Shown here piece after piece: positions 1-64,000 of a DNA stretch of 64,000 nucleotides (positions are counted from its first letter, which is position 1; each line of letters opens with the position of its first letter). The notes below the pieces were generated by a model. The model saw only the letters and a list, made by a program, of their open reading frames with translations. It ran no database searches and was not told the origin of the DNA. The translations under genes and the position numbers were made by a program. Location of the stretch: contig NZ_QCYG01000001.1 of the NCBI RefSeq assembly GCF_003072065.1, positions 372,001-436,000 of the forward strand, written 5' to 3'. Source of the stretch: Thalassorhabdomicrobium marinisediminis (GTDB taxonomy: Bacteria > Pseudomonadota > Alphaproteobacteria > Rhodobacterales > Rhodobacteraceae).

Positions 1-284
1 GTCGTCGCTTGCCGAACACCTCTTGTCTGCTCACGCCCGGGTGGACCGGAGAGCGGCAGGTGATGGTGATGGACCTTGCCGGTTTTGCGATTTCCGCAGG
101 GTCGGCCTGTTCCAGTGGCAAGGTTCGGCCCAGTCGCGTGTTGCAGGCGATGGGCTTTGGTGAGACAGACGCGGCGAGCGCCATCCGGGTCTCGCTCGGG
201 CCGCAGACGACACAAGAGGACGTCACACGCTTCGTGGACGTCTGGACGGATAAACTGGCCCGGCACCGCACCCGACACGGGTAG
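1..284 (+). CDS. Cysteine desulfurase (class V aminotransferase family), C-terminal part only
   Basis: This is the last ~93 codons of a PLP-dependent cysteine desulfurase; the reading frame is open from the window edge, so the start lies upstream. The motif SAGSACSSGKVRPS holds the mobile catalytic cysteine loop of the IscS/NifS group, followed by the typical end IRVSLGPQTTQEDV. The enzyme takes sulfur from cysteine as an enzyme-bound persulfide. The next gene is sufB, so it probably begins or sits early in the SUF operon as a second desulfurase beside the SufS-type enzyme at 6548. The family call is secure; NifS-like versus IscS-like cannot be settled from the fragment. Confidence 0.9.
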   Translation, partial: RRLPNTSCLLTPGWTGERQVMVMDLAGFAISAGSACSSGKVRPSRVLQAMGFGETDAASAIRVSLGPQTTQEDVTRFVDVWTDKLARHRTRHG

Positions 285-314
285 GACGCAAGGCACGAGA
301 GAGAGGTGAATGAG

Positions 315-1838
315 ATGGATGTTGTGGATCAGGTAGAGGTCAAGGAAGGTGTCGATCAGGAAACGGTCGACGCGGTCCAGAAGCTTTCGGGCACCTATAA
401 ATACGGCTGGGAGACGGACATCGAGACCGATTTCGCGCCGCTGGGCCTGTCCGAGGATATCGTGCGGCTGATTTCGGAGAAGAACGAAGAGCCCGAATGG
501 ATGCTCGAGTGGCGGCTTGCGGCCTATCGCCGGTGGTTGCAGATGGAAGAGCCGGACTGGGCGATGGTCGATTATCCCAAGATCGACTTTCAGGACCAGT
601 ATTACTACGCCCGCCCGAAAAGCATGGCGGTCAAGCCGAAGTCGCTGGACGAGGTCGATCCCAAGCTGCTGGCGACCTATGACAAGCTGGGCATCCCGCT
701 TAAAGAGCAGGCCATCCTCGCCGGTGTCGAAGGCGCGGAAGAGCTGACCGACGCGCCGCGCAAGGTGGCTGTCGATGCGGTGTTCGACTCCGTCTCCGTC
801 GGCACCACCTTTCAGGATGAGCTGAAGAAGGCCGGCGTGATCTTCTGTTCGATCTCGGACGCGATCCGCGATCACCCAGAGCTGGTGCAGAAATACCTTG
901 GTTCGGTTGTGCCCATGCAGGACAACTTCTACGCCACGCTCAACAGCGCGGTCTTCTCTGACGGCTCGTTCGTCTACATCCCCAAAGGCACGAAATGCCC
1001 GATGGAGCTGTCGACCTATTTCCGTATCAACGCGGAAAACACCGGCCAGTTCGAGCGCACGTTGATCATCGCGGAAGAGGGGTCCTATGTCTCCTATCTC
1101 GAAGGGTGCACCGCACCCAAGCGCGACGTGGCCCAGTTGCACGCGGCGGTGGTTGAGATTGTCATCCTCGACGATGCGGAGGTGAAATATTCCACCGTGC
1201 AGAACTGGTATCCGGGCGATGAGGACGGCAAGGGCGGGATCTACAACTTCGTGACCAAACGCGCCGATTGCCGGGGCGACCGCTCCAAGGTGATGTGGAC
1301 GCAGGTGGAAACCGGCTCGGCCGTGACGTGGAAATACCCAAGCTGCATCCTGCGCGGTGACGACAGCCAGGGCGAGTTCTATTCCATCGCCATCGCCAAC
1401 AACCACCAGCAGGCGGACACCGGCACGAAAATGGTGCATTTGGGCAAGAACACCAAGTCGCGGATCGTCTCCAAGGGGATTTCCGCGGGTGTTGCGCAGA
1501 ACACCTATCGCGGGCTGGTGTCGATGCACCCGAAAGCCAAGAACAGCCGCAACTATACCCAGTGTGACAGTTTGCTGATCGGCGACAAATGCGGGGCGCA
1601 CACGGTGCCCTATATCGAGGTGAAGAACAATTCGTCGCGCGTGGAGCATGAGGCGACCACGTCAAAGATCGACGACGACCAGATGTTCTACTGCCAATCC
1701 CGCGGCATGGACGAGGAAGAGGCCGTGGCACTGATCGTCAACGGCTTCGCCAAGGAAGTGCTGCAGGCGCTGCCGATGGAGTTTGCCATGGAAGCGCAAG
1801 CGCTGGTGGCGATCTCGCTGGAAGGCTCGGTTGGCTGA
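315..1838 (+). CDS. sufB: Fe-S cluster assembly scaffold protein SufB
   Basis: SufB, 507 residues, is the scaffold subunit of the cytosolic SufBCD complex on which Fe-S clusters are built. Strong family marks are the stretch [12 protein letters not shown], and [21 protein letters not shown] near residues 411-432 with the conserved cysteine at about 417. I start at ATG 315, which has AGAGGTGA just upstream; a GTG at 306 would add three residues. Length matches the long SufB form of alphaproteobacteria and cyanobacteria. It follows a cysteine desulfurase and precedes, after two other genes, sufC and sufD. Confidence 0.97.
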
Positions 1839-1844
1839 CACCCG

Positions 1845-2672
1845 ATGACTTACTCCGCCCCCCTCAGGCTGTTCTGGTACAACAAGGAACAGAACTTCGG
1901 TGACGCGATCAGCGCCACCATCGTCGCCCATGTGGCGGGGCGGGATGTCGTCTGGGCCGGTCATGGCCGCTGTGAACTCTATGCTCTTGGCAGTCTGATG
2001 AAGATGATCCGCAACAACCAGACCAAACCACGAGAGAGGGGCGGCAAGCCCTTCGTCTGGGGCTCTGGCGCGATGTCGGGGTTTGCGGATCTGTCGTTCC
2101 TCAAGCACGTCCGCGTGACCCTGTTGCGCGGGCCAGTGACGGCGGCGCTGTTGCAGCGCGACGACCGGCTGTTCGGGGATGCGGGGTTGTTGATCGCCGA
2201 GGCCTTGCGCGCGCTGGATGGCGCGCCGCCGCAGCGGCAGGACGTGATCGGGCTGGTGCCGCATATGCATTTCGCCGACGATCCGAAGTTCGTTCGCATC
2301 GCCGCCGAGAACCCGCGCATCAAGCTGATCGACGTGCGCAACCCGGACGCCCATGCGGTGGTGCGCGAGATCGCCTCTTGCGCCCATGTGTTCAGCCAGT
2401 CGCTGCACGGGCTGGTCACGGCGGACGCTTACGGCATTCCCAACACATGGATCGACCCGCAGGGCATTCACGGCGGGGCGATGCTGAAGTTCCACGACTA
2501 TGCGGCGGGCATCGGGCGGGCTTTGGGCACACCGGTTGAGCCGCGCGACGTGGCCGATTTGGCCGTCAAAGCACCCACCGGGGATCTGCCCTACGCCGAG
2601 GGGATCGCCACCTCGAAAGAGGCGTTGCGGGCGAGCTTTCCCGCCGGCCTCAAACAGCGGGAGGCCGCGTGA
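1845..2672 (+). CDS. Polysaccharide pyruvyl transferase family protein
   Basis: A 275-residue protein of the polysaccharide pyruvyl transferase (CsaB/ExoV-like) fold. The N-terminal WYNKEQNFGDAIS is the family's substrate-site signature (N-x-GD), and FSQSLHGLVTADAYGIPN near residue 185 is the conserved C-terminal motif containing the SLHG histidine. Family members move pyruvyl groups from phosphoenolpyruvate onto sugars or polymers. It starts 6 bases after the sufB stop, so it is almost surely co-transcribed with the SUF genes, yet has no known role in Fe-S assembly. A glycan-modifying job is inferred from family only. Confidence 0.75.
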   Translation: MTYSAPLRLFWYNKEQNFGDAISATIVAHVAGRDVVWAGHGRCELYALGSLMKMIRNNQTKPRERGGKPFVWGSGAMSGFADLSFLKHVRVTLLRGPVTAALLQRDDRLFGDAGLLIAEALRALDGAPPQRQDVIGLVPHMHFADDPKFVRIAAENPRIKLIDVRNPDAHAVVREIASCAHVFSQSLHGLVTADAYGIPNTWIDPQGIHGGAMLKFHDYAAGIGRALGTPVEPRDVADLAVKAPTGDLPYAEGIATSKEALRASFPAGLKQREAA

Positions 2673-2777
2673 TGCCCGCGTTTCTAACCAATCGCCGCGA
2701 TCCTGCCCATGGCGTGCCGCATTTCCGCCTTATGTCTTGCCTAGGTCTTGAGCCAGAGCATTCCAAGGACGACCGCG

Positions 2778-3305
2778 ATGGCTGCGAGCAAGACGACCTT
2801 TGCCCAACGGATGGACAAGATTCATTCCGGAAAGACAACGTCCTGGACGGTTCCGGGCAGCGGGCTTGCCACGCATTCGGACGAACAGAGCTTTCTGCGC
2901 AAATCCGGCATGAAAATGCGGACACGGTCAACGCAGGTGCGGCGCAATCCGTTGAAACTCGTGCTTGCGCTGGTCGCGGGCGCGGGCAGCGTAATCGCCG
3001 CGCGCTGGCTGGACTTCACCTATCTCGATACAGCGCTGACGCTGGCGTCCGAGCGCGGCGTGGATGCCGCAGCGACGTTGGGCGGGGTGCCGACGGCATT
3101 GGCGCTGGCGGTGATGATCAGCATACTGGCCATGTTTATTCTTGGCCTGCGTTCGAAACGCACCGTGCCCTTGCAGGCCGCCGGATTCATCGGCGCGCTG
3201 GTGTTCGAGGCGGATCTGGTGAAGCTCGCCCCCGAGGTCTATGCCCGGTTCTATCCGGAAGCCTGGGTGGTGGACATGATGGCCAGCGCGACGCTGCTGA
3301 CCTAA
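2778..3305 (+). CDS. Hypothetical membrane protein within the SUF operon
   Basis: I do not recognise a named family. The protein is about 175 residues. ATG 2778 is preferred because AAGGA lies 8 bases upstream; an upstream TTG at 2748 is open but has no such site. The first ~55 residues are polar and basic (SGMKMRTRSTQVRRNP), followed by hydrophobic segments around LKLVLALVAGAGSVIAA and ALALAVMISILAMFILG, so a two- to three-pass inner-membrane protein is likely. It sits between the pyruvyltransferase-like gene and sufC on the same strand. Confidence 0.65.
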   Translation: MAASKTTFAQRMDKIHSGKTTSWTVPGSGLATHSDEQSFLRKSGMKMRTRSTQVRRNPLKLVLALVAGAGSVIAARWLDFTYLDTALTLASERGVDAAATLGGVPTALALAVMISILAMFILGLRSKRTVPLQAAGFIGALVFEADLVKLAPEVYARFYPEAWVVDMMASATLLT

Positions 3306-3333
3306 AACAGACACAACAACTGAAACCCGTGAT

Positions 3334-3358
3334 GAGGGCCGCATTCCCGCGTGCCCTC
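3334..3358 (+). other. Hairpin in the leader before sufC
   Basis: GAGGGC (3334-3339) pairs with GCCCTC (3353-3358), and adjacent CGC/GCG pairs can extend the stem with a one-base bulge. It lies in the only sizeable gap of the SUF operon, 26 bases before the sufC ATG. No T-run follows, so it looks like an mRNA-processing or stability element rather than a terminator. Confidence 0.35.
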
Positions 3359-3383
3359 TCAACGCATATGGAGACATCAAAAG

Positions 3384-4139
3384 ATGCTTGAAATCAAAAA
3401 CTTGCACGTCGAACTTGAAGAAGAGGACAAGCGCATTCTGAACGGGGTCGACCTGACCGTCGAAGACGGCAAGGTGCATGCGATCATGGGGCCGAATGGC
3501 TCTGGCAAGTCCACCCTGTCCTACGTGCTGTCCGGCAAGGACGGCTATGAGGTGACCGAGGGTCAGGCCATGCTGGACGGTGCCGATCTGCTCGCCATGG
3601 ACGTCGAAGAGCGCGCGGCGGCTGGCCTGTTTCTGGCATTCCAGTATCCGGTCGAGATCCCCGGCGTGGGCAACATGACCTTCTTGCGCACCGCGGTGAA
3701 CGCGCAGCGCAAGGCGCGCGGCGAAGAGGAAATGTCCGCCGGCGAATTCCTCAAGGTGATCCGCGCCAAGGCCAAGGACCTCAAGATTGACGCGGACATG
3801 CTCAAGCGGCCGGTGAACGTCGGCTTCTCGGGCGGTGAGAAAAAGCGCAACGAGATTTTGCAGATGGCCATGCTCGAGCCAAAAATGTGCATCCTTGACG
3901 AGACCGATTCCGGTCTGGACGTGGACGCCATGAAGCTGGTGGCCGACGGTGTGAACGCGCTGCGCGAAGAAGGCCGCGGTTTCCTGGTTATCACGCATTA
4001 TCAACGTCTTCTGAACCACATCAAACCCGACGTCGTGCACATCATGGCCGAGGGTCGCATCGTCAAGACTGGTGGACCAGAGCTTGCCCTTGAAGTCGAG
4101 AACAACGGCTACGCGGGTATTCTGGCGGAGGTGGCCTAA
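3384..4139 (+). CDS. sufC: Fe-S cluster assembly ATPase SufC
   Basis: SufC, 251 residues, is the ABC-type ATPase that drives the SufBCD scaffold in the cytosol; it has no membrane partner. Walker A GPNGSGKST is at residues 36-44, the ABC signature FSGGEKKRNEI begins near 148, and Walker B CILDETDSGLD is at 169-179 with the acidic pair D-E typical of SufC. The H-loop histidine is in ITHYQRLL near 205. The start ATG 3384 has GGAG 11 bases upstream. Its stop codon overlaps the sufD ATG by one base (TAATG), indicating translational coupling. Confidence 0.98.
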   Translation: MLEIKNLHVELEEEDKRILNGVDLTVEDGKVHAIMGPNGSGKSTLSYVLSGKDGYEVTEGQAMLDGADLLAMDVEERAAAGLFLAFQYPVEIPGVGNMTFLRTAVNAQRKARGEEEMSAGEFLKVIRAKAKDLKIDADMLKRPVNVGFSGGEKKRNEILQMAMLEPKMCILDETDSGLDVDAMKLVADGVNALREEGRGFLVITHYQRLLNHIKPDVVHIMAEGRIVKTGGPELALEVENNGYAGILAEVA

Positions 4140-5440
4140 TGGCTATGCCCAAGCAGATTGTCCAAGTAAAACAGGACACGACCGAAGCGCGTCTGGCGGG
4201 GATGACCCGACCCGACGGCGCTGGCTGGTCGAACGAGGCCCGCGACGCGGCCATCGCACGGGTGCGGGACATGGGGCTGCCCCATGGGCGCGATGAATAT
4301 TGGCGCTTCACCAAGCCCGCCGATCTTGTCGCGTCCGATGCGCCCAAGGCCGCGGTCTTCGAGACCGACGAAGCCCCGCTTTGGGACGACCGCGACCGGC
4401 TCAAGGTCGTGTTTGTCGATGGCGTTTTCGATGCCGAAGCTTCGGATGACCTGTCGCTCGAAGGTCTCAGCATTGAGCGGCTGTCGCAGGTGACAGGTGC
4501 GGATATCCACTGGGCCAAGGAACTGTACGGCACGCTTGAGGCGCGCGGTCAGGATCCGGTCGACCGGCCCCTGGCGGCGCTGAACACCGCCTATGCCACG
4601 GACGGTGTCGTGATCCATGTCACGGGGCGCGTGAGCAAGCCAGTGAACCTGATTTATCACCATAAATCAGAGGCTTCCGATGCGTTCCTCCACCATCTTG
4701 TGAAGTTGGAGGAAGGGGCCGAGATGACCCTTCTTGAGACCGGACCGGGCGCCGCGCGCCTGAACACCGTGCTCGAGGTCGAGGTGCCCGACACGGCGCG
4801 TTTCCACCACGTGCGGGTGCAGGGCCGCGATCACGAACGCCGCGCCGCAACGGCGATTTTCACCCGACTGGGCAAGGAGTCGACGTTCAAATCCTTCACG
4901 TTGACCATGAACGGGCGTCTGACCCGCAACGAATGCGTGATCGAGCTGACCGGTGACGATGCGGTGGCCCATGTGGCGGGCGCCTGCGTCGGGGACGGAA
5001 CCGCGTTCCACCACGACGACACGGTGTTCATCACTCACGACGCGGTGAATTGCGAAAGCCGGCAGGTGTTCAAGAAGGTGCTGCGCAACGGGGCGACCGG
5101 TGTGTTCCAAGGCAAGATTCTGGTCAAGGCCGATGCCCAGAAGACCGATGGCTACCAGATCAGCCAGTCGCTTCTGCTTGATGAGGACAGCCAGTTCCTC
5201 GCCAAGCCCGAGCTTGAGATCTACGCCGATGACGTGATCTGCTCGCACGGGTCCACCACAGGCGCGATCGACGAAGAGGCGCTGTATTACCTGCGGTCGC
5301 GCGGGGTGCCCACGGATGAGGCCACGGACCTTCTGGTGCTGGCCTTCCTTGGCGAAGCGCTCGACGAGATCGAGGATGAGGCTTTGGCCGAAGGCATCCA
5401 CGAACGCCTTGTCGGCTGGCTGTCGCGGCACAAGAGCTGA
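4139..5440 (+). CDS. sufD: Fe-S cluster assembly protein SufD
   Basis: SufD, 433 residues, is the SufB paralogue that completes the SufBC2D scaffold. The C-terminal core carries YADDVICSHGSTTGAIDEEA with Cys368 and His370, the positions important for iron handling in the family, and ends with LYYLRSRGVPTDEA typical of SufD. The N-terminal part is divergent, as usual. Start and stop overlap the neighbouring genes by one base each (sufC end, YIP1-like start), so the three are translated as a unit. Confidence 0.96.
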   Translation: MAMPKQIVQVKQDTTEARLAGMTRPDGAGWSNEARDAAIARVRDMGLPHGRDEYWRFTKPADLVASDAPKAAVFETDEAPLWDDRDRLKVVFVDGVFDAEASDDLSLEGLSIERLSQVTGADIHWAKELYGTLEARGQDPVDRPLAALNTAYATDGVVIHVTGRVSKPVNLIYHHKSEASDAFLHHLVKLEEGAEMTLLETGPGAARLNTVLEVEVPDTARFHHVRVQGRDHERRAATAIFTRLGKESTFKSFTLTMNGRLTRNECVIELTGDDAVAHVAGACVGDGTAFHHDDTVFITHDAVNCESRQVFKKVLRNGATGVFQGKILVKADAQKTDGYQISQSLLLDEDSQFLAKPELEIYADDVICSHGSTTGAIDEEALYYLRSRGVPTDEATDLLVLAFLGEALDEIEDEALAEGIHERLVGWLSRHKS

Positions 5441-5925
5441 TGCCGGTCAGCCGCGACATCGTGCACATGTATCGTCGTCCGCGCCAGGTGGTGCGGACGC
5501 TTTACGCTATGGGCCCGCGTGAGGATCGCGCAATCATGTGGCTTATGAGCGGCTGCTTTCTGGTCTTCCTGTCGTATCTTCCCGCCCTGCAGCGCGATGC
5601 GGTGCAACTGGGCGGGGACTTCCAACAGGACGTGATCTATGCGTTTTTCGGGCTTTTGATGGTCCTGCCGCTGCTGTTCTATATCCTTGCCGGGATCCTG
5701 TTTGCGGTGACCAAGGTGCTGCGCCCTGCGGTCACCGGCTACGGGGCGCGTCTGGCGGTGTTCTGGGGCTGGCTTGCCGCCGCACCAGTGGCGTTGTTCT
5801 ATGGGTTGCTGGCCGGGTTCAACGGCAGCGAACAACCGGGCACGATGCTTGTGGGCGCGATCTGGTTGATCGTGCTTTTGTGGTTCTGGATCAGTGGATT
5901 GGCCGAGGTTTCTAAAGTAAGATGA
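5440..5925 (+). CDS. YIP1-family-like integral membrane protein (first of a tandem pair)
   Basis: A 161-residue polytopic membrane protein with four clear hydrophobic segments (about residues 30-50, 65-90, 103-124 and 132-153). The pattern of a short N-terminal cytosolic part followed by four or five spans resembles Yip1-domain proteins found in Rhodobacterales SUF operons. The ATG overlaps the sufD stop by one base and the stop overlaps the next membrane gene by 4 bases. Function is unknown; co-translation with sufD and sufS suggests a link to Fe-S assembly or to stress that needs it, but that is inference. Confidence 0.7.
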   Translation: MPVSRDIVHMYRRPRQVVRTLYAMGPREDRAIMWLMSGCFLVFLSYLPALQRDAVQLGGDFQQDVIYAFFGLLMVLPLLFYILAGILFAVTKVLRPAVTGYGARLAVFWGWLAAAPVALFYGLLAGFNGSEQPGTMLVGAIWLIVLLWFWISGLAEVSKVR

Positions 5926-6551
5926 TGCAGTTTTCCGCCCAGGGCATGACCGAGCTGACCAAGCTTGTGGTGCGCGATCCCTCCACGGCTTTCGCCATCG
6001 TGAAAGCGGCGCGACTGCCGGTGCCTGCGTCGGTCATGATGATCGCGCTTGCGGGGGTGATCGGCGGCTTCACCGTGGGGGTGCTCGACGTGCTCACCGG
6101 CACGCCGGATGTGGTTCTGGAGTTCGACGACGGCCGCACCGCCACCGTCGAGCGCGCAGGCCCGATCCTGCAGGCGATCTACGCCACAGCCACCGCGCTG
6201 GCTTTGGCGCTGGCGCTGCTTTGGGTGGGGCGCCGCCTGGGTGGCGGTGGCTCCGCACCAGAGGTTCTGGCCGCGGTGGCGGTGCTGCAACTGGTGATGA
6301 CCGTGATCCTTGTGGCGCAGGCGATCTCGGCGGTTCTTTTGCCGATGCTCTCCTTGATCCTGATGATTTTCGGCCTCTATGTATTCTTGCGCGGCCTGGC
6401 CCACGCGGTGAACGTCGTGCATGAGTTGCACAATCTGGCACGCTCCGCCGGGGTGATCTGTCTGTCGTTCCTTGGCGTCATCATCGGCGTCATGATTGCA
6501 ATGGCCGTCTTCGGCCTTGGCCCACAGGCCACCATGCTGGGAGAGTTATGA
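5922..6551 (+). CDS. YIP1-family membrane protein (second of a tandem pair)
   Basis: A 209-residue integral membrane protein with about five spans: residues ~37-58 (SVMMIALAGVIGGFTVGVL), ~82-102, ~115-135, ~138-158 and ~175-203. The N-terminal TELTKLVVRDPSTAFAIV followed by a first span fits the Yip1 domain family. A second ATG at 5925 is possible. It overlaps the preceding gene by 4 bases and the sufS ATG by 4 bases (ATGATG arrangement), so its expression is tied to the SUF enzymes. No catalytic motif is visible. Confidence 0.72.
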   Translation: MMQFSAQGMTELTKLVVRDPSTAFAIVKAARLPVPASVMMIALAGVIGGFTVGVLDVLTGTPDVVLEFDDGRTATVERAGPILQAIYATATALALALALLWVGRRLGGGGSAPEVLAAVAVLQLVMTVILVAQAISAVLLPMLSLILMIFGLYVFLRGLAHAVNVVHELHNLARSAGVICLSFLGVIIGVMIAMAVFGLGPQATMLGEL

Positions 6552-7774
6552 TGCCCTTTGATGTCGCCGCCGTCCGCGCCGATTTCCCGATCCTCTCGCG
6601 CGAGGTGAACGGCAAGCCGCTCGTCTATCTCGACAGCGGCGCTTCGGCGCAGAAGCCGCAGGTGGTGATCGACGCCGTGACCCGCGCCTACGGCGAGGAA
6701 TACGCCAACGTTCACCGCGGCCTGCATCACCTGAGCAACCTCGCGACCGAGAAATACGAAGGCGTGCGCGCCACCATCGCGCGGTTTTTGGGCGCGTCGG
6801 ACGAGAATACGATCGTCCTGAACTCGGGCACCACCGAGGGGATCAACATGGTCGCCTACGGTTGGGCCATGGAGAACCTGCGCGCGGGGGACGAGATCGT
6901 GCTTAGCGTCATGGAGCACCACGCCAACATCGTGCCCTGGCATTTCCTGCGCGAACGGATGGGCGTCAAGCTGGTCTGGGTCGATGTGGACGCCCGCGGC
7001 GATCTCGACCCCCAGCGGGTGCTGGATGCGGTGACCGAACGCACGAAGCTGATCGCCGTGACGCAACTGTCCAACGTGTTGGGCACGGTGGTGGACGTGA
7101 AGACGATCTGCCACGCCGCGCGCGAAAAGGGCATCGCCACGCTGGTCGATGGCAGCCAGGGTGCGGTGCATATGCCCGTGGACGTGGAAGATATCGGGTG
7201 CGACTTCTACCCGATCACTGGCCACAAGCTCTACGGGCCCAGCGGCTCGGGCGCGATCTACGTCCGGGCCGAGCGGATGGCCGAGATGCGCCCCTTCATG
7301 GGGGGCGGGGACATGATCCGCGAGGTACACAAGGACCGCGTGATCTACAACGCGCCGCCGATGATGTTCGAGGCCGGCACGCCCGGCATCGTGCAGACCA
7401 TCGGTTTCGGCGTGGCGCTCGAGTATCTTATGGGCTTGGGGATGGAGAACATCGCCGCCCATGAGCGCGCAGTGCGCGACTATGCGCGGGACCGGCTTGA
7501 CGGGCTGAACTGGCTGAACGTGCAAGGCACAAGCGCGACGAAAGCGGCGATTTTCTCCTTCACGCTGGAGGGAGCCGCCCATGCCCACGACATCTCGACG
7601 GTGCTCGACAAAAAAGGTGTGGCCGTGCGCGCCGGCCAGCACTGCACGGGGCCGCTGATGACGCATCTGGGCCTGACCGCCACCTGCCGCGCCTCGTTCG
7701 CGATGTACAACACCACCGAAGAGGTGGACGCCCTGATCGAGGCGCTGGAATTGTGTCACAAACTTTTCGCCTGA
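6548..7774 (+). CDS. sufS: Cysteine desulfurase SufS
   Basis: SufS/CsdA-type (group II) cysteine desulfurase, 408 residues. PLP lysine is Lys227 in ITGHKLYGPSG, the cofactor-stacking region is VMEHHANIVPWH near 122-132, and the catalytic cysteine is Cys366 in RAGQHCTGPLM. It extracts sulfur from L-cysteine and hands it as persulfide to a SufE/SufU partner, not visible in this window, for SufB. It is the last gene of the visible operon; a tRNA gene with its own promoter follows. Confidence 0.96.
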   Translation: MMPFDVAAVRADFPILSREVNGKPLVYLDSGASAQKPQVVIDAVTRAYGEEYANVHRGLHHLSNLATEKYEGVRATIARFLGASDENTIVLNSGTTEGINMVAYGWAMENLRAGDEIVLSVMEHHANIVPWHFLRERMGVKLVWVDVDARGDLDPQRVLDAVTERTKLIAVTQLSNVLGTVVDVKTICHAAREKGIATLVDGSQGAVHMPVDVEDIGCDFYPITGHKLYGPSGSGAIYVRAERMAEMRPFMGGGDMIREVHKDRVIYNAPPMMFEAGTPGIVQTIGFGVALEYLMGLGMENIAAHERAVRDYARDRLDGLNWLNVQGTSATKAAIFSFTLEGAAHAHDISTVLDKKGVAVRAGQHCTGPLMTHLGLTATCRASFAMYNTTEEVDALIEALELCHKLFA

Positions 7775-7778
7775 CCCA

Positions 7779-7806
7779 TTGCAGCGCCCCGCGCGCGCGG
7801 TTATAG
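7779..7806 (+). promoter_or_regulatory. Likely promoter of tRNA-Arg
   Basis: TTGCAG (7779-7784), 16 bases, then TTATAG (7801-7806) resembles a housekeeping -35/-10 pair and would start transcription near 7813, a few bases before the tRNA. It lies directly after the sufS stop. Confidence 0.45.
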
Positions 7807-7816
7807 CGACAGGACT

Positions 7817-7893
<77 letters not shown>

Positions 7894-8139
7894 CCTGAAC
7901 AAAGCTCCCCAATACTGAAGCAATCCGTTGCGGGTTGGCGCTCGACGACCGAGATCAGGCAGAAAGCCCTCCCTCTGAGAATTGTGGCCTCGTCGCAACG
8001 TCCCCGCCTGAAACTGCCCAGTGCGCCCGAAAACAGTTCTGGAGGTCCCGCGGGTGATGCAAACGTGCAGCACGAACAGCTTTCGCTCACTGCATTCCGG
8101 TTCACTGCCAGGATCCGCTCACAAACTGGAGTTTCCCGT

Positions 8140-10239
8140 GTGACCCATTCGACATGGCGGCCCCTGTCAAGGACGGCCCGCTCGCTCGTTGGTATTTTGA
8201 TCGTCTTGCCCATCGCGCTGTTCGCGATTGCCTATAAGGTCGACGATCTGATCCGGGAGAATTACGATCAGGATCTGCGCCTGTCGCATACCTTCGAGCT
8301 GGTCGAGGCGCGCGCCGAGGTCGAGAAGACGATGGTCGATCATTTCCTGTCGCTGGGGCGACTGGCGGCACTGGTTGAGGCGAACCCGCAGCTTGACCAG
8401 AGCCAGTTCGAAGAGCTCGCCCGCGCCGTGGCCCGGCCAGAGGATCTGGTGATCAACTATGCCGCCGCGCCGGATCTGGTGGTCGAATTCGTGCATCCGC
8501 TTGACCGGAACCAGGCTGCCATCGGGTTGGATTACGCGGCCAATGACCAGCAGCGCGACGGCGTGACAAGCGCGCTGGACAACCGCGCGGCGGTCGTGGT
8601 CGGCCCCATCGATCTGGTGCAGGGCGGTCGCGGGTTGATCCTGCGCCAACCGGTGTTCGCGGGGGCGGGCGGCAGCGGCGGATCGCGTCGCCTCTGGGGC
8701 GTGGTCTCTTTGGTGCTGGACTACGATGCGTTCTGGGACGCGAGCGGCGTCATGGAGCTTGCGGCAGACTACCAGCTTTTCGTGACGTCGGACTTCAACG
8801 GCGACGGCGTGGATGAAGCGGTTTTCGGGGATCCGCAGGTCGCCGGGGCGAACCCGATCGAGCTTGCCTTCCAGTTCCCCACCGGCAGTTGGACGCTGAT
8901 GGCCGTGCCGCGCCCCGGCTGGCCCGCCGGTCCGCCCGACGCGACGCGCAACCGGCTGGTGATGGCGCTAATTTCGGCGATCCTGATCGCCAGCGTCCTG
9001 ACCATCGGTGCGCTGGCGCTGTTGCACCTTACGTCACGTAAGCGCCTGTCGGCGGCAGTCGAAGCCATGAACGACGGCTTCGCCATGTTCGACAGCGAGC
9101 GTCGGCTGATCGCCTACAACAAGCGCTACGCGGAGATCTACGACAACGCGGCCGAGAAGATCCGGCAAGGCACCACCTTCGACGAGATCATCACATTGGC
9201 CGCGGAGCACGGCATGCACGTGGCCGCCCTTGGCCGGGAGGACGAGTGGGTGCAGGAGCGGATCGCGAGTTTCGACGGCCCCGATACGACATTCGAGCAA
9301 GAGCTGTGCAGCGGCCGCCATCTGCTGGCCTCGGACCGAAGTCTGGAGGATGGCGGCAAGGTCTGTCTGCGTACGGACATCACCGAGCTGAAGCACGCGC
9401 AAGAAAAGGCCGAAGCTGCGAGCAAGGCGAAATCAGAGTTCATCAACACGCTGTCCCATGAGTTGCGGACGCCGCTGACGGTGATTCTCGGGGTTTCGGG
9501 GCTCCTGAAGCAGGCGGACCGGCTGGGCCCCGTGCGCGCGCTCATGGCCGAGTTGGAGCGTGACCCGGTTGATGCCGCCGCCACGCGCGCCGCGACCGAG
9601 GCGGTGTTTGCCCAGTTCCGCGACATGCTGGACAAGCAGGAACGCTCGGCGCGGCAGATGCTCGATCTGGTGAACGACGTCCTCGACATGGCGAAGGTCG
9701 AATCCGGGTCTTACGATTTCAACCTGGCCCGTCACAGCACGCAGGACATCATCGATCACGTGCACGAACAGATGATCCAGCGCGCGCACGCTAAGGGGCT
9801 TGAATTGATCATGCCGCCGGCCAGCGGCCATGTGTATTGCGACAAGCTGCGCACCACCCAGATCTTGTTGAACCTTGTGGGCAACGCGATCAAATTCACC
9901 GAGGCCGGGCGGGTCACCCTATCGGTGCAGCAGACCGACAGCGTCGTGAGTTTTGAGGTCTCGGACACCGGGCAGGGCATCTCGGCCGGGGATCAACAGC
10001 ATATTTTCGAGGCGTTCAAACAGCTCGATTCCTCGGACATCCGCGCCCATGGCGGGGTCGGTCTGGGGCTTGCGATCTCGCGCCAGTTGGCGCAGCTGCA
10101 GAACGGCACGCTTGAGGTGTCCAGCGAACTGGGCGCGGGAAGCAGCTTCGTCCTGCGGCTGCCGGAACGCGCGCCGGAGGCGGACGGTCTGGCGGCGGAT
10201 AAGGCCGATGGGGGCCCGGTCGGCCGTCACGCGGCCTGA
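8140..10239 (+). CDS. Membrane sensor histidine kinase with CHASE and PAS domains
   Basis: About 699 residues from GTG 8140, chosen because GGAG lies 8 bases upstream and the first membrane span follows at once; an open GTG at 7984 would add 52 residues with no site. Order: span 1 (~15-32), periplasmic CHASE-like sensor (~58-258, with VVEFVHPLDRNQAAIGLDY), span 2 (~273-297), PAS (~300-418), HisKA with phospho-His ~440 in SHELRTPL, and HATPase_c with NLVGNAIKFT, DTGQGIS and GVGLGLAIS. The dimerisation domain holds an unusually long insert (~458-500) between its helices. No response regulator is adjacent, so the kinase is orphan and its signal unknown. Confidence 0.92.
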   Translation: MTHSTWRPLSRTARSLVGILIVLPIALFAIAYKVDDLIRENYDQDLRLSHTFELVEARAEVEKTMVDHFLSLGRLAALVEANPQLDQSQFEELARAVARPEDLVINYAAAPDLVVEFVHPLDRNQAAIGLDYAANDQQRDGVTSALDNRAAVVVGPIDLVQGGRGLILRQPVFAGAGGSGGSRRLWGVVSLVLDYDAFWDASGVMELAADYQLFVTSDFNGDGVDEAVFGDPQVAGANPIELAFQFPTGSWTLMAVPRPGWPAGPPDATRNRLVMALISAILIASVLTIGALALLHLTSRKRLSAAVEAMNDGFAMFDSERRLIAYNKRYAEIYDNAAEKIRQGTTFDEIITLAAEHGMHVAALGREDEWVQERIASFDGPDTTFEQELCSGRHLLASDRSLEDGGKVCLRTDITELKHAQEKAEAASKAKSEFINTLSHELRTPLTVILGVSGLLKQADRLGPVRALMAELERDPVDAAATRAATEAVFAQFRDMLDKQERSARQMLDLVNDVLDMAKVESGSYDFNLARHSTQDIIDHVHEQMIQRAHAKGLELIMPPASGHVYCDKLRTTQILLNLVGNAIKFTEAGRVTLSVQQTDSVVSFEVSDTGQGISAGDQQHIFEAFKQLDSSDIRAHGGVGLGLAISRQLAQLQNGTLEVSSELGAGSSFVLRLPERAPEADGLAADKADGGPVGRHAA

Positions 10240-10270
10240 CACGCGATCGGAGGTGAATCCCTCCCCCCCT

Positions 10271-10294
10271 CGTTCTCTGGTTCCCAAATACCTT
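10271..10294 (-). repeat. Dispersed intergenic repeat, copy 1
   Basis: Read on the minus strand this is a core resembling GGTATTTTGAACCAGAGAA, here with GGG in place of TTG before AACCAGAGAA. On its 5' side (10295-10330) is GC-rich, hairpin-prone sequence, as in the other copies at 19476-19500 and 46277-46302. It lies between the kinase and the convergent DsbA-like gene. Confidence 0.6.
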
Positions 10295-10375
10295 ATCCGC
10301 CCGCGCGTTGGGCGCCGTCCGGGGCAGGGGCGCTCCAACCGGTGCCGCGCTCGTCAATTTGCTTCGAAAGCGGCC

Positions 10376-11122
10376 TTACCCGTCGTTGCGCTCGGCTTCG
10401 ACGATCTGGCGCATCTGGGCCAAGGGCACGTAGCCGCGCACCATCTGGTCGTCAAAAACGAAGGTCGGCGTGCCGGTGATCTGCATTCGCTGCCCAAGGT
10501 CGCGGTTGGCGGCGATGATATCTTGAACCTCGTCGCGCTCCATCGCGGCAAGGATCGCGTCGGCGTCAAGGTCGAAGCCCTTCGCCAGATCCGTAAGGCT
10601 CGCCTCTGTGACATCGGCCCGCATGGTCATCAGCCCGTCCGAGACCTGTTTGTAGGCCTCATCTCCGGCCGTCAGTTTCGTGGCGATGGCGAAGCGCGAC
10701 GCCAGAACCGACTGTTCGCCTAGAATGGGGAATTCCTTGGTGATGATGCGGATATTGCCGTCGGATTCGATCAGCTCGGCCACTTCCGGATGGGCGCGGC
10801 GGCAATAGCCGCATTTGTAATCCACAAACTCGACGATGGTGATATCGCCGTCGGGGTTGCCGCCGACATGGGAAAATCCGTCATTCGTGAGCGCTTCGGC
10901 GTTGGCCTGTGCGAGGTGTTCGTCGCGCATGACTTCGGCTTCCTGCTGCCGCGTCTCAAGCACGCCGATCGCTTCCATCAGCACTTCGGGATGCTCCAGA
11001 AGATAGGCGCGCACCTCGGACCGGAACGCCTCGCGCTCCGCGTCGCTCATGGGGTCGGCGGCCTGCGCCTGTGCCAATGTGGTGCTGAGGGCGAGGGCGG
11101 TGAGGGTGGGCAAAATGCGCAT
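10376..11122 (-). CDS. DsbA-family thiol oxidoreductase, exported
   Basis: A 248-residue periplasmic thioredoxin-fold protein of the DsbA/Com1 type. A signal peptide covers roughly residues 1-22 (LTALALSTTLAQAQA), a helical region with LEHPEVLMEAI follows, and the redox site CGYC is at 104-107 in VEFVDYKCGYCRRAHPE. The cis-proline loop is TGTPTFVF. Such proteins exchange disulfides in secreted proteins. ATG 11122 is chosen over 11146 because GGAG sits 7 bases upstream and the signal peptide begins there. It follows the M48 protease gene by 20 bases, probably in one operon. Confidence 0.92.
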   Translation of the reverse strand: MRILPTLTALALSTTLAQAQAADPMSDAEREAFRSEVRAYLLEHPEVLMEAIGVLETRQQEAEVMRDEHLAQANAEALTNDGFSHVGGNPDGDITIVEFVDYKCGYCRRAHPEVAELIESDGNIRIITKEFPILGEQSVLASRFAIATKLTAGDEAYKQVSDGLMTMRADVTEASLTDLAKGFDLDADAILAAMERDEVQDIIAANRDLGQRMQITGTPTFVFDDQMVRGYVPLAQMRQIVEAERNDG

Positions 11123-11142
11123 CTTGAACTCCGAGCGGCTGG

Positions 11143-12459
11143 TCATTGGCCTGCTGAAAGCACGTCTTGCGCCCGCTGCCAAGGGGCAGACCCCCGGGGC
11201 AAGCGATCCGCCGCCCGTCTGGCATGCACAATCGCGTCATCCAGACGCCCCAGTAGCGCGTAGCGCTCGGCCGCCGCGAGAGAGGCGAGCGCCGGTTGAC
11301 CGGCCTTCGCATAGGCCTGCCCGAGGTCGCGCAGAATCGCGGCAGAGTGTCCGTCCAGCGCGCGGGCGCGTTCCAGCATCTGCACCGCGCGGGCGCGGGA
11401 TTCGGCGGTATCAAGCGCGAGAAGCGCGCGCCCGTAGCCGCCAAGGATCAACGGCTCGGACCCGTTCAACGCCACTGCATTCTGATAAGATTGGACAGCC
11501 GGCCCGATCTGGCGGCTTTCCAGCAGGATCTGCCCGAACAGCTCGTGCCAATAGGCGTCGCGCGGGGCGGCGGCCAGCAGGGTCTGCATGGTCTGGATCG
11601 CCGCAGTGGCGTCCGCCTGACGATGCTGGGCAACAGCACGGCGCATCAGCGCGACGGGCGAGGTGTCGCCGCGGGTTTGCCGCAGGGTCCAGCCGGGGTT
11701 CTGGATGAACGCGCTGAGTTTTCCCTGGGCACGGGCGAACAGGGCATCGGCGGCCGCGCTGTCGGCGGCGCGCCCGGGGTTGGCCGCGACAAGACCGCGC
11801 AGGGTGCGCAGACGTGTCGCGGTCAGCGGATGGGTGCGCGCATAGGGGTCCTGCCGCGCCGACGAAAGCGCCTCTTGCCCGCGAAAAAGCTCAAGCACCT
11901 CTACTGTTGCCGCCGGATCGACACCGGCGCGCAGCAAATAGCGGATGCTCGATTGATCGGCGGCGGATTCCTCGGCCCTTGTGTGCGCGAAGAGCTGGCG
12001 CTGCGCCGCACTCAGGGTGCCCGCCGCAACACCGCCTGCCGCCGACCCCTCATCCGCGGCAAGAGCGACCGCCAAGGCCAGCGCCAGCCCGAACCCGGCG
12101 GCCGTGTTGGCGTTGCGGGTGTTGGCCAACCTGCGCGAGATATGGCCGTTGGCGATATGCGCGGCCTCATGGGCGATGATCGCCTGCAGTTGCGCGGCGG
12201 TGCCGACCCGTTGCAACAGGCCCGAATGGATAAAGATCGCGCGGCTGTTGAGCACGAAGGCATTCAGACCGCGATCCTCAACCACAAGGATTCGCACGTC
12301 CGACGGGTTCAACCCTGCCGCCCGCAACACCGGCGCGGCCAGTTGGGACAGGCTGTGTTCGATATCGGCATCGCGGATCAGCGACACCGCGCGCGCGGTT
12401 GGGGCAGTGGCAAGCGTGATCCAGAGCGAGCCGATCAGGGTGAGAAAAAGAAGGCGCAT
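11143..12459 (-). CDS. M48 family metalloprotease with TPR repeats (BepA-like), exported
   Basis: 438 residues with a signal peptide (1-24, ending APTARA). The zinc site HEAAH is at 97-101 and the third ligand glutamate is in RAEESAADQ near 163. A C-terminal helical part (~260-430) reads as tetratricopeptide repeats (DAYWHELFGQILLESRQIGPAVQSYQNAV). This is the architecture of BepA/YfgC, a periplasmic protease and chaperone for outer-membrane protein assembly. The gene is divergent from the aminotransferase gene (57 bases between starts) and upstream of the DsbA-like gene, so both serve periplasmic protein quality. Confidence 0.9.
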   Translation of the reverse strand: MRLLFLTLIGSLWITLATAPTARAVSLIRDADIEHSLSQLAAPVLRAAGLNPSDVRILVVEDRGLNAFVLNSRAIFIHSGLLQRVGTAAQLQAIIAHEAAHIANGHISRRLANTRNANTAAGFGLALALAVALAADEGSAAGGVAAGTLSAAQRQLFAHTRAEESAADQSSIRYLLRAGVDPAATVEVLELFRGQEALSSARQDPYARTHPLTATRLRTLRGLVAANPGRAADSAAADALFARAQGKLSAFIQNPGWTLRQTRGDTSPVALMRRAVAQHRQADATAAIQTMQTLLAAAPRDAYWHELFGQILLESRQIGPAVQSYQNAVALNGSEPLILGGYGRALLALDTAESRARAVQMLERARALDGHSAAILRDLGQAYAKAGQPALASLAAAERYALLGRLDDAIVHARRAADRLPRGSAPWQRAQDVLSAGQ

Positions 12460-12516
12460 TGACGGGCTCCGGTCCAGCGGGGCAAAGAGGGGTCAAGGCA
12501 ACGTAGGGCAGAGCAG

Positions 12517-13671
12517 ATGCGGAACTCAAGACGCGGGGACGTCGATCCTTTTATCGTGATGGATGTGATGGAAGCGGCCCGTGCCGCCGAAGCCTCCGGG
12601 CGGCATATCATCCATATGGAAGTGGGCCAGCCGGGCACCGGCGCGCCGCAGGCGGCGCTGGACCGGTTGGCGAAGGACATGGCGGCGGGGCCGTTGGGCT
12701 ATACCGTGGGGCTGGGCCTGCCTGAGCTGCGGGCCCGGATCGCGCAGCACTACCGCGACTGGTATGGTGTCGAGCTGCCCGCCGAGCGCGTGGTCATCAC
12801 CGCGGGCGCCTCGGGGGCGTTTCTGCTGGCGTTTTCGGCCCTGTTTGACACCGGTGAACGGGTGGGCCTCGGCGCGCCGTGCTATCCCTCTTATCGGCAG
12901 ATCCTCAAGGCGCTGGATCTGGTGCCGGTGGATATGCCGACGACGCTTGCGGCCCGTATGCAACCCGTGGCGGAAGATGTGGCGCGGCACGGGCTGGACG
13001 GATTGATCGTCGCCTCACCGGCGAACCCCACCGGCACGATGCTGGGACATGACGAGCTGCGCGCGCTTGCCCAGGCCTGCACGGATGCGGGGGCTGCCTT
13101 CATCAGTGACGAGATCTATCACGGGCTGGGCTACAGCGACCGCACGGCGACGGCGCTTGAGGTCACAGACGAGGTCTATGTCATCAATTCCTTCTCCAAA
13201 TATTTCTCGATGACCGGCTGGCGCGTGGGCTGGATGGTCGTGCCCGAGGATCACGTGCGCCGGATCGAACGTCTGGCGCAGAACATGTTCATCTGCCCGC
13301 CCCATGCCTCGCAACGGCTGGCGCTGCATGCGATGGATTGCGGCGCGGATCTGGACCGCAACGTGGATGTCTATCGCGCCAACCGCGCGCTGATGATCGA
13401 GGCGCTGCCCGGCATGGGGCTGGGCAAGTTCGCGCCGCCCGACGGGGCCTTTTATGTCTATGTGGACGTCTCCGAGCACACCGATGACAGCGTGGCCTTC
13501 TGCGCAGAGGTTCTGGCGCAAGCGGGTGTCGCGATTACGCCGGGGCTGGATTTCGACCCGGTCGAGGGGCGCAAATGGGTGCGCCTGTCCTATGCCCGCT
13601 CAACCGAGGATATCCGCGAAGGACTCGCCCGGTTGGCGGCCTTTATGGCAAACCGCGAGGCCGGCGCATGA
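12517..13671 (+). CDS. Class I/II pyridoxal-phosphate aminotransferase
   Basis: 384 residues of fold-type I aminotransferase. The PLP lysine is Lys228 in NSFSKYFSMTGWRVGW; Asn170 (SPANPTGTML), Asp198 and Tyr201 (ISDEIYHGL) bind the cofactor; the substrate arginine is in WVRLSYAR near the end. It belongs to the aspartate/aromatic aminotransferase branch, but the exact amino donor cannot be read from sequence. It overlaps the downstream amidase gene by 4 bases (ATGA), so the two are co-translated. Confidence 0.9.
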   Translation: MRNSRRGDVDPFIVMDVMEAARAAEASGRHIIHMEVGQPGTGAPQAALDRLAKDMAAGPLGYTVGLGLPELRARIAQHYRDWYGVELPAERVVITAGASGAFLLAFSALFDTGERVGLGAPCYPSYRQILKALDLVPVDMPTTLAARMQPVAEDVARHGLDGLIVASPANPTGTMLGHDELRALAQACTDAGAAFISDEIYHGLGYSDRTATALEVTDEVYVINSFSKYFSMTGWRVGWMVVPEDHVRRIERLAQNMFICPPHASQRLALHAMDCGADLDRNVDVYRANRALMIEALPGMGLGKFAPPDGAFYVYVDVSEHTDDSVAFCAEVLAQAGVAITPGLDFDPVEGRKWVRLSYARSTEDIREGLARLAAFMANREAGA

Positions 13672-14903
13672 GTTTATTCGGTCAGATGAAGGGAACGCTC
13701 GGCGCGCTCTGTCTGATCGGGGCGCTCGGCCTTGGGCCGGTGCAGGCGCAGGATTTCAGCGGGCTTGCGCGGCTTGATGTTGCGCAATCGGGGGCGGTGG
13801 ACCAGTTTCGCAGCACCGAGCTTACGCTCTATCTCTCGCAGCCCGTGCCTTACCGCGTGTTTACGCTCGACGCCCCGCGCCGTCTGGTGCTTGATTTCCG
13901 CGAGGTGGATTTTCGGCAGGCCAAACCTGACGCCTTCACCGCAAGCGACTGGATCGGCGGCGCCCGCTTCGGCGTATTGCGGCCCGGGTGGAGCCGTATG
14001 GTGCTGGACCTGAGCGCACCGGTCGCGGTCGATCTGGCCGGGATGCGCGTGGACGCCAGCACGGGCACGGCGACGATCACGGTGGCCCTGCGCCGCGCGA
14101 GCGAGGCCGAGTTTGCCGCCGCCGCCGGCGCACCGGACGATCCCGACTGGGCGCTTTTGTCGCCGCCCGAACCCGTTTCACCGGCACCGCGCCCCGATGG
14201 GCCGCTGGTGGTGATGATCGACCCGGGCCACGGGGGCATCGATCCGGGCGCGGGCTATGACGACGTCCATGAGGCGGACGTGATGCTGGCACTCGCGCGG
14301 GAACTGGCGAGCGCTTTGGGCCGGGTGGAGGGCGTGCGCCCGGTGTTGACCCGCAACGACGACCGCTTCGTGCCCTTGCAAGAGCGTCTGACCCTTGCGC
14401 GACAGGCGGGCGCGGGGCTGTTCATCTCGTTGCACGCCGACGCGTTGGAAGGGCAGCAGGCCACTGGCGCCTCGGTCTATACGCTGACCGATGCGGCGGA
14501 AGAGGATGCGTCGTTGCGGATGGTCGAGCGGCACGAGAGCGGCGATCTTCTTGCCGGGGTCGATCTGTCGGGGCAGGGGGACGAGGTGGCGACGGTCCTG
14601 CAGGACCTGGTCCGGGTCGAGACCGCCGCCGCCGGTGAGCGTTTCGCCACCGGGCTGGTTCAGGCGATGCGCGACACTGGCGCGCAGCTCAACAGCCGCC
14701 CCCGGCGCGAGGCGGAGCTGGCGGTGCTGAACGCGGCGGATTTCCCGTCGGTCCTGCTTGAAGTGGGGTTCCTGTCCAACGCGCAAGACCGCGCGCGCCT
14801 GACCAGCCCGACCGGCCGCGCGCCCATCGTGGCGGCGGTGACGCTGGCCGTGGCGCGGTGGGCCATCGAGGAGGAGGCGCTGGCGCCCTTGCTGCGCCAG
14901 TAG
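13668..14903 (+). CDS. N-acetylmuramoyl-L-alanine amidase with AMIN domain
   Basis: 411 residues: signal peptide (1-27, ending PVQAQ), an AMIN domain (~30-145, FRSTELTLYLSQPVPYRVFTL) that targets septal peptidoglycan or the outer envelope, and an Amidase_3 domain (~180-405). Zinc ligands are in MIDPGHGGIDPGAG (His), the HEADVMLALA region (Glu) and FISLHADAL (His). It cuts the bond between N-acetylmuramate and L-alanine during cell separation, as AmiC does. It overlaps the aminotransferase stop by 4 bases; the convergent methyltransferase ends 9 bases downstream. Confidence 0.93.
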   Translation: MSLFGQMKGTLGALCLIGALGLGPVQAQDFSGLARLDVAQSGAVDQFRSTELTLYLSQPVPYRVFTLDAPRRLVLDFREVDFRQAKPDAFTASDWIGGARFGVLRPGWSRMVLDLSAPVAVDLAGMRVDASTGTATITVALRRASEAEFAAAAGAPDDPDWALLSPPEPVSPAPRPDGPLVVMIDPGHGGIDPGAGYDDVHEADVMLALARELASALGRVEGVRPVLTRNDDRFVPLQERLTLARQAGAGLFISLHADALEGQQATGASVYTLTDAAEEDASLRMVERHESGDLLAGVDLSGQGDEVATVLQDLVRVETAAAGERFATGLVQAMRDTGAQLNSRPRREAELAVLNAADFPSVLLEVGFLSNAQDRARLTSPTGRAPIVAAVTLAVARWAIEEEALAPLLRQ

Positions 14904-14912
14904 CGAGAGCGC

Positions 14913-15548
14913 CTAGGCGTGCCCGGGCGCGCCGATATAGCGCGCTAGCCAAATCGTATGCCCATGGCAGGAGGGATCCTCGGGGCGGTGGTCGATCAGC
15001 TTGAAATCGTGTTGCACCAGCAGGTCGCGATACTCTGCCGGATCAAGGCTGGAGTGATAGACTTCCGCGCCCGCAGCCTCGCCCCAGACTTCGCCGGCGG
15101 ACGTGCCAGTGGTGAACATCAGGGCAGCATTCGGGGCCGCGTGCCTGCGGAACACCTCGAACATGGATCGCTGGTCGTCTGGGGAGAGGTGGAAGAAGCT
15201 GTTCCACGCCAGAATGGCATCGAAGGTCTGGGCCAGATCAAGCCCCCTCATATCTGCGTGAACGGCAGTTTCCCGGGGCAGGGTGCGCGCGAAGAGCTCA
15301 ACCATGCCCGCAGCGCCATCAACGCCCGTTACCGCAAGGCCCCGTTCGGCCAGATAGGTGGCGATGGGCGCGCCCGTGCCGCACCCCAGATCAAGCAGGC
15401 GGCGCGGCGACATGTTGCGCGGCGTGACGCCCAACATCCTGTCCAGCATGGGTTTTTCAAACAGGGAGCGGTCCCGTTGGGCATAGAAATCCAGCGCAAC
15501 ACGGTCGTAGGTCGGCAGAATGTCGGAAGGAGAGCTTTGCAGTGTCAT
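14913..15548 (-). CDS. Class I SAM-dependent methyltransferase
   Basis: 211 residues of Rossmann-fold methyltransferase. Motif I is RLLDLGCGTGAP at about residues 50-61, an acidic residue follows in VTGVDGAAGM, and FDAILAWNSFFHL is the motif IV region. The substrate cannot be deduced; close relatives are annotated only as methyltransferase type 11/12. It is convergent with the amidase gene and divergent from the PBP1A gene. Confidence 0.85.
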   Translation of the reverse strand: MTLQSSPSDILPTYDRVALDFYAQRDRSLFEKPMLDRMLGVTPRNMSPRRLLDLGCGTGAPIATYLAERGLAVTGVDGAAGMVELFARTLPRETAVHADMRGLDLAQTFDAILAWNSFFHLSPDDQRSMFEVFRRHAAPNAALMFTTGTSAGEVWGEAAGAEVYHSSLDPAEYRDLLVQHDFKLIDHRPEDPSCHGHTIWLARYIGAPGHA

Positions 15549-15644
15549 GGCCGAGATCTGCCCCTTTGTGACGCGGCCTTCAAGCGCTCTTTACGCCCGC
15601 TTCCCCCCGCAAGCGGGAGTTGGCCGAAGGGGGGCGTCATTCTT

Positions 15645-15673
15645 TTGACCGCGCCTGTGGTTCTGCCTATAAG
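15645..15673 (+). promoter_or_regulatory. Sigma-70-like promoter of the PBP1A gene
   Basis: TTGACC (15645-15650), a spacer of exactly 17 bases, then TATAAG (15668-15673). Transcription would start near 15680, giving a leader of about 24 bases before ATG 15704. This is one of the best-matching -35/-10 pairs in the window. Confidence 0.7.
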
Positions 15674-15703
15674 CGGGGCAACTTACCAAGGGCGCATCCT
15701 TTC

Positions 15704-18229
15704 ATGGTTCTACGTTTCATCCTCTCATTTCTGGGTGGCATCTTCTCGATGATCACGCTGGGCATCGGCATGGGCGCACTGACGCTGGGGGCCGTGTTCT
15801 ACATGTATGGCCAGAGCTTGCCGACCTATGAGGCGCTGGCGAACTACACGCCCAAGACGATCAGCCGTGTCTATTCCGGTGAGGGGCAGGTGATCGACGA
15901 ATTCGCCGAGGAACGTCGCCTGTTCACGCCTGCGGCAGAGATTCCCGACATCGTCAAACAGGCGTTTATCTCGGCCGAGGACAAGAACTTCTACACCCAT
16001 GACGGGTATGATCTGCGCGGCATCGGCGCCGCCATGTATGAGGCTGTCGCCACACGCGGGGAAACTCTGCGCGGGGCCTCGACCATCACGCAGCAGGTGG
16101 CAAAGAACTTCCTGCTGGATGGCTCGCGCCGGGTGGAGCGCAAGATTCAGGAACTGATCCTTGCTCCGCGAATGGAGGAGATTCTCGGCAAGGAGGGCAT
16201 TCTCGAGCTCTACCTCAACGAAATCGACCTTGGCGTGCGTTCATTCGGAGTGACGGCTGCGGCGCGGTCCTATTTCAACAAATCGCTAAGCGAATTGTCC
16301 CCGGCCGAAGCCGCCTTCCTCGCCGTGCATCCCAAGGCGCCCTATCGTTACCACCCTGTGCGCAACCGCGAAGCGGCACTGGCGCGGCGCGATTTCATTC
16401 TCGAAGAGATGTATGAGAACGGCTACCTCACCGAAGAGGAGTTGCAGACCGCGCTCGCCGATCCGTTGCGCACCGTGCAGAACGGCGATTTCCCGAGCTA
16501 CAACAGCGAACGCCCCGACCGCGACTATTTCACCGCCGCCATCGTCAACGAGGTTGAGGAGCTGTTCCCCAACTACGAGATGAACAGCGCCGGCCTGTCG
16601 ATCCGCGCCACCGTGGACGAGGAGTTGCAGGCCGCCGCCCGCGATGCCCTGCAGCGCCAGCTTGAAAGCTTTGACCGTGGCCTCGGCGTCTGGCGCGGCA
16701 CGGGGCTGAGCCTGCCCGAGGATCTGTTGCAGGACGAAGAAACCTGGCGCGCCAACCTGCGCAACGCGCCGGTGATTCGCACCATTGATCTTGAGAACCC
16801 GTGGTATCCCGCGGTCGTGCTCGAGGTGGGCGAGACTCAGTTGCGCCTTGGCATCGAGGACTGGGAAGAGGGCGACGAAGAGCCCGTGGTTCCGCGCCGG
16901 GACATCGAATGGATGCGCGGCAGTTTTGCCGACAATTTCTCGCGCGGGGACATCGTCCACGTGCGCAAGATGACCTCGGACGAGGATGGCTCTTTCATCC
17001 GCTGGACCCTGCGGCAGGTGCCCGAAGTGCAGGGTGCTTTCATGGCGATGGACGTGAACACCGGGCGGGTTCTGGCGATGCAGGGGGGCTTTGGCTACGA
17101 GATCCGGATCTCCGAGCTCAACCGCGCCTATGCAGAGCGCCAGCCCGGTTCTGCCTTCAAGCCATTCGTGTTCGCGGCGGCGCTGGATTCCGGTTACACC
17201 CCCGCGACGGTCGTGGTGGATGCGCCCATCGAAGTGGCCGCAGGCGGTGAGATCTGGCGACCGCAGAACTATTCCAACCGCTATTACGGCCCCACCCCCC
17301 TGCGCACCGGCATCGAGCAATCGCGCAACGTGATGACCGTGCGTCTTGCCCAAGAGGTGGGGATGCCCACGGTGGCCAATTACGCCGAGCGCTTCGGCGT
17401 CTATGACGACATGACCGCCTATCTGTCCGCTTCGCTCGGGTCCGAGGAAACCACGCTTTACCGGCTGGTCGCGGCCTATGCCATGTTCGCCAATGGGGGT
17501 GAGCGGGTCGAGCCGACGCTGGTGGACCGGGTGCAGGACCGCAATGGCGACACGATCTATCGCCACGACCAGCGGGTCTGCCGCGAATGCGCGGACGTGA
17601 ACCTTGAGCCCGGGCGCGCGCCGCGGATCGCGTCGGACCGCGAACGGGTGATGAATGCTGTGACCGCCTATCAGCTCACCTCGATGATGGAGGGTGTGGT
17701 GCAACGGGGCACGGCGCGCGGTGCGGTGAACCTGCCGGTGCCCATCGCAGGCAAGACCGGGACCACCAACGACGAAAAGGATGCGTGGTTCGTGGGCTTT
17801 TCCAGCAATATCGTCGCCGGCTGCTACATCGGCTATGACACGCCCCGCCCCATGGGCCGTGGCGGCTCGGGCGGTGGGCTTTGCGCGCCGGTGTTCAACA
17901 GCTTCATGAAGACGGCGATCCAGAAATACGGCGGCGGCGCCTTCGAGGCCCCCGAGGAATGCATGTTCATCAACATTGACCGCTACACCGGCGCCCGCCT
18001 GCCGGACGGCGCCTCGGGCGGCAACGTGGTGCGCGAATGTTTCCGTGCGGGCGAAGAGCCGATCTTCGGGATCACCTTCGATGGCGGTTTTGCCATGGCA
18101 TCGGACTTGCCGTTGTTTGACGAAGTGCGCACCAATAACCCGGTGAGCGTCACCACCTCGACCGGGGAAGAGGCGACGATCAACTCGAACGCCTCATTCG
18201 GGTCACTGTCTTCGGGGGGCCTCTATTGA
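15704..18229 (+). CDS. mrcA: Penicillin-binding protein 1A, bifunctional transglycosylase/transpeptidase
   Basis: 841 residues. A membrane anchor spans ~8-37. The GT51 glycosyltransferase domain has its catalytic Glu92 in SAEDKNFYTHDGYD, plus STITQQVAKNF and RKIQELILA. An OB-like insert (~350-440) precedes the transpeptidase, with SxxK at Ser483-Lys486 (PGSAFKPF), SRN at 540-542 and KTGTTN at 684-689. It polymerises glycan strands and cross-links them at the inner membrane. ATG 15704 is the start nearest the anchor and fits the promoter at 15645. prfB begins 69 bases after the stop. Confidence 0.96.
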   Translation: MVLRFILSFLGGIFSMITLGIGMGALTLGAVFYMYGQSLPTYEALANYTPKTISRVYSGEGQVIDEFAEERRLFTPAAEIPDIVKQAFISAEDKNFYTHDGYDLRGIGAAMYEAVATRGETLRGASTITQQVAKNFLLDGSRRVERKIQELILAPRMEEILGKEGILELYLNEIDLGVRSFGVTAAARSYFNKSLSELSPAEAAFLAVHPKAPYRYHPVRNREAALARRDFILEEMYENGYLTEEELQTALADPLRTVQNGDFPSYNSERPDRDYFTAAIVNEVEELFPNYEMNSAGLSIRATVDEELQAAARDALQRQLESFDRGLGVWRGTGLSLPEDLLQDEETWRANLRNAPVIRTIDLENPWYPAVVLEVGETQLRLGIEDWEEGDEEPVVPRRDIEWMRGSFADNFSRGDIVHVRKMTSDEDGSFIRWTLRQVPEVQGAFMAMDVNTGRVLAMQGGFGYEIRISELNRAYAERQPGSAFKPFVFAAALDSGYTPATVVVDAPIEVAAGGEIWRPQNYSNRYYGPTPLRTGIEQSRNVMTVRLAQEVGMPTVANYAERFGVYDDMTAYLSASLGSEETTLYRLVAAYAMFANGGERVEPTLVDRVQDRNGDTIYRHDQRVCRECADVNLEPGRAPRIASDRERVMNAVTAYQLTSMMEGVVQRGTARGAVNLPVPIAGKTGTTNDEKDAWFVGFSSNIVAGCYIGYDTPRPMGRGGSGGGLCAPVFNSFMKTAIQKYGGGAFEAPEECMFINIDRYTGARLPDGASGGNVVRECFRAGEEPIFGITFDGGFAMASDLPLFDEVRTNNPVSVTTSTGEEATINSNASFGSLSSGGLY

Positions 18230-18298
18230 CGGTTGGGCGATTGCCCCGCTTCCGGCAATGCTTTAGACCGCGAACAATCCCAAAAACAGAAGACTGAC

Positions 18299-19423
18299 AT
18301 GCGCGCTGAAATCCAAACCGTCGTGACCGAAATCGAAAAGAGCCTTGCGCTGCTGGCCCAGCGGATGGACCGCGACACAGCACCCCACCGGCTTGAGGAA
18401 TTCAACGCCTGGGTCGAGGATCCGAACCTGTGGAACGATCCCGAAGCCGCCCAGAAGCTGATGCGCGACCGCCAGTCGCTGGTCGATGCCATGGAGAGCT
18501 ATGACAGCATCAAGCAGGAACTGTCCGACCAGCAGGAACTGATCGAACTGGGCGAGATGGAAGAGGACGACGAAATCATCGCCGAGGCCGAGGCCGCCCT
18601 GAAAGCGCTGAAGGCCACCGCTGCGGAAAAGGAGCTGGAAGCGCTTCTGAACGGTGAGGCCGACGGCAACGACACCTTTCTTGAGATCAACTCGGGCGCG
18701 GGGGGCACCGAGGCCTGCGACTGGGCCGCCATGCTCGCCCGGATGTATATCCGCTGGGCCGAACGCAAGGGCTACAAGGTGGAATTGCAGTCCGAAAGTG
18801 CCGGCGAAGAGGTGGGCATCAAATCCGCCTCCTACAAGATCAGCGGACACAATGCTTATGGCTGGCTGAAATCCGAAAGTGGAGTGCATCGGCTGGTGCG
18901 GATCTCGCCCTTTGACAGCGCGGCCAAGCGGCACACGTCGTTCACCTCGGTGAAGGTCTATCCGGTGGTGGATGACAACATCGAGATTGAGGTGAACCCC
19001 GCCGATATCCGTATTGATACCTACCGGTCCTCCGGGGCGGGCGGGCAGCACGTGAACACCACCGACTCGGCCGTGCGGATCACCCACGCGCCGACGGGGA
19101 TCGTGGTGACAAGCTCGGAAAAGTCCCAGCACCAGAACCGCGACATTGCCATGAAGGCCCTGAAATCGCGGCTCTACCAGATGGAATTGGACAAACGCTC
19201 GGCGCTGGTGAACGAGGTCCACGAAAACGCGGGCGATGCCGGTTGGGGCAACCAGATCCGGTCCTATGTGCTGCAGCCCTACCAGATGGTGAAGGACCTG
19301 CGCACAGGATACGAGACATCGGATACCAAGGGCGTTCTGGATGGGGACCTTGACGCCTTCATGGCAGCGACGCTGGCAATGGACGTGAGCGGCAAGAGCC
19401 GGGCGGATGCCTCTGACGATTAG
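18299..19423 (+). CDS. prfB: Peptide chain release factor 2
   Basis: RF2, 374 residues, ends translation at UAA and UGA. The stop-reading tripeptide SPF is at 203-205 and the peptidyl-hydrolysis motif GGQ at 248-250 in SSGAGGQHVNTTDSAVRITH. The frame is continuous from ATG 18299: there is no in-frame TGA or frameshift site near codon 25, so the autoregulatory +1 frameshift known from E. coli is absent. It follows the PBP1A gene on the same strand. Confidence 0.97.
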   Translation: MRAEIQTVVTEIEKSLALLAQRMDRDTAPHRLEEFNAWVEDPNLWNDPEAAQKLMRDRQSLVDAMESYDSIKQELSDQQELIELGEMEEDDEIIAEAEAALKALKATAAEKELEALLNGEADGNDTFLEINSGAGGTEACDWAAMLARMYIRWAERKGYKVELQSESAGEEVGIKSASYKISGHNAYGWLKSESGVHRLVRISPFDSAAKRHTSFTSVKVYPVVDDNIEIEVNPADIRIDTYRSSGAGGQHVNTTDSAVRITHAPTGIVVTSSEKSQHQNRDIAMKALKSRLYQMELDKRSALVNEVHENAGDAGWGNQIRSYVLQPYQMVKDLRTGYETSDTKGVLDGDLDAFMAATLAMDVSGKSRADASDD

Positions 19424-19441
19424 GGCTTACGGGCGGGGTTT

Positions 19442-19456
19442 GGGGGCGCTGCCCCC
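19442..19456 (+). terminator. GC hairpin downstream of prfB
   Basis: GGGGGC (19442-19447) pairs with GCCCCC (19451-19456) around a GCT loop, 18 bases after the prfB stop. No immediate T-run follows, but the TATTTT of the adjacent repeat core lies 23 bases on. It may act as a terminator and forms the 5' part of the repeat element below. Confidence 0.45.
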
Positions 19457-19475
19457 GGCGCTGCGCGCCTCCCCC

Positions 19476-19500
19476 GAGGTATTTTGAACCAGAGAAGCAG
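19476..19500 (+). repeat. Dispersed intergenic repeat, copy 2
   Basis: Contains the core GGTATTTTGAACCAGAGAA followed by GCAG. The GC-rich hairpin sequence at 19442-19473 is upstream, as in copies 1 and 3. It lies between prfB and the DUF2189 gene. Confidence 0.65.
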
Positions 19501-19507
19501 GCGGCGC

Positions 19508-19535
19508 TTGACCTGACGGGGTGCGCGGCAATGAT
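19508..19535 (+). promoter_or_regulatory. Possible promoter of the DUF2189 gene
   Basis: TTGACC (19508-19513), 16 bases, AATGAT (19530-19535), placed 18 bases before the ATG. The -35 is good and the -10 weak. AGGAGG at 19542-19547 is a strong ribosome-binding site. Confidence 0.35.
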
Positions 19536-19552
19536 GGGGGCAGGAGGGTTAC

Positions 19553-20332
19553 ATGACCGATCTTGCGCACCCCGCAGCCTCACCCGTGCCGGAGATCGGC
19601 CGGCTGACCCTGCATGAAATCTGGACCTGCCTGAAGGCGGGTTTGCATGATTTCCGCACAGCGCCGCAGTTCGGGCTGCTGTTCTCGAGCCTTTATGTTC
19701 TGGGCGGCTTCCTCATGACATGGCTCGGGGCCGGGCATGTGACCTGGGTGCTGGCCACATCGCTCGGGTTTCCTTTGGCGGCGCCTTTTGCCGCCGTGGG
19801 GCTCTATGAAGTCAGCCGAAGGCTTGAGGCGGATCAGCTGTTGGAGTGGCGCGCTGTTCTGGGTGTCGTCTGGGCGGAACGTACGCGGCAGGTGCCTTGG
19901 ATCGGCGCGATCATCGTGATCTATTTCCTGTTCTGGACCTTTTTGGCCCATTTGATCTTCGCGCTCTTCATGGGGGTCAGCACGCTGACCCATGTCACCA
20001 CCTCGTGGGAGGTGTTCTTGACACCTCAGGGCCTTGCGATGATGACGGTGGAGCTTATCGTGGGCGGCGTTCTGGCCTTCGGACTGTTCAGCCTCACGGT
20101 GGTGAGCCTGCCGCTGGTGCTCGAGCGTGAGATCGATTTCGTCTCGGCCATGCTGCTCAGCATCCGGACGGTGGCGCGGAACCGGGGCGTCATGCTGCTT
20201 TGGGCGTCGGTGATTGCAGGGCTGACCTTTGTGGCGCTGCTGCCGTGGTTTCTGGGCCTGATCGTGGTGTTGCCTGTTCTGGGGCATGCGACCTGGCATA
20301 TCTACCGGCGGGCGCTGTACGATCCGCTCTAG
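19553..20332 (+). CDS. DUF2189 family integral membrane protein
   Basis: 259 residues with about six hydrophobic spans (roughly 45-62, 68-90, 121-150, 165-195, 215-250). The entry EIWTCLKAGLHDFRTAPQFGLLFSSLYVLGG and the segment FPLAAPFAAVGLYEVSRRLE are typical of the DUF2189 family, which is widespread in alphaproteobacteria and has no known function. A strong AGGAGG site precedes the ATG. It is convergent with the bactofilin gene. Confidence 0.85.
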   Translation: MTDLAHPAASPVPEIGRLTLHEIWTCLKAGLHDFRTAPQFGLLFSSLYVLGGFLMTWLGAGHVTWVLATSLGFPLAAPFAAVGLYEVSRRLEADQLLEWRAVLGVVWAERTRQVPWIGAIIVIYFLFWTFLAHLIFALFMGVSTLTHVTTSWEVFLTPQGLAMMTVELIVGGVLAFGLFSLTVVSLPLVLEREIDFVSAMLLSIRTVARNRGVMLLWASVIAGLTFVALLPWFLGLIVVLPVLGHATWHIYRRALYDPL

Positions 20333-20351
20333 GGGGCGCCGGACATGCAAA

Positions 20352-20376
20352 GGGGCCGACACGAAAGTGCGGCCCC
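20352..20376 (-). terminator. Terminator hairpin between DUF2189 and bactofilin genes
   Basis: GGGGCCG (20352-20358) pairs with CGGCCCC (20370-20376), with an inner CAC/GTG pairing around GAAA. On the minus strand it is followed by CTTTG, a weak T-run, so it probably ends the bactofilin transcript and may serve both strands. Confidence 0.5.
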
Positions 20377-20398
20377 GGATTGCGAATAGTAGAAAGTC

Positions 20399-20902
20399 TT
20401 AGCCCTGCGGTGCAGGTTTCGGCGCGGCCTGTGCCGGGGCGCCTTTGGGGCCTGCGTTCAGGGGATCGTCCTGACGCTGCACGGAGCCTTCGAAATGCGC
20501 GCCGCTTTCGATCGCGATGGTCTTGTGGATGATGTCGCCTTCAACACGCGCGGTCGAGGTCAGGCGCACTTTCAAGCCGCGCACCGTGCCGATGATCCGG
20601 CCATTGACGACCACGTCGTCCGCCATGCATTCGCCGTTCACCGTGGCACCTTCGCCCACGGTCAGCAGATGCGCGCGGATGTCTCCGTCGACCGTGCCTT
20701 CGATGGTGATGTCGCCCGAGGTCTTCAGGTTGCCGGTGATGTGCAGATCGGTTGAGATCGTGCTGGCCGGCGGCTTGGCCTTGGGCGCGGAGGATTTGAA
20801 ATCGCTCTGGGACGGGGCCGGGCTTGCCGGTTTGGCCGCCGCATCGGGCGAGGAAGGGGCGGCAGCGTTGCCGGGTTCGTTGATTTTGCTCTTAGAAAAC
20901 AT
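20399..20902 (-). CDS. Bactofilin (polymer-forming cytoskeletal protein)
   Basis: 167 residues. A flexible Ala/Pro/Ser-rich N-terminus (~1-45) is followed by the beta-helical bactofilin core (~50-140: DLHITGNLKTSGDITIEGTVDGDI, VVNGRIIGTVRG, HFEGSV) and a Pro/Ala-rich tail. Bactofilins self-assemble into filaments at the inner face of the membrane and place cell-wall enzymes. The start codon lies inside the upstream M23 peptidase gene (11-base overlap), a pairing also known from Helicobacter and Caulobacter, so the two proteins very likely work together. Confidence 0.95.
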   Translation of the reverse strand: MFSKSKINEPGNAAAPSSPDAAAKPASPAPSQSDFKSSAPKAKPPASTISTDLHITGNLKTSGDITIEGTVDGDIRAHLLTVGEGATVNGECMADDVVVNGRIIGTVRGLKVRLTSTARVEGDIIHKTIAIESGAHFEGSVQRQDDPLNAGPKGAPAQAAPKPAPQG

Positions 20903-22211
20903 CTTGTCCAGCTCTTATATAGATCATGGGGTTTACGGGCCGTCCGCCTACACGGATTTCGTAGTGGAGGTGCGGGCCGGTTGACCGTCCGGAGTTACCA
21001 ATATCACCAATACGATCCCCGCGCGAGACTCTTTGTCCGACCTGCACGCGAATTTGGCTTTGGTGGGCGTAGCGCGTCTCAACCCCGAAGGCGTGCTGGA
21101 TCTTGACGAGGCGCCCATAGCCCGAGGACCAGCCCGCAAAAGTGACGACGCCATCGGCGGGCGCATAGATGGGCGTGCCGATGGGGGCTGCGAAGTCGGT
21201 CCCGTTGTGCATCCGGCCCCAGCGCATCCCGTAGCCCGAGGTGAAGCGGAAGCCCGAGCGCACGGGCATATCGAAGGGAATGCGTTCCGCGGCGATGCGG
21301 TAAAGGTTCAGCCGGTCCATGGAGGACAGGATGTCATTGGCCCGGGCCGCGTCGGGATCGGGCTGGCCGCCCCGGGTGGAGAATTGCAGCGGGGTCAGCG
21401 GGCCACCCATGCCGGAATAGCCGCGGCGCACCTGGCTGAGCACGTCGTCGGGGTCCATACCGGCGGCGCGGAACATGTTGTCGAGCGGTTCGACCGAGAC
21501 GGTGAACGCCTCTTCCAGCTGGCGGAAAATCTGGTCGTTGCGTTCCTGCAGCAGGCGCAGTTCCAGCTCCATCTCGGCGGCGTGGGTGAGGGCGAATTCC
21601 GCGTCGGAGGCGATCTTGTCACGTTCGGCGGCGGTGTCGGCCAAGGCGGTGGCCAGCAGGTCAACCGTGCCCGTGGCGTCGCCGGACTGGGCAAAGCCTG
21701 CAGGCACTTCGCCGTCGCCGTTCAGGGCATCTTCCAGCGCGGCGATCTGCTCTTCGGCGGCTTCCCGTTCCTGCATGGTGCGACGCAGGGTGACCTGCAC
21801 AACCTCAAGCCCGGTCTCAAGCTCGCGCCGGCGGTCTTCCGAGCGCAGAAGCTCGGATTGCATGAGGGAAATCTGTTCAAGGGCGGAGGAGAAACGCTGT
21901 TGTGCGGCGACAGCCTCACTCGCCCGTTGGTCGCGTTCCTGCGACAGCGCATTGAGACGGTCTTCGTAGGTGGCCTGATCCCGCTGCGCCTGAGCGCGGA
22001 AGTTGCCCGCGCCGATGCTGTCCATCAAAAGGACGGCGGTGGCGATGATCGTCCAGCTGACGACGATGGCGCTGCCGGTCCAGGCGACAAGCTGGGTTTC
22101 GGGTTTGAGCCGGATGAATCGCGTCTCGGTCTCGGACCGCAGGAAGAGGCGTTTTTCCGGAAATCGTTTCTCCAGGGCGACGTGTAATTTGTGTATTAAG
22201 GGTGATTTCAC
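20892..22211 (-). CDS. M23 family (LytM) peptidase with membrane anchor and coiled coil
   Basis: 439 residues: one membrane span (~44-66), a long coiled coil (~78-230, many E/R/Q heptads), and a C-terminal LytM domain (~320-430). The zinc site reads MHNGTDFAAPIGTPIYAPADG and GPHLHYEIRVGG, with the catalytic residues present, so the enzyme is probably an active endopeptidase cleaving peptidoglycan cross-links. It overlaps the bactofilin gene by 11 bases, which suggests filament-guided hydrolysis. The upstream gap (22212-22365) shows no convincing -35/-10. Confidence 0.93.
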   Translation of the reverse strand: MKSPLIHKLHVALEKRFPEKRLFLRSETETRFIRLKPETQLVAWTGSAIVVSWTIIATAVLLMDSIGAGNFRAQAQRDQATYEDRLNALSQERDQRASEAVAAQQRFSSALEQISLMQSELLRSEDRRRELETGLEVVQVTLRRTMQEREAAEEQIAALEDALNGDGEVPAGFAQSGDATGTVDLLATALADTAAERDKIASDAEFALTHAAEMELELRLLQERNDQIFRQLEEAFTVSVEPLDNMFRAAGMDPDDVLSQVRRGYSGMGGPLTPLQFSTRGGQPDPDAARANDILSSMDRLNLYRIAAERIPFDMPVRSGFRFTSGYGMRWGRMHNGTDFAAPIGTPIYAPADGVVTFAGWSSGYGRLVKIQHAFGVETRYAHQSQIRVQVGQRVSRGDRIGDIGNSGRSTGPHLHYEIRVGGRPVNPMIYIRAGQDVF

Positions 22212-22365
22212 GTGTTTGTCCTGAATGGTCTTGCCTTTGACGTGCCCCGGCCCACGTCCCGAACCTGTTAACGGGTGGGAGAATCTCTGGCAAGGTTTTT
22301 GGTCAATTTTGTGCTTTTACAGCGGCATATGATGCAGATTGGGCATGAAACCGCCGACAAGATGG

Positions 22366-23193
22366 TTAACGGGCGGGGGAGTCAGCCAGGGGCCAGTAGA
22401 AGTCCGGCGGCAGTCCGGCCTCGGCGCGTTTCTCCTCATTGAAGGGCGGTTTGAGGCTGCTGTGAAAGTAGCGCCGGACAAGGGCGTGGAACTGGGGCGT
22501 CGGGTCCAACCCGTCACGGCCGCACAGGAAATGGAACCACTTTGACCCATAGGCCACGTGGTGAACCTCTTCCGTGTAGATCACGTTCAGCGCGTCGATG
22601 GCCTGGGCGTCTTTGGCCTGCTGGAAAATCCGGATCATCCCCGGTGTCACGTCAAGGCCGCGCGCTTCAAGCACCATGGGCACCACCGCAAGACGGCCCA
22701 TGAAGTCGGTGGCCGTATCCTCGGCCGCGCGCCACATGCCCGCGTGGGCGGGCAGCGCGCCATAGTGGCTGCCCTGCGCTTCAAGACAGTCGCACATGAG
22801 GTTGAAATGCTTGGATTCTTCGTCGGCGGCTTTCACCCAGTCGTCATAGAATCCGATGGGCATGGGCGTCGTGGCGAACCGCGCGATCAGGTCCCAATGC
22901 AGGTCCACGGCGTTCAACTCGATATGGGCCACCGCGTGCAGGATGGCGATGCGGCCTTCGGGCGTGCCCGGTTTGCGGCGCGGCACGTCGCGCGGGTCAA
23001 GCAGCGCGGGCGCGTCGGGGCGCGCGGGCTGATCGGGCGGCGTGGCGGTGCCGATCGGGGGCGTCGCGCCGGTTGCGCGGGCCGCCTGCCAGGCCGCGGC
23101 ATATTTGCGCGACAGCGCGGTCTTGGCGCGGCCATCGGCGGTGCGCAAGACATCTTCGGCCACCTGGGCCAGCGGTTTTGGAATCTCGGTCAT
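22366..23193 (-). CDS. DUF455 family ferritin-like protein
   Basis: 275 residues. Di-iron type helices are suggested by AHIELNAVDLHWDLIARF (E-x6-H spacing), DEESKHFNLMCDCLE, EARGLDVTP and EEVHHVAYGSKWFHFLC. DUF455 proteins are ferritin-like and uncharacterised. ATG 23193 gives a compact protein; 14 upstream residues would be possible. It is downstream of the peroxiredoxin gene on the same strand (74 bases apart), consistent with an oxidative-stress or metal role, which is inference. Confidence 0.85.
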   Translation of the reverse strand: MTEIPKPLAQVAEDVLRTADGRAKTALSRKYAAAWQAARATGATPPIGTATPPDQPARPDAPALLDPRDVPRRKPGTPEGRIAILHAVAHIELNAVDLHWDLIARFATTPMPIGFYDDWVKAADEESKHFNLMCDCLEAQGSHYGALPAHAGMWRAAEDTATDFMGRLAVVPMVLEARGLDVTPGMIRIFQQAKDAQAIDALNVIYTEEVHHVAYGSKWFHFLCGRDGLDPTPQFHALVRRYFHSSLKPPFNEEKRAEAGLPPDFYWPLADSPAR

Positions 23194-23267
23194 GGGCCTG
23201 TGGGTAGCTTCGGCCCGCCGGCGATACAAGATCAAGCGCTGTCCCTCGGCGGGCTTCGACCGATGCC

Positions 23268-23741
23268 CTAAAGCGCCCGCACTGCGTCCAGCACCTCATC
23301 GACGTGACCGGGCACCTTGACCTTGCGCCAGATGCGCCGGATCGTCCCGTCCTTGAGCAGAAAGGTGCTGCGTTCGATGCCCATGAAGGACTTGCCATAC
23401 ATCTTCTTTTCGACCCAGACGCCGTAGCGCTCGCAGGTGTCCCCCTCGGCATCCGACAGCAGCGCGATGGCTAGGTCATGTTTTGCCGCGAATTTTTCGT
23501 GCTTGGCGACGGTGTCTTTGCTGACCCCGAGGATGGTCGCGCCCGCCTGTGCGAAGGCGTCGCGCTGCGCGGTAAAGTCCAGCGCCTGCGTGGTGCAGCC
23601 CGAGGTATCGTCGCGCGGGTAGAAATAAAGCACCACCGGGCCGGAGATCTCCGCGAGCGTAACAATGTCGCCCCCGTCGCGGGGCAGCGAGACCTGCGGC
23701 GCGGGGTCGCCTTCGGTCAGGAGGGCGGGGCTATCGGCCAT
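23268..23741 (-). CDS. bcp: Thioredoxin-dependent thiol peroxidase (Bcp/PrxQ family)
   Basis: 157 residues. The peroxidatic Cys49 is in YPRDDTSGCTTQALDF; the canonical PrxQ resolving cysteine five residues on is replaced by Leu54, leaving Cys103 (DTCERYGVW) as the only other cysteine. It reduces hydroperoxides with thioredoxin. An AAAGGAG site directly precedes ATG 23741. It is divergent from the AsmA-like gene across 61 bases that contain the palindrome at 23754-23766. Confidence 0.93.
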   Translation of the reverse strand: MADSPALLTEGDPAPQVSLPRDGGDIVTLAEISGPVVLYFYPRDDTSGCTTQALDFTAQRDAFAQAGATILGVSKDTVAKHEKFAAKHDLAIALLSDAEGDTCERYGVWVEKKMYGKSFMGIERSTFLLKDGTIRRIWRKVKVPGHVDEVLDAVRAL

Positions 23742-23753
23742 GGGGCTCCTTTC

Positions 23754-23766
23754 GGGATGCAATCCC
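23754..23766. promoter_or_regulatory. Perfect inverted repeat in the bcp / AsmA-like divergent region
   Basis: GGGAT and ATCCC flank GCA, a 5-bp perfect dyad 13 bases upstream of the bcp start and 37 bases upstream of the divergent gene. It could be an operator; short dyads can arise by chance. Confidence 0.3.
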
Positions 23767-23802
23767 TTTGCGTTCTGCGGGTCACTCGGGAATATAAGCG
23801 CA

Positions 23803-26800
23803 ATGGAAATGCAGCGTCCACCAGCAACACCCCAAGGCGAGGGGGGCGGGGCCGAAGCCCGCACGGATCCGGCCCCGCGCGGGCGGCGCCGCCGTGCGCT
23901 CTGGCTGACGGTGCGGGGCCTCGGTCTGGTGCTGCTGGCGCCGGTGATCATGGCGCTGGTCGCGGCGCTGCTGGTGATCGGGCGGGACGTGAGCGCGCCA
24001 AGCTGGATCGTTCGCGAAGTTGAGCTGCGGGCCGCCGAAAGCCTCGCCGGGGGGACGCTGGGTTTCGGCGCGGTGAATGTCACCATCGGCAGCGATCTGC
24101 ACCCGCGACTTGTTTTGAGGGATGTGGTGTTGCGCGACCGGGACAATGCGGTGCTGGCGCGGGTGCCCCGGATCAGCGCGCTGCTGTCGCCGCGCGGCAT
24201 CCTGCAGGGCCGCGTGCTGGCGCAGCGGGTCACCCTGACCGGGGCGCAGATCTCGCTCAGGCGGGCCAAGGACGGCACCGTGGCGCTGGCCTTCGATCAA
24301 GGTGCGGCGGCCATCGGCGCGGCGGACGGGTTTCTGGGGCTGCTCGATCAGGTGGACGGCATGTTCACCCAGGGCGCGCTTGAGGCGTTGGAGCGGGTCG
24401 AGGCGAACGGGCTGATCCTCAATTACGTTGACGGTCGGGCGGGCCGGTCGTGGATCGTCGATGACGGGCAGGTGGCCTTGGACCTGCGCGGCGACGCGAT
24501 GGATCTGCGGGCCGAGGTGGCGCTGCTGTCGGGGCGATCCTTCGTGACCACCGCGGCGCTCAGCTACAGCTCACCCCGGGGCAGCCGTTCGGGGCAGGTG
24601 GGGGTGACGATCACCAATGCCGCCGCGCGGGACATCGCCAGCCAATCGCCGCTGCTGGCGTGGCTGGGCGTGCTCGATGCGCCGATCTCGGGCGCGGTGC
24701 GCGGGCAGATGGATGCGGACGGGCGGCTGACAACGACCTCGGCCACCCTGCAGATCGGCGCGGGTGAGGTGCAGCCCTCGCCCCAGACGCGGCCGATCCC
24801 GTTCAACAGCGCCCGGACCTATCTGCGCTATGAGCCGCGGGAGGAGCGTCTGATTTTTGATCTGATCGAGGTCGACAGCGGCTGGGGCTCGTTCGCGGGC
24901 ACGGCGCGGACCTATCTGCGTGAGTTCCGTGACGGCTGGCCCGAGGTTCTGCTGGGGCATATTGACCTTTCCGCAATGGAGTTGGCGCCCGAGGCGCTCT
25001 ATGACGCGCCGGTGGAACTGTCCGACGGGCGGGTGGATTTCCGGTTGCGGCTGGACCCGTTCACTTTTGACATCGGGCAGGCTGTCGCGGTGGTGGACCG
25101 CACGCCGGTGCGGATTGGCGGACAGGTGCGCGCCGCACCCGAGGGGTGGGCCGTGGCGCTGGATCTGTCGGCGGATCAAATCCCCGCCGCGCAGGTATTG
25201 AACATCTGGCCCCGCGTCGTCACGCCGCGCAGCCGCGCCTGGGTGGCCGAGAACATCCGCAGTGGCATGGTCCACAACGCCGAGCTGGCCTTTCGCGCAC
25301 AGCCGAACACCCGGCCCGGGATGGCCGTGACGCTTGAGGTGAGCGACGCCGAAGTGCGCTTCATGCGCACCATGCCCCCGATCGAAGCGGCGCGGGGAAC
25401 ATTGACCATTCTCGACCGGCGCATGGCGATGGAGCTGAGCGCGGGCCATGTGACTGCGCCCGAGGGCGGGCGGCTCGATCTGGCGGGCAGCACGATGGTG
25501 GTGCCGGTGACCAACCTGCCCAAGCCGCCCGCGCGGTTCGATCTGGCCATCGCGGGGCGGGTGACGGCGGCCATGTCGCTTCTTTCGCAGCCACCGTTCA
25601 ACATGCTCAAAACCTCGGACTTGCCGGTGAGTTTCGCCCAAGGTCATGCCAGTGTCACCGTGGGGATCGACACGCCGCTGGGCAAGGATGTGCCCCCCGA
25701 TGCGCGGGACTGGACGGCGGAGGCGGTTGTGCGGGACGTGCGCTCGGACGTGCTGGTGCCGGACCGGACGCTCACCTCCTCGGCGTTGCAGGTGCGCGCC
25801 GATCCGCAGAGTTTTACCGTCAGCGGCCCGATGCGGTTGGGGGGCTTGGGCGGCACGGCGACGTTTTCGCGCGCCCTTGGCCCGGGGTCCGAGGGGACGG
25901 CGCGGGTCGATGCGACGTTGACGGTCGGGCCGGAGGATCTTGAGGCGCTTAACATCACCCTGCCGCCGGGCATGCTCAGTGGGCAAGCCACGGCGCAGCT
26001 TTCGCTGGACCTGAGCGATGCGGCCGCGCCCGCCTTCCGTCTGACCTCGGATCTGCGCGGCGCCCGGGTTGCGCTGGACGCGGTTGGCTGGTCCAAGCCG
26101 CGCGGCGTGCCGGGGGCGCTTACGGTGGCAGGGCGGATGGGAGAGACTCCGCGGATTGACGAGCTATCCCTGACTGCACCGGGGCTCTCGACATCGGGCA
26201 CCGTAGCACTTGCGCCGGGGGGAGGACTGGCGCGCGCCACCTTCGATCCCGTGCGGCTTGGCGGCTGGCTGAATGCGCCGGTGGTCCTGACCGGGCGCGG
26301 CAAGGGGCGCCCCGTGGGCGTGCAGATTTCCGGCGGCACGCTGGACCTGCGCGCGGCGAACTTTGGCGCCCAGCGGGCCGCTGCTGGCGGGCCGATCTCG
26401 CTTGCGCTGGACACCTTACAGGTCACTGATGCGATCCGGCTGGACGATCTTCGCGGGGATTTCACCACGGCCGGGGGCTTTCAGGGGCAGTTCACCGGCA
26501 CGGTCAACGGGGCCGCCCCGGTGCGCGGCACGGTTGTTCCGATGGAGGGCGGAACGGCGGTGCGGATCGTCAGCGACGACGCGGGCCGTGTCTTGCGGGC
26601 GACAGGGCTTTTGCAGACCGCCGCCGACGGCACCTTCGAGATGATCCTTGTGCCTGCGGGCAGTCCGGGCAGCTATGACGGGCGGATCACCGGGCGCGAC
26701 TGGCGGGTGCGCGATGCTCCGGCGCTGGCGTCTTTGCTGGATGCGATCTCGGTCGTGGGGCTGCTGACGCAACTGGACGGGCAGGGGCTTTTGTTCAACG

Positions 26801-27126
26801 ACATCGAGGTGGCGTTCCGGCTGACCCCCGATCAGGTGATCGTGACGCAGGCGAGCGCCACGGGGCCGGGTCTGGGCATCTCGCTGGACGGGATTTACGC
26901 CACGGCGGCGCGGGTGATGGATTTTCAGGGGGTGATCTCTCCGTTCTATCTGTTCAACGGCATCGGATCGATCCTGACCCGCCCCGGTGAGGGGTTGATC
27001 GGGTTCAATTTCAACTTGCGCGGCCCCGTTGACAACCCGAGCGTTTCGGTCAATCCGCTGTCCGCGCTGACGCCGGGCATGTTCCGAGACATCTTCCGCC
27101 GTTCGCCGCCGCAAGTTGCACAATAG
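23803..27126 (+). CDS. Large AsmA-like / DUF3971 (YhdP-type) envelope protein
   Basis: 1107 residues from ATG 23803 (a second ATG is at 23809). One N-terminal membrane span (~31-54) is followed by a very long, beta-rich periplasmic part with repeated short strands ([30 protein letters not shown]-like elements) and a C-terminal AsmA-like segment with [24 protein letters not shown]. Such proteins are bridge-like lipid carriers or envelope-assembly factors between the two membranes. A candidate TTGCGT-N18-ATATAA promoter would place the transcript start at or next to the ATG. queA begins 11 bases after the stop. Confidence 0.85.
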
Positions 27127-27137
27127 GGCGCAGGGCC

Positions 27138-28187
27138 ATGAAGCTGAGTGAATTCGATTATGATCTGCCGGAGCGTCTGATCGCCGTGCGCCCGGCGCGG
27201 CCGCGCACCTCTGCCAAGCTGCTGGTCGCCGACAGCGGCGGTCTGCGTGATCTTGCGGTGCGCGATCTGGGGCAGGTGCTGCGCGCGGGCGACCGGCTGG
27301 TGCTCAATGACACCAAGGTGATCCCGGCGCGCCTGTTCGGACAGCGGCACCGGGCCAGCGCGGACGGGGCGGGGGTCTCGAAAATCGAGGTCACGCTGCT
27401 TGAGCCGCAGGCCGACGGCGCCTGGGCGGCTTTGGTCAAGCCCGTGCGCAAAGTGCGCGAGGGCGAGGCTGTCGTGTTCTCACCCGACCTGTCGGCGGTG
27501 CTCGACCGCAAGGGCGACGGCGGCATGGCCTATCTGCGTTTCAACCTGACAGGTGACGATTTCGACGCCGCGCTGAATGCCGCAGGCGCGATGCCCCTGC
27601 CGCCCTATATCGCTGCCAAACGGCCCGCGGATGCGCAGGACAAAAGCGATTATCAGACCGTCTGGGCCGAGAAATCCGGCGCGGTCGCAGCACCCACCGC
27701 GTCGCTGCATTTCGAAAGGTGGCTGCTGGACGATCTGGCGGAGATGGGAGTCACCTTCAGCCATGTGACGCTCCACGTGGGCGCGGGCACATTCCTGCCG
27801 GTGAAGGTCGATGACGTCTCGGACCACAAGATGCATGCGGAATGGGGGCAGGTTTCCGCGCAGGCAGCGGCCGAGATCATGGAGACGAAGGCAAACGGCG
27901 GGCGGGTGATCCCCGTGGGCACCACCGCCTGCCGCCTGATCGAGAGCGCGGGCCGGTCCGGCACCCTGCGCGCTTGGGAAGGGGAGACAGACATTTTCAT
28001 CACACCGGGGTTCGAGTTCCAGATCACCGACGGGCTGATGACCAATTTCCACCTGCCCAAATCGACGCTGATGATGCTGGTAAGCGCACTGATGGGGCAA
28101 GAACGGATCAAGCAGATCTACGCCCACGCCATCGCCAACGACTACCGCTTTTTCAGCTACGGCGACAGCTCGCTTCTGCTGCCCTAG
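27138..28187 (+). CDS. queA: S-adenosylmethionine:tRNA ribosyltransferase-isomerase QueA
   Basis: 349 residues. QueA transfers and isomerises the ribosyl part of SAM to make epoxyqueuosine at the wobble base of tRNAs. Family marks: start [60 protein letters not shown] and [16 protein letters not shown]. Length is standard. It follows the AsmA-like gene by 11 bases and may be co-transcribed with it. Confidence 0.97.
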
Positions 28188-28361
28188 CGCCGGCGAGCAA
28201 GCAGGCTGTGTGCCTGCCGCGCGAGGTCTGCGGGATGGGGGCGCGCGGTTTCTGCCGAGACGAGATTTGTCTTCTTGCGCCGGTGCGATGTCGCGTTTAG
28301 GGGCGCAGCGGGGGACGGGCCTGTTAGGTCGTCCGCAGGAATATGGTCAAAGGACGGTGCC

Positions 28362-29633
28362 ATGATCAAAGTTTTCTTCGCCTCATGGGCGCTGTTTCTC
28401 GGCATCTTCATGCTGATGGTGGGCAACGGTCTGCAAGGGACCTTGCTGGGGGTGCGCGGCAGTCTAGAGGATTTCTCGACCTTCGAGATGTCCATCGTCA
28501 TGTCGGCCTATTTCGTAGGCTTTCTGGGTGGGTCGCGTCTGGCGCCCGAGATGATCCGCCGCGTCGGCCACGTGCGGGTCTTTGCGGCGCTCGGCTCGAC
28601 CATTTCCGCGGTGCTGATCCTTTATCCGGTCCTGCCTGAGGTCTGGGCCTGGACGCTGGGCCGCGTCGTCATCGGGTTCTGCTTCTCGGGCGTCTATGTC
28701 ACTGCGGAAAGCTGGCTCAACAACGCTGCCACCAACGAAAATCGCGGCCAGTCGCTGTCGCTTTACATGCTCGCACAGATGTCCGGCATCGTTCTGGCGC
28801 AGGTGATCCTCAGTTTCGGGGACGTGAGCGGTTACATCCTGTTCATCATCCCTTCGGTGCTCGTCTCGCTCGCCTTTGCGCCGATCCTGTTGTCGATCAC
28901 GCCGACGCCCGCTTTCGAGACGACACGGCCGATGAAGCTGAAGGACCTGATCGGGACCTCGCCGCTGGCCTCGGTCGGCATGTTCCTGCTCGGCGGCGTC
29001 TTTGCCGCGCAGTTCGGCATGACGGCGGTTTACGGGGTCGAAGCGGGACTGAACGTGAAGGAAATTTCGCTTCTCGTCTCGGTGATTTACGTGGCGGCGC
29101 TTGCGGCGCAATATCCCATCGGCTGGGCCTCGGACCGGATGGACCGCCGGGTGTTGATCATCGGGCTGGCCGCCTTGGGGGGCGCGGGCGCAATCCTTGC
29201 TGCACTCTCCGGTGGCAGCCTGCCGGTCATCCTAGTGGGGGCCGCATTGGTTGGTGGCACAAGCAACCCGCTCTATGCGCTCTACATCGCCTATGCCAAT
29301 GATTTCCTTGAGCATGAGGACATGCCCGCCGCTTCGGCCGGGTTCATCTTCATCAACGGGGTCGGCGCGATCATGGGGCCAATCCTGCTGGGGTACGTCA
29401 TGGGGGTTTTCGGCGAAGCCTCGTTCTGGGTGGCGGTGGCGACCCTGATGCTGGCCATGGCGGCCTATGGCGGGTTGCGGATGCTGCAACGTCCCAGCGA
29501 TACCGCGGTCGAGGATCAGGTGTCCTATGCGCCGGTTCTGGCCAACGCGTCGGTGGTGGCCGTCGACATGGCGCAAGAGGTCTATATCGAAACCGAGCTG
29601 GAAGAGCAGGCGCAGGACGAAAGCGACAGTTGA
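28362..29633 (+). CDS. Major facilitator superfamily transporter (YcaD-like)
   Basis: 423 residues with about 12 predicted spans and a loop between spans 2 and 3 (LGGSRLAPEMIRRVGHVRVFAALG) that matches the MFS A-motif position; a second copy is SDRMDRRVLIIGLAALG near the middle. The region GFCFSGVYVTAESWLNNAATNENRG is characteristic of the YcaD/UMF-type subgroup. A cytosolic acidic tail (EDQVSYAPVLAN...ETELEEQAQDESD) ends the protein. Substrate unknown. AAAGGA precedes ATG 28362. Confidence 0.85.
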   Translation: MIKVFFASWALFLGIFMLMVGNGLQGTLLGVRGSLEDFSTFEMSIVMSAYFVGFLGGSRLAPEMIRRVGHVRVFAALGSTISAVLILYPVLPEVWAWTLGRVVIGFCFSGVYVTAESWLNNAATNENRGQSLSLYMLAQMSGIVLAQVILSFGDVSGYILFIIPSVLVSLAFAPILLSITPTPAFETTRPMKLKDLIGTSPLASVGMFLLGGVFAAQFGMTAVYGVEAGLNVKEISLLVSVIYVAALAAQYPIGWASDRMDRRVLIIGLAALGGAGAILAALSGGSLPVILVGAALVGGTSNPLYALYIAYANDFLEHEDMPAASAGFIFINGVGAIMGPILLGYVMGVFGEASFWVAVATLMLAMAAYGGLRMLQRPSDTAVEDQVSYAPVLANASVVAVDMAQEVYIETELEEQAQDESDS

Positions 29634-29732
29634 GCAACAAGCCTGTGGGGCGAAAAACCCAAAGGTTGCCAAGGTTTACGGATCATGCGACGCTGGGTTA
29701 ACAGTCGGGTTTTGTGGTCGAGAGGACAGGAT

Positions 29733-30323
29733 ATGGTCACTCCGGAACAGGTGCTTTCTTTCTGGGTCGATGAGGTCGGGCCGAAAGGCTGGTATGACGT
29801 CGATCCCGCGCTGGATGCGGCCATTCGCGACCGTTTTGAGGAGACATGGCGCAAGGCCCGCGACGGCGGCTGCAGCACGTGGCAGACCTCCTCGAAGGCG
29901 GCACTGGCCTATATCGTGGTGATGGACCAGTTCCCCCGCAATATGTTCCGGGGCGAGGCCGAGGCCTTTTCCACGGACAAGGCGGCGCGGGCGGCGTCGA
30001 AAGTGTCGATCGACCGCAATTGGGACCAGAAGATCAATGGTCCCGAGCGACAGTTTTTCTACCTGCCCCTGATGCATTCCGAGAACCTGATCGATCAGGA
30101 TCGCGCCGTGCGCCTGTTCAAGTCGCGCATGCCCGACGGCGGCACCAGCAGCCTGCGCCACGCCCGCGCGCACCGCGCCGTGATCCGCAAATTCGGCCGC
30201 TTTCCCTACCGGAATGAGGCTTTGGGCCGCAAGAACACCGCCATGGAAGAGGAATGGCTGCGCGACGGGGGCTACAAGCTGGCCCTGCAGGAAGTGGACG
30301 GCCGCGCCAGCGCCGAGGCCTGA
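29733..30323 (+). CDS. DUF924 family protein
   Basis: 196 residues of the helical DUF924 family (TPR-like fold, function unknown). Marks: PEQVLSFWVDEVGPKGWYDVDPALDAAIRDRF at the start, LAYIVVMDQFPRNMFRG, and FYLPLMHSENLIDQDRAV. ATG 29733 follows an AGGACAGG-type site; an earlier start at 29685 lacks one. No neighbour suggests a role. Confidence 0.85.
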   Translation: MVTPEQVLSFWVDEVGPKGWYDVDPALDAAIRDRFEETWRKARDGGCSTWQTSSKAALAYIVVMDQFPRNMFRGEAEAFSTDKAARAASKVSIDRNWDQKINGPERQFFYLPLMHSENLIDQDRAVRLFKSRMPDGGTSSLRHARAHRAVIRKFGRFPYRNEALGRKNTAMEEEWLRDGGYKLALQEVDGRASAEA

Positions 30324-30405
30324 GGGCCGGTGCTGAACGGGTCGCTTCCGGTTTTCAATCCTGAAGCGCAACTGCTTAGTTTTCGTTTCCCTAGCGGGCC
30401 TTCAT

Positions 30406-30431
30406 AAATTAGTTTAATGCTAAACTAATTT
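30406..30431. promoter_or_regulatory. Perfect 11-bp palindrome upstream of lpdA (probable operator)
   Basis: AAATTAGTTTA (30406-30416) and TAAACTAATTT (30421-30431) are exact inverted copies separated by ATGC. The AT-rich dyad lies 21 bases before the lpdA start in GC-rich surroundings, so it would overlap the promoter or early transcript. No T-run follows and the lpdA ribosome site is immediately downstream, so a repressor operator is more likely than a terminator. Confidence 0.65.
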
Positions 30432-30452
30432 CGGATGAGGAGGACGCGCAGC

Positions 30453-31856
30453 GTGGCCCAGGATACAGCTCAGAACTTTGATATGATCGTGATCGGTGCG
30501 GGACCGGGCGGCTATGTGGCCGCCATTCGGGGCGCACAGCTGGGCCTGAAGGTCTGCGTGGTCGAGCGGGAACATCTGGGCGGCATCTGTCTCAACTGGG
30601 GATGTATCCCCACCAAGGCGCTGCTGCGTTCGGCCGAGGTGTTCCACCTGATGCACCGGGCCAAGGATTTCGGCCTGAAGGCGGACGGCGTGGATTATGA
30701 CCTGCCCGCGGTCGTCAAGCGCTCGCGCGGGGTGGCGGGCCAATTGTCCGGTGGCATCGGTCACCTTCTCAAGAAGAACAAATGCACCGTGGTGATGGGC
30801 GAAGCGACGCTGTCGGGCAAGGGCAAGGTCAGCGTCAAGACCGACAAGGGCACCGAGGAGCTTTCGGCCAAGAACATCGTCATCGCCACCGGCGCCCGCG
30901 CCCGCGAGCTGCCGGGGCTGGAGGCGGACGGCGATCTGGTCTGGACCTACAAGGCCGCGCTGGACCCGGTGCGGATGCCCAAGAAGTTGCTGGTGATCGG
31001 CTCGGGGGCCATCGGCATAGAATTTGCGAGCTTTTACAACACCCTTGGCGCGGACACGACCGTGGTTGAGGTGATGGACCGGGTGCTGCCCGTCGAAGAC
31101 GCGGAAATCTCCAAGTTCGCCAAGAAGCAGTTCGTGAAACAGGGCATGACGATCATGGAAAAGGCCATGGTCAAGAAGCTCGACCGCGGCAAGGGCAAGG
31201 TCACCGCGCATATCGAGACCGGCGGCAAGGTGGAGCAACACGAGTTCGACACGGTGATCTCTGCTGTGGGCATCGTTGGCAACACCGAAGGGCTCGGGCT
31301 GGAAGAGGCGGGCGTCAAGATCGACCGCACCCATGTTGTAACCGATGAATACTGCCGCACCGGGGTCGAGGGGCTCTATGCCATCGGCGACATCGCCGGC
31401 GCGCCCTGGTTGGCGCACAAGGCCAGCCACGAGGGCGTCATGGTCGCGGACCTGATCGCCGGCAAACCGGCCCATCCGGTGAAGCCCGAAAGCATCGCCG
31501 GCTGCACCTATTGCCATCCGCAGGTAGCCAGCGTCGGCTATACCGAGGCCAAGGCGAAACAGCTGGGCTATGACATCAAGGTCGGTCGTTTCCCCTTCAT
31601 CGGCAACGGTAAGGCGATCGCTCTGGGTGAGCCCGAGGGGCTGGTCAAGACGATCTTCGACGCCAAGACAGGCGAGCTTCTGGGCGCGCATATGGTCGGC
31701 GCGGAAGTCACCGAGCTTATTCAGGGCTATGTGATCGGCCGCAAGCTCGAAACCACGGAGGAGGACCTGTTCGAGACGGTCTTCCCGCATCCGACCCTGT
31801 CGGAAATGATGCACGAATCCGTGCTCGACGCCTACGACCGCGTGATCCACATCTAG
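30453..31856 (+). CDS. lpdA: Dihydrolipoyl dehydrogenase
   Basis: 467 residues from GTG 30453, chosen because GAGGAGG lies 9 bases upstream; ATG 30435 would add six residues but would place that site inside the gene. It is the FAD-dependent E3 subunit reoxidising lipoamide in 2-oxoacid dehydrogenases or the glycine cleavage system. FAD site IVIGAGPGGYVAA, redox pair Cys46/Cys51 in GGICLNWGCIPTKA, NAD site LLVIGSGAIGIEFASF, and catalytic HPTLSE near the C-terminus. It stands alone, without E1/E2 genes, behind its own palindrome and terminator. Confidence 0.95.
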   Translation: MAQDTAQNFDMIVIGAGPGGYVAAIRGAQLGLKVCVVEREHLGGICLNWGCIPTKALLRSAEVFHLMHRAKDFGLKADGVDYDLPAVVKRSRGVAGQLSGGIGHLLKKNKCTVVMGEATLSGKGKVSVKTDKGTEELSAKNIVIATGARARELPGLEADGDLVWTYKAALDPVRMPKKLLVIGSGAIGIEFASFYNTLGADTTVVEVMDRVLPVEDAEISKFAKKQFVKQGMTIMEKAMVKKLDRGKGKVTAHIETGGKVEQHEFDTVISAVGIVGNTEGLGLEEAGVKIDRTHVVTDEYCRTGVEGLYAIGDIAGAPWLAHKASHEGVMVADLIAGKPAHPVKPESIAGCTYCHPQVASVGYTEAKAKQLGYDIKVGRFPFIGNGKAIALGEPEGLVKTIFDAKTGELLGAHMVGAEVTELIQGYVIGRKLETTEEDLFETVFPHPTLSEMMHESVLDAYDRVIHI

Positions 31857-31879
31857 GCGCGACGGTCGGGCGCAAGACG

Positions 31880-31906
31880 AAGGGGTGCCGCCATGGCGCC
31901 CCTTTT
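31880..31906 (+). terminator. Rho-independent terminator of lpdA
   Basis: AAGGGGTGCC (31880-31889) pairs with GGCGCCCCTT (31895-31904) with one G-T pair around GCCAT, followed by TTTT at 31903-31906; 23 bases after the lpdA stop. Confidence 0.8.
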
Positions 31907-31944
31907 GCATTGCCCCGCGCGCGCCAGCGGCGTAGCCATCTGAT

Positions 31945-33093
31945 ATGCAAGACACTTCCCCCCACGCCCCGACGCCCTGGCCGCTGATCCTGTTGCTCTG
32001 GAGCACCGGTCTTCTGGCCGCCGCGCAGTTTGCCAAGCTGACACTGACCATCGGTCCGATGCAGACGCTCTATGACGGTGCGCCCGTGGCCCTAGCTGTG
32101 TCGGGCGTGTCGATCATCGGTATCATCGGCGGCGCGGTGGCCGGTTACCTCGTGGCCCGCATCGGCGCGCGCAAGGCGGTGCTCTGGGCGGTGGCGACCT
32201 CGGCCGTGCTGGCGCTGGGGCAGGGGGTCGCCATGCCCTTCTGGGCCTTCATGACCACGCGTATTCTGGAAGGGTTCGGGCATCTGTTGCTCGTGGTGGC
32301 GCTGCCGACGATGATGGTGGCACTGGCCGCCCCGAACGACAAAAGCGTCGTCATGGGGCTTTGGGGCACCTTCTTTGGCGTGGGCTATGCTGTGCTTGCG
32401 GTCGTCGTGCCGCCAGTCGAGGCTTGGGGCGGCATCCGCGCGGTTTATGTCGGGCACGGATTGCTTCTGGCAGCGCTGTTTCCGGTGCTGTGGTGGGTGC
32501 TGCCGCGGGTCATGGCGGGGGCGTCGAAGATCCCCGATATGATCTCGCTGCACCGAACGCTCTATTCCCACCCGCGCTATTTCGCCCCCGGTCTGGGGCA
32601 CGGTATCTACACCACCCTGTTCATCGCGCTCGTGGCCTTTCTGCCGCCGGTGCTGGACGCCATGTGGCTGACGGCGATGATGCCGCTCGCCAACCTTTCG
32701 GGCACCTTCGCAAGCGGCTTTATCGCCCGACGGGTCGCAGCCTCGCACCTGTCGATTTTCGGCTTTGCCGTGGCGGCGGTGTGCTTTGCGCTTCTGGCCG
32801 TGACGGGCTCTGCGGCGTTGGCGCTGCTGGCCATGGTCGCGACGGGCATCACCGCGGGGGCGAACTTCGCTGCGGTGCCGGAACTGAACGCCCGCCCGCA
32901 GGATCAGGCCCGCGCCAACGGGGCGATGGCGCAGGTCGGCAATCTGGGCACCTTCTCGGGGACGCCGCTTTTTGCACTGGTGGCCGGATCGCTCTGGGGC
33001 CTTGTCGGACTGAGCGTTGCGATCTGCCTTTCGGGGGTGATTTTCGCGGGCTACACCTACCACCGCGCCCGCGTCTCGACGCCGTTGGGTTAA
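31945..33093 (+). CDS. Major facilitator superfamily transporter (CynX/NimT-like)
   Basis: 382 residues with about 12 spans starting at residue 13. The first loop reads [20 protein letters not shown], close to the MFS A-motif, and [20 protein letters not shown] matches the fourth span. The pattern resembles the anion-cation symporter/CynX type. Substrate not deducible. The next gene, uvrA, has its own LexA box, so the two are not a functional unit. Confidence 0.82.
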
Positions 33094-33104
33094 TTCTTCC
33101 CAAT

Positions 33105-33119
33105 GTTCCGTTAATGTTC
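33105..33119 (+). promoter_or_regulatory. LexA (SOS) box of uvrA
   Basis: GTTC (33105-33108), seven bases, GTTC (33116-33119): the exact alphaproteobacterial LexA consensus GTTC-N7-GTTC, 65 bases before the uvrA ATG. LexA binding would repress uvrA until DNA damage. Confidence 0.85.
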
Positions 33120-33184
33120 TATATCGGGGGTGGTTTTGCCGCGTAGCCTGCCTATGTGGTGGACTGGTATAGACTGGGGGCCTC

Positions 33185-36043
33185 ATGGCTGAGCTGAAAA
33201 ACATCGAAGTGCGCGGCGCGCGCGAGCATAACCTCAAGAACATCGACGTGGATATTCCACGCGACCAGCTGGTGGTGATCACCGGGCTGTCCGGCTCGGG
33301 CAAGTCGTCGCTGGCGTTTGACACGATCTACGCCGAAGGGCAGCGCCGCTACGTCGAGAGTTTGAGCGCCTATGCCCGCCAATTCCTTGATATGATGGGC
33401 AAACCTGACGTCGATCACATCTCGGGTCTGTCGCCCGCGATCTCGATCGAGCAGAAGACCACGTCGAAGAACCCCCGCTCGACCGTCGGCACCGTGACCG
33501 AGATTTACGATTATCTGCGGCTGCTTTTCGCCCGCGTCGGCACGCCCTATTCGCCCGCCACCGGCCAGCCCATCGAAGCGCAGCAGGTGCAGGACATGGT
33601 CGACCGCGTCATGGCGATGGAAGAGGGCACGCGCGGCTATTTGCTGGCCCCCATCGTGCGCGACCGCAAGGGCGAGTATCGCAAGGAATTTCTGGAGTTG
33701 CGCAAGCAGGGCTTCCAGCGCGTGAAGGTGGACGGTGAGTTCTACGAGCTTGATGAGCCGCCCACGCTCGACAAGAAATTCCGTCATGACATCGACGTTG
33801 TGGTCGACCGGATCGTCGTGCGCGACGGGCTGGAAACACGGCTTGCCGACAGTTTCCGCACTGCGCTGGACCTTGCCGATGGTATCACCATCCTCGAGAC
33901 CGCCCCGAAAGAGGGTGAGCCGGAGCGGATTACCTTTTCGGAGAATTTCTCCTGCCCTGTCAGTGGCTTCACCATCCCCGAGATCGAGCCGCGCCTGTTC
34001 TCGTTCAACGCGCCCTTCGGCGCCTGTCCGGCCTGTGACGGTCTGGGGGTCGAGCTGTTCTTCGATGAAGCGCTGGTCGTCCCGGACCAGACGCTGAAGA
34101 TCTATGACGGCGCGCTGGCCCCGTGGCGCAAAGGCAAATCACCCTATTTCCTACAGACCATCGAAGCCATCGCCAAGCATTACGGGTTCGACAAGAATGC
34201 CCGCTGGAAAGACCTTGATCCGAAGGTGCAGCAGGTGTTTCTGCGCGGCTCCGGCAAGGAAGAGATCAAGTTCCGCTACGACGAAGGTGGCCGCGTCTAT
34301 GAGGTGAAGCGCGCCTTCGAAGGGGTGATTCCCAACATGGAACGCCGCTACCGCGAGACCGACAGCAACTGGATTCGCGAGGAATTCGAACGCTACCAGA
34401 ACAACCGCCACTGCGGCACCTGCGGCGGCTATCGCCTGCGGGAAGAGGCTTTGGCCGTCAAGATCGGCGGGTTGCACATCGGGCAGGTGGTGCAAATGTC
34501 GATCAAGGAAGCGCACGACTGGTGCCTTTCGGTGCCCGAAGCGCTCACCACGCAGAAAAACGCTATTGCCACCGCGATCCTGAAGGAGATTCGCGAGCGT
34601 CTGGGTTTTCTCAACAACGTCGGGCTGGAGTATCTCACGCTAAGCCGCAACGCGGGCACACTGTCGGGGGGGGAAAGCCAGCGCATCCGGCTGGCCAGCC
34701 AGATTGGGTCGGGTCTTCAGGGCGTGCTCTATGTGTTGGACGAGCCCAGCATCGGGTTGCACCAGCGCGACAATGACCGCTTGCTGACCACGCTGAAAAA
34801 CCTGCGCGATCAGGGCAATACGGTGATCGTGGTCGAACATGACGAAGAAGCCGTGCGCGAAGCGGATTACGTCTTCGACATCGGGCCGGGGGCCGGTGTG
34901 CACGGCGGCAGCGTCGTCGCCAAGGGCACGCCGGCCGAGATTATGGCCAACCCCGACAGCATCACCGGCGACTATCTGGCCGGTCGGCGCGAGATTGCCG
35001 TGCCCGCCAAACGCCGCAAGGGTAATAAGAAGAAGGTCACCGTGAAAAAAGCCAGCGGAAACAACCTGCAAGCGATCACGGTTGATTTCCCTCTGGCGAA
35101 ATTCGTCTGCGTCACCGGCGTCTCTGGCGGCGGCAAATCCACCCTGACGATCGAGACCCTGTTCAAGACCGCTTCAATGGCGTTGAACGGCGCGCGGCAA
35201 ACGCCCGCCCCCTGCGAAACGATCAAGGGGCTGGAGCACCTCGACAAGGTGATCGACATCGACCAGCGGCCCATCGGCCGGACTCCGCGTTCGAATCCAG
35301 CCACTTACACCGGAGCGTTCACCCCGATCCGCGACTGGTTCGCCGGTCTGCCGGAAGCGAAGGCGCGGGGCTACAAACCCGGTCGCTTCAGCTTCAACGT
35401 CAAGGGCGGCCGTTGCGAAGCCTGTCAGGGCGACGGGGTCATCAAGATCGAGATGCACTTCCTGCCCGACGTTTACGTGGAATGCGAGACCTGCAAAGGC
35501 CAGCGCTACAACCGCGAAACGCTGGAGATCAAGTTCAAGGGCAAGAGCATTGCCGACGTGCTCGACATGACCGTGGAAGAGGCGCAGGAGTTCTTCAAAG
35601 CGGTGCCCTCGATCCGCACCAAGATGGATGCGCTGATGCGGGTCGGGCTGGGCTATATCAAAGTCGGCCAACAGGCGACGACGCTTTCGGGCGGCGAGGC
35701 GCAGCGCGTGAAACTCTCCAAGGAGCTCGCCAAGCAATCCACGGGCCGCACGCTTTATATTCTGGATGAGCCGACCACGGGTCTGCACTTCGAAGATGTG
35801 CGCAAACTATTGGAAGTGCTGCATGAATTGGTTGACAGCGGGAACACGGTGGTGGTGATCGAGCACAATCTGGATGTAGTGAAGACCGCCGACCATGTGA
35901 TCGACATCGGCCCCGAAGGGGGCGACAAGGGCGGCACGGTGGTTGCCGTGGGCACGCCGGAACAGGTGGCCGAAGTAGAGGCGTCTTACACCGGTCGCTA
36001 CCTCAAGCCCATGTTGCAAAAGACAGATCTCGCGGCGGAATAG
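33185..36043 (+). CDS. uvrA: Excinuclease ABC subunit A
   Basis: UvrA, 952 residues, is the damage-recognising ATPase of nucleotide excision repair. Two ABC modules are visible: Walker [11 protein letters not shown] (~34-43) and [10 protein letters not shown] (~643-652), signatures [16 protein letters not shown] and [16 protein letters not shown], and Walker [11 protein letters not shown] and [10 protein letters not shown]. Zinc sites are CPVSGF/CPACDG and CGTCGGY in the first half and CEACQGDG...CETCKG in the second. Regulation by LexA is supported by the box at 33105. A terminator follows. Confidence 0.98.
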
Positions 36044-36060
36044 GCCCGCGTCAGAAACAA

Positions 36061-36084
36061 AAAGCGGCCCTACGGGGCCGCTTT
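36061..36084. terminator. Bidirectional terminator after uvrA
   Basis: AAAGCGGCCC (36061-36070) and GGGCCGCTTT (36075-36084) form a perfect 10-bp stem around TACG. The stem ends in TTT on the plus side and in TTTT-GTTT on the minus side, so it can stop both uvrA and the convergent small gene. Confidence 0.8.
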
Positions 36085-36112
36085 CGCGTTTGGTTGTGAC
36101 GGTTCGCGATGG

Positions 36113-36379
36113 TCAGTTGGTGAACTCGTCGATATTGCCGACAAGGGCGAGGATTTCGGCGGATTCCGCGTCAACCTCATACACCAGCCCGTCATAGATG
36201 AAGTAGGACAGGGCCGGGTCGAGGCCGGCAAGCGGCGGCTCCTGGGCCACGGGGGCGCGGGTGTCGGTGCTTTGCACGGTGATGAACTTGGCCCCTCCGA
36301 TGTTGCCGTCGTTGGGGTTTGCCATGGCCGCAGGTGTCAGTGCGACCGTTAGGGCAGCGAGAAACGCAGTGGTTTTCAT
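36113..36379 (-). CDS. Small exported protein of unknown function
   Basis: 88 residues, with a signal peptide (1-20, LAALTVALTPAAMA) and a short acidic mature part (PALSYFIYDGLVYEVDAESAEILALVGN) without cysteines. GGAGG lies 8 bases before the ATG. It is 42 bases downstream of mmsB on the same strand, so it may be read from that operon. I do not recognise a family. Confidence 0.65.
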   Translation of the reverse strand: MKTTAFLAALTVALTPAAMANPNDGNIGGAKFITVQSTDTRAPVAQEPPLAGLDPALSYFIYDGLVYEVDAESAEILALVGNIDEFTN

Positions 36380-36381
36380 TG

Positions 36382-36413
36382 TACTTCCTCCGGTCAGTGT
36401 GACTTCGGAAGTA
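36382..36413. promoter_or_regulatory. Inverted repeat in the leader of the 88-residue gene
   Basis: TACTTCC (36382-36388) and GGAAGTA (36407-36413) are exact inverted copies with an 18-base spacer. The left arm overlaps the ribosome-binding site of the gene at 36379, so pairing in mRNA would hide that site. Confidence 0.35.
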
Positions 36414-36421
36414 TAACGGGA

Positions 36422-37300
36422 TCAGGCCGCGCCGGTTCCCCCCTCGGTTGCCAAATGTGGCAGAATTGCGGAGAAATCAAGGCCGCCTTTGCCGTATGTT
36501 TCAACAAATTCATTATAGATTTCCATAGCTTGCGCCCCCATGGGCGTATTTGCGCCGACAGCTTGCGCGGCCTGTTGGCTCAGCTTGAGGTCTTTGAGCA
36601 TCAGGGCGGCGGCGAACCCGGGCGCATAGTTGTTGTCGGCCGGACTCTCGGGGCCGACGCCCGGCGCCGGGCAATAGGCGTTCATCGACCATGAATAGCC
36701 GGACGAGGTGCTGACCACGTCGAACATCTTCTGCCGCTCCAGTCCCAGTCGGTCGGCCAGCGCGAAGGCTTCGCAGGTGGCGATCATCGTCGCACCCAGA
36801 ATCATGTTGTTGCAGATTTTCGCGGCCTGACCGGCGCCGGAGTCCCCGCAATGGACGGCCTTCTGGCCCATGATGTCGAACAGTGGCGCGACCTTGGTAA
36901 AGGCGTCTTGCGTGCCGCCGGCCATGAAGGTGAGCGTGCCGTTTGTCGCCCCGCCGATGCCGCCGGACACCGGCGCGTCGACTGCCATAAGCCCTGCCTT
37001 TTCAGCGGCTTCCGCTACGTCCCGCGCCGATTGCACGTCCACGGTCGAGCAGTCCAGATGCAGCGCGCCGCGGTCCATCGCGGGGTGAATCTCGTCCGCA
37101 ACTGCGCGCAATATGTCGCCGTTGGGCAGCATGGTGATCGCCACCTCGGCGCTTGTCACCGCCTGCGCCGCGCTGTCGGCGCAGGGGATATCGTCGGGGG
37201 TGGTGGCGGGATCGAACCCCACAACCTCATGGCCCGCGGCGATCAGGCACCGCGCCATGGGCGCCCCCATGTTTCCGAGTCCGATGAATGCAATTTTCAT
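36422..37300 (-). CDS. mmsB: 3-hydroxyisobutyrate dehydrogenase
   Basis: 292 residues; oxidises 3-hydroxyisobutyrate to methylmalonate semialdehyde with NAD in valine breakdown. N-terminal FIGLGNMGAPMA is the dinucleotide site, DAPVSGGIGGATNGTLTFM the substrate loop, and Lys161 in GAGQAAKICNNMI the catalytic base. The ATG overlaps the stop of the upstream hydrolase gene by 4 bases, so the two consecutive pathway steps are co-translated. Confidence 0.95.
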   Translation of the reverse strand: MKIAFIGLGNMGAPMARCLIAAGHEVVGFDPATTPDDIPCADSAAQAVTSAEVAITMLPNGDILRAVADEIHPAMDRGALHLDCSTVDVQSARDVAEAAEKAGLMAVDAPVSGGIGGATNGTLTFMAGGTQDAFTKVAPLFDIMGQKAVHCGDSGAGQAAKICNNMILGATMIATCEAFALADRLGLERQKMFDVVSTSSGYSWSMNAYCPAPGVGPESPADNNYAPGFAAALMLKDLKLSQQAAQAVGANTPMGAQAMEIYNEFVETYGKGGLDFSAILPHLATEGGTGAA

Positions 37301-38358
37301 GCATGAAGTCCTTTTGCTTTTGAAATGAGGTCCAGAGGCGGCGTGACCGGCGCGGACATGCGGGCGAGCAGCGCCTCGGTCACGTCTTGCCAGCTTGCGT
37401 GTTGCCAAGTGGGACTGCGGTCGCGGTCGATGATGGCGGCGCGCACCCCTTCGAGGAAGTCGCCGTGCTCCATCGCGCGCGAGGTGAAGCGGAACTCGTG
37501 GGTGAGGGCGGCCTCAACGGTATCAGCGGCGCGTGCGGCGTGGATCAACGCGACGGTGGCCCATTGCGACAGCGGGCTGTGCCGCGGCATCAGCTTATCC
37601 GCTTGGGCGTGCGCGGGGGAGGTCTTGGTCTGTTGGTCGAGGGTGCGGCAGATGTCGCCGAAGCTCTCGCCCGCGAACAGCGTGTCGATGTCGGCCTGCC
37701 AGTCGGCAAGACGCGCGCGGGGCGGGGTCTGCGCGAACTCTTCGATTTGTCCGGCGTCCCCGGTGCGACACAGAGTGTCGATCAGCGCGGGCCAATCGTC
37801 GCGCGGGATGTAATGGTCTGCAAACCCCGCATAAATCGCATCCGCCGCGTCCATGCGGTCTGCCGTCAACCCGATATATTCGCCGATCCGCCCCGGCGCG
37901 CGGGCCAGCAAGAGGGAGCCACCCACGTCGGGGACAAGCCCGATGGACACTTCAGGCATGGCGATCTGGCTGTCAGCGCAGACCACCCGGTGCGAGCCAT
38001 GACAGCCGACGCCCACACCGCCGCCCATGGTAAAGCCGTGCAGGAAAGCGACGATCGGTTTGGGGAAATTGGCCAGCTTGGCGTTCATGCGGTATTCGTC
38101 GCGCCAAAACTGCCGCGCGTAGTCGAAATCGCCCGCGCGACCGGCGTCATAGAGCTTCTGGATATCGCCACCGGCGCAGAACGCCTTGTCACCTGCGCCG
38201 TCGATCACGATGAGGGCCACCTCTGGATCGTCGCGCCAACGGTCCAGCGCGTGCTCGATCGTGTTGCACATCCCGTGGGTCAATGCGTTCAGCGCCTTTG
38301 GGCGGTTCAGCGTGATCCGGCCCGCGCGGCCTTCGGTCCGGATGGTGATATCGCTCAT
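37297..38358 (-). CDS. 3-hydroxyisobutyryl-CoA hydrolase (enoyl-CoA hydratase/isomerase family)
   Basis: 353 residues. Crotonase-fold marks: DKAFCAGGDIQKLYDAGRAG, GFTMGGGVGVGCHGSHRV (oxyanion hole) and MPEVSIGLVPDVGGSLLLAR; the length and the C-terminal extension are those of the CoA hydrolase HIBCH rather than a 260-residue hydratase. It frees 3-hydroxyisobutyrate from CoA, the substrate for MmsB encoded next. The overlap with mmsB supports the assignment. Confidence 0.88.
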   Translation of the reverse strand: MSDITIRTEGRAGRITLNRPKALNALTHGMCNTIEHALDRWRDDPEVALIVIDGAGDKAFCAGGDIQKLYDAGRAGDFDYARQFWRDEYRMNAKLANFPKPIVAFLHGFTMGGGVGVGCHGSHRVVCADSQIAMPEVSIGLVPDVGGSLLLARAPGRIGEYIGLTADRMDAADAIYAGFADHYIPRDDWPALIDTLCRTGDAGQIEEFAQTPPRARLADWQADIDTLFAGESFGDICRTLDQQTKTSPAHAQADKLMPRHSPLSQWATVALIHAARAADTVEAALTHEFRFTSRAMEHGDFLEGVRAAIIDRDRSPTWQHASWQDVTEALLARMSAPVTPPLDLISKAKGLHA

Positions 38359-38443
38359 ACGGGGGGCGGTCCTTCGACGTTTGCCATGGGCGCAGTCTAG
38401 TCCCGCCCGCGGGCGTTGCAAACCGGTATTCGGTTCAGGGCGC

Positions 38444-39562
38444 TCACAAATCCCGGCTGAACTCGTCGATCAAATGGTCGATCACCGCGTTCATCTTGTC
38501 GCCGTTCGATCCCTCGGTTGCGGCATAGACGGCGCGCTGGCGGTCGCTGCTGGTCCCTTCGGTGAGGATAGGCCGCAACCCGTCCAGCGCCTGCACCGCC
38601 TGCAGCACGCCTGCATCCTCGGCCACCAGCTCCAACAGCTCGTCGAACAGGTCCGCGAAGGGCACAATCTCGCCCCGGCCGAAGTCGATCAGCCCCTTGC
38701 CCGTGCCATAGCGTTGCGCCCGCCAGCGGTTTTCGCGCACCAGCACGGCATCATAGCGCCGCCACCGCTGGTTCTTCACCCGCAGCCGCCAGAGCATCCG
38801 GCACAGGCATTGCACCAGCGCCGCCAGCCCGATGGTGTGGCTCAGACGCGGGGGCACGTCGCAGATGCGGGTCTCGAGCGTGGGGAAGGCGGCCGAGGGG
38901 CGCAGGTCCCACCAGATTTTCGAGGCATCCTCGATCACGCCGAGGTCGACCAGAGCGGTGACGGAGCGTTCGTAGGCGTCCCAACTGTCCAGCAGTGGCG
39001 GCAGGCCGGTGCGCGGCAGGTTGTCGAAGATCGAAATGCGGTAGGAGGCAAGGCCCGTATCCTCGCCCTGCCAGAAGGGTGAGGACACGGAAAGCGCCAA
39101 CAGATGCGGCAGGAAGTAGCTCAACTGCCCCATGAGATCGGCGCGCAGGGCGTCGTCATTCAGCCCCACATGCACGTGCATCCCGCAAATCAGCATCCGC
39201 CGCCCCACGCCGCCCAAATCGCGCCGCAGCTGGTTGTAGCGTTGCTTGTCGGTGTGGTGCTGCTTTTTCCAGTCCGCCCAAGGGTGGCAGGACGCGGCGA
39301 TGGGCGTCAGCCCGAAGGACGCCGCGCAGTCGCGGATGGTGCGCCGCAGGTGCGCAAGATCGTCAAAGGCTTCGCCGGCGGTGCGACAGATGCCGGTGCC
39401 CACCTCGATCTGGCATTGCAGAAATTCCGGGCTGACCTGACCGCCAAGGGCGGCTTCGCATTCCTTCATCATCGCGTCGGGCACCACTGCCAGCGCGCGG
39501 GTCTGTTTGTCGACGAGAAGGTATTCCTCTTCGACGCCGATGGTGAAATCAGGCTCATCCAT
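38444..39562 (-). CDS. Carboxylate-amine ligase, YbdK/GCS2 family
   Basis: 372 residues from ATG 39562, exactly the usual YbdK length (start 39580 would add six residues). Marks: [40 protein letters not shown], and [16 protein letters not shown] with the glutamate-cysteine ligase 2 fold. Family members join a carboxylate to an amine using ATP, some with weak glutamate-cysteine ligase activity; the true substrate is unknown. It lies 85 bases upstream of the HIBCH gene on the same strand, with no pathway link. Confidence 0.85.
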
Positions 39563-39632
39563 GAAAGAACCCTGCCGCATCGCTGCGACAGGGTCCAGAA
39601 AAAGCGTGGCCCAAGGGCGGCGTCGGCGGCGA

Positions 39633-40178
39633 TCAGAGCAGACGCACCTGCGTGCCGATCTCGACCTGTCCGTAAAGGCTTTCGATGTGTTCGTTGTAAA
39701 GCCCGATGCAACCGGACGAGCTTTGCCGCCCGATCTTGCGCGTGTCATGGGTGCCGTGGATCAGATAGGCGGGCCAATCGAGGTAGAGCGCATGGGTGCC
39801 CAGCGGGTTGCCCGGTCCGCCTTCCATCCGCAGCGGCAGCGAGGGGTCACGCTCCCGCATGCTGGCGGTGGGCGTCCACGAGGGGGCCACCTTCTTGCGC
39901 ACGATCCGGCTGTAGCCGCGACGGGTCAATTCTTCGGACAAAGGCACCGAGGAGGGGAACAGACGGTAGGACCCGTCGGGCTTCCAGAAATGCAGCGCGC
40001 GCGAGGTGATGTCGGCAAGGATCGCGCCATTGCCCAGCGTCTCGAAATGGTCGCGCCAATCCTGCACCACGAAGCTTGAGGCATTGCGTTCCGGGGCCGG
40101 GCCGGTCTGCGCGCGCACCAGCGCAGGGGCCGCAAGCGTGGCTGCTGCGCCAAGAAGGAATGTGCGTTTGGTCTGCAT
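39633..40178 (-). CDS. L,D-transpeptidase (YkuD family), exported
   Basis: 181 residues with a signal peptide (1-23, [18 protein letters not shown]). The YkuD active site reads [28 protein letters not shown] with His141 and catalytic Cys157. Such enzymes make 3-3 peptide cross-links or anchor proteins to peptidoglycan. ATG 40178 has GGAG 7 bases upstream. Downstream of the cupredoxin gene on the same strand. Confidence 0.9.
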
Positions 40179-40228
40179 GGAGATCTCCATCCGTATGATC
40201 CAATAAAACAGGGGTTTCACACGGATCA

Positions 40229-40248
40229 GCCCCCCGATCAAGGGGGGC
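40229..40248. terminator. GC hairpin between cupredoxin and L,D-transpeptidase genes
   Basis: GCCCCCC (40229-40235) pairs perfectly with GGGGGGC (40242-40248) around GATCAA, 29 bases after the cupredoxin stop. There is no T-run, so terminator function is uncertain. Confidence 0.4.
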
Positions 40249-40276
40249 GGCGTCACGCTTGCGTCAATGGGCGGAT

Positions 40277-40615
40277 TCAGACCACGGTGATCGTGCCGCG
40301 CATGGAGGCATGGGGGCGACAACGATAGGAAAAGCGGCCCGGACCGCCGAAGGTCAGGCTGGCGCTGTCGCCGGGGGAGAGCAGGCCGGTGTCAAAGGCG
40401 TTGCCGGTATCCTCCCATGCGGAATGGCGCATCCGGTCCTCGTTGATCCAGGTGACGGTATCGCCCGCGTTGATCGTCAGGTCCGCGGGGTCGAAGGCCA
40501 TGTTGCGGATGCGCACGGTGTGGGTGGTCTGGGCACGTGCGGTGGTGGCCAAGGCGGGCAGGGCGGCAAGGCCGGCGGCGGCGGTGCGCAGGAAGGTGCG
40601 ACGGGTGGAGGTCAT
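40277..40615 (-). CDS. Tat-exported cupredoxin (amicyanin/pseudoazurin-like)
   Basis: 112 residues. The N-terminus TRRTFLRTAAAG is a twin-arginine export signal, cleaved near residue 29. The mature domain binds type 1 copper through His64 (RMRHSAW), Cys99, His102 and Met105 (YRCRPHASMRG), the standard His-Cys-His-Met set with tight loop spacing. It should carry electrons in the periplasm; no partner oxidase or dehydrogenase is nearby. AAAGGA precedes the ATG. Confidence 0.92.
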   Translation of the reverse strand: MTSTRRTFLRTAAAGLAALPALATTARAQTTHTVRIRNMAFDPADLTINAGDTVTWINEDRMRHSAWEDTGNAFDTGLLSPGDSASLTFGGPGRFSYRCRPHASMRGTITVV

Positions 40616-40712
40616 GGGATGTCCTTTCAGGTGCGATGGGCTGACAGTGTCAGCAGAGACCCGAAGTCACGCAATCCCGCACAGATAAGTTTCACCGGGA
40701 CGTGAAAACCCG

Positions 40713-41120
40713 TCAAGACAGCGTCATAAGCTCCGATTGGGCGACGCCCGCGATGTCGCAGGCCTGATCCCAGTTTTGGGCGCTGCGGATGAGGATGGCG
40801 GTCGAGCTCTCCCAGGATTTGCGCGCCAGTTCCACCATCTCGGTCGCAACTCCCGGAGGGGCACAGAAAATGACAAGCTGTTCGCCGCGATCCTCGGGGT
40901 AGAGTTCCGCGATCCTTGCCTGCATCGCGAACATCTTCACCAGATCGCGCTCATACCCCGTCACCTCGCGGAAATCGAACAGATGGGGCATGCCGTGGCG
41001 GAAGTCAGGCTCGCTCGTGCAGCGCTGTGCCACGTCGATATTCTCCTGCAGGGTGATGTGCCCCCAATAGCGCACGTAGCACAGCGTGGACCCTTTCAGG
41101 ATCTTATAGGCGATCGGCAT
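40713..41120 (-). CDS. STAS/SpoIIAA-like protein of unknown function
   Basis: 135 residues, soluble, with alternating strands and helices (LCYVRYWGHITLQENIDVAQRC, HLFDFREVTGYERDLVKMF) that resemble the SpoIIAA/STAS-like group seen in alphaproteobacteria. No catalytic motif. The start is uncertain: ATG 41120 directly follows the hairpin and T-run at 41123-41154, and a start at 41177 would run through that hairpin. Confidence 0.65.
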   Translation of the reverse strand: MPIAYKILKGSTLCYVRYWGHITLQENIDVAQRCTSEPDFRHGMPHLFDFREVTGYERDLVKMFAMQARIAELYPEDRGEQLVIFCAPPGVATEMVELARKSWESSTAILIRSAQNWDQACDIAGVAQSELMTLS

Positions 41121-41122
41121 GC

Positions 41123-41154
41123 AAAAACCCCATTCAAGACTGGCTTGAATGGGG
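41123..41154 (-). terminator. Rho-independent terminator of mmsA, abutting the next start codon
   Basis: On the minus strand CCCCATTCAAG (41154-41144) and CTTGAATGGGG (41138-41128) form a perfect 11-bp stem with a 5-base loop, followed by TTTTT (41127-41123). It is 32 bases after the mmsA stop, and the T-run ends two bases before ATG 41120. The 3' arm TGGGG is also the only ribosome-site-like sequence for that gene. Confidence 0.85.
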
Positions 41155-41186
41155 CCTGATTTTGCCTGCGGCGTCAATGGTCTATG

Positions 41187-42689
41187 TCAGTCCATCGCTT
41201 TGAAGTTGAACTCTCCACCGTCCTTGATGCCCGAGGGCCAGCGCGAGGTGACCGTCTTGGTGCGGGTGTAGAACTTGAACGCATCCGGCCCGTGCTGGTT
41301 GAGGTCGCCAAAGGCGGATTTCTTCCAGCCACCGAAGGTGTGATAGGCCAGCGGCACGGGGATCGGCACGTTGATCCCGATCATGCCCACGTTGACACGG
41401 GCGGCAAAGTCGCGCGCCGCATCCCCGTCGCGGGTGAAGATCGCGGTGCCGTTGCCCATCTCGTGGTCCATCGCAAGCTTCAATGCCTCTTCGTAAGAGC
41501 CTGCGCGCACAGTGCTCAGGACAGGGCCGAAGATTTCCTGCTTGTAGATGTCCATCTCGGGGGTGACGTTGTCGAACAGGTGCGGGCCGACGAAGAACCC
41601 CTCTTCATAGCCCTGCAGACTGAAGTCACGCCCGTCGACGACCAGATCGGCCCCCTGATCGATGCCCGACTGCACAAGACCTTCGATGTTCTTCTTCGCC
41701 GCGGCGGTAACGACGGGGCCGTAGTCCACATCATCGCCCGAGGTATAGGGGCCGACGCGCAGCTTTTCGATCCGCGGCACCAGCTTCTCAATCAGCCGGT
41801 CGGCGGTCTCGTCCCCAACGGGAACGGCGACGGAAATCGCCATGCAGCGCTCACCGGCGGCGCCATAGCCCGCGCCCACCAGCGCATCGGCGGCTTGGTC
41901 CATATCGGCGTCAGGCATGATGATCATGTGGTTTTTCGCACCGCCGAAACACTGCACGCGTTTGCCGTTCGAGCAGCCGCGACCGTAGATATATTCCGCG
42001 ATCGGGGTGGAGCCGACGAAGCCCACGGACTGGATCGTCTCGTTATCAAGGATGGCGTCCACGGCTTCCTTGTCGCCGTTGACGACCTGCAGGATGCCTT
42101 TGGGCAGGCCCGCTTCTTCCAGCAATTCGGCGAGCATCAGGGGCACCGACGGGTCCCGCTCCGAGGGTTTGAGGATGAAAGCGTTGCCGCAGGCGATGGC
42201 GGGCGCGAACATCCACATGGGGATCATGGCGGGGAAGTTGAACGGCGTGATGCCGGCGGTGACACCAAGGGCCTGCCGCATGGAATACATGTCGATGCCG
42301 GGGCCTGCGCCGTCGGTGAATTCGCCTTTCAGCAGCTCTGGCGCGCCGATGCAGTATTCGACGACCTCAAGTCCGCGCTGCACGTCGCCTTTGGCGTCCG
42401 GCAGGGTCTTGCCGTGCTCGCGGCTGAGCGCTTCGGCCAGCTTGTCCATGTCACGGTTGAGCAATCCGACGAAAGCCATAAGGACCCGCGCACGGCGCTG
42501 GGGGTTGGTCGCGGCCCATTTGGGCTGTGCGGCGGCAGCGACCTCAACCGCGTGGTCCAGCTCGGACACCGAAGCCAGCGGCACCTTCGCCTGCACTTCG
42601 CCCGTGGCCGGGTTGAAGACATCTGCAAACCGGCCCGACGTGCCTTTGACGTGTTCGCCGCCGATGTAGTGGGTAAGTTCCGTTGTCAT
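41187..42689 (-). CDS. mmsA: Methylmalonate-semialdehyde dehydrogenase (acylating)
   Basis: 500 residues of the aldehyde dehydrogenase superfamily. It converts methylmalonate semialdehyde to propionyl-CoA, last step of the valine branch. Marks: THYIGGEHVKGTSGR, GITPFNFPAMIPMWMFAPAIACGN, FVGSTPIAEYIY, and catalytic Cys282 in GAAGERCMAISVAV, where the usual catalytic Glu is replaced as in MmsA (FGGAKNHMI). GGAGG sits just before ATG 42689. Divergent from a LysR gene that probably controls it. Confidence 0.95.
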   Translation of the reverse strand: MTTELTHYIGGEHVKGTSGRFADVFNPATGEVQAKVPLASVSELDHAVEVAAAAQPKWAATNPQRRARVLMAFVGLLNRDMDKLAEALSREHGKTLPDAKGDVQRGLEVVEYCIGAPELLKGEFTDGAGPGIDMYSMRQALGVTAGITPFNFPAMIPMWMFAPAIACGNAFILKPSERDPSVPLMLAELLEEAGLPKGILQVVNGDKEAVDAILDNETIQSVGFVGSTPIAEYIYGRGCSNGKRVQCFGGAKNHMIIMPDADMDQAADALVGAGYGAAGERCMAISVAVPVGDETADRLIEKLVPRIEKLRVGPYTSGDDVDYGPVVTAAAKKNIEGLVQSGIDQGADLVVDGRDFSLQGYEEGFFVGPHLFDNVTPEMDIYKQEIFGPVLSTVRAGSYEEALKLAMDHEMGNGTAIFTRDGDAARDFAARVNVGMIGINVPIPVPLAYHTFGGWKKSAFGDLNQHGPDAFKFYTRTKTVTSRWPSGIKDGGEFNFKAMD

Positions 42690-42731
42690 GGGGTCCTCCA
42701 TTCATTCAGGTTGCCGTGACCATAGTCTTGC

Positions 42732-42783
42732 GTTTGTGTTCGTAAAACCGCAAACATGGCAAAGTTGTTTTGCAAAAATGCAA
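42732..42783. promoter_or_regulatory. Dyad-rich operator region between mmsA and the LysR gene
   Basis: Two dyads lie between the divergent starts: GTTTG (42732-42736) with CAAAC (42751-42755), and TTTTGCAAAA (42768-42777), which overlaps TTGCA-N4-TGCAA (42770-42783). LysR proteins bind such AT-flanked T-N11-A dyads next to their own gene. Confidence 0.4.
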
Positions 42784-42790
42784 GGGTGCG

Positions 42791-43684
42791 ATGGCACAGT
42801 GGGATGATTTACGGGTGTTTCTGGCGGTGGCGCGGGCGGAAAGCCTTAGCCGCGCCGCACCGGGCTTGCGCATGGATGCAGCGACCGTCGGCCGCCGCAT
42901 CGCCCGGCTGGAACGGGATCTTGGCGCGGCTTTGTTCGTGAAGTCCCCGCAGGGTTACGCGCTCACCGATCTGGGGGAGCGGATGCGCGACCGCGCAGCG
43001 GAGGCTGAAGCCTCGCTCTCGCTGGCGCTGGACGAGGCGCGCGGCGCGGGCGCAGGGGATCAGGCCGGGATGAGCGGACAGATCCGCATCGGCGCGCCGG
43101 ACGGAGTGTCGAACTACCTTTTACCGCAGGTCTGCGCCGCCATCGGTGCCGACAACCCCGGGCTCGAGATCCAGATCCTTGCCCTGCCGCGGGTGGTGAA
43201 CCTGTCGAAACGCGAAGCCGATCTTGCGATCACGGTGTCGCGGCCGCAGGCCGGACGGCTGACGGTCAAGAAGATCAGCGACTACCATCTGCATCTTGCC
43301 GCCCCGCGCGATGCTGAGATCCGCACGCTGGACGATCTGCAGCACCGGCGGATCGTCGGCTACATCCCCGACATGATCTTCGACAAAGAGCTGGACTATC
43401 TCGACGAGCTTGGCGCGCAGAGCGTGCAGCTTGCGTCGAACTCCGTCTCGGTGCAGGCCATGGCGCTGCGCCACGGGGCCGGGGTCGGCATCGTCCACGA
43501 CTTCGCGCTGCCATTCGCGCCCGAACTGAAACGCGTGCTCACCGACAGCATTTCGCTCACCCGTTCGCTCTACCTTGTGCGCCACACCTCGGACCGTTCC
43601 TCCGAACGTCTGACGCGCTTTGCCGACCGCCTCAGCCAGGGTCTGCGGGCCGAGATTGCCCGCCTTGAAGCGCTGGTCGCTTGA
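42791..43684 (+). CDS. LysR-family transcriptional regulator
   Basis: 297 residues. A winged helix-turn-helix (~1-62, WDDLRVFLAVARAESLSRAAPGLRMDAATVGRRIARLER) is followed by an effector domain (~92-295). The effector is unknown. It is divergent from mmsA with dyads between, so control of mmsA and valine catabolism is the best guess. ATG 42791 is preferred to the TTG at 42770; AAGGG is close upstream. Confidence 0.9.
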   Translation: MAQWDDLRVFLAVARAESLSRAAPGLRMDAATVGRRIARLERDLGAALFVKSPQGYALTDLGERMRDRAAEAEASLSLALDEARGAGAGDQAGMSGQIRIGAPDGVSNYLLPQVCAAIGADNPGLEIQILALPRVVNLSKREADLAITVSRPQAGRLTVKKISDYHLHLAAPRDAEIRTLDDLQHRRIVGYIPDMIFDKELDYLDELGAQSVQLASNSVSVQAMALRHGAGVGIVHDFALPFAPELKRVLTDSISLTRSLYLVRHTSDRSSERLTRFADRLSQGLRAEIARLEALVA

Positions 43685-43735
43685 CAGGGATAGGGTCTGC
43701 AAGCGTAGGCTGTTGGTATCAACAAGGAGTGTGCC

Positions 43736-44173
43736 ATGATCGTATCCCAGATCCTCAAGTCCAAAGCCGCGCCCGGTGTGCTGACGCTCACGTCAGATGC
43801 TTCGGTGAAAGAGGCCGCCAATATCATGTCGGACAAGCGGGTGGGGACGGTGGTCATAAGTGACGATGACGGCAGCACCGCAGCGGGCATCCTGTCCGAG
43901 CGCGACATCGTGCGCGAGCTGGGCAAACGCGGGGCAGAGTGCATGTCCGACAAGGTCAGCGCCTTGATGACGACATCCCTTGTGACCTGCACGCCATCGG
44001 ACAGTTCTGAATCGGTGCTCACGCAGATGACCGAAGGGCGCTTTCGCCATATGCCGGTGCTTGAGGGCGGGCGGATGATCGGGCTGATCTCGATCGGGGA
44101 TGTGGTCAAGGCGCGGCTGGCCGAACTGGCGATGGAACGGGACGCGCTTGAAGGCATGGTCATGGGCCATTAG
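43736..44173 (+). CDS. CBS-domain pair protein
   Basis: 145 residues made of two CBS domains (~7-65 and ~75-135; SDKRVGTVVISDDDGSTAAGILSERDIVREL and EGRFRHMPVLEGGRMIGLISIGDVVKARL). CBS pairs bind adenine nucleotides and act as energy or redox sensors. A strong AAGGAG site lies upstream. Partner unknown. Confidence 0.9.
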   Translation: MIVSQILKSKAAPGVLTLTSDASVKEAANIMSDKRVGTVVISDDDGSTAAGILSERDIVRELGKRGAECMSDKVSALMTTSLVTCTPSDSSESVLTQMTEGRFRHMPVLEGGRMIGLISIGDVVKARLAELAMERDALEGMVMGH

Positions 44174-44281
44174 TCCCCCGCGGCCGGACCGGGGGCGCTG
44201 ATATCCGCGCAGGGCGCATTAGGGTTGCCCTCCCGTCGCATCTGCGGTTGAGTGACGCGCACGACAGATACGAGGCAGCAC

Positions 44282-44779
44282 ATGCGCACAGGGCTCTACC
44301 CCGGCACCTTCGATCCGGTCACTTTGGGCCATCTCGACATCATCGAACGCGCCTGTTCGCTTGTGGACCGGCTGGTGATCGGGGTCGCGATCAACCGCGA
44401 CAAGGGGCCGTTGTTCACGCTTGAAGAACGCGTGGCCTTGCTGCAGGGGGAATGCACCGCCCTGTCCGAGCGCACGGGCTGCGTGATCGAGGTTCACCCT
44501 TTCGAGAACCTGCTTATCGACTGCGCCAAGGACGTCGGCGCCTCGATCATTCTGCGCGGCCTGCGGGCGGTGGCGGATTTCGAATATGAATACCAGATGG
44601 TCGGGATGAACCGGCAACTCGACAACAGCATCGAGACCGTGTTCCTGATGGCCGAAGCGCAACATCAGGCGATCGCCAGCAAACTGGTCAAGGAAATTGC
44701 GCGACTGGGCGGGGATGTGACGAAATTCGTGACACCGCCGGTGCTAGAGGCGCTGACCGAGAAATTCGGCAAGACCTAA
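44282..44779 (+). CDS. coaD: Phosphopantetheine adenylyltransferase
   Basis: 165 residues; fourth step of coenzyme A synthesis, joining AMP to 4'-phosphopantetheine. The nucleotidyltransferase motif is GLYPGTFDPVTLGHLDII with T/HxGH, and the second motif is LRAVADFEYEYQMVGMNRQL; the ISSS-like region is ASKLVKEIARLGGDV. ATG 44282 gives the standard length. Confidence 0.97.
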   Translation: MRTGLYPGTFDPVTLGHLDIIERACSLVDRLVIGVAINRDKGPLFTLEERVALLQGECTALSERTGCVIEVHPFENLLIDCAKDVGASIILRGLRAVADFEYEYQMVGMNRQLDNSIETVFLMAEAQHQAIASKLVKEIARLGGDVTKFVTPPVLEALTEKFGKT

Positions 44780-44845
44780 TTTGGCAAGGGCTGACTGGTT
44801 ATGTGCATCCCGTGCGCGTGACGGGGCATCGCAGAAGCGGCAACA

Positions 44846-44865
44846 GGCGGCGCTTGCGCGCCGCC
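44846..44865. terminator. GC hairpin between coaD and gap (convergent)
   Basis: GGCGGCGC (44846-44853) pairs perfectly with GCGCCGCC (44858-44865) around TTGC. It separates convergent genes and may stop both, though no T-run follows. Confidence 0.45.
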
Positions 44866-44881
44866 CATGCCGAACGCCCTG

Positions 44882-45895
44882 TTAAAGGTATTTGGCCATC
44901 GCCATGGCCGTGTCGCCCATCCGGTTCGAGAAGCCCCATTCGTTGTCATACCACGTCAGGATGCGGCACATGTTGCCATCCATCACCTTGGTCTGATCGG
45001 TGGCAAAGATCGACGAGCGCGGGTCGTGGTTGAAGTCCATCGACACCAGCTTCGCATCGGTCACGCCGAGAACGCCCTTGAGCGGGCCGGAGGCGGCGGC
45101 GGCGTGCATCATCTGGTTGATTTCCTCAACCGTGGTGTCGCGGTCCGTCTCGAAGGTGAGGTCCACACAGGACACGTTGGGCGTCGGCACGCGGATCGCG
45201 ACCCCGTCGAGCACACCGTCCAATTCGGGCATGACAAGCCCCACGGCTTTGGCGGCACCGGTCGAAGTGGGGATCATCGACATGGCGGCCGCCCGCGCGC
45301 GGTAGAGATCCTTGTGCATCGTGTCCAACGTCGGCTGGTCGCCGGTGTAGCTGTGCACCGTGGTCATGAAGCCGCGTTTGATGCCCAGATTGTCATGCAG
45401 CACCTTGGCCACCGGGGCCAGACAGTTGGTGGTGCACGACGCGTTCGAGACGATCAAATCCTCGGCCGTCAGGCTGTCGTGGTTGACGCCGTAAACGATG
45501 GTCTTGTCCGCCTTGGTGGCCTTGGCCATCGGCGCCGAGATCAGAACCCGGCTGGCGCCATTTTCCAGATGCGCCTGACAGGCCTCTTTGCTGGTGAAGA
45601 CCCCGGTGCATTCCATGACAATATCCACATCCGACCACGGCAGGTCAGCGGGGTTCTTGATCGCCGTCACCTGGATCGGGCCGCGCCCTGCGTCGATGGT
45701 GTCGCCTTTGACCTTCACTTCATGCGGGAAGCGCCCGTGGACGGAATCGTATTGCAGCAGGTGGGCGTTGGTCTCGACCGGGCCAAGATCGTTGATCGCC
45801 ACCACCTCAAGGTCCGTGCGGCCGGATTCGATGATGGCGCGCAGCACGTTGCGGCCGATGCGGCCGAAGCCATTGATTGCTACTTTTACGGTCAT
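44882..45895 (-). CDS. gap: Glyceraldehyde-3-phosphate dehydrogenase, NAD type
   Basis: 337 residues. Dinucleotide site [14 protein letters not shown]; Asp36 in [10 protein letters not shown] is the residue that favours NAD over NADP. Catalytic Cys154 ([12 protein letters not shown]) and His181. It interconverts glyceraldehyde-3-phosphate and 1,3-bisphosphoglycerate. A LacI-type dyad lies about 54 bases upstream, and a second, different gap gene is located about 430 bases upstream. Probably the main glycolytic/Entner-Doudoroff enzyme. Confidence 0.95.
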
Positions 45896-45946
45896 GGGAG
45901 CCTCCTGAATGTGAAACGCCGATTGGGGCACCGGCGGGGCAGGGCA

Positions 45947-45964
45947 GATGTTGGCGCTAACATC
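45947..45964. promoter_or_regulatory. LacI-type operator upstream of gap (44882)
   Basis: TGTTGGCGCTAACA (45949-45962) lies within an 18-base dyad (GATGTT...AACATC) with a single mismatch around a central CG, typical for LacI-family sites. It matches the sites upstream of the second gap gene (47412, 47442, 47476). Confidence 0.6.
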
Positions 45965-45995
45965 GCACGATTTTCGTTGACGTCAAGGGCCGCGC

Positions 45996-46139
45996 TTAGC
46001 GCCAGAACGCGAGATAATTGATCAGGTCCAGAGCTTTTTTGCCAAGGAACACGTCCGCGTTCAACCCGAGCACGTAGTGGTCGAGGACGAAAAACCCCGC
46101 AATCAGCAGGATCAGGATCAGGGCAAGCCGCGTGGTCAT
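45996..46139 (-). CDS. Small single-span membrane protein (47 residues)
   Basis: A short gene below the usual size cut-off: ATG 46139, stop TAA at 45998-45996. The protein starts MTTRLALILILLIAGFFVLD, one hydrophobic span, and continues with an amphipathic part (LNADVFLGKKALDLI) ending NYLAFWR. I infer that it is real from the N-in/K-rich-out composition and from similar tiny proteins I recall between gap genes of roseobacters. It lies 100 bases upstream of gap on the same strand. Function unknown. Confidence 0.6.
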   Translation of the reverse strand: MTTRLALILILLIAGFFVLDHYVLGLNADVFLGKKALDLINYLAFWR

Positions 46140-46147
46140 AGCAAAGA

Positions 46148-46189
46148 CCCCACACCATTCAGGCGCGCTTGTCGAGTGCGGGTGTGGGG
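46148..46189 (-). terminator. Hairpin directly before the 47-residue gene
   Basis: On the minus strand CCCCACACC (46189-46181) and GGTGTGGGG (46156-46148) form a perfect 9-bp stem over a 24-base loop, followed by TCTTTGCT and then ATG 46139. It could end the upstream gap transcript and at the same time hold the GTGGGG ribosome site of the small gene. Confidence 0.5.
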
Positions 46190-46276
46190 GGGCTGGCGCG
46201 TGACCGGTGTTTCAGCGCGCACATAGGGGTGACGGTCCCCCGCCCGGGCGGGATTGCGTTTGGGGCGGGGGGGAAT

Positions 46277-46302
46277 TAGGTATTTTTGAACCAGAGAAGC
46301 AG
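46277..46302 (+). repeat. Dispersed intergenic repeat, copy 3
   Basis: Core GGTATTTTTGAACCAGAGAA followed by GCAG, one T longer than copy 2 (19476). GC-rich sequence at 46239-46272 precedes it, as in the other copies. It lies after the stop of the second gap gene, on the opposite strand. Confidence 0.65.
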
Positions 46303-46323
46303 AGGCCGCGCGCCGCCTTGGCC

Positions 46324-47325
46324 TTAGTTCAGGCGGCCCATGTGGGCGGCGACATCCGCCATCCGCACCGAAAAGCCCCATTCGTTGTCATACCACGCGA
46401 GCACGCGCACCGTGCGACCGCCGATGACCTTGGTCTGGTCGGGGGCGAAGATCGACGAATGTGGCGTGTGGTTGAAATCGACCGAGACTTTCGGCTCGGG
46501 GTCATAGGACATCACCATCCCCATGTGCCCGTCGCAGGCTTCGGCGACCACCGCGTTGACGTCGTCAACGGTGACGTCTTTCGCGGCTTCAAAGGTCAGG
46601 TCCACGCAGGAGACGTTGGGGGTCGGCACGCGCATGGCGGTGCCGTCGAGCTTGCCGGCCATCTCGGGCAGGACGAGGGACAGGGCCTTGGCCGCGCCGG
46701 TGGAGGTCGGGATCATCGCCATGGCCGCCGCCCGCGCGCGGTAGAGATCGGAATGGCGACGGTCGAGCGTCGGCTGATCGCCGGTGTAGCTGTGGATCGT
46801 GGTCATCAGGCCGCGGTCGATGCCAATCGCGTCATTAAGAACCTTGACCAGCGGCGCAAGGCAGTTGGTCGTGCACGAGCCGTTGGAGACCAGACGATGC
46901 TCTGCGCGCAAGTCACGGTGGTTCACACCGTAAACGATGGTCTTGTCCACGTTGGTGGCCGGCGCGGAGATCAGCACCTTGCCGGCGCCGCGCGCCAGAT
47001 GAATGGCGGATTTCTGGCCGTCGTTGAACTTGCCGGTGCACTCGAGGACCACGTCGCACCCCTCCCAATCCAACTCGGCCGGATCATAGGTGGACATCAT
47101 GGCGATGGGACCGCGACCAAGATCGAGTTTGCCGTCCTCGACCGTCACAGTGCCGGGGAAGCGTCCGTGCACGGAATCGTAGCGCAGCAGGTGGGCGTTC
47201 GTCTCAACCGGGCCGGTGGCGTTGATTTTGACCACCTGAACGTCGTTGCGGGCGGCTTCGGCGATATGGGCCAGCGTGCAGCGGCCAATGCGGCCAAATC
47301 CATTGATCCCTACGGTCACGGTCAT
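46324..47325 (-). CDS. Glyceraldehyde-3-phosphate dehydrogenase, second type (possibly NADP-preferring)
   Basis: 333 residues. Catalytic Cys151 ([12 protein letters not shown]) and His178 are intact. The NAD-favouring aspartate is Ala36 here (KINATGPVET) and the pair facing the adenine ribose, Thr-Met in the other paralogue, is Arg189-Arg190 (PTLDRRHSD). Both changes would suit binding of the 2'-phosphate of NADP, pointing to a biosynthetic or gluconeogenic enzyme. Three LacI-type sites lie upstream. Confidence 0.92.
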   Translation of the reverse strand: MTVTVGINGFGRIGRCTLAHIAEAARNDVQVVKINATGPVETNAHLLRYDSVHGRFPGTVTVEDGKLDLGRGPIAMMSTYDPAELDWEGCDVVLECTGKFNDGQKSAIHLARGAGKVLISAPATNVDKTIVYGVNHRDLRAEHRLVSNGSCTTNCLAPLVKVLNDAIGIDRGLMTTIHSYTGDQPTLDRRHSDLYRARAAAMAMIPTSTGAAKALSLVLPEMAGKLDGTAMRVPTPNVSCVDLTFEAAKDVTVDDVNAVVAEACDGHMGMVMSYDPEPKVSVDFNHTPHSSIFAPDQTKVIGGRTVRVLAWYDNEWGFSVRMADVAAHMGRLN

Positions 47326-47411
47326 TACAGGCGTTCCTTCTGATCTCTCGTTTGCCCTGTCATAGGCTGGGCCGCGGATGAACCCAAGGAAAAAGCAGTA
47401 ATCTTTCAATA

Positions 47412-47425
47412 TGTTAGCGGTAAAC
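47412..47425. promoter_or_regulatory. LacI-type operator 1 upstream of second gap gene
   Basis: TGTTAGCGGTAAAC matches 11 of 14 positions of the dyad TGTTAGCGCTAACA seen near-perfect at 45949. Its centre is 87 bases upstream of ATG 47325. Confidence 0.5.
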
Positions 47426-47441
47426 CTGAGGGCGCGTCACG

Positions 47442-47455
47442 GGTTTGCGCTAACA
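47442..47455. promoter_or_regulatory. LacI-type operator 2
   Basis: GGTTTGCGCTAACA, 12 of 14 matches to TGTTAGCGCTAACA, centred 30 bases from operator 1 (about three helical turns). Confidence 0.55.
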
Positions 47456-47475
47456 CTTTGACTGGGCCATGCCTG

Positions 47476-47489
47476 CGTTTGCGCTAACG
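47476..47489. promoter_or_regulatory. LacI-type operator 3
   Basis: CGTTTGCGCTAACG, 11 of 14 matches and sharing GTTTGCGCTAAC exactly with operator 2. It lies 27 bases before the DoxX start, so it could also control that gene. Confidence 0.5.
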
Positions 47490-47515
47490 TTGAATGCAGC
47501 AGACAGGGGGCGAGG

Positions 47516-47938
47516 ATGAACCACGAGCGAAAGAATCACATGGCCGATGCGGCGGTGTTTGTCGGGCGGCTGTTGCTGGCGGTGCTGTTTCTTGGCGGCG
47601 CGTTGCAAAAGGCGGTGGATCCGGCCCCGGCGATGGGCCTGCTGGCGGATCGGGGCTGGCCGAGCGTTTTGATCTGGCCCGCGCTGGCCTTCAACGGGGC
47701 GGTCGGCCTCGGGCTGGTGCTGGGGTGGCAGGTCCGGGCGGTGTCTTTGGCTGCAGCGCTCTATTGTGCGGTCACCAGCCTGTTTCATTTCCTGCCCGAC
47801 GACCCCTGGCAGATGTCGATCTTCGTGAAGAACTGGGCCATCGCAGGTGGCTTGCTGGTGCTCGGGGCCCACGGCAGCGGCCGCTGGGTCTTGCAGCGCC
47901 GCAGGGCCACGCTAGGTTCGCAAACAGACGAAACCTGA
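47516..47938 (+). CDS. DoxX family membrane protein
   Basis: 140 residues, four spans (about 12-30, 48-68, 75-92, 103-122). FVGRLLLAVLFLGGALQKAVDP and FHFLPDDPWQMSIFVKNWAIAGGLLVL are typical of DoxX/DUF6 oxidoreductase-associated membrane proteins. ATG 47516 follows GGGGGCGAGG; an internal ATG at 47540 is possible. Located after LacI-type sites and before DUF808. Confidence 0.85.
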   Translation: MNHERKNHMADAAVFVGRLLLAVLFLGGALQKAVDPAPAMGLLADRGWPSVLIWPALAFNGAVGLGLVLGWQVRAVSLAAALYCAVTSLFHFLPDDPWQMSIFVKNWAIAGGLLVLGAHGSGRWVLQRRRATLGSQTDET

Positions 47939-47964
47939 CAAAACCCACGACGCGGAGACCCTGG

Positions 47965-48921
47965 ATGAGCGGATTGATTGCCCTGTTGGACGATGTTGCG
48001 GCCCTGACGCGGATCGCGGCGGCGAGTTTGGACGATGTCGCCGGCATGGCCACCAAGGCGGGGACCAAGGCCGCCGGCGTGATCATCGACGACGCGGCGG
48101 TGACGCCAAAATATGTCACCGGGCTGGACCCGAAACGCGAACTGCCGATCATCTGGAAGATCGCGCGGGCGTCGTTCTTCAACAAGCTGGTGATCCTGCT
48201 GCCCGTGGCCATGCTGCTGCGCTACTACGCGCCATGGTTGCTAGTGCCGCTGTTGATGATCGGCGGGCTTTATCTGTGTTTCGAGGGGGCCGAGAAAATC
48301 TATCACGTGCTGCGCCCGCACAAGGACGCCCATGTGGAGGCGGACATGTCCGTTGGCGATCCGGTGCAGCTGGAAAAGCGGCGCGTCAAGGGGGCGATCA
48401 AGACCGACTTTATCTTGTCGGCGGAAATCATGACGATCACGCTGAACGAAATCCCCGACGGCAGCATCTGGTTGCAGGCCGCGGCCTTGGCCGTGGTGGC
48501 GGTGGCGATCACCGCGCTGGTCTACGGGGTGGTCGGGCTGATCGTGAAGATGGACGACGCGGGCGCATGGTTGGCCTTGAATGGCCGCACCGGGGTTGGG
48601 CGCAAGCTCGGCAAGGGGCTGGTCTATGGCATGCCGCACCTGCTGACGGTCCTGTCGACCGTGGGCACGGCGGCAATGCTCTGGGTGGGCGGGTCGATCC
48701 TGGTGCACGGGGTCCACGATCTGGGATGGCATGCGCCCTACGACCTGATCCACGGGGTGGCTGTGTCCATCGCCGGCAGCAACGGCTTCGGCGTCTGGGC
48801 CGTGACCGCGCTGGCGGACGGCATCATCGGGCTGGCCGTGGGGCTGTTGCTGATCCCCATCGTGACCCGCGTGCTGTCACCTATTTTGGCGTCGGTCACC
48901 GGCACGAAGGCGGCGCACTGA
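47965..48921 (+). CDS. DUF808 family inner-membrane protein (YedI-like)
   Basis: 318 residues. The start MSGLIALLDDVAALTRIAAASLDDVAG and KAAGVVIDDAAVTPKYVTG-like region are signatures of DUF808/YedI. Several spans follow (about 72-105, 160-195, 215-245, 265-300). No function known. ATG 47965 is 26 bases after DoxX; an apparent longer upstream extension in this frame is only the DoxX shadow. Confidence 0.88.
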   Translation: MSGLIALLDDVAALTRIAAASLDDVAGMATKAGTKAAGVIIDDAAVTPKYVTGLDPKRELPIIWKIARASFFNKLVILLPVAMLLRYYAPWLLVPLLMIGGLYLCFEGAEKIYHVLRPHKDAHVEADMSVGDPVQLEKRRVKGAIKTDFILSAEIMTITLNEIPDGSIWLQAAALAVVAVAITALVYGVVGLIVKMDDAGAWLALNGRTGVGRKLGKGLVYGMPHLLTVLSTVGTAAMLWVGGSILVHGVHDLGWHAPYDLIHGVAVSIAGSNGFGVWAVTALADGIIGLAVGLLLIPIVTRVLSPILASVTGTKAAH

Positions 48922-48924
48922 GGC

Positions 48925-49548
48925 CTAGTGCCCGCCGGAGTTGCGGCGGCGCAGGTCGGGGACGGTGTAGCTGATGCGGATCCCGGCCTCATCCCGGGGC
49001 TGGAACCGCGGATCCATGGTGATGCAGCCCAGACCGCAGATCTGCCGCGTCGACAGGGTCTGGAAATCCACCAGCCAGACCCGCCCGCCGGGGGTGGAGA
49101 CATAGCCGTTGATGCCATAATCGAAATCCGACGTCAGATCGATGGCCGAGGGCACTTCGTTGTCATAGCCCCCGCCATAGGCGCCGTGCGTGTGATAGCT
49201 GGCGATGATCCCCTGACCCGGACGTGGCTCGGGCATGTCGCAGGTGGCAAAGGTGCCGATACGGGGCGGGGTGCCGCGCAATTGCCCCTCGGGGGTGATG
49301 TAGAAATAGCCGCAGTATTCCCGCCGGTCCGCGATGGACGCCGCCTGAATGTTGTCAAGAAACGCCTTGGCGAAAGCATCTACCGCCGGGCCACGCGGTG
49401 CATTGGGCGGGGCCACGGAATACACCACCGGAGCGGTTTGCGGCACGCCCGGACCGGACATCGGTTGCAAGCCGGTGGGTGTGGGCGGCGCGGCGCAGGC
49501 CGACAGGGTCAAGGAGACAAGGGCAAGCGTCGCGGCGGTGCGGATCAT
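48925..49548 (-). CDS. DUF4329 lipoprotein with JAMM-like HTH...SxxD residues
   Basis: 207 residues. Lipobox LTLSAC with Cys18 marks a lipoprotein. The mature domain belongs to DUF4329: REYCGYFYI, then IIASYHTHGAYGGGYDNEVPSAIDLTSDFDYG. The HTH pair and SAID recall the metal and catalytic residues of JAMM proteases (HxH...SxxD) but with 12 rather than 7 residues between. Upstream on this strand is tkt; no linked pathway. Function unknown. Confidence 0.8.
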   Translation of the reverse strand: MIRTAATLALVSLTLSACAAPPTPTGLQPMSGPGVPQTAPVVYSVAPPNAPRGPAVDAFAKAFLDNIQAASIADRREYCGYFYITPEGQLRGTPPRIGTFATCDMPEPRPGQGIIASYHTHGAYGGGYDNEVPSAIDLTSDFDYGINGYVSTPGGRVWLVDFQTLSTRQICGLGCITMDPRFQPRDEAGIRISYTVPDLRRRNSGGH

Positions 49549-49590
49549 GGCGGGTCCTTCCAAGGGTCTGAGGAAGCCTAGCAGACAGGA

Positions 49591-49624
49591 CGCGGGCCAC
49601 AATCCATAAGGAAAGTGGCCCGCG
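49591..49624. terminator. Hairpin between tkt and DUF4329 genes
   Basis: CGCGGGCCAC (49591-49600) and GTGGCCCGCG (49615-49624) form a perfect 10-bp stem over 14 bases, 29 bases after the tkt stop. No T-run on the minus side. Confidence 0.5.
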
Positions 49625-49653
49625 CATGTCATATCGTTTTTCTCGTGGGGTTC

Positions 49654-51678
49654 CTAGCCCAGCAGATCACGGACCTTCTGCGCGGTGGCTTCAGCGGTGA
49701 TGTCGAAACGCTCGAACAGGACTTCGGCAGGGGCCGATGCGCCGAAGCGGTCCATACCGACGAAACCGGCCTTGTTCTCGCGCCCGCGCTCGCCCAGCAG
49801 CCACTTGTCCCAACCGTGACGCACGCCCGCCTCGATCGCGACGCGCACGGGACCGGCGGGCAGGACGCGCTTGCGGATCTTCTCATCCTGCTCCTCGAAG
49901 AGCTCCCAACAGGGCATGGAGACGACACGGGTGCCGATGCCTTCGCCCTCGAGAATGTCGCGCGCGGCCATGGCGACGGAGACTTCCGAGCCCGTGGCCA
50001 TCAGGATCGCCTGACGTTTGCCGTTCTCCGCATCGGCCAGCACATAGGCGCCCTGCGCGGTGAGGTTTTTGGTCTTGTGCTCGGTCCGCACCAGCGGCAG
50101 CCCCTGACGCGAGAGCGCCAGCACCGAAGGTGTCTTTTTGGACGTCAGCGCCAGTTCCCAGGCTTCGGCCACCTCAACGCTGTCGGCTGGGCGGAACACG
50201 CGGGTGTTCGGCGTGGCCCGCAGCATGGCGAGGTGCTCGACCGGCTGGTGGGTTGGCCCGTCTTCGCCAAGGCCGATGCTGTCATGGGTCATCACATAGA
50301 CGGTCGGCACCTCCATCAGCGCCGACAGCCGCATCGCTCCGCGCGCGTAGTCGGTGAAACACATGAATGTGCCGCCATAGGGTCGGATGCCGCCGTGCAG
50401 CGCCATGCCGTTCATCGCCGCCGCCATGCCGTGCTCGCGGATGCCGTAGTGGATGTAGCGCCCGTCGCGGTTCTCCGGCGTGAAGACGCCAAGATCGGAG
50501 GTCTTGGTATTGTTCGAGCCGGTCAGATCGGCGGAGCCGCCGACGGTTTCCCACATGATCGGGTTAACCACCTCAAGCACGCTCTCCGAGCTGGCCCGCG
50601 TCGCCGCTTTCTTGCCCGCCTCGGAGGCCTGCTTCTTGAAGGCCTTGATCGTGGCGGAGAGCTTTTTGGGCGCCTCAAGGTTCAATGCGCGGTTGAACTC
50701 GTCCTGCTTGGTCTTGGAGAGCTTCTCGAACCGGCCCTGCCAATCGGCGCGGGCCTCGGCACCGCGCTTGCCCATGTCTTCCCACTGGGACTTGATGTCG
50801 GCGGGGATTTCGAAGGGGCCGTAGGGCCAGCCGTAAGCCTCTTTCGTGGCCTGCAACTGCTCTTCGTTGGTCAGCGCACCATGCCCTTTCGAGGTGTCCT
50901 GCGCGGCGTGGCCCAAGGCGATATGGGTGCGGCAGTTGATCATCGTCGGGCGGCCGGTCTCGGCCTTGGCGGCGGTGATCGCCTCGTCAATGGCGACGGG
51001 ATCGTGGCCGTCAATCTCGAGCACGTGCCAACCCGAAGCTTCGAACCGTTTGCTCTGGTCGGTGATGTCCGCCAGATCGACGGTGCCGTCGATGGTGATG
51101 TTGTTGTTGTCGAAGAAGCAGATCAGGTGGCCGAGCTTCTGCATCCCCGCAAGGCCGATGGCCTCCTGGCTGATGCCTTCCATCAGGCAGCCGTCGCCGG
51201 CGATCACATAAGTGTGGTGGTTGACGACGGATTTCCCGAAGCGCGCGCGCAGCATCTCTTCGGCGATGGCGAAGCCTACGGAATTGGCCAGACCTTGCCC
51301 CAGCGGGCCGGTCGTCGTCTCGATCGCGTCGGCGAGGAAATTCTCGGGGTGGCCCGCGGTGCGCGCGCCGAGCTGGCGGAAATTCTTGATCTCATCCAGC
51401 GGGAACTGCTCATACCCCGTCAGGTGCAGCAGCGAATACAGCAGCATGGAGCCATGCCCCGCCGACAGGATGAACCGGTCCCGGTCGGGCCAGAGCGGTG
51501 CCTTGGGGTCGAACCGCAGGTGGTTCTGGAACAGCACCGTGGCGACGTCAGCCATGCCCATGGGCATGCCCGAATGGCCGGAATTGGCGGCGGCGACGGC
51601 GTCCAGTGTCAGGGTGCGGATGGCAGCGGCGCGCATCCAGTGATCGGGGTGGTCTTTGCGAAGGGTCTCGATGTCCAC
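49654..51678 (-). CDS. tkt: Transketolase
   Basis: 674 residues from GTG 51678 (AAAGGA 9 bases upstream; no ATG gives a standard N-terminus). Thiamine-diphosphate enzyme of the pentose phosphate pathway exchanging two-carbon units. Marks: [42 protein letters not shown] (GDG...N diphosphate motif), [13 protein letters not shown] and [15 protein letters not shown]. In the same neighbourhood as two gap genes, forming a central-carbon block. Divergent from the coiled-coil/zapA operon. Confidence 0.97.
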
Positions 51679-51930
51679 GGAGAGCGGTCCTTTATACCAT
51701 ATACCAGCGTTGCGCTTGACGCAGGTCATATCAAGCCCGTGCCCAAGATCAAGGCAACAAGCGGGCTTGGGTGAAGGCTGGGCCATAGTCTGCTGTATTG
51801 GCTGGGTTTTCGTGGTTTGCCGCTTTGCGGGCTTTGGCATAGGCTGAAACAAAGCGGGCGCGATTCGAGGCATGGGCCCACGGCAGCAACAGGGCGACCT
51901 GCGCAGCATGGTCCCCGAAAGGACAGGCGA

Positions 51931-52434
51931 ATGACCGATCTTTCATTGATTGAAACACGTTTGACAGCCGCGTTGGACCGGATCCGGCAGGGGACCCGGA
52001 CCCTTGCCGAACGTCCCGCCGCCGCAGACACAAGCGACGCCGAGGCCCGCATCGCGGAGCTGACCGCGAAGCTGGATGAAGAGGAGACCGCCAACGCGCA
52101 ACTGGTCGAACGTGTCAAACTGCTCAAGGAACGGCAGGACGGCAAGCTGGCCGAGCTGGAAAGCAACGTTGAGGCGGGGCGCACCCGCTCGGCGCGAATG
52201 GACCGCGAATTGCAGCGGCTGCGGCAGGTCAACGCCGAGTTGCGCGACATCAACACCCAACTGCGCGAGGCTGTGAGCGCGGGGGTGAGCGAGGCGCATC
52301 TGGTCAACAAGGCCATGCTGGCCGAACTCGAGGCCCTGCGCGCCACCCAGTCCGCCGATGCCGCCGAGATGGACGCCATTCTGGACGAATTAAAACCAAT
52401 CATCGAACAGGAGGCCCGCGATGCCACAGGTTGA
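51931..52434 (+). CDS. Coiled-coil protein upstream of zapA
   Basis: 167 residues, almost entirely coiled coil (~35-160: [49 protein letters not shown]), without membrane spans or motifs. GAAAGGA is placed before ATG 51931. It overlaps zapA by 14 bases, so a role with ZapA in division is plausible. No characterised family recognised. Confidence 0.75.
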
Positions 52435-52813
52435 GATCACCATCGGCGGCCGCAACTTCGAGGTCGCCTGTCAGGACGGGGAAGAGCAATTCCTGATGAC
52501 GGCGGCGGCGATGCTCGATGTCGAGGCCTCGTCGCTCTCCACCCAGATCGGCCGCATGCCGGAAAGCCGGATGCTGCTGATGGCAGGCCTGTTGCTTGCC
52601 GACCGCACGGCGGGGCTTGAGGACAAGCTGCGCGAGGCCGAGGCCCGCATCGCGGAGTTGCAAGCGCAGATCGACAGCGCCCCGACCCAAGCGCCGGAGC
52701 CGCAGCGGATCGAGGTGCCGGTGATCCCCGCCCAGACCGTCGAGCGCCTGTCCGACATCGCCGCCAAGGCCGAAGCACTGGCTGATGAGGTTGAAGCGAA
52801 GGCCGCAGGCTAA
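52421..52813 (+). CDS. zapA: Cell division protein ZapA
   Basis: 130 residues. The N-terminal [30 protein letters not shown] is the ZapA globular head, followed by a coiled coil (~64-85) and a Pro-rich tail. ZapA bundles FtsZ filaments at the division ring. It starts within the preceding coiled-coil gene and is followed by a strong terminator. Confidence 0.92.
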   Translation: MPQVEITIGGRNFEVACQDGEEQFLMTAAAMLDVEASSLSTQIGRMPESRMLLMAGLLLADRTAGLEDKLREAEARIAELQAQIDSAPTQAPEPQRIEVPVIPAQTVERLSDIAAKAEALADEVEAKAAG

Positions 52814-52831
52814 CCGACTGTTACAAGAAAG

Positions 52832-52868
52832 AAACGCCGCCCCGAGACATAACTCGGGGCGGCGTTTT
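52832..52868. terminator. Strong bidirectional terminator between zapA and grxD
   Basis: AAACGCCGCCCCGAG (52832-52846) and CTCGGGGCGGCGTTT (52853-52867) form a perfect 15-bp stem around ACATAA, with TTTT on the plus side and TTTCTTTC on the minus side. Confidence 0.92.
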
Positions 52869-52907
52869 ATTGTGTCCGGTGCGGCGCGGCGCGCCCCCGT
52901 GATCCAA

Positions 52908-53267
52908 TCAGGCGTTGGCTTCGCGGATCTTGTCGGCGGCGTCCTTGTCGAAGGTCACGCCATTTTCGCTGAACAGGGTGTCCAGCTCACCGGAAAGCGT
53001 CATTTCCGTAATGATGTCGCAGCCGCCGACGAATTCGCCTTTGACGTAAAGCTGCGGGATCGTGGGCCAGTCGGAATAGTCCTTGATGCCCTGCCGGATT
53101 TCTTCATCCGCCAGCACGTTCACGTCCTGATATTCGACACCCATGAAATTCAGCACGCCCGCCACGCGGGACGAGAACCCGCACTGCGGCATGGATTTCG
53201 TGCCCTTCATGAACAACACCACGTCGTTGTTGGTCACGGTTTCCTTGATCTGGGTTTCTGCGGTCAT
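52908..53267 (-). CDS. grxD: Monothiol glutaredoxin, CGFS type (Grx4)
   Basis: 119 residues with active site CGFS at 29-32 ([20 protein letters not shown]) and GSH-binding [24 protein letters not shown] glutaredoxins carry [2Fe-2S] clusters, alone or with BolA. It is 40 bases downstream of bolA on the same strand, so the partners are co-expressed; the SUF operon at the other end of the window supplies clusters. Confidence 0.96.
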
Positions 53268-53307
53268 AGTCTGTCCTTTAAGTCGGTGTCGTCCGCATGA
53301 TGCGGAA

Positions 53308-53544
53308 TTAGCTGGGGGCCTTGGTCGTCAGGGCCAATGCGTGAAGCTCACCATTAGAGCCGTCCATCTTGCCCTTGAGCGCGGCATAAACGGCGCGTTG
53401 TTGCTGCACGCGGTTCTTACCGGCGAAGCTCGCGTCGATGACTTCGGCGGCGAAATGCGCGCCGTCGTCGCCTTGCACGGTGATCTTCGCGTCGGGAAAC
53501 GCCTCCCGCAGCAGGGTTTCGATTTCATGGGCAGTGATGGGCAT
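53308..53544 (-). CDS. bolA: BolA-family protein
   Basis: 78 residues. BolA fold: [54 protein letters not shown], with the conserved His and the FxGKxxVxxQRxVY helix. BolA proteins form cluster-binding heterodimers with CGFS glutaredoxins, and grxD is next. Closer to the short BolA/IbaG type. Confidence 0.93.
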
Positions 53545-53588
53545 AGAAATTTCCTGTCGTTTGGCGTGAATGTAGGCGGCGCGGCGAT

Positions 53589-53602
53589 CCCCCGCAAGGG
53601 GG
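53589..53602. terminator. Hairpin between purL and bolA
   Basis: CCCCC-GCAA-GGGGG, 80 bases after the purL stop on the minus strand; next to the 12-base palindrome CCGGACGTCCGG at 53626-53637. No T-run, so function is uncertain. Confidence 0.3.
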
Positions 53603-53681
53603 CGCACCTGCGGCGGATCGGCCCGCCGGACGTCCGGTCCGCGCTTTGAACGTGCCGCCCCGGACCGCGCCGGGGTGCGTC

Positions 53682-55841
53682 TCAGGCGAAGGTGTCGGCG
53701 AAGGTGTTGCGGAAGATGTCCGTCAGCTCTGACAGGGGGGCCGAAGCGCCGCCCATGGTCACAAGGTCGCCGTGGAAACGGCCCACGGTGGTCACCGGAA
53801 CGCCAGCCTGACCGGCGGCGATCATCAGCGCCTCGGCCTTGTCGAAGTTGCAAGCCACGAGGTAGCGGGCCTGATCCTCTCCGAACAGGGTGGGCGTGTC
53901 GCCTGCGTCCAACGTCACGCCGGTGCCAGCGGCCTCGGCCATCTCGAACGCCGCAAGCGCAAGGCCGCCGTCGGAGAGATCGGTGCAGGCGTCGATCCAC
54001 TGGCGGTTGTCGCGGATGAAATCGCCGTTGCGCTTCTCGGCCTCAAGATCAACCTCGGGCGCGTCGCCTTCCTCGCGGTTGAACACCTCCGCCAGAAGCG
54101 CGGATTGCCCCAGATGGCCCTCGGTCTCTCCGATCAGCAGGGCGACGTGCCCGTCGCGCGCGGTGCCGCCGATGATGTCGTCCGGATGGTCGATCAAGCC
54201 CACGGCGCCGATGGTCGGGGTGGGCAGGATGCCCTGACCGTCGGTCTCGTTGTAAAGCGAGACATTGCCCGAGACGATGGGCATGTCGAGCGCCTTGACC
54301 GCCGCCCCGATGCCTTTGATCGCGCCCACGAACTGGCCCATGATCTCGGGCTTTTCGGGGTTGCCGAAGTTCATGTTGTCGGTGGTCGCCAGCGGCTTCG
54401 CGCCCACGGCCGTAAGGTTGCGATAGGCCTCGGCCACCGCCTGTGCGCCGCCGCGTTCGGGGTTGGCCTTGACGTAGCGCGGTGTGACGTCCGAGGTGAA
54501 GGCCACGGCCTTGTCGGTGCCATGCACCCGCACGATGCCCGCGCCGAGGCCCGGAGCGCGCACGGTGTCGGCCATCACCTGACTGTCGTATTGCTCATAC
54601 ACCCATTGTTTCGCAGCATAATTCGGCGTGGACAGCAGCGCCCGCAGCCCATCGATCGGGTCGATGTTGGGCACGTCGGCCAGCGGCTCGGCGGCGGGCG
54701 TCTCAACCCAAGGCCGGTCGTATTCGGGGGCGGAGCCGGACAGGGTCGCCAGCGGCAGATCGGCCTTCACCTCACCGTTGTGCAGGATCAGGAAGCGATC
54801 TTCGGCGATGGTCTCGCCCACGATGGCGAAGTCGAGGTCCCATTTCTCGAACACGGCGCGGGCTTCGGCCTCAAGCTCGGGCTTGAGCACCATCAACATG
54901 CGTTCCTGACTTTCCGACAGCATCATTTCATAGGCGGTCATATCAGGCTCGCGCTGTGGCACGTTCTCGAGGTTGAGCTTCACGCCCAGCCCGCCCTTGT
55001 CGCCCATCTCGACCGCCGAACAGGTCAGCCCCGCGGCCCCCATGTCCTGAATCGAGATCACCGCGCCGGTCGCCATCAGTTCCAGCGTCGCCTCCATCAG
55101 ACGCTTTTCGGTGAAAGGGTCGCCCACCTGCACCGTGGGGCGCTTGTCCTCGATGGTGTCATCGAATTCGGCGCTGGCCATGGTCGCACCACCAACGCCG
55201 TCGCGGCCGGTTTTGGCCCCCAGATAGACCACGGGCATGCCGACGCCCGACGCGGCGGAGTAGAAAATTTTGTCGGTGTCCGCCAGACCCGCAGCGAAAG
55301 CGTTCACAAGGCAGTTGCCGTTGTAGGCCGGGTGGAACCGCACCTCACCGCCGACCGTGGGCACGCCGAAACAGTTGCCATAGCCGCCGACGCCTTCGAC
55401 GACGCCGTGCACAAGCTGCCGCGTCTTGGGGTGGTCCGGCTCACCGAAGCTGAGCGCGTTCATCGCCGCGATGGGCCGCGCGCCCATGGTGAAAACATCG
55501 CGCAGGATGCCGCCCACGCCGGTCGCCGCACCCTGATAGGGTTCGATGTAGCTGGGGTGGTTGTGGCTTTCCATCTTGAAAACAATGCATTGGCCATCGC
55601 CGATATCGACGATGCCCGCATTCTCACCGGGGCCGCAGATCACTTGCGGGCCGGTCGTAGGCAAGGTGCGCAGCCACTTTTTCGAGGATTTGTAGGAACA
55701 ATGTTCGTTCCACATGGCCGAGAAGATGCCAAGCTCGGTAAACGTCGGCTCGCGTCCGATGATGTCGAGGATTCGGTCATATTCCGTGTCCGATAGCCCA
55801 TGGGCTGAAATCAGGTCGGGTGTGATGGCCGGATCTTGCAT
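53682..55841 (-). CDS. purL: Phosphoribosylformylglycinamidine synthase subunit PurL
   Basis: 719 residues, the small-type PurL that needs separate PurQ and PurS for glutamine use. It makes FGAM from FGAR with ATP in purine synthesis. Marks: [72 protein letters not shown] and [30 protein letters not shown] site precedes ATG 55841. Confidence 0.97.
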
Positions 55842-55869
55842 ATGTGTCCCCTCGGATGCTTGGCGCACC

Positions 55870-55897
55870 CTTTATGCCAAGGGGCGCGAATGGGCAA
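55870..55897 (-). promoter_or_regulatory. Possible purL promoter
   Basis: On the minus strand TTGCCC (55897-55892), 16 bases, ATAAAG (55875-55870); transcription would start near 55863, about 22 bases before the ATG. Confidence 0.4.
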
Positions 55898-55966
55898 CAT
55901 CAAGGGTGCCCTGCGCTGCACGAAGGGGTGCGCCCCGGTGCCGCAACACCGGAGCGCGGGGGGCCA

Positions 55967-56479
55967 TTACCCTTGGGTGTCGAGCTGGCCTTCGAGATTG
56001 GCGAGGAAGTCCGCCTCGGTCTGCGCGATGGAAATTTCGCCGTCGCTCGTGGCGTCGGCATCCATCATCACGCTGAAGCGCTCGACCTCGGTCTCAAGCG
56101 CGTCGTCGATCTCGACGAAGATCTGCTGCTTGTTCTTGGCCTCAAGCATCACCTGATCCACGGTGCCGACGACCGTGCCGTCGGTCAGAACCACGGTATT
56201 GCCGTGAAAGTCGCTTTCTTCCGTGATATCGGTGGCGACGTCAGCCTGTGCGGTGACTATCGTATCGGTGTCGCCACCGCCTGCCGTGCCGGTGCCATCG
56301 ACGTTGGCGTTGGCGTTCGCCGTCAGGTCGGTTCCGACCCCAACCGTGCCAGCGGATGTCGTGGCGTCCACGTTGGCGCCCGCATCAACGCTGCTTTGGG
56401 TGCCAACCTCTTGCGCGACGGTGGACGTGGCGAGCAGGCCGGCTGCGGCGGTGGTGGTGAGGAATTTTGCAAAGGACAT
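55967..56479 (-). CDS. Exported PRC-barrel-like protein
   Basis: 170 residues. Signal peptide 1-22 (TTTAAAGLLATSTVAQ), a low-complexity Ala/Asn/Thr/Val/Gly stretch (~25-75), then a domain with FHGNTVVLTDGTVVGTVDQVMLEAKNKQQIFVEID that looks like a PRC-barrel. Such exported proteins are often stress- or envelope-related; no partner is evident. A strong AAGGAGG site precedes the ATG, and an inverted repeat lies in the leader (56501-56535). Confidence 0.75.
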   Translation of the reverse strand: MSFAKFLTTTAAAGLLATSTVAQEVGTQSSVDAGANVDATTSAGTVGVGTDLTANANANVDGTGTAGGGDTDTIVTAQADVATDITEESDFHGNTVVLTDGTVVGTVDQVMLEAKNKQQIFVEIDDALETEVERFSVMMDADATSDGEISIAQTEADFLANLEGQLDTQG

Positions 56480-56500
56480 AGAGCCTCCTTCTTTTTGTGT

Positions 56501-56535
56501 CCGAAGCGGGGGTGAATTTGCTGTGTCCGCTTCGG
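56501..56535. promoter_or_regulatory. Inverted repeat in the leader of the PRC-barrel-like gene
   Basis: CCGAAGCGG (56501-56509) and CCGCTTCGG (56527-56535) are exact inverted copies with 17 bases between, about 22 bases upstream of the ATG. It could be a hairpin in mRNA or a protein site. Confidence 0.4.
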
Positions 56536-56667
56536 TCGCGAAAGGAACGGCTGCCCCGGCCATGAGTTTCCGGGGGCTTTGGGACTGTGCAGGAATTTGC
56601 TGACAGGTTTCGCGGGTGCGGTGTCGCTCAGGCCTATGAGCGCCGCCCAAGTCCTTGAAATGGCGGG

Positions 56668-57288
56668 CTAACGTTCGTTGAACCCCTTGCCGGCGAAAAT
56701 TTGCGGACGCAGCTTCTCGATGCGGCGGGCGCGGGTGACGCTTTGTTTGGCGCTGCCGATGTGCATGTAGTAGCCGCGTTTGCGACCTGGGGTCAGGGCT
56801 GCGAAGGCGTCGGCGAGTTCAGGATCGGCGTCCAATGCATCGGTCAATTCGTCGGGCACGTTATGGTCTTTGACAGTCTTGGGCGGCTTAAGACCCTTGT
56901 CGGCGTATTCCTTTGCCTCTTCGAGATAGGCGGCGAGCACCGGGGCCATGGCCTCGACCGTTCGACAATCCGAAAAGCGCACCATGCTCCTTGTCTTGGT
57001 GTTGGGGCCAGGCGCTTCGAGTATGCCCTCGGGGTCTTTCAACAAGCTCGCGTTCATATACGTGAAACGGAAATCGTTCTGGAACGCCCCGATCATCGCG
57101 ATGTTGTGGCCTGCGTGCATATAGACGGGATGGCCCCATTTGACGTGTTCGGACAGTCCTGCGTCAAGACAGATACGCCGTAGAACGATCACCCCATCGT
57201 GCCATTTGGCCACGGAACAGGCCGGTGTGTCGAACCGTTTGCAGCGGCCGCACCCCTTTGAGAAGTAGTCTTCGATGTCGGTAATCAT
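56668..57288 (-). CDS. YdeI/OmdA-like protein with DUF1801 domain
   Basis: 206 residues. An N-terminal cysteine cluster (GCGRCKRFDTPACS, residues ~12-25) precedes a DUF1801 domain (KWGHPVYMHAGHNIAMIGAFQNDFRFTYMNASLL) and a C-terminal OmdA-like part (LDADPELADAFAALTPGRKRGYYMHIGSAKQSVTRARRIEK). Typical of YdeI-type proteins of unknown function; the cysteine cluster suggests bound metal. ATG 57288 is preferred: a longer start at 57366 would run through the terminator of the candidate small RNA. Confidence 0.78.
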   Translation of the reverse strand: MITDIEDYFSKGCGRCKRFDTPACSVAKWHDGVIVLRRICLDAGLSEHVKWGHPVYMHAGHNIAMIGAFQNDFRFTYMNASLLKDPEGILEAPGPNTKTRSMVRFSDCRTVEAMAPVLAAYLEEAKEYADKGLKPPKTVKDHNVPDELTDALDADPELADAFAALTPGRKRGYYMHIGSAKQSVTRARRIEKLRPQIFAGKGFNER

Positions 57289-57328
57289 ATGGCCCCCGCT
57301 GTCCCGCAACACCTTATCCGGGTGCTGG

Positions 57329-57398
57329 AAAAAAGAAAGCCGGGCACAAGGCCCGGCAAAGTCCAACAGGGAGGTATAGAGCGACGCATCGCCCTATG
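57329..57398 (-). ncRNA. Candidate small RNA with anti-Shine-Dalgarno motif
   Basis: Minus strand, about 70 nt: a promoter TTGAAT-N17-TATTAC (57432-57404) points to a start at 57397-57398; hairpin 1 has arms ATAGGGCGA (57397-57389) and TCGCTCTAT (57384-57376) with one G-U pair around TGCG; a single-stranded linker begins ACCTCCCTGTTGG (57375-57363); hairpin 2 GCCGGGC/GCCCGGC (57357-57339) ends in TTTCTTTTTT (57338-57329). The linker is complementary to ribosome-binding sites. It may instead be an attenuated leader of the YdeI-like gene at 57288. Confidence 0.55.
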
Positions 57399-57403
57399 CC
57401 TCT

Positions 57404-57432
57404 GTAATATATTTTGGCGTCCTTCCATTCAA
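57404..57432 (-). promoter_or_regulatory. Promoter of the candidate small RNA
   Basis: TTGAAT (57432-57427), 17 bases, TATTAC (57409-57404) on the minus strand, inside a very AT-rich patch. Alternative -10 readings shift by 1-2 bases. Confidence 0.5.
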
Positions 57433-57454
57433 GGCAAATGGAGGCCCGGGCGCT

Positions 57455-57481
57455 CATAGCCGCTATGCGTGTGACGCATAG
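57455..57481. other. Overlapping palindromes downstream of the LysR gene
   Basis: CATAGC-C-GCTATG (57455-57467) and CTATGCGT-GTG-ACGCATAG (57463-57481) share bases and could form alternate hairpins. They lie 52 bases after the LysR stop, before the small-RNA promoter. No T-run. Confidence 0.4.
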
Positions 57482-57533
57482 AGCACGACAGGAAGTGTCG
57501 GGAATTTGGGCCGGGGGGCGGCGCGCTTGCCCC

Positions 57534-58457
57534 TTAGGTGGTGACTTGCGACAAGGCGTTCTGCCCGTCGCGCATGGTCTTGCGGTAGGCGATCACCTCA
57601 TCCTGGACGAAGTCGCGGAAGGCGCGGATGCGTTTCGAGCGGCGCAGCTCCTCGGGGTAGGCGAGGTAGACGGGCACATCGTTGCTTTCCAACTCGGGCA
57701 CGACCCGCACCAACGAGGGGAAATCCTCGGTCACGTAGTCGGGCAGCACGCCGATGCCCAGCCCGCTGACGACAGCCTGCAACACGCCGAAGTAATTGTT
57801 CACGTGCAGCACGTTGGGCCGGTAGTCGTGCAAAAGCTGTTTGGTCATCTTGGCCCCCGCTGCGACCTGAAACGCCGTCGGGTTCTGACAGATCAGCCGG
57901 TGCCGTGCGATATCCTCTTCGACGTTGGCCGCGCCCGCATGATCGAGATAGGATTGCGACGCGTAAAGCCGCATGGTGACGGTCATCAACCGCTTGCGGA
58001 TCAGGTCGGCCTGCGACGGCTCTTTCATGCGGATGGCGACGTCCGCCTCGCGCATGGGGAGGTCCAGCACCCGTTCCTCAAGCATCAGGTCGATGTTCAG
58101 GTCTGGGTATTTCTCATAAAGGGCGGGCAGGCGCGGGGCGAGCCAGAGCGTGCCGAAGCCGGTGGTCGTCGTGACCTTCAACTCTCCGAAAACCTCTTCC
58201 GCGCTGTCCTTGATCCGCGCGCTTGCGGCGTCCAGCCTGCGCGACATGGCCTTGGTGGCATCGAACAGCAATTCGCCCTGTTCGGTCAGGATCAATCCGC
58301 GCGCGTGGCGGTGGAACAGAATCGTCGAAAGTGATTCTTCCAGCCCCCGGATCTGGCGCGACACGGCCGATTGCGACAGGTGCAAGGTGTCGCCGGCATG
58401 GGTCAGCGATCCGGCATCCGCCACAGCGTGAAAGATTCGTAGCTTGTCCCAATCCAT
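57534..58457 (-). CDS. LysR-family transcriptional regulator
   Basis: 307 residues. DNA-binding domain WDKLRIFHAVADAGSLTHAGDTLHLSQSAVSRQIRGLEE (~3-41) and an effector domain (~90-300). It is divergent from the indolepyruvate oxidoreductase gene with dyads in between, so it likely regulates that gene and itself; the effector may be an aromatic 2-oxoacid, which is inference. Confidence 0.92.
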   Translation of the reverse strand: MDWDKLRIFHAVADAGSLTHAGDTLHLSQSAVSRQIRGLEESLSTILFHRHARGLILTEQGELLFDATKAMSRRLDAASARIKDSAEEVFGELKVTTTTGFGTLWLAPRLPALYEKYPDLNIDLMLEERVLDLPMREADVAIRMKEPSQADLIRKRLMTVTMRLYASQSYLDHAGAANVEEDIARHRLICQNPTAFQVAAGAKMTKQLLHDYRPNVLHVNNYFGVLQAVVSGLGIGVLPDYVTEDFPSLVRVVPELESNDVPVYLAYPEELRRSKRIRAFRDFVQDEVIAYRKTMRDGQNALSQVTT

Positions 58458-58496
58458 CGGGTTTCCTTTGGTTCATCTTTGCGGCGCACATTATGC

Positions 58497-58511
58497 GTTT
58501 ATTGCGCAAAC
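58497..58511. promoter_or_regulatory. Dyad near the LysR start
   Basis: GTTT-N7-AAAC around the palindrome TTGCGCAA (58502-58509), 40 bases upstream of the LysR start; a fitting autoregulatory site. Confidence 0.35.
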
Positions 58512-58557
58512 CGCTATGACTGTTTCATTCCGTGAAAATGGCCGGAAAATCCTTTGG

Positions 58558-58578
58558 TAGGTCAGCAGGTGTGACCTA
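58558..58578. promoter_or_regulatory. Perfect inverted repeat upstream of indolepyruvate oxidoreductase
   Basis: TAGGTCA (58558-58564) and TGACCTA (58572-58578) are exact inverted copies separated by 7 bases, 58 bases before the ATG. A candidate operator, not obviously of LysR type. Confidence 0.45.
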
Positions 58579-58636
58579 TGATGGAGCCAACAGGATCGCG
58601 GCCTGCCCGTGATACCAGCGTTGGGAGGCGCTGCCC

Positions 58637-61600
58637 ATGACCTATCACAATATCAGTCTGAGTGACCGCTTTGACCTTGGCAAATCGCAGGTTCTGCTGA
58701 ACGGGACGCAGGCGCTGGTGCGGTTGATGTTGATGCAAAAGGCCCGCGACACCGCGCGGGGGCTCAATACCGCGGGCTACGTCACCGGCTATCGCGGCTC
58801 TCCGCTGGGGGCGGTCGATCTGACCATGGAGCAGGCCGAGAAAATCCTGACCGAGGCCAAGGTGACGTTCCAGCGCGGCTTGAACGAAGACCTTGCCGCC
58901 ACTGCGCTTTGGGGCAGCCAGCAGGCCGAGTTGCGGGGCGAGGGGACGCACGACGGCGTCTTCGGGCTTTGGTATGGCAAAGGCCCCGGGGTGGACCGCA
59001 GCGGTGACGTCATGCGCCACGCCAACATGGCGGGCGCGTCGAAACATGGCGGCGTTGTCATGGCCATGGGCGACGATCACACCGGCGAAAGCTCCACCAC
59101 GCTGCACCAATCCGACTGGGCGATGGTCGATGCCTATATGCCCATCGTCTCTCCGGCGGGGGTGCAGGAGATCCTCGATCTGGGCGTCTATGCCTATGAG
59201 ATGTCGCGTTTTGCGGGGGTCTGGGTGGGTCTGAAAACGATGAAGGACACCATCGAGGTCACGAGCGTCGTCGACGGCGACCCGCACCGGATGCAATTCG
59301 TTGCGCCGGAGTTCGAGATGCCCGAGGGCGGGCTGAACATCCGGCTGGTCGACACGCCCGTCGCGCAAGAGGCGCGGATGATCGACTACAAGCGCTTCGC
59401 CGCCGAGGCCTTCGCCCGCGCCAACCGCATCGACAAGGCCGTCTGGCCGCGCGAGGGGGCGAAGATCGGGATCGTCGCGGCGGGCAAGAACTGGCTCGAC
59501 GTGGTGCACGCCATGTCGCTGCTGGGCATCGACAAGGACGAGGGCAGGCGGCTTGGCATCTCGCTTTATAAAGTCGCGCAGGTCTGGCCGCTGGACGCCG
59601 AGAGCTTCCACGAATGGGCGGTGGACCTCGACCTTATCATCGTGGTTGAGGAAAAGCGCAAACTGTTGGAAGTGCAAATCAAGGAAGCGATCTTCGACGA
59701 CCGCAACGGGCGCCGCGTCTATGGCTGGCACAAGGGCGACACCTGGGAGCACGGGCGGCAGGTGGAACTTTTCCCCACGCGCCATGCGCTCGATCCGGTC
59801 TGGATTGCCGAGAAGCTGGGCATGATCTTCAAGGAAGAGGGCTGCGGCACCGACGGGATCGACGCGGGGCTCGCCCGCCTCGACGCCGCCAAACGTGCCG
59901 ACAACGCCGAAGAGATCGCCGCCCGCCTGCCGTATTTCTGCTCCGGCTGTCCGCACAACACCTCGACCCGTGTCCCCGAGGGCGACCGCGCCTATGCGGG
60001 CATCGGCTGTCATTACATGGTGCAATGGATGGAGCGCGACACCGTGGGCTTCACCCAGATGGGCGGCGAGGGGGCGAACTGGGTGGGCGAAGCGCCGTTC
60101 TCCACCCGCGAGCATGTGTTCCAGAACCTCGGAGACGGCACCTACAACCACTCCGGCGTGCAGGCCATTCGCTTTGCGCTGATGGCGGGCACCAACATCA
60201 CCTACAAGATCCTCTACAACGATGCGGTCGCCATGACCGGCGGGCAGCACAATGACGGCGACCTCAATGCCGACCAGATCTGCCGCGAGCTTCTCGCCAT
60301 GGGGGTCAAGACCGTGCATCTGGTCCACGACCCCAAAGAGGGTCTGGACCTGTCCACCATCCCCGCTGGGGTCGCGGTTTCCACGCGCGAGCACCTTGAC
60401 GAGGTTCAGGAAAAGCTCAGCAAGGTCAAAGGCGTCTCGGCGCTTGTTTATGTGCAGACCTGCGCGGCCGAGAAACGCCGCCGCCGCAAACGGGGCCAGT
60501 TCCCCGACCCCGACAAACGCGTGTTCATCAACACCGACGTCTGTGAAGGCTGCGGCGATTGCGGGGTGCAGTCGAACTGCGTCTCGATCGTGCCGGTGGA
60601 GACCGAACTGGGCCGCAAACGCGCGATTGATCAATCGTCCTGCAACAAGGATTATTCCTGCGTCGATGGTTTCTGCCCGTCCTTCGTCACCGTGGAAGGC
60701 GCGCAGCTGAAGAAAGCCGCCACAGCCGAGATCGACCTGCCGCACCTGCCAGAGCCGAAGCTGCCAGCGATCAACGGCACCCACAACGTGGTGATCACCG
60801 GCGTTGGTGGCACCGGCGTCGTGACCATCGGCGCGGTGCTGGCCATGGCCGCCCATGTGGATGGCAAGGCCGCGGGCATGATGGAAATGGCGGGATTGGC
60901 CCAGAAGGGCGGCGCGGTGCATATCCATTGCCGCATCGCCGAACACCCCGACGACATTGCGGCGATCCGCGTGGCGACCGGCGAATGCGATGCGCTTATC
61001 GGGGGCGATCTTGTGGTCTCTGCCGGTGCCAAGACGCTGGGGCTGATGTCCACCGGCCGCACCCGAGGCGTGGTCAACAGCCATGAGATCATCACCGGCG
61101 ATTTCACCCGCAACACCCATTTCCAGCTCCCCACCGACCAGCTCGAGGTGGCCTTGCAGGCGCGGTTGCAGGACAATCTGGCGCTGTTCGACGCCTCGGA
61201 CCTTGCCCGCGCGCTGATGGGGGATGCGATTTTCTCGAACATGATGGTGTTCGGGGCGGTCTGGCAGATGGGCGCGCTGCCCGTGTCGCTTGGGGCGATC
61301 CACGCAGCGCTCGAGCTCAACGGCACCGCTGTCGCGCGCAACAAACAGGCGTTCGACTATGGCCGTTGGGCTGTGCTGCACCCTGAAGACGCCGCCCGCG
61401 TGATCCGCCCCGATGAGATCGCAATGCCGAAAACCGTGGACGAGAAAATCGCCTTCCGCGCAGACCATCTGACCCGCTACCAGAACGCCGCATATGCCAA
61501 ACGCTACACCGATTTCGTCGACACCTTCGACGGGGACCTGCGCGAAGCGGTCGCTTTGGGCTACCATAAACTGCTGTCCTACAAGGACGAATACGAGGTT

Positions 61601-62050
61601 GCGAGGCTGCTGGTCGACACCCGCAAACAGGCGCAGGCCGAGTTTGACGGGGATCTGAAACTGACCCACCACCTCGCCCCGCCGCTTTTGGCACGCAAGG
61701 GTCCACGCGGGCGTCCGGCGAAGATCGCCATGCCGCAGATCACCGCAAAGCTCTTCCCGCTTCTGGCGCGGCTCAAGGGGTTGCGCGGCACCGCTTTTGA
61801 CCCGTTCGGGCGCACTGAAGAACGGCGCATGGAACGCGGGCTGATCACAGAATATGAAGGCGACATGGCCTTCGTGCGCGACGCTGTGCGCTCCGACACC
61901 CATGAGGCGGCGCTGGCGCTTGCGAAACTCCCGCTCGAGATTCGCGGCTTCGGTCCGGTGAAACAGGCCAACGCAGCGAAGGCTGCGAAACGGCGCGAGG
62001 AATTGCTCGCCACCTTGCGCGCCCCCCAAGGGCGGGCCGCCGCCGAATAG
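58637..62050 (+). CDS. Indolepyruvate ferredoxin oxidoreductase, fused alpha-beta protein
   Basis: 1137 residues. This thiamine-diphosphate and Fe-S enzyme oxidatively decarboxylates aromatic 2-oxoacids to acyl-CoA. The N-terminal half holds pyrimidine-binding and transketolase-C-like domains (GLNTAGYVTGYRGSPLG); the TPP domain includes YFCSGCPHNTST, GIGCHYMVQ and GDGTYNHSG. An Fe-S cluster site CEGCGDCGVQSNC is at ~636-648 with CNKDYSCVDGFC following. The beta part starts NVVITGVGGTGVVTIGAVLAMAA (~720) and carries MAGLAQKGGAVHIH. Fusion of IorA and IorB is usual in proteobacteria. Confidence 0.93.
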   Translation: MTYHNISLSDRFDLGKSQVLLNGTQALVRLMLMQKARDTARGLNTAGYVTGYRGSPLGAVDLTMEQAEKILTEAKVTFQRGLNEDLAATALWGSQQAELRGEGTHDGVFGLWYGKGPGVDRSGDVMRHANMAGASKHGGVVMAMGDDHTGESSTTLHQSDWAMVDAYMPIVSPAGVQEILDLGVYAYEMSRFAGVWVGLKTMKDTIEVTSVVDGDPHRMQFVAPEFEMPEGGLNIRLVDTPVAQEARMIDYKRFAAEAFARANRIDKAVWPREGAKIGIVAAGKNWLDVVHAMSLLGIDKDEGRRLGISLYKVAQVWPLDAESFHEWAVDLDLIIVVEEKRKLLEVQIKEAIFDDRNGRRVYGWHKGDTWEHGRQVELFPTRHALDPVWIAEKLGMIFKEEGCGTDGIDAGLARLDAAKRADNAEEIAARLPYFCSGCPHNTSTRVPEGDRAYAGIGCHYMVQWMERDTVGFTQMGGEGANWVGEAPFSTREHVFQNLGDGTYNHSGVQAIRFALMAGTNITYKILYNDAVAMTGGQHNDGDLNADQICRELLAMGVKTVHLVHDPKEGLDLSTIPAGVAVSTREHLDEVQEKLSKVKGVSALVYVQTCAAEKRRRRKRGQFPDPDKRVFINTDVCEGCGDCGVQSNCVSIVPVETELGRKRAIDQSSCNKDYSCVDGFCPSFVTVEGAQLKKAATAEIDLPHLPEPKLPAINGTHNVVITGVGGTGVVTIGAVLAMAAHVDGKAAGMMEMAGLAQKGGAVHIHCRIAEHPDDIAAIRVATGECDALIGGDLVVSAGAKTLGLMSTGRTRGVVNSHEIITGDFTRNTHFQLPTDQLEVALQARLQDNLALFDASDLARALMGDAIFSNMMVFGAVWQMGALPVSLGAIHAALELNGTAVARNKQAFDYGRWAVLHPEDAARVIRPDEIAMPKTVDEKIAFRADHLTRYQNAAYAKRYTDFVDTFDGDLREAVALGYHKLLSYKDEYEVARLLVDTRKQAQAEFDGDLKLTHHLAPPLLARKGPRGRPAKIAMPQITAKLFPLLARLKGLRGTAFDPFGRTEERRMERGLITEYEGDMAFVRDAVRSDTHEAALALAKLPLEIRGFGPVKQANAAKAAKRREELLATLRAPQGRAAAE

Positions 62051-62145
62051 CCCCGAGATAGCGCCAGAGATCGGCACGGTCGCGTATGGATTTCCCGCGC
62101 AAAGCGCCCTATGCCTGTGCCGAACAGCAAGCAGAAAGGCATGTG

Positions 62146-62955
62146 ATGGCAGTAGGGATTTTCGACAGCGGTCTGGGGGGATTGACGGTGCTGGACGCGG
62201 TGCAAAAGCGCCTGCCGGACGTGCCCTTCATCTATTACGCAGACAGCGCCCACGCGCCATACGGGGTGCGCACGGCCGATGACATCTATGAGCTGACGAC
62301 AGCCGCCACCCAGAAGCTGTTCGACGCGGGCTGCGATCTGGTGATCCTCGCCTGCAACACGGCCTCGGCGGCCGCCCTGCGCCGGATGCAGGAAGGTTGG
62401 GTCCCCGAGGGCAAGCGCGTTCTGGGCGTTTTCGTGCCGTTGATCGAGGCGCTGACCGAGCGGGACTGGGGCGACAATTCCCCCCCACGCGAGGTGGGCA
62501 CCAAACACGTGGCGCTTTTCGCCACGCCCGCCACGGTCTCGAGCCGCGCCTTCCAGCGGGAACTGGCGTTCCGTGCGGTGGGCGTTGACGTGGAAGCGCA
62601 GGCCTGCGGCGGCGTGGTCGATGCCATCGAAGAGGGGGACATGATCCTGGCCGAAGCGCTGGTGAACTCCCATGTCGAGGCGCTCAAGCGCAAGATGCCG
62701 AACCCCGATGCCGCCGTGCTGGGCTGCACCCATTACCCATTGCTTGAAAACGAATTCCAGACGGCTTTGGGGCCAGATGTAAAGGTGTTCAGCCAAGCCG
62801 ATCTGGTGGCCGAGAGCCTCGCGCATTACCTCGACCGGCGCCCCGAGATGGTCGGCGGAGGAGAGGCTGCGTTCCTGACCTCGGGCGACCCGAAAAAGGT
62901 CAGTGACCGGGCGACCCAGTTCCTGCGACGACAGATCACATTCCAGGCCGACTGA
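62146..62955 (+). CDS. murI: Glutamate racemase
   Basis: 269 residues; makes D-glutamate for peptidoglycan. The two catalytic cysteines are Cys70 (LACNTASA) and Cys194 (LGCTHYPLL); N-terminal [13 protein letters not shown] and [11 protein letters not shown] are conserved. ATG 62146 has AAAGG upstream and gives the family start; the TTG/ATG further up only extends with non-family residues. Confidence 0.95.
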
Positions 62956-63008
62956 AGACCCGCTAAGACATAACATGGAGCGCGACATTTGCGCGCGAAG
63001 GATTTGAT

Positions 63009-64000
63009 ATGACGTATAAAATCGCCATTCTGGGGGCGTCGGGCTATACCGGGGCCGAGCTTGTGCGGCTGATCGCGTCGCACCCGTCGATCGAGATTGC
63101 GGCGCTGTCGGGGAACTCTAAGGCGGGCCAGAGCATGGCGCAGGTCTTTCCGCATCTGCGCCACCTTGATCTGCCGACCCTCACCACCATCGAGGATGTG
63201 GATTTCGCCGGCATCGATTTGGCTTTCTGCGCGCTGCCACACAAGACCAGCCAAGAGGTGATCGCCAAACTGCCGCGGGACCTCAAGATCGTCGATCTGA
63301 GTGCCGATTTCCGGCTACGCGATCCGCAGGCCTACAAGACGTGGTACGGCAACGATCACGCCGCCCCGGAGCTGCAGGAAGAGGCGGTCTACGGCCTCAC
63401 CGAGTTCTACCGCGACGAAATTGCCAAGGCGCGACTGGTGGCAGGCACCGGTTGCAACGCGGCCACCGGGCAATTCGCCCTGCGGCCGTTGATTTCGGCC
63501 GGGGTGATTAATCTGGACGAGATCATCATGGACCTCAAATGCGCGGTTTCTGGGGCCGGCCGGTCGCTGAAGGAAAACCTGCTGCACGCGGAATTGTCCG
63601 AAGGGGCCCACGCCTATGCGGTCGGTGGCACCCACCGGCATCTGGGCGAGTTCGATCAGGAGTTCTCCGCTTTGGCCGGACGGCCCGTGCAGGTCCAGTT
63701 CACGCCACATCTGATCCCTGCGAACCGCGGTATTCTGGCGACCACTTACGTGAAGGGCGACCCAAAAGCCATTCATAAGGCTCTGGAAATCCGCTATGTG
63801 AATGAGACGTTCATCGAAGTGCTTCCCATGAACGAGCACCCGTCGATCCGCCATGTGCGCGGCTCGAATTTCTGTCATATCGGCGTTGTCGCGGACCGGC
63901 GCGACGGGCACGCCATCGTGATTGCGGCGCTCGACAATCTGACCAAGGGCTCCAGCGGGCAGGCCTTGCAGAACGCCAACCTGATGTTGGGACTGCCGGA
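63009..64000 (+). CDS. argC: N-acetyl-gamma-glutamyl-phosphate reductase (3' end outside window)
   Basis: 330 codons are visible and the frame is open at the window edge, so only the last few residues are missing. NADPH-dependent third step of arginine synthesis. NADP site [19 protein letters not shown]; catalytic Cys149 in [12 protein letters not shown], where most relatives have [25 protein letters not shown] contains the conserved His. AAGGA is 7 bases before ATG 63009. Follows murI by 53 bases. Confidence 0.93.

Follow-up and report, generated by a model that had tools for sequence, protein, structure and literature searches.

Between a gene for a LysR-type regulator and a YdeI/OmdA-like gene on the minus strand of Thalassorhabdomicrobium marinisediminis lie the parts of a small RNA gene, and the question is which RNA this might be and what could control it. 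The window, i.e. the whole stretch of 64,000 nucleotides that was analysed, had been read earlier from its letters alone. That sequence-only reading proposed an independently transcribed small RNA carrying a CCUCCC anti-Shine-Dalgarno linker and preceded by a promoter of its own, or else an attenuator leader. On comparative evidence the ~70-nt minus-strand RNA is confirmed as a real small RNA and as an ortholog of SorY of Rhodobacter sphaeroides. Very likely it is a trans-acting RNA made from its own RpoH-type promoter and tuned by the adjacent LsrB/VtlR-type LysR at a tripartite operator. The locus comprises the following features:

56668-57288, minus strand: YdeI/OmdA-like gene, 3' of the RNA here and not in most relatives examined; outside the module.
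57329-57398, minus strand: SorY-type small RNA of about 70 nt; the 5' end (57398 ± 2) is predicted by comparison with the SorY start in R. sphaeroides.
57329-57357, minus strand: intrinsic terminator with a 7-bp G+C stem (57357-57339) and the T-rich tail TTTCTTTTTT (57338-57329), from fold and terminator scan.
57359-57375, minus strand: seed ACCUCCCUGUUGGACUU, mostly single-stranded, with an exact 15-mer at 57361-57375, from conservation and the pairing model.
57376-57397, minus strand: 5' hairpin of 9 bp, covarying, from fold and alignment.
57405-57411, minus strand: -10 element TATATTA, spaced as it commonly is in relatives; T-13 and A-12 present and T-9 absent, compared with PMC3441632.
57428-57433, minus strand: -35 element CTTGAA (RpoH type), sequence compared with the logo rules of PMC3441632.
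57454-57479, minus strand: tripartite operator ATGCGTCACACGCATAGCGGCTATGA, matching 11 of the 12 positions of ATGC-N7-GCAT-N7-ATGC and including a T-N11-A LysR box, from motif scoring.
57534-58457, minus strand: LysR-type regulator of the LsrB/VtlR ortholog group, directly upstream of the RNA, from Pfam (HTH_1 and LysR_substrate), a PDB match, tblastn in both directions and a tree.

The minus-strand elements on which the sequence-only reading was built (TTGAAT-N17-TATTAC, the hairpin at 57397-57376, a CU-rich linker, and a terminator ending in T-rich sequence) are present. The linker ACCUCCCUGUUGG begins at 57375 and is mostly, but not wholly, unpaired, its mean unpaired probability in the pairing model being 0.74. 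The whole RNA folds at -30.8 kcal/mol (z -4.0), a value reached by none of 200 shuffles. Two overlapping matches were returned by the terminator scan, where 0.4 were expected, and both represent the same terminator of the RNA. A gap of 40 bases separates the tail from the ATG of the YdeI-like gene (57288). The SorY start site that served to place the 5' end is position 1,632,642 of R. sphaeroides, as given in the accessible text of PMC6238624.

Conservation was followed in two sets of loci. The first comprised 45 SorY-type loci from a search with the SorX and SorY models; 43 of them had a same-strand LysR gene upstream and no more than one change in the linker, and two (L042 and L047) were added on sequence alone. 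The linker was exact in 43 of these 45 loci (L022 and L031 have one change each) and in all 12 SorX loci. Because this set had been chosen by RNA score, a second was drawn by the LysR protein alone, consisting of the best 80 of the LysR loci listed, all of them named loci. In 71 of these best 80 the exact 15-mer lay on the same strand within 1500 nt downstream, compared with none of 80 in reversed or complementary controls. Among the other nine, L192 has a linker with two changes, the sequence ends early in L212 and L237 (after 16 and 361 nt) and six lack the linker. In a class-wide search the exact 15-mer occurred in 7 of 385 genomes, five of them from the same family (reversed control, 1 of 385), and CCTCCCTGTNNGACTT occurred in 149 of 198 family genomes (control, 2 of 198).

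Compensatory changes were found in the 5' stem among 15 same-genus loci. There, 98.7% of the cells of the 5' helix are paired, against 39-46% in slid controls. Over the whole structure four pairs were changed on both sides, in 11 cells (2.9 in shuffles, none of 500 as high). The covariation score was 0.297 compared with 0.200 in shuffles, again with none of 500 as high, while two of the five covariation measures were matched by shuffles (pairs with double changes in 43 of 500, pair types in 168 of 500). RNAalifold detected no common 5' stem in 30 other family loci, the 5' stem being alignable within the genus only. In all 71 LysR-chosen loci with the linker, the 45 nt 5' of it have a folding energy of -6 kcal/mol or below (raw values with no shuffle control). 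Together with the conserved promoter described below, these changes bear out the idea of an independent small RNA. Tandem RNAs of the SorX/SorY type, in two copies about 150-175 nt apart from start to start, were seen at G239:C3:381913-382080 and G009:C37:95105-95333.

The gene directly upstream encodes a LysR whose best PDB match was 9HH1 (E 1.9e-70), the LsrB of Agrobacterium (PMC11975290, accessible part). Its nearest relatives, by protein search and tree, are from Octadecabacter. In the three Rhizobiaceae plasmid-collection records examined, the best matches were LsrB/VtlR: R. leguminosarum (annotated VtlR) with 40.6% identity, S. meliloti with 38.7% and Shinella with 40.8%. A reverse search with R. 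leguminosarum VtlR at E 1e-60 gave 25 records, identical to the first 25 of the list for the window LysR, and found the same place in all seven Rhodobacterales records. In a tree from which a Sphingobium row was excluded (branch 7.96 when included), the group formed by LsrB/VtlR and the window LysR was split from two other LysRs with 100/100 support, its internal order being poorly resolved. The helix-turn-helix (HTH) region is 74-76% identical to that of LsrB/VtlR, compared with 40-45% for three other LysRs. The effector half is 28-30% identical to LsrB, compared with 29-31% for three other LysRs, and the signal sensed may differ from that of LsrB because this half is no closer to LsrB than other LysRs are. 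Four redox cysteines have been reported for LsrB (PMC11975290, accessible part). None of the 84 Rhodobacteraceae LysR rows counted, from which the short row L237 had been dropped, has these four; another, Cys190, is present in 81 of the 84. A record titled Enemella evansiae (L197, JAFKDC010000018.1) carries a lysR locus of Rhodobacteraceae type with 77% identity and is probably mislabelled or a mixed assembly.

The -35 and -10 boxes proposed earlier are there, but a sigma-70 scan of positions 57200-57600 found no promoter site; a sigma-70 promoter was dropped, and it is an RpoH-like pattern that fits and is conserved. According to the part of PMC3441632 available, the logos of RpoHI and RpoHII contain C-37, TTG, C-14 and T-13 (RpoHII), A-12 and T-9 (RpoHI). 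In the 45 SorY-type loci the best-fitting pair was mostly CTTGA[AT]-N16-CCTAAAT-like; since the best fit was chosen each time, these counts lean towards the motif. Among the 71 LysR-chosen loci with the RNA (from the best 80 listed), CTTG-N18-[CA]N-TANNT was found in 59, and in none of 71 reverse complements, shuffled sequences or lysR-internal windows. A looser pattern, TTG-N17-21-TANNT, was found in 66 of the 71 loci and in 3, 5 and 0 of the same controls. The promoter in the window has C-37 with TTG, T-13 and A-12, but it fails the strict pattern because it has T at -15 and A at -9. The missing T-9 predicts a preference for RpoHII in this species. In R. sphaeroides, SorY has been reported to depend on RpoHI/RpoHII, to be bound by Hfq and to remain unprocessed, and its induction by stress and regulation of takP have been described (PMC5036791 and PMC8307010, accessible parts). 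As far as the published accounts available in part go, SorY is controlled by sigma factors and by the small RNA StsR. A conserved LysR operator would add a further testable input to this well-studied stress RNA.

Such an operator precedes the promoter in nearly all loci. ATGC-N7-GCAT, with one change allowed, lies upstream of the -35 element in 70 of the 71 LysR-chosen loci from the best 80 listed, and in 1 of 71 shuffled controls. The second half-site is 31-32 bp from CTTG in 56 of the 60 loci in which both could be placed (31 bp in the window). Scored on its 12 positions, the tripartite operator gave 12, 11, 10 and 9 in 22, 31, 17 and 1 of these 71 loci, i.e. at least 10 in 70 of them; shuffles reached 9 in 4 of 71 and lysR-internal windows in 1 of 71, and none scored higher. 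All 45 SorY-type loci scored 10-12, while 12 SorX loci scored 7-8 and an alpha-R8-like locus 7. L192, with its changed linker, retains an operator scoring 11. In the six LysR loci that lack the RNA, no score within 600 nt rises above the background of 7-9.

We infer that the LysR binds this operator, and likewise the sign of its effect. An unlikely alternative is that the operator belongs to another regulator. In its favour, the effector half of the LysR has diverged, and an operator ahead of lysR itself was looked for and rejected, since only 1 of 80 lysR upstream regions (best 80 listed) reaches a score of 10. What speaks for the adjacent LysR is the T-N11-A geometry, the fit of the sorY operator to six of the seven fixed positions of the published LsrB site, an HTH region nearly identical to that of LsrB/VtlR, and the joint loss of operator and RNA. 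The gap between lysR and iorA, a gene for indolepyruvate oxidoreductase, contains a palindrome of a different kind, TAGGTCA-N-TGACCTA (58578-58558, minus strand), which is present in many of 39 relatives and represents the site of a different regulator.

Very unlikely is a processing of the RNA from the 3' end of the lysR mRNA, in which the operator-like repeat would be an mRNA hairpin or a weak lysR terminator. Both genes do lie on the same strand, with a short gap in most loci examined. However, SorY of R. sphaeroides has its own start site (PMC6238624, accessible part), and the distance from repeat to -35 box is fixed as described above. In four loci in which lysR is more than 1 kb away (L014, L032, L043 and L050) the repeat remains with the RNA, scoring 10, 10, 12 and 11, and the same repeat precedes abcR1 in rhizobia.

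Comparison with Rfam led to an RNA family already known, SorX/SorY, which the sequence-only reading had overlooked. The SorX model (RF02784) matches with 49.7 bits (E 4.7e-9 across the whole window), over its gathering threshold of 46.6, while the SorY model (RF02651) gives the window RNA 42 bits, below its threshold of 111. Among 394 family genomes just one reaches that threshold, yet matches at E 0.001 or better were obtained in 370; these matches must include SorX copies because SorX and SorY share the linker. Taken at face value the scores would make the RNA a SorX, that is, an RNA cut by RNase E from the 3' end of an ompR-type mRNA, as reported for R. sphaeroides SorX, RSs2461 (PMC6238624, accessible part). 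The identical 15-nt linker and the order of hairpin, linker and terminator agree with this reading, but it is scarcely probable. The gene 5' of the RNA encodes a LysR and not OmpR, the conserved promoter and operator lie immediately 5' (the operator is absent from the SorX loci), and the genome has a separate, better SorX of 65.2 bits (G000:C11:372155-372224), whose linker starts 47 nt past an OmpR-gene match. The Rfam thresholds missort these RNAs, so that the SorY ortholog of the window is labelled SorX.

Synteny agrees with SorY. The SorY model matches genome G081 at position 1,632,645, near the published start at 1,632,642, and a protein of this genome is identical over 365 residues to PDB entry 2HZK, which we take to be TakP of R. 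sphaeroides; G081 is therefore R. sphaeroides 2.4.1 or nearly so. Its SorY locus has a LysR gene on the 5' side (74% identical to the window LysR), purL on the 3' side and the same linker. In the window, purL lies at 53682-55868, beyond two inserted genes (YdeI and PRC-like), and ACCUCCCUGUUGGAC, the SorY linker, is present. With LysR upstream and purL downstream as in R. sphaeroides, the window RNA is the ortholog of SorY (RSs1543), with which it also shares the exact seed, the terminator, the operator (11 of 12 positions) and a probable RpoH-type promoter. It differs from R. sphaeroides SorY in a shorter and different 5' stem, in the two genes inserted before purL, in its low score against RF02651 and in the pairing with the takP leader, which is not kept. 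Least probable of all is a role as leader or attenuator for the YdeI-like gene, which starts about 40 bases 3': a terminator followed by a gene on the same strand would suit it, but YdeI is the 3' neighbour in only 2 of the 45 SorY-type loci (the window itself and one same-genus locus), whereas purL lies 3' within the fetched flank in 30 of the 45, and in Octadecabacter antarcticus the lysR-sorY pair is on plasmid pOA307_63 (L262), beside repC and repB. Stem covariation, the RpoH-type promoter and the varying downstream gene argue for a trans-acting small RNA with its own promoter rather than an attenuator.

Other families with an anti-Shine-Dalgarno motif were compared as well. The sequence-only reading had drawn a tie to CcsR/cuckoo and alpha-r14 RNAs. 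These share the CU-rich motif but have several copies per RNA, placed in hairpin loops (PMC7143759, accessible part), whereas the window RNA has a single one in its linker, and the tie is not supported. The alpha-R8 RNAs (MmgR, SisA-D; suhB RF00519) have the same succession of hairpin, unpaired CCUCCCU and terminator. The window RNA lacks their UUUCCUCCCU core and has AUACCUCCCUGUU instead, scores 18.8 bits against a threshold of 41 for RF00519, and does not lie beside the FGase gene that PMC12559287 assigns to alpha-R8; that paper mentions neither SorX, SorY nor Rhodobacter. The genome's own alpha-R8-like RNA reads CCUCCCUGUCAGACUU where the window RNA reads CCUCCCUGUUGGACUU. An alpha-R8-like RNA at L071 (G000:C33:195527-195608) contains CCTCCCTGTCAGACTT, two letters from the SorX/SorY core, and several family genomes carry both forms, so that a third sibling is possible. 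In Microvirga ossetica an alpha-R8 RNA of 52.7 bits (L267, 1608-1678) lies just 5' of the gene for an LsrB-like LysR. A descent of the SorY sequence from AbcR or alpha-R8 was considered and not supported; short models containing a terminator are unspecific, and unrelated families score alike.

The proposed mechanism would be as follows. Transcription would start at the RpoH-type promoter of the RNA itself and would be tuned by the adjacent LysR bound at ATGC-N7-GCAT-N7-ATGC upstream. The single-stranded ACCUCCCUGUUGGAC would pair with transporter mRNAs at the Shine-Dalgarno region and would lower their translation under stress, probably with the help of Hfq. The predicted duplex between the linker and the takP leader of R. 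sphaeroides has -22.8 kcal/mol, the best of 16 DctP leaders (nine from R. sphaeroides and seven from this genome). It also exceeds 50 leaders from the window (best -17.7, median -11.2), which start at the longest frame and are uncurated. A duplex as stable arises with 1 of 1000 leaders after shuffling, and with 19 of 1000 when the linker is shuffled instead. The nearest TakP homolog in this genome is 35% identical and its leader pairs weakly (-13.2). Two genes give better predictions here, one for a DctP protein (L079, -19.3) and one for a peptide-binding protein (L164, -20.1, with a 10-nt match; at G000:C34:63142). The pattern ACAGGGAGG-N3-10-ATG occurs at 12 places in R. sphaeroides and three in this genome, and its reverse at none, a control that ignores the ordinary enrichment of Shine-Dalgarno sequences. 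Some of these places were set aside: of the three, one is the antisense of SorX and one opens a frame of 12 codons, and of the 12 in R. sphaeroides one opens a frame of 20 codons.

The relationship of the LysR to LsrB and VtlR leads to AbcR, the small RNA system that is much studied in plant and animal partners. In S. meliloti, LsrB drives AbcR1 via T-N11-A and GCAT-N3-TG-N3-T, and RpoH1 drives AbcR2 from CTTGAA-N16-CCTATAT (PMC8844928, accessible part). Binding and activation of the AbcR1 promoter by a LysR-type regulator have been reported in PMC8844928 and PMC7486931, both available in part. Two ar15/AbcR genes (97-127 bits) lie downstream of the LysR gene in L254, L258, L261 and L268, and the operator precedes abcR1 in all four AbcR loci examined, with scores of 12, 12, 11 and 12, in line with the published site of LsrB and its control of AbcR1; two of the four are near-identical Sinorhizobium loci (L268 is nearly the same as L254). 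Since the motif was derived from sorY loci, the comparison with abcR1 is an independent test of the operator. The gaps between abcR1 and abcR2 score 6, 9, 7 and 7. The operator is not strictly confined to abcR1, since the gap in R. leguminosarum (score 9) holds an exact GCAT-N7-ATGC, i.e. two of the three half-sites, and abcR2 of this species may have a partial operator site.

To judge by gene order and operator, lysR-sorY has the look of a Rhodobacteraceae version of lsrB/vtlR-abcR. The Rhizobiales system, LsrB/VtlR with AbcR1 and AbcR2 (alpha-r15, RF02345), has in common with it an orthologous LysR gene directly 5' on the same strand, the tripartite operator, a CU-rich anti-Shine-Dalgarno RNA and transporter targets, and its AbcR2 has an RpoH promoter (PMC8844928, accessible part). 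lysR-sorY differs in that the body of its RNA is not recognised as ar15, it has one RNA instead of two, its LysR is without the redox cysteines of LsrB, and its operator lies about one turn further upstream. The ar15 model found no match at E up to 1 in positions 57200-57600 of the window and none up to 0.05 in the SorY loci L259, L260, L262 and L269. sorY appears to join both inputs, since an operator of LsrB type (as for AbcR1) and an RpoH promoter (as for AbcR2) are found on one gene.

Probably lysR-sorY and lsrB/vtlR-abcR1 derive from one ancestral module of the Alphaproteobacteria, in which the DNA-binding half of the LysR and the tripartite operator would have persisted, and a different RNA body, LysR sensing half and core promoter would have been taken on. 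The oxidative input of Rhodobacteraceae would then come via RpoH sigma factors and not via the thiol switch of LsrB, with a single RNA receiving both inputs, which in Sinorhizobium are divided between AbcR1 and AbcR2. Two regulatory circuits that have been studied separately would thus look like one old bacterial module, and this would be a case of a regulator and its operator outlasting the RNA under their control. LsrB has been stated to be unique to Rhizobiales, with R. sphaeroides in the set compared (PMC11975290, accessible part), and elsewhere to be conserved in many Alphaproteobacteria (PMC7486931, accessible part). A shared ancestral module, if true, means that LsrB is not unique to Rhizobiales, and our finding runs against that statement. 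SorY itself is known; what appears to be new is the LsrB/VtlR operator at the sorY promoter and the LsrB ortholog as its neighbour. Neither was reported in the accessible parts of the literature on SorY, AbcR and LsrB/VtlR in Rhodobacter.

In L024, from another family, the LysR is 51% identical, the operator matches 10 of 12 positions, and the RNA has CUCCCUCCC in a hairpin loop and CCUCCCUGUUUGAC in a linker. By its layout this longer RNA (1415-1575) stands midway between the SorY and AbcR types and is a possible intermediate. Neither ar15 nor SorY was matched in the 2-2.5 kb fetched for related LysRs of Azospirillum, Tistrella, Methylobacterium and two Microvirga, whose operator scores were 8-10. 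Finally, the L254 record (CP090106.1), 3.7 Mb long and called pSymB of S. meliloti, carries trxB-lsrB-abcR1-abcR2, a locus that the accessible text of PMC8844928 places in the reference genome of S. meliloti; the replicon label may be wrong.
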